A stretch of DNA of 9,681 nucleotides. Origin: Gammaproteobacteria bacterium. Its GTDB lineage: Bacteria > Pseudomonadota > Gammaproteobacteria > SZUA-152. Numbering within the stretch: position 1 is the first letter of the stretch; each line of letters begins with the position of its first letter. This document shows positions 1 through 9,681 of the stretch, in pieces. The stretch spans positions 1 through 9,681 of the forward strand of contig JAUVNZ010000041.1 in assembly GCA_030599435.1 (NCBI GenBank), given 5' to 3'. The notes under the pieces are model-generated. The model did no database searches. It was given only the letters and a program-made list of their open reading frames with translations, and was not told the origin of the DNA. A program made the translations under genes and the position numbers.

Positions 1-1
1 A

Positions 2-439
2 CATGAAAAACGGGGTTCTGTTCGCTTTACGCCCGCGTGCATGATTGCTTTGTGCCAATATCGCTGGCCAGGTAACGTCCGAGAACTCTCCAATCTTCTG
101 GAACGGATGGTAATTATGTATCCTTATGGTGTGGTCGATGTTTCTGATTTACCCGCAAAGTTCAAGCCTAGCGGGGATTCCGAAGATCTGTCTGCGATGG
201 ATTTCGATCAACATCTGGCTTCGAACGCAGATTTACAATCTTCACGTTTACCCCGTGATGGCATAGATTTAAAGGAACACATTAGTACAGTTGAATGCTC
301 TCTTATCAAACAGGCGCTTGATGAAGCAGATGGTGTGGTTGCTCATGCTGCAAAACGCCTCAAGATGCGTAGAACGACATTGGTAGAAAAACTGCGAAAA
401 TATGGTCTTCAACGCAGTGAAACCATGACGGGTATTTGA
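2..439 (+). CDS. fleQ: Sigma-54-dependent flagellar regulator FleQ/FlrA, C-terminal part (5' end outside window)
   Basis: Only the last ~145 codons are present; the frame is open from the left edge, so the gene begins outside the window. The protein is a bacterial enhancer-binding protein that activates sigma-54 RNA polymerase, the master activator of flagellar genes in many Gammaproteobacteria. Visible are the end of the AAA+ domain with the family signature WPGNVREL, followed by a stretch typical of FleQ (YPYGVVDVSDLPAKF), a variable linker, and a Fis-type helix-turn-helix near the C terminus (ALDEADGVVAHAAKRL then RRTTLVEKLRKYGL). The RRTTLVEK recognition helix separates FleQ/FlrA from most other NtrC-family regulators. 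The N-terminal REC-like domain and the Walker motifs cannot be checked. A sigma-54 promoter lies about 55 bases downstream in front of fliF, a natural target. FlrA and FleQ are names for the same orthologue group. Confidence 0.9.
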   Translation, partial: HEKRGSVRFTPACMIALCQYRWPGNVRELSNLLERMVIMYPYGVVDVSDLPAKFKPSGDSEDLSAMDFDQHLASNADLQSSRLPRDGIDLKEHISTVECSLIKQALDEADGVVAHAAKRLKMRRTTLVEKLRKYGLQRSETMTGI

Positions 440-446
440 CTCCTTG

Positions 447-463
447 TAGCAGGTCCTCTGCTA
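447..463. promoter_or_regulatory. Short inverted repeat between fleQ and the sigma-54 promoter
   Basis: TAGCAG and CTGCTA form a perfect 6-bp inverted repeat around a 5-base spacer, 8 bases after the fleQ stop codon. No T-run follows, so it is a poor intrinsic terminator. It sits about 60-75 bp upstream of the expected start site of the sigma-54 promoter, a position where enhancer-binding proteins can bind. Either role is inference, and a chance repeat of this size is possible. Confidence 0.25.
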
Positions 464-492
464 AGCTGTTGAAAAATAAGAAAGTCGTAAAT

Positions 493-510
493 TAGGCACG
501 CTATTTGCTA
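493..510 (+). promoter_or_regulatory. Sigma-54 (-24/-12) promoter in front of fliF
   Basis: The sequence reads AGGCACG, four bases, then TTGCT. It matches the consensus TGGCACG-N4-TTGCW at all but the first base. The invariant GG (495-496) and GC (507-508) are separated by exactly 10 bases, as sigma-54 requires. The expected transcription start is about 12 bases past the GC, near 519-521. A FleQ-type activator gene ends 55 bases upstream, which fits sigma-54/FleQ control of fliF and fliG. The predicted start site lies downstream of the ATG at 510, so that codon would not be in the mRNA from this promoter and the real fliF start must be further in. Confidence 0.85.
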
Positions 511-577
511 TGTCTTTTAGCAAAGGTATTTGCATTGCTAGGAAATCATTGCCAAGCAAAGTGATTAGAGGCGTGTT

Positions 578-652
578 ATGTCGCAGTACATTTCATTCAT
601 TATGGTTTGTAGCAAGACAAAAATTATTAGAAGGGGAAGCAGGTTTGAGTAG
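578..652 (+). CDS. Possible 24-codon leader ORF overlapping the fliF start
   Basis: An ATG with AGAGG six bases upstream opens a 24-codon frame that ends in TAG at 650-652, a few bases beyond the proposed TTG start of fliF at 645 and in a different frame. The arrangement would allow translational coupling. The peptide resembles nothing I recognise; in particular it does not look like a fliE remnant. Short frames like this arise by chance, so this is a weak call. Confidence 0.2.
   Translation: MSQYISFIMVCSKTKIIRRGSRFE
631..637 (+). promoter_or_regulatory. Ribosome binding site deciding the fliF start (TTG 645)
   Basis: The purine run AAGGGGA lies seven bases before the in-frame TTG at 645. 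It is the best Shine-Dalgarno match between the predicted transcript start (about 520) and the first membrane helix of FliF. The ATG at 510 lies inside the sigma-54 promoter. Another in-frame candidate is TTG 549, with AGGA five bases upstream, which would add 32 residues. Confidence 0.55.
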
Positions 653-1781
653 CACAAATGCATTACGACAAATTGGTTTGATGGTAGGGCTTATAGCTAG
701 TGTTGCGATTGGAGCCGCGATTGTTTTGTGGTTATGGATACCCGGTAGTGAGGATTATTTTGGCGACAATATTGGTGATTACAGTGCAGCCTATAGCGCC
801 ACCGAATTACAAACTGAGCGTTCTCAGTATGCAATACAGCCAAGGCATACGGAAAATAATAACAGACTGATTCTATTAGGTAGTGACAATGATAGTAATG
901 GAAAACTGCTAACCCTTTCAGGCGCTCAGTTAGAATATACACAGAAACTTGAGGCTAGTTATACACAACGAATTGAACGGTTGCTAGAACCATTATTGGG
1001 AGCTGATGCTATTAGGGCACAGGTTACCGCAGATATTGATTTCACGGCACGGGAACAAACACTGGAAAAATATAATCCAGATACTCTGGTTTTACGAAAT
1101 AAAGAGTCTGAAGAAATTGTAAAAGATCATGAAGATGGTGAAAACCCAGGTGTATTAAATAAACGACGCCGAGAAGTAAAAAACTACGAAATAGATAAAA
1201 CGATAAATCATACCCGGTCAGCGATTGGTCGCATTGATAAGCTATCAATTGCGGTTATTGTTGACGACAAGTTATCTAAGGGCGTTAAAGGGAACACGAT
1301 CCGCACTCCTCATACCGAAGATGAGCTGAAAAAAATTGCTGACTTTGTAAAAAAGGCGGTTGGTTTTAATGCAAAACGTGGAGATATAGTGAATGTAATA
1401 GGCGCTAGCTTTAAAACACATCGATTTTCGAATCGCCAATTACAAAACCACGTTTCAACAACACCAACCTGGGGCCAGGTTTGGATGAAAGATCTGTTTA
1501 ATAAAACTCTGGGTACATTGTTAGTACTTCTATTAATTTTTGCAGTTATTAGGCCAGCCACCAAGTCGCTTATTAGTTTGCCAGCAAGTATGGCTGAAAA
1601 TGGAGCACAATTTAATTCGAGATCAGACGCCACAAGAACAAATTCTGGTGGTGGTTTGTCTGAAAGAAATGGTATTGGGGACTATGAACGGAACATGGAT
1701 ACAGCTGTTAGAGTTGTAGAGAAAGATCCAAAACTTGTGGCTCAGATAATGAAAAATTGGGTGTCAGCCGATGGTACATAG
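645..1781 (+). CDS. fliF: FliF-like MS-ring protein lacking most of RBM1 and all of RBM2
   Basis: From TTG 645 the product is 378 residues, against about 550-600 for normal FliF, the inner-membrane MS-ring protein of the flagellum. Order of parts: first membrane helix (~11-31, in the FliF-typical context LRQIGLMVGL), a remnant of the start of RBM1 (~36-75), RBM3 (~84-258, with NPDTLVLR-like and NYEIDKTINHT segments typical of FliF), second membrane helix (~288-304), and a C-terminal FliG-binding segment (~347-375, ending VAQIMKNWVSADG). By my recollection of full-length FliF, about 150 residues are missing between ~75 and ~85, covering most of RBM1 and all of RBM2, and the collar insertion in RBM3 is shortened to ~25-30 residues. 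The frame is uninterrupted, so this is a domain loss, not a broken gene. An ATG at 510 in the same frame would give 423 residues but lies within the sigma-54 promoter. The gene overlaps fliG by 11 bases. Confidence 0.85.
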   Translation: MSSTNALRQIGLMVGLIASVAIGAAIVLWLWIPGSEDYFGDNIGDYSAAYSATELQTERSQYAIQPRHTENNNRLILLGSDNDSNGKLLTLSGAQLEYTQKLEASYTQRIERLLEPLLGADAIRAQVTADIDFTAREQTLEKYNPDTLVLRNKESEEIVKDHEDGENPGVLNKRRREVKNYEIDKTINHTRSAIGRIDKLSIAVIVDDKLSKGVKGNTIRTPHTEDELKKIADFVKKAVGFNAKRGDIVNVIGASFKTHRFSNRQLQNHVSTTPTWGQVWMKDLFNKTLGTLLVLLLIFAVIRPATKSLISLPASMAENGAQFNSRSDATRTNSGGGLSERNGIGDYERNMDTAVRVVEKDPKLVAQIMKNWVSADGT

Positions 1782-2775
1782 TGGAACTCGGGGCGTTGAG
1801 CGCGCTGCTATTTTATTGATGGCCATTGGGGAGCAAGCAGCCTCAGAGGTTATGAAACATATGGCCCCCAGAGAGGTGAAAAAAGTTGGTGCAGCTATGG
1901 CAGATCTTGAAAATATCTCTCGCCAACAGGTTGTGAACGTTTTAAACGAATTTTGCGAAACCATGCAAAATGAAACGGGTTTTGGTCTTGGTAATGATAT
2001 ATATCTTCGCAATGTGCTAACAAAAGCCCTGGGAGATGAGCATGCAGAAGATGTGATTGATCGAATATTACAGGGAAGCAACAATAAAGGACTGGAAACA
2101 CTTAGATGGATGGATTCTCGTAGTGTTTCAGAAATCATTAGTGAGGAACACCCACAAATTGTAGCAATTGTGTTGTCCTACCTGGAACCTGAACACTCAG
2201 CTGAAGTTTTAACTTTTTTCCCCGAAAATGTTCGCGCTGATGTGCTTATGCGAATTGCAACACTTGATGGTATTCAGCCAGATGCGCTTAACGAGCTTAA
2301 TGATATTCTTGAGGTACAGTTATCTAGCAGAAACAAGATAAAAACAACTTCAGTTGGTGGTGTAAAAGTAGCAGCAAAAATACTTAACAGTATTGATAAT
2401 TCAATGGAAAGTGAAATATTGGATGATATAAATGAGTCAGATGCCGAACTTGGGCAACAAATCCAGGATATGATGTTTATTTTTGATGATTTGATGACTG
2501 TTGCAGATAGAGATATTCAAACAATATTACGTGAGATATCTTCAGAATCACTTGTGCTTTCATTAAAAGCAGCTGATGAGGTATTAAAAGATAAAATTAC
2601 AAAAAATATGTCTAAACGTGCTGCAATGATTCTAAATGAAGATATAGAGGCAAGAGGTCCAGTTCGACTAAGCGTAGTGACTGATGCTCAAAAAGAGATA
2701 ATAACTGTTATTCGTCGTCTTGCTCTGGCCGGTGATATATCGATAGGTGATTCCTCAAGAGAAGAATACATATAA
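1771..2775 (+). CDS. fliG: Flagellar motor switch protein FliG
   Basis: The 334-residue product has the normal length of FliG, the C-ring protein that binds the FliF tail on the cytoplasmic face and receives torque from the stators. The N-terminal FliF-binding domain begins at ERAAILLMAIG (~10-20). The middle domain carries the EHPQ motif (126-129) for FliM contact. The GG hinge is near 197 and the MFxF motif is at 235-238. Residues aligning with the E. coli torque residues K264, R281, D288, D289 and R297 are K266, R283, E290, D291 and R299: all keep their charge, with one Asp-to-Glu swap. The ATG at 1771 overlaps the end of fliF by 11 bases, indicating translational coupling and joint control by the upstream sigma-54 promoter. 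There is no clear Shine-Dalgarno. No fliH, fliI or fliJ follows: the next gene is on the other strand. The 83 bases after the stop are AT-rich and hold no convincing terminator. Confidence 0.95.
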   Translation: MVHSGTRGVERAAILLMAIGEQAASEVMKHMAPREVKKVGAAMADLENISRQQVVNVLNEFCETMQNETGFGLGNDIYLRNVLTKALGDEHAEDVIDRILQGSNNKGLETLRWMDSRSVSEIISEEHPQIVAIVLSYLEPEHSAEVLTFFPENVRADVLMRIATLDGIQPDALNELNDILEVQLSSRNKIKTTSVGGVKVAAKILNSIDNSMESEILDDINESDAELGQQIQDMMFIFDDLMTVADRDIQTILREISSESLVLSLKAADEVLKDKITKNMSKRAAMILNEDIEARGPVRLSVVTDAQKEIITVIRRLALAGDISIGDSSREEYI

Positions 2776-2858
2776 TATTACCTGTTGTGCATAAATTCTT
2801 TATTCTAAAACTAATCGCTTTAGCCTAATCTATTTATCTAAGGTAATTAATTCGACTG

Positions 2859-3494
2859 TTAAGTATTATCCAAAAGCATACTCGCATTATTAATTATACT
2901 CCTCCGTTGCGTGATAAGTTGCCACCTAGTACCCCCACATTGACGCCACAGGACAACTGCACGAATAGCAGAAAGAAGAAGCGCCCTAATTTTGTTAGCA
3001 TTGACAGGGTTTGAAATGTATACATGCTCACCCTGGACCATAATTCGAGGGGGCAATGTACTGATCGTTTTTGAATACAGGTCAGCTAGATTAGCAATGA
3101 CGTTTTCATGAGTGACCGTAAAGTGTTCCGCCTGGTTTTTTGCTAGTTCAATGCCGGAGCTTATTTCGTTGAGCATAACCTGATTTTTATTTAGTTTTTT
3201 TTCAAGAACAATAGCACCAATGGCGTATTTGGTGACATGCATATCTTTTTGAACCTTAATTTCTGCAGAATTACCGCCAAGCTGGCTAATCAAGGTATTT
3301 AATCCTATTTTAAGATTTTCCACACCTTCAAACACATCTACAGGTTTGTCTACATCGATGTAAAAAATACTCTTGATGCATGTTTCAAAAGACTTTTCAT
3401 CCAGGGCGCCAGTTTTAGCGACTTGTTGAACAAGTGCAGCCGCTTGATAGATTCCAGCAATTGCTATCGTTCGGTCAGTTATAGAATAAGACAT
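2859..3494 (-). CDS. hflD: High frequency lysogenization protein HflD homologue
   Basis: The 211-residue product matches HflD (YcfC), a peripheral inner-membrane protein of about 213 residues in E. coli. There it was found through its effect on phage lambda CII stability; its normal cellular role is not well settled. The best evidence is the C-terminal block PPRIMVQGEHVYISNP followed by KIRALLLSAIRAVVLWRQCGG, which follows the E. coli block GPRIQVTG...[23 protein letters not shown] closely, and the N-terminal ITDRTIAIAGIYQAAALVQQVA. It lies 38 bases downstream of mnmA on the same strand, the usual operon arrangement. No strong Shine-Dalgarno is seen, suggesting reliance on mnmA read-through. 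In E. coli purB follows; here the gene instead faces fliG convergently. Confidence 0.93.
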   Translation of the reverse strand: MSYSITDRTIAIAGIYQAAALVQQVAKTGALDEKSFETCIKSIFYIDVDKPVDVFEGVENLKIGLNTLISQLGGNSAEIKVQKDMHVTKYAIGAIVLEKKLNKNQVMLNEISSGIELAKNQAEHFTVTHENVIANLADLYSKTISTLPPRIMVQGEHVYISNPVNANKIRALLLSAIRAVVLWRQCGGTRWQLITQRRSIINNASMLLDNT

Positions 3495-3532
3495 GTTATA
3501 AAAATCGGTTCTTTATTGTGCCAGTTTGTTAG

Positions 3533-4642
3533 TTAATTTATAACACCACCACCAAGACATTCTTCATTATGGTAGAAAACAACGGATTGGCCTGGAGTGA
3601 TTGCACGTTGAGGTTGATCAAATACCACTTCACAATAATCATCATCAAGTTGTGAAATAGTACAGGCTTGTTCCTGTTGTCTATAGCGTGTTTTCGCCAT
3701 ACATTGAAATGGTAAATTATTAGGGCGATCAGCGATCCAGTTTAGCTGGGTAGCAGTCAGTTTACTCTTGAATAACATAGGGTGATCATGCCCCTGAGCA
3801 ACGAGCAATATATTATTTTTAAGATCTTTCCCTATTACATACCAGGCATCGCCGCTTCCATCAGTTGATCCACCAATCCCAAGTCCCTGTCTCTGCCCAA
3901 GGGTGTAGAACATTAATCCGTCATGTTGGCCTATTATTTTACCTTCAGGTGTTCGCATTTCACCTGGTTGTGATGGAAGGTAACGATTGAGAAATTCTTT
4001 GAATTTTCTCTCGCCAATAAAACATATGCCAGTACTGTCTTTTTTAGCGTAATTAGAAAATCCTGCCTTTTCTGCTATTTGGCGAACTTCTGGTTTAGTC
4101 AGGTCACCTAAAGGAAACCAGGATTTTGATAACTGTTGTTGGTTAAGTGCATACAAAAAATATGTTTGATCTTTGTTGGTATCCTTAGCTTTAAGGAGTC
4201 TGTAGAAACCCTTTGAATGTTTAATCCGTGCGTAATGTCCAGTTGCAATATGACTGGCACCAATTTTCAAGGCATGATCAAGGAAAGTCTTAAATTTTAT
4301 TTCCTTATTACACATGACATCTGGATTCGGTGTCCGACCAAGCCTGTATTCTTCAAGGAAGTAACTAAATACTTTATCCCAGTATTCTGTGGAAAAGTTA
4401 CGGGTGTGTAATGGAATATTGAGTTTGTCACAAATATTCGATGAGTCTTTTAGATCTTCAGCGGCACTGCAGTATTCTTTTTCATCATCTTCTTCCCAGT
4501 TTTTCATGAATAGCGCCTGCACATCATAACCCTGCTGTTGAAGGAGATATGCTGCAACAGAAGAATCAACTCCGCCAGAAAGTCCCACAATAACGTGTTT
4601 TTCGTTGTTAGGAATAGGAATGGATGGTTTGGACTGAGGCAT
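3533..4642 (-). CDS. mnmA: tRNA-specific 2-thiouridylase MnmA
   Basis: MnmA is a cytoplasmic ATP-dependent enzyme that thiolates U34 at the wobble position of tRNA-Lys, -Glu and -Gln, using sulfur passed on by the IscS/Tus relay. From ATG 4642 the product has 369 residues, the usual size. The PP-loop ATP-binding motif SGGVDSS is at residues 22-28. The two catalytic cysteines are present: C111 in [12 protein letters not shown] (C102 in E. coli) and C207 in [12 protein letters not shown] (C199 in E. coli). The C-terminal region has [11 protein letters not shown]. An in-frame TTG at 4657 would add five residues; neither start has a clear Shine-Dalgarno, and I prefer the ATG. The gene sits between rluE and hflD. 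E. coli has nudJ between rluE and mnmA, but only about 70-90 bases separate the two genes here. Confidence 0.96.
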
Positions 4643-4729
4643 AAAATATTTAGTCAATTAATGGATAGAAAATGGCTGGATGCACTTAGCGTTTATTATC
4701 GCCACACACATGGGTCCTTTAATAATAAT

Positions 4730-5365
4730 TTATTTCCCCTGATTTCCTCGGCGGCGTACCGATTTATGTTTTGAATGGGGGCGTTGTCCCAGGGAACCTC
4801 TCGTGCGGTTGTTTATTGTACGCCAATTATCGGGTATTTGTGTTTCAAGCCATTGGCCTGGTGCTAATGTATCAAGTGACCATGGCCCTACATTGGATCG
4901 CACCAATCGTAGTGTCGGGTGGCCAATAGCTGCGGTCATACGCCGCACCTGCCGATTTCGACCTTCCTGAATTGTAAACTCAAGCCAGCTAGTGGGGATA
5001 TTGGCACGGTACCTGATTGGAGGATTTCGGGGCCAAAGTTCCGGCTCAGGGATCATGTGAGCTTTAGCAGGTGCTGTTTTACCGTCTTTTAGTTGGATAC
5101 CATCACACAGCTTTTTGATTGCTTGATTATTCGGTATCCCTTCCACTTGCACCCAATAGGTTTTAGTCATTTTGTGGGACGGGTGGCTTATTTGATGTTG
5201 CAAATTGCCATCATCAGTTAGTAGGACCAGTCCCTCACTATCTCTATCCAGTCGTCCAGCAGGGTAGACCCCTTTGATATCAACAAAATCGGCCAATGTA
5301 CGGCGGTTTTCGCTGTCAGAAAACTGGCATAAAACGTTGAATGGCTTGTTAAAAAGTAGAAGCAT
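4730..5365 (-). CDS. rluE: 23S rRNA pseudouridine synthase E (RluE)
   Basis: RluE converts U2457 of 23S rRNA to pseudouridine. The 211-residue protein carries the RsuA/RluE-family active-site motif GRLDRDSEGL, with the catalytic aspartate at D40, and the RluE-typical blocks KTYWVQVEGIP, LWPRNPPIRYR, IPTSWLEFTIQEGRNRQVRRMT and HPTLRLVRSNVG (each shown in part). The start LLLFNKPFNVLCQF corresponds to VILFNKPYDVLPQF in E. coli RluE, which has an additional ~40-residue basic N-terminal extension absent here. Instead this protein has a basic, Arg/Lys-rich C-terminal tail of about 27 residues (from ~185) that could help RNA binding (inference). It is the first gene of the leftward group with mnmA and hflD. 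Confidence 0.94.
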   Translation of the reverse strand: MLLLFNKPFNVLCQFSDSENRRTLADFVDIKGVYPAGRLDRDSEGLVLLTDDGNLQHQISHPSHKMTKTYWVQVEGIPNNQAIKKLCDGIQLKDGKTAPAKAHMIPEPELWPRNPPIRYRANIPTSWLEFTIQEGRNRQVRRMTAAIGHPTLRLVRSNVGPWSLDTLAPGQWLETQIPDNWRTINNRTRGSLGQRPHSKHKSVRRRGNQGK

Positions 5366-5510
5366 CTGGTTGACATTTGTACAGAATTATCAATAAAGTG
5401 ATAGTTCCTATGGCTGGCATACCTGTTTTTAACCACCGGTTGAAATAAACGGGTCAAGTATAACTGATTTATAACCTGTCCATAATATGATTACTGCGTA
5501 ACTTATTGAT
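5366..5510. promoter_or_regulatory. Divergent intergenic region between rluE and the GGDEF-EAL gene
   Basis: These 145 bases separate two diverging genes and must hold promoters for both if they are transcribed from here. A TTGACA hexamer stands at 5370-5375 on the + strand but has no good -10 at 16-18 bases. A CATAAT at about 5481 could be a -10 for the GGDEF-EAL gene but lacks a good -35. On the - strand TTGACC is followed only by weak -10 candidates. A short inverted repeat (TATCA, six bases, TGATA) lies near 5388-5403. I cannot assign either promoter firmly. Confidence 0.35.
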
Positions 5511-8450
5511 ATGCGGTATTTTTGTTGGAAAATCGCGGAGATAATTCGTCCTATGCGGCCCAACGTGAGCAGTATACGCTGGAGATTTATTGTTACGGCA
5601 ATTGTGCTGGCTGCGATGGCATTGCCCGCTATTTTCTATACGCAAAGCCGGTTTCGCGAGACATCGCACGAAAGTACCCTTCTAGTACAGGAGCATCGGG
5701 ATTTTGGTTGGGTGCTTAACTCCCTTAAAGATTCTCTCCGGGCTGCAGAAAGTTCTATATATAGGTATCCCTTGTTGTTGGATGAGGAATCACGCCGCGA
5801 TGTGTTGATCCGTCTTGCAGAAGCACAATTTCAGTCAAAGCAGCTTCAAGAGCACTATGTCGTTGATCGGCATGGCCAGTTTGGTGATTTTGCTGCAAAT
5901 CTAAATTTTGTACTCAATCGTCTAAATGAAGAAACAAAAAATTTATTGGACGTGTTATCTGATGTTCAAACCCGTTTTCCAGCAGCCCCAATATTAGTCA
6001 ATAAACTTTACCCTGCGAATCTTGAATTTACGGCCGCTGTGGAAACAGCCATCCTTGATGTTTTAGAACTACCCGAAAGTCCTGAGCAAGAGAAAATAAA
6101 ACAGACCCTTCAGGATATACGATATGCGTGGGCACAACAGGTAAGTTCTGTTCAAATTTTTGTTGCTAATCGATCGGGTGTATTCGGCCAGCCTAAGAAA
6201 AGCATGAAGTTAAACAAAACTAATCGAGAAATATACGCACAACAAATTGATGATTATTTGGTACGCCTACATGAATTAGATTCACAGGGTAAATTAGACA
6301 TTGAGTTAAAAATGTCTTTAGAGAATATGAGGCTGGCAAAAATACGCTATGACAATAACTTTAATGAAGCTAAGGATATATATTTATCAAAAAACTGGCG
6401 CGCAGACATGCCAATTCTTCGAAACAACATTCGGCCAATTCTAGACCAGTCCTGGGGTATTATTGAGTTAATGCAAGAAGAGCTCGATGAGTTGGCACAA
6501 CAGAATTTAATGAAATCACTAGCGACCGCAGACACCTTATCGAACATAATATGGTTGTTTGCTGGCTTTATGGCAGCGCTTTTATTTATAGCCTATCTAT
6601 TATTTGAATATCTAATACGAAGACCACTATATGAAGTATCCAAGGCATTAGATGCTGCGGGTCGAGGTGAAAATTACATCCCAGTTTTACGTTCTCCTAC
6701 ACAAGAAACTAATTCATTAGTAGAATCATTTCGTCGTATGCAGGGCCAGGTTATTTCCAGGCAACTTCGGCTCGAAGCTATTCTAGATAATGCGGCAGAA
6801 GGAATCATAACTATTGACGGATCTGGAATAATCGAAACATTTAATGATGCAGCTCTAAAATTATTCAGATTTAACTATAGTGAAGTTATTGGTATATCCA
6901 TCGATGATGTGGTTAATTTCCCTGATAATAGTCCGTATTCCGATTTTCTTGATCTATGCGAGGGATTACCAACTGGTGTTGATGAGAACGAAACAATAGT
7001 TGAAGTATTTCGTCGTGATAAACTGCCTTTCCCAATGTCGATTAAGATTAATAAGTTTAAGATTGAGGATAATTTATTTTATATCGCAATCGTTGAAGAC
7101 ATTGGCGATCGTATCGCCATGATAGAGAACCTCAGGGAAATGGCGGAACATGATTCATTAACAGGGTTATATAATCGCCAATACTTTATGACAGAGCTTG
7201 AACGCGTGGTGGAAAATATACGTAGAGGAAACCATAGACAATTTGGTTTGTTATACATAGATTTGGATAATTTTAAGTATGTAAATGATACGTTGGGCCA
7301 TATTGCTGGTGATCGAGTGCTCATTGAAGTTACAGAGATGCTTCGTCATCGCAATAGAAAAAGTGATTTGTTAGTAAGATTAGGCGGCGATGAGTTTGCA
7401 ATATTAATATATGATGCAGATAGAGAGCACATTGTTAAAGCAGCTGATGCACATCGTAAATTGTTAGCTGACTTTGTATTCAAACACGAAGGTAGTGTAG
7501 TACAAATAGGCTGTTCTATAGGAATTACATTATTTGGGGACAGGGAGGTAAGTGAAGAAGATTTACTAGTTCAGGCAGATATCGCATGCCATGTCGCTAA
7601 GCGCTCAGGACGAAATAGGGTCCATGTTTTTGAGACAGATGATAAAAAGAATATGGCTGCTATGTCGGAAGATATGGGCTGGGCGCGTAGGATTAACGAT
7701 GCAATCGAAAACAACCAGTTTCGTCTTGCTTGCCAGCCTATAATGGAGTTGAAGACAGGAGAAATATATCGCCAGGAAGTTTTGTTAAGAATGACTGATG
7801 AACATAATGAATTAATTTTACCCGCAGGATTTTTGCCGTCGGCTGAACGTTTTGGACTAATGCGAGCAATAGATAGCTGGGTTGTAGAGCACTCTATTGA
7901 ATATCTTGGCGCCCAGTTGAAAAAGAATCCGCGCCTACATTTTTCGATTAATCTTTCAGCAGAATCTGTGGGAGATAAAAAAATACTAGAAACTATAACG
8001 AATTCATTGCTGCATCATGAGGTTCCACCTACAGCTGTTACATTTGAAATTACTGAAACTGTTGCAATCGCAAATATTGATAAGGCAGTAGAGTTTTTAA
8101 ATCAATTGCGTAATCATGGTTGTCAGACTGCACTTGATGACTTCGGAGTAGGCTACTCTTCTTTTGCATACCTTAAAGATTTGCCGGTAGATTATGTCAA
8201 GATAGATGGTTCTTTTGTTCGGGATATAAATCGTGATAAATTACAATTGGCGATGGTGAGGTCTATGAATGATATAGCTCATGCTATGGGTAAGTACACG
8301 ATTGCAGAGTTTGTAGGTAATGCAGATGTAATGAGGCTTTTAAAAGAAATAAAAGTAGATTTTATTCAGGGATACCATGTAGGCGGACCAGTATTAATAG
8401 AAAATGATATGCTATTTGAAACTAAGTCTAACGTTATTCGTTTAATGTAG
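5511..8450 (+). CDS. Membrane-anchored PAS-GGDEF-EAL protein (c-di-GMP synthesis/hydrolysis)
   Basis: This 979-residue protein spans the inner membrane twice (~24-43 and ~346-368). A largely helical extracytoplasmic region of ~300 residues lies between; I do not recognise its fold or ligand. Inside follow a HAMP-like linker (~370-418), a PAS domain (~421-540), a GGDEF domain (~546-705) and an EAL domain (~733-965). The GGDEF motif is intact at 625-629, with an RxxD product-inhibition site (RKSD, 616-619). In the EAL domain the signature reads EVL (756-758), a tolerated variant, and the catalytic set appears complete: E756, N814, E846, D876/D877, K897, E933, Q953. Segment AEFVG differs from the common AEGVE. 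Both activities are therefore possible; which dominates cannot be told from sequence. An alternative start at ATG 5553, with GGAG 12 bases upstream, would remove 14 residues and leave the first membrane helix intact. The next gene is convergent, so this is probably a single-gene transcript. Confidence 0.93.
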   Translation: MRYFCWKIAEIIRPMRPNVSSIRWRFIVTAIVLAAMALPAIFYTQSRFRETSHESTLLVQEHRDFGWVLNSLKDSLRAAESSIYRYPLLLDEESRRDVLIRLAEAQFQSKQLQEHYVVDRHGQFGDFAANLNFVLNRLNEETKNLLDVLSDVQTRFPAAPILVNKLYPANLEFTAAVETAILDVLELPESPEQEKIKQTLQDIRYAWAQQVSSVQIFVANRSGVFGQPKKSMKLNKTNREIYAQQIDDYLVRLHELDSQGKLDIELKMSLENMRLAKIRYDNNFNEAKDIYLSKNWRADMPILRNNIRPILDQSWGIIELMQEELDELAQQNLMKSLATADTLSNIIWLFAGFMAALLFIAYLLFEYLIRRPLYEVSKALDAAGRGENYIPVLRSPTQETNSLVESFRRMQGQVISRQLRLEAILDNAAEGIITIDGSGIIETFNDAALKLFRFNYSEVIGISIDDVVNFPDNSPYSDFLDLCEGLPTGVDENETIVEVFRRDKLPFPMSIKINKFKIEDNLFYIAIVEDIGDRIAMIENLREMAEHDSLTGLYNRQYFMTELERVVENIRRGNHRQFGLLYIDLDNFKYVNDTLGHIAGDRVLIEVTEMLRHRNRKSDLLVRLGGDEFAILIYDADREHIVKAADAHRKLLADFVFKHEGSVVQIGCSIGITLFGDREVSEEDLLVQADIACHVAKRSGRNRVHVFETDDKKNMAAMSEDMGWARRINDAIENNQFRLACQPIMELKTGEIYRQEVLLRMTDEHNELILPAGFLPSAERFGLMRAIDSWVVEHSIEYLGAQLKKNPRLHFSINLSAESVGDKKILETITNSLLHHEVPPTAVTFEITETVAIANIDKAVEFLNQLRNHGCQTALDDFGVGYSSFAYLKDLPVDYVKIDGSFVRDINRDKLQLAMVRSMNDIAHAMGKYTIAEFVGNADVMRLLKEIKVDFIQGYHVGGPVLIENDMLFETKSNVIRLM

Positions 8451-8483
8451 ATTAAATATTAACATCCTATTTTTCATAGAAAA

Positions 8484-9518
8484 TTATAGATGTGTAGACG
8501 GTAAGGTTGCTGTCAAACTTTTCAGAAATTCTGCAATATCCTTCACGTCAGGTTCTGAAAGAACTTTATCTAATTGTGTTTTCGCCATTACGCGTATAGC
8601 CTCTTCGAGCGTTGAAACTGAACCATTGTGGAAATAAGGAGCAGTTAGCTCAATATTCCGTAATGTTGGTACTCGCCACATGTAACGTTCATCGGGCAAG
8701 CCAGTATATTCGTATAACCCAAGGTCATCAGAAAGTTTGTATTTCCGCTCAAAAGTTGATCCTAAATTATTTGGAAATAGTTCATAAAATCCATCCCCCA
8801 TCTTAAGCGCAGGCCCAGGGGCAGGCCCAGAAAATGTTGAACCAAAATGGCATGCAAGACATCCAGTATCATTAAATAATTTTAACCCGCGTTTTGCACT
8901 AGCAGTTATTGCTGATTTATTACCGGTAATATAATTGTCAAACGGACTTTTTCCTGTCATCAATGATCGTTCAAAACTTGCAATTGCACGTGCTAGATTA
9001 ATTCCAGAAACAGGATTTTCTAGATTAGAATCATCATTAAAAGCATTTTTAAAACCTTGCTGGTATCTGGCAGAACGATTTAGATGGGTCACTATTGCAC
9101 CAATGTCCGCCCACTTCGATACTACGGGATCGCGCAAATGGTCAAGTGTTTGATTCTCAAGACTTGTCGAACGTCCATCCCAATACAATACAGTTTGTAA
9201 ACCAATATTCCATAAGCTGGGCGCAGAACGACGGGTTTTACTACCATTTTGGCCTATAGATACTGATTTGTTGTCACCACCACCATGCGCAAGCTGATGG
9301 CAGCTATTACATGATAGGGAGCTATCCAGTCCTAGCAATTCAGGATCAAAATATAATTGTTTACCCAGGGCTATTTTGGCTTGTGTTTGAGGGTTTTCTA
9401 CCGGAACTGGTGATGACTCAGGTAGTGGCTGTAAATAATCAAATGTCCAGCTAGTCCCAGGTACAAGGAGGAACAAGAAGAAAAGGAAGACAAATTTCAG
9501 GTTTAAAGGGCCGCGCAT
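8484..9518 (-). CDS. Di-haem cytochrome c peroxidase (CcpA/MauG family), periplasmic
   Basis: The 344-residue product starts with a Sec signal peptide (basic start, hydrophobic core ~8-20, cleavage likely around 24-26), so the mature protein is periplasmic. Two CxxCH haem c sites are present, CNSCH (70-74) and CLACH (220-224), one per domain, as in bacterial di-haem peroxidases that reduce hydrogen peroxide with electrons from small cytochromes or cupredoxins. Family features include LYFDPELL, LYWDGR (~111-116), RVPTLRNIELTAPYFHNGS (~282-300) and a methionine at 311 in VMAKTQLDK, the expected axial ligand of the electron-transferring haem. Length fits the family (about 320-350). A GGA lies eight to nine bases before ATG 9518 and a sigma-70-like promoter is seen upstream. 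MauG-type oxidases share this layout, but no mau genes are in view, so peroxidase is the better reading. Its partner cytochrome is not in the window. Confidence 0.93.
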   Translation of the reverse strand: MRGPLNLKFVFLFFLFLLVPGTSWTFDYLQPLPESSPVPVENPQTQAKIALGKQLYFDPELLGLDSSLSCNSCHQLAHGGGDNKSVSIGQNGSKTRRSAPSLWNIGLQTVLYWDGRSTSLENQTLDHLRDPVVSKWADIGAIVTHLNRSARYQQGFKNAFNDDSNLENPVSGINLARAIASFERSLMTGKSPFDNYITGNKSAITASAKRGLKLFNDTGCLACHFGSTFSGPAPGPALKMGDGFYELFPNNLGSTFERKYKLSDDLGLYEYTGLPDERYMWRVPTLRNIELTAPYFHNGSVSTLEEAIRVMAKTQLDKVLSEPDVKDIAEFLKSLTATLPSTHL

Positions 9519-9554
9519 TGTTATTCCGTCAGTGTTGATTCAATAAAGTCATGC

Positions 9555-9582
9555 ATTGTACCCGAGCTAATAAGGCAGTCTA
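9555..9582 (-). promoter_or_regulatory. Sigma-70-like promoter for the cytochrome c peroxidase gene
   Basis: On the - strand, TAGACT (9577-9582; four of six matches to TTGACA) and TACAAT (9555-9560; five of six matches to TATAAT) are separated by 16 bases. Transcription would start near 9548, giving a leader of about 30 bases before ATG 9518. The match is reasonable but not exceptional in AT-rich DNA. Confidence 0.45.
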
Positions 9583-9681
9583 GCGAGAGATTTTTCTAAA
9601 GAAGATCTGATTGGCAATATTTCGACTTTGGGGTAGTCGCTTGAGGTCAAAATATTGTCTTTCCAACAGACATGTTTTGGT

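Follow-up and report, generated by a model that had tools for sequence, protein, structure and literature searches.

A short FliF in a gammaproteobacterial locus suggests a pared-down flagellar motor without a flagellum

Where other lineages have lost their flagella, the motor has, to our knowledge, usually gone with them. Rotor and stator persist without a filament in the flgK mutant of Pseudomonas aeruginosa and the flaA mutant of Vibrio cholerae; the available passages describe a stator-dependent rise in c-di-GMP, with FliG implicated, in the former (PMC12288467), and a response that needs the stator and its ion binding in the latter (PMC7098655). Part of the motor is also left without a filament in the relics that follow ejection of the flagellum (PMC6424402, in excerpt), and non-flagellated Lysobacter keep many flagellar genes, with motA, motB, fliE and fleQ among the losses (PMC9927559, in excerpt). 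The SpoIIIAG ring of the sporulation channel is an RBM and β-barrel ring without RBM1/RBM2 (PMC8270960, in excerpt).

Here we analyse a stretch of gammaproteobacterial DNA of 9,681 nucleotides (the window), together with the corresponding locus of a relative, the metagenome-assembled genome (MAG) G001, which includes contig L001 (Gammaproteobacteria MAG CSMAG_2374, JAUWLO010000043.1). The locus is like that of the flagellar motor in its homologous FliG, MotA, MotB and FliL, in the middle domain of FliM and in RBM3, TM2 and the tail of FliF. It is also alike in its FleQ, FleN and FliA regulators and in gene neighbours held in common with the full-length systems of sister genomes. It is unlike the flagellar motor in having no RBM1/RBM2, no top loop of the collar and no SpoA domain, and neither FliN nor an export gate, rod, hook, filament or FlhF was found in G001. 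Of the features that define the bacterial flagellum, the export gate with FliI, the rod, hook and filament and the SpoA/FliN base were not found in G001, nor an RBM1-RBM2-RBM3 form of FliF in the window, while those of a rotor-stator torque module are present, i.e. a three-domain FliG, MotA/MotB with the channel Asp and an OmpA domain, the FliF tail and GGxGR. We class the system as a variant of the flagellar motor and place it outside the flagellum proper, the export-built organelle.

The filament-less mutants, as the same passages present them, are laboratory-made and lack only late parts (PMC12288467, PMC7098655), whereas the reduction here is natural and reaches the ring itself. The ejected-flagellum relics are remains of a complete flagellum in the excerpt of PMC6424402, whereas here the reduction is at the level of the genes. 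A type III injectisome differs in its SctJ/YscJ (PF01514) and FlhA-family gate, both of which gave no match in G001. SpoIIIAG, with its RBM and β-barrel-forming extension, was ranked 19 (E 1.2e-4) in a Foldseek search with the predicted structure of the short FliF; it belongs to the spoIIIA sporulation operon, in contrast to the flagellar neighbourhood, FliG-binding tail and stator found here. Literature searches for such a short FliF or an export-less motor returned no description of either, as judged from titles and the starts of abstracts.

The short FliF and its clade

The short fliF gene lies on the forward strand at 645..1781 and encodes 378 aa, lacking RBM1/RBM2 and the rod-holding collar loop by Pfam, alignment, AlphaFold2 and Foldseek. 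An earlier note on the window had described an uninterrupted frame from which RBM1/RBM2 were lost while RBM3, both membrane helices and the FliG tail were kept, and both points stand. The frame (ORF 510-1781) is open and unbroken. Translation most likely starts at TTG 645, a position favoured because several relatives (e.g. P0008, P0011 and P0015) have methionine at that residue. The only Pfam domain found is YscJ_FliF_C (PF08345), and a Pfam search of the protein gave no YscJ_FliF (PF01514, i.e. RBM1/RBM2); the NCBIfam fliF score is 114.1 bits, under the cut-off of 129.75. In alignments with the full-length proteins of three sister genomes, to which it is 44-46% identical, the protein matches at TM1, lacks the RBM1-RBM2 stretch, in whose place there is a linker of ~50 residues, and matches again from RBM3 through TM2 to the tail.

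The AlphaFold2 model agrees with this arrangement. TM1 is a helix at residues 3-31 (651..737), followed by predicted disorder at 31-88, the variable linker in place of RBM1-RBM2 occupying residues 32-88 (738..908). RBM3 and the β-collar hairpin, with a shortened tip loop, take up residues 91-257 (915..1415; PF08345, Foldseek) and have block pLDDT values of mostly 77-94, falling to 56 at the collar tip. TM2 is at residues 279-310 (1479..1574), and tail helices at 346-376 lie in the C-terminal FliG-binding tail (1677..1775). The model is weak overall (mean pLDDT 65.6, pTM 0.38), with 110 of the 378 residues below 50, located in linkers and including 31-88. Ranks 1-18 of the Foldseek search are all FliF structures, including the RBM3 rings 6sd1, 8ftf and 8zdt.

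The sequence SQYAIQP had been taken as the start of RBM1. This is unsupported, and an RBM1 remnant in the linker is rejected, because the segment lies in the linker, which is poorly conserved, with a mean consensus of 0.44 across 20 short proteins over residues 35-84, and is predicted to be disordered. At the other end of the protein the tail motif DPKLVAQI[MI]KNWVSADG is present in 20/20 short proteins; the tail is presumably what binds FliG. Ring formation without RBM1/RBM2 is plausible, since a passage of PMC8786727 reports that RBM3 of the Salmonella protein makes rings by itself in vitro.

Relatives were sought among 5.8 billion proteins; the 7999 candidates with the most words in common were scored and the best 120 of 260 matches used. 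The same architecture, with PF08345 alone, was found in at least 19 further proteins (P0002-P0020; 363-439 aa, 63-78% identical), and among the matches listed the first after these is a full-length FliF at 48%. Three proteins with PF08345 only (P0080, P0081 and P0105; 277-339 aa, 39-41% identical) were left out as possible fragments. The full-length comparison set used below is the 95 of the 100 other matches listed that have at least 480 aa. The short proteins of P0014 and L001 are 98% identical and so count as non-independent. In a FastTree phylogeny with midpoint root (42 sequences, i.e. the window protein, the 19 short proteins and 22 of the 100 other matches listed, over 260 columns) the 20 short proteins form one clade with no other member, with support of 0.90 and a stem of 0.50 substitutions per site. 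Repeated origin of the short form is thus unsupported. Within the family it occurs in G001 only, out of 24 genomes; 21 have a full-length FliF (frames of 488-578 aa) and two have none, and the order comprises the same 24 genomes. No relative of the locus was found among the viral contigs searched, and a viral origin was set aside.

Comparison of the window with L001/G001 gave dN/dS values of 0.078 for the short fliF and 0.044 for fliG, alongside 0.056 for mnmA, 0.066 for rluE, 0.100 for hflD and 0.105 for mauG; the fleQ end gave 0.029 (window against L001). These ratios are rough, because dS is saturated (1.4-2.6) and they rest on one genome pair. The most relaxed part of the short fliF is the linker (residues 35-90; dN 0.59, dS 1.01), and the second is the cytoplasmic linker (dN 0.36, dS 1.37). 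Tested for pseudogenes, the locus has neither broken frames nor dN/dS near 1. An assembly error or frameshift, either of which the earlier note had named as a threat to its own reading, is rejected as unlikely on the open frame, the at least 19 like proteins and the low dN/dS; nor did G001, the sole relative with a genome, yield the further threat named there, another fliF of full length alongside a complete flagellar set. The loss is confirmed as real, and is wider than the single window in which it was first read.

Gene neighbourhood and missing flagellar parts

The window opens in the 3′ end of fleQ (2..439, forward), a sigma-54 activator of which Pfam recognises the AAA lid and Fis-type HTH; its orthologue in L001 is full-length (475 aa), with FleQ, Sigma54_activat and HTH_8 domains by Pfam. 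A sigma-54-like promoter site, AGGCACGCTATTTGCT, lies upstream of the short fliF (494..509, forward) with one mismatch to TGGCACGN4TTGCW. The same 16-mer, identical at 16/16 positions, lies upstream of the short fliF in L001 (8914-8929). A single occurrence is within chance, 1.25 being expected in the window at two mismatches or fewer. The adjoining fliG (1771..2775, forward) is complete, with N, middle and C domains (Pfam, NCBIfam; TIGR00207, 333.4 bits), in keeping with the intact partner gene claimed from the window alone. There follow, on the reverse strand, hflD (DUF489; 2859..3494; Pfam), which opens the second flagellar region of the sisters, and mnmA (3533..4657) and a rluE-type pseudouridine synthase (4730..5365), both by Pfam and gene order. 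A PAS-GGDEF-EAL protein (5511..8450, forward; Pfam) is a candidate partner; its gene adjoins the fliK-mauG-fliLM region in the sisters too. A mauG-type di-haem cytochrome c peroxidase (8484..9518, reverse; Pfam and gene order) is the last of these genes.

The order from fleQ to mauG is the same in G001, where the whole locus reads PilZ-fleQ-fliF-fliG-hflD-mnmA-rluE-GGDEF/EAL-mauG-fliL-fliM-fleN-fliA-motA-motB, with fliF and fliM both short. We note that fliL to motB follow mauG there in a position whose counterpart is beyond the edge of the window. The G001 locus is carried on two contigs. One is L001, and the other, C11, starts from the end of fliG, carries hflD-mnmA-rluE-GGDEF/EAL-mauG in window order, and continues after motB with FHA, pilU and pilT. 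The two belong together because their ends overlap past fliG (587 aligned columns, 96% identity); the mismatches are probably strain variants. Binning contamination as the source of motA, motB and the short fliM is rejected for C11, which has the window neighbours in the same order. Pfam recognises FliL, FliM (PF02154 only), MotA, MotB (plug and OmpA), a sigma-70-family factor, a ParA-type ATPase, a full FleQ and an atypical PilZ protein in the G001 locus.

In sister genomes these genes are spread over two regions. The first, whole in G024, has (pilT-pilU-FHA) beside fliI-fliH-fliG-fliF-fliE-fleR-fleS-fleQ-PilZ. The second reads hflD-mnmA-rluE-GGDEF/EAL-(fliJ, fliK)-mauG-fliL-fliM-fliN-...-flhA-flhF-fleN-fliA-che-motA-motB; sister genes outside the family searches (fliJ, fliK, fliO, fliQ, cheY, cheZ, cheB, fleS, fleR and others) were named by eye, on the basis of their translations and gene order. 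In G001 both regions are fused, at fliG/hflD and motB/FHA, and blocks have been excised. What is retained there is a torque module with its regulators; the che genes present between fliA and motA in the sisters are absent from that interval in G001. Matches to the CheW domain number six in G001, in two clusters that look Chp-like and Wsp-like by eye, against 11-13 in four sisters.

Further flagellar genes were sought in G001 as a whole, a possibly incomplete MAG. FlhA and the rod/hook family PF00460 both gave 0 matches; each was found in 9 of 11 genomes, FlhA also being negative in G013 and PF00460 in G023, so bins in this family can lack loci. The probe controls G003 and G006 were positive, and the stated size of G003 (2.1 Mb) equals that of G001. 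FliN was not found in G001, and FliP, FliR, FlhB, FliE, FliH, FliC, FlgI and FlgK had no match there. FliI gave only ATPase-type matches of 29-33%, and FlhF only matches of ~30% to other GTPases. The SpoA domain (PF01052) was found 0 times in G001 and twice in each of four control genomes, and YscJ_FliF (PF01514) was likewise at 0 in G001, with four of five genomes positive; RpoN was present in all five, including G001. Absences read inside contigs are independent of the completeness of G001.

Interfaces kept and lost

The FliG of the window retains four of the five residues that we take to be the torque residues, K264, R281, D289 and R297 (Salmonella numbering) being identical, while D288 is replaced by E. 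The short FliM of G001 has 239 aa and has lost its SpoA domain. It is not alone in this: the best 20 FliM matches are all without PF01052, and 19 have 231-243 aa, the exception being P0139 (182 aa). P0140 (56% identical) was included in this set by length, while P0173, P0228 and P0234 were left out, being without PF01052 but only 47-52% identical. FGG[DE]GR, presumably the functional GGxGR loop of FliM, is kept in 20/20. Near the N-terminus 19/20 have the motif E[IL]N.LL, which occurs in 0/98 of the other matches listed; 93/98 have the D form, E[IL]D.LL (98 of the 99 remaining matches served as this control). A scan of 369 gammaproteobacterial genomes gave 40 FliM matches at E <= 1e-62, a strict threshold that more distant short cases would escape, and the frame is shorter than 327 aa in G001 only. 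The model of the G001 protein has a mean pLDDT of 75.1, and its residues 48-235 match by sequence the FliM middle-domain structure 7dm9.

The G001 MotA/MotB pair has the channel Asp and an OmpA-type domain. From a MotB search in which 8000 candidates were scored and the best 120 used, 14 matches were chosen by identity (at least 65%; 264-268 aa), and a SYADFITLLFAFF-type segment with the Asp that we assume to be the channel residue is present in 14/14.

The collar of the short FliF is reduced at its top. The spacing of its landmarks is 36-41 residues (19/20 measurable) vs 59-72 in the full-length proteins (80/95 measurable), and the collar motif PGAL is present in 0/20 short vs 92/95 full-length proteins; a literature search on this motif found no paper. 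In Salmonella the top loops of the S-ring contact FlgB, FlgC, FlgF and FlgG, according to a passage of PMC11481574, and related passages occur in the parts available of PMC8270960 and PMC11528121. Individual collar positions were compared where they are reported to face FlgB or FliE. N365 is relaxed in the short proteins (7/20 vs 94/95 full-length), as is H374 (5/20 vs 77/95) and, less strongly, I372 (14/20 vs 82/95). E276, T278, E280 and E367 do not vary, and all 20 short proteins have K at position 370. We note that E276, T278 and E280 face FliE in Salmonella, and that a pure loss-of-rod account does not need their invariance.

Three lost interfaces thus correspond to three lost sets of partners, i.e. 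RBM1/2 to the export gate, the collar loop to the rod, and SpoA to FliN. The kept interfaces (the FliF tail, FliM GGxGR, the FliG torque residues and the MotB Asp segment) correspond to kept partners. Judged from their sequences, the short FliF and FliM look trimmed to the contacts with the partners that remain.

Possible function of the locus

This set should be unable to build a flagellum, because the searches of G001 gave no genes for the export gate, rod, hook or filament, and the surfaces of FliF and FliM for such partners are lost. The motor that is kept suggests a job other than swimming. That the locus encodes a maintained, filament-free motor module of some kind is in our view very probable. 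More specifically, we give a probability of about 0.5 to its being a pared-down flagellar motor that most likely serves as a sensor of load or ion-motive force and feeds c-di-GMP signalling. The short FliF would form an S-ring-like ring in the inner membrane, with FliG and the FliN-free short FliM on its cytoplasmic face and the MotA/MotB stators and FliL around it, although assembly of FliF, FliG and FliM, and turning or loading by MotA/MotB, is inferred. FleQ with sigma-54, FleN and FliA would control it. Stators engaging a rotor free of filament would sense load or ion-motive force and set c-di-GMP by way of FleQ/FleN and the GGDEF-EAL and PilZ proteins linked to the locus, in line with the stator-dependent rises in the filament-less Pseudomonas and Vibrio mutants. 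It has about an even chance of being a free-standing rotary motor that arose from the flagellum by loss of export and propeller and now works in the inner membrane as a sensor or transducer driven by ions. Signalling from load or ion-motive force to c-di-GMP is, tentatively, the use that we rank highest.

The earlier note had proposed a repurposed ring that carries FliG but could house no export gate, perhaps a rotor that works without export. This reading is supported by the present data, to which G001 adds MotA/MotB, FliL and the shortened FliM in the same locus; formation of the ring, its turning and its use are conjecture. The sensor is favoured because the clade keeps FliG and G001 keeps the stator, PilZ, GGDEF-EAL, FleQ and FleN; the stator, FliL and short FliM adjoining the locus were read in this one relative. 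Linkage to GGDEF-EAL and PilZ genes is no evidence for a new function, since these adjoin flagellar genes in the sisters too. Nor is a rotor always needed for such a signal, because rotor deletions also respond: deletion of fliF in P. aeruginosa raises EPS without stator dependence and deletion of fliG also raises Congo-red binding (passages of PMC12288467), and loss of rotor parts in V. cholerae gives a stator-independent response (a passage of PMC7098655).

The torque might instead be put to mechanical use, by analogy with other MotAB-family machines, the rotor acting through RBM3 and the shortened collar on a periplasmic or surface partner in gliding or an envelope process. The stator retains its OmpA-type domain and channel Asp, FliL and the torque residues of FliG are likewise present, and the collar hairpin persists in the prediction. 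However, we recognised in the locus neither a load-bearing candidate nor any new periplasmic protein able to take up torque, and conservation is lowest, besides the cytoplasmic linker, in the periplasmic linker and at the collar tip, so we regard a force generator as unlikely. We think no better of a static role, in which a ring or patch of the short FliF, FliG and short FliM positions FleN (FlhG) and tunes FleQ, the stator being uninvolved or serving as a gated leak for ions. G001 does retain FleN (~76% identical to the sisters) and FleQ (74-78%), and dN/dS of the ring parts is low, but the intact MotB channel segment and the FliG torque residues would be left unexplained. The polar scaffold suggested in the earlier note is less favoured for the further reason that FlhF, whose role at the pole we assume, was not found in G001, although FleN/FlhG stays.

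That the genes are decaying survivors of a lost flagellum is less probable still. Many linked genes have gone, the proteins are reduced and the stem branch is long. Yet lengths are consistent in the short FliF (20), MotB (14) and the short FliM (19/20), dN/dS is lower for fliG than for mnmA, the sigma-54-like site is identical in the window and L001, and the losses track interfaces; in the members compared so far, frames are intact and dN/dS is far below 1. Least probable, and only a slim chance in our estimate, is that the cells do have a flagellum, normal or alternative, whose missing genes fall into gaps of the MAG. G001 may be incomplete, and G013 and G023 are examples of bins with missing loci. 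Against this, the window itself joins fleQ to fliF, fliG to hflD and GGDEF-EAL to mauG within a contig, the G001 contig joins fliM directly to fleN and fliA to motA, and a FliF without RBM2 would have no seat for FliPQR.

Confirmation of the pared-down motor would provide a minimal rotor-stator from nature, in which the motor half of the flagellum has outlasted its export and propeller half, and would show that the two halves can separate in evolution. Torque generation and stator sensing could then be studied free of filament assembly. Such a system would also put to the test an open question in surface sensing, namely whether selection for signalling is enough to maintain a motor.

The three proteins may travel together in other members of the clade. 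A longest contig of 38332 bases is common to matches of the short FliF, short FliM and MotB sets, and longest contigs of 28583, 18145, 10242 and 9224 bases are common to FliM and MotB matches; a shared contig is inferred here from identical size alone, and only that of 38332 bases includes a FliF match. Several relatives of the G001 MotB carry the NCBI name MotD.

N-terminus of the short FliM

The short FliM, lacking the SpoA domain, has an N-terminal motif of the CheY-binding type. On alignment (A4) this is present in 19 of the 20 proteins, in an altered form, with E[IL]D.LL becoming E[IL]N.LL. Note that the motif survives although the che genes beside motA are absent.

Neighbors of the fliL region

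The gene for a mauG-type peroxidase lies at 8484-9518 of the window, and in relatives at L056 3852-4940, L059 6957-7904, L060 4879-5823 and L086 4353-5294. Each of four sister genomes, G021, G024, G022 and G003, has it beside fliL. The gene still accompanies the locus once the flagellum has gone. A GGDEF-EAL protein is encoded at 5511-8450 of the window, and in the sister genomes too its gene adjoins the mauG-fliLM region. Reading the window protein by eye, the GGDEF motif is intact with RxxD retained five residues upstream, and the EAL-domain motifs EVLLR, NLS, DDFGVGYSS and QGY are also retained. Upstream of fliL there is a possible second sigma-54-type site with two mismatches (L078 17778-17793, minus strand); six such sites were observed in this locus against 3.2 expected, i.e. 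near chance.

Genome bins and signaling clusters

FliF was not found by search in two family members, G013 and G023; one additionally lacks FlhA and the other the rod genes. These absences look like gaps in the bins rather than biology. In the relative G001, L001 10963-11542 overlaps the end of a second contig of that genome (C11, L079) past fliG with only 96% identity, as though this bin mixed strains. The same genome contains clusters, named by eye, that are Wsp-like and Chp-like (L092 1956-10807 and L093 1957-14666). The last member of the Wsp-like cluster is a GGDEF response regulator, and the Chp-like cluster includes a protein of 2079 amino acids.
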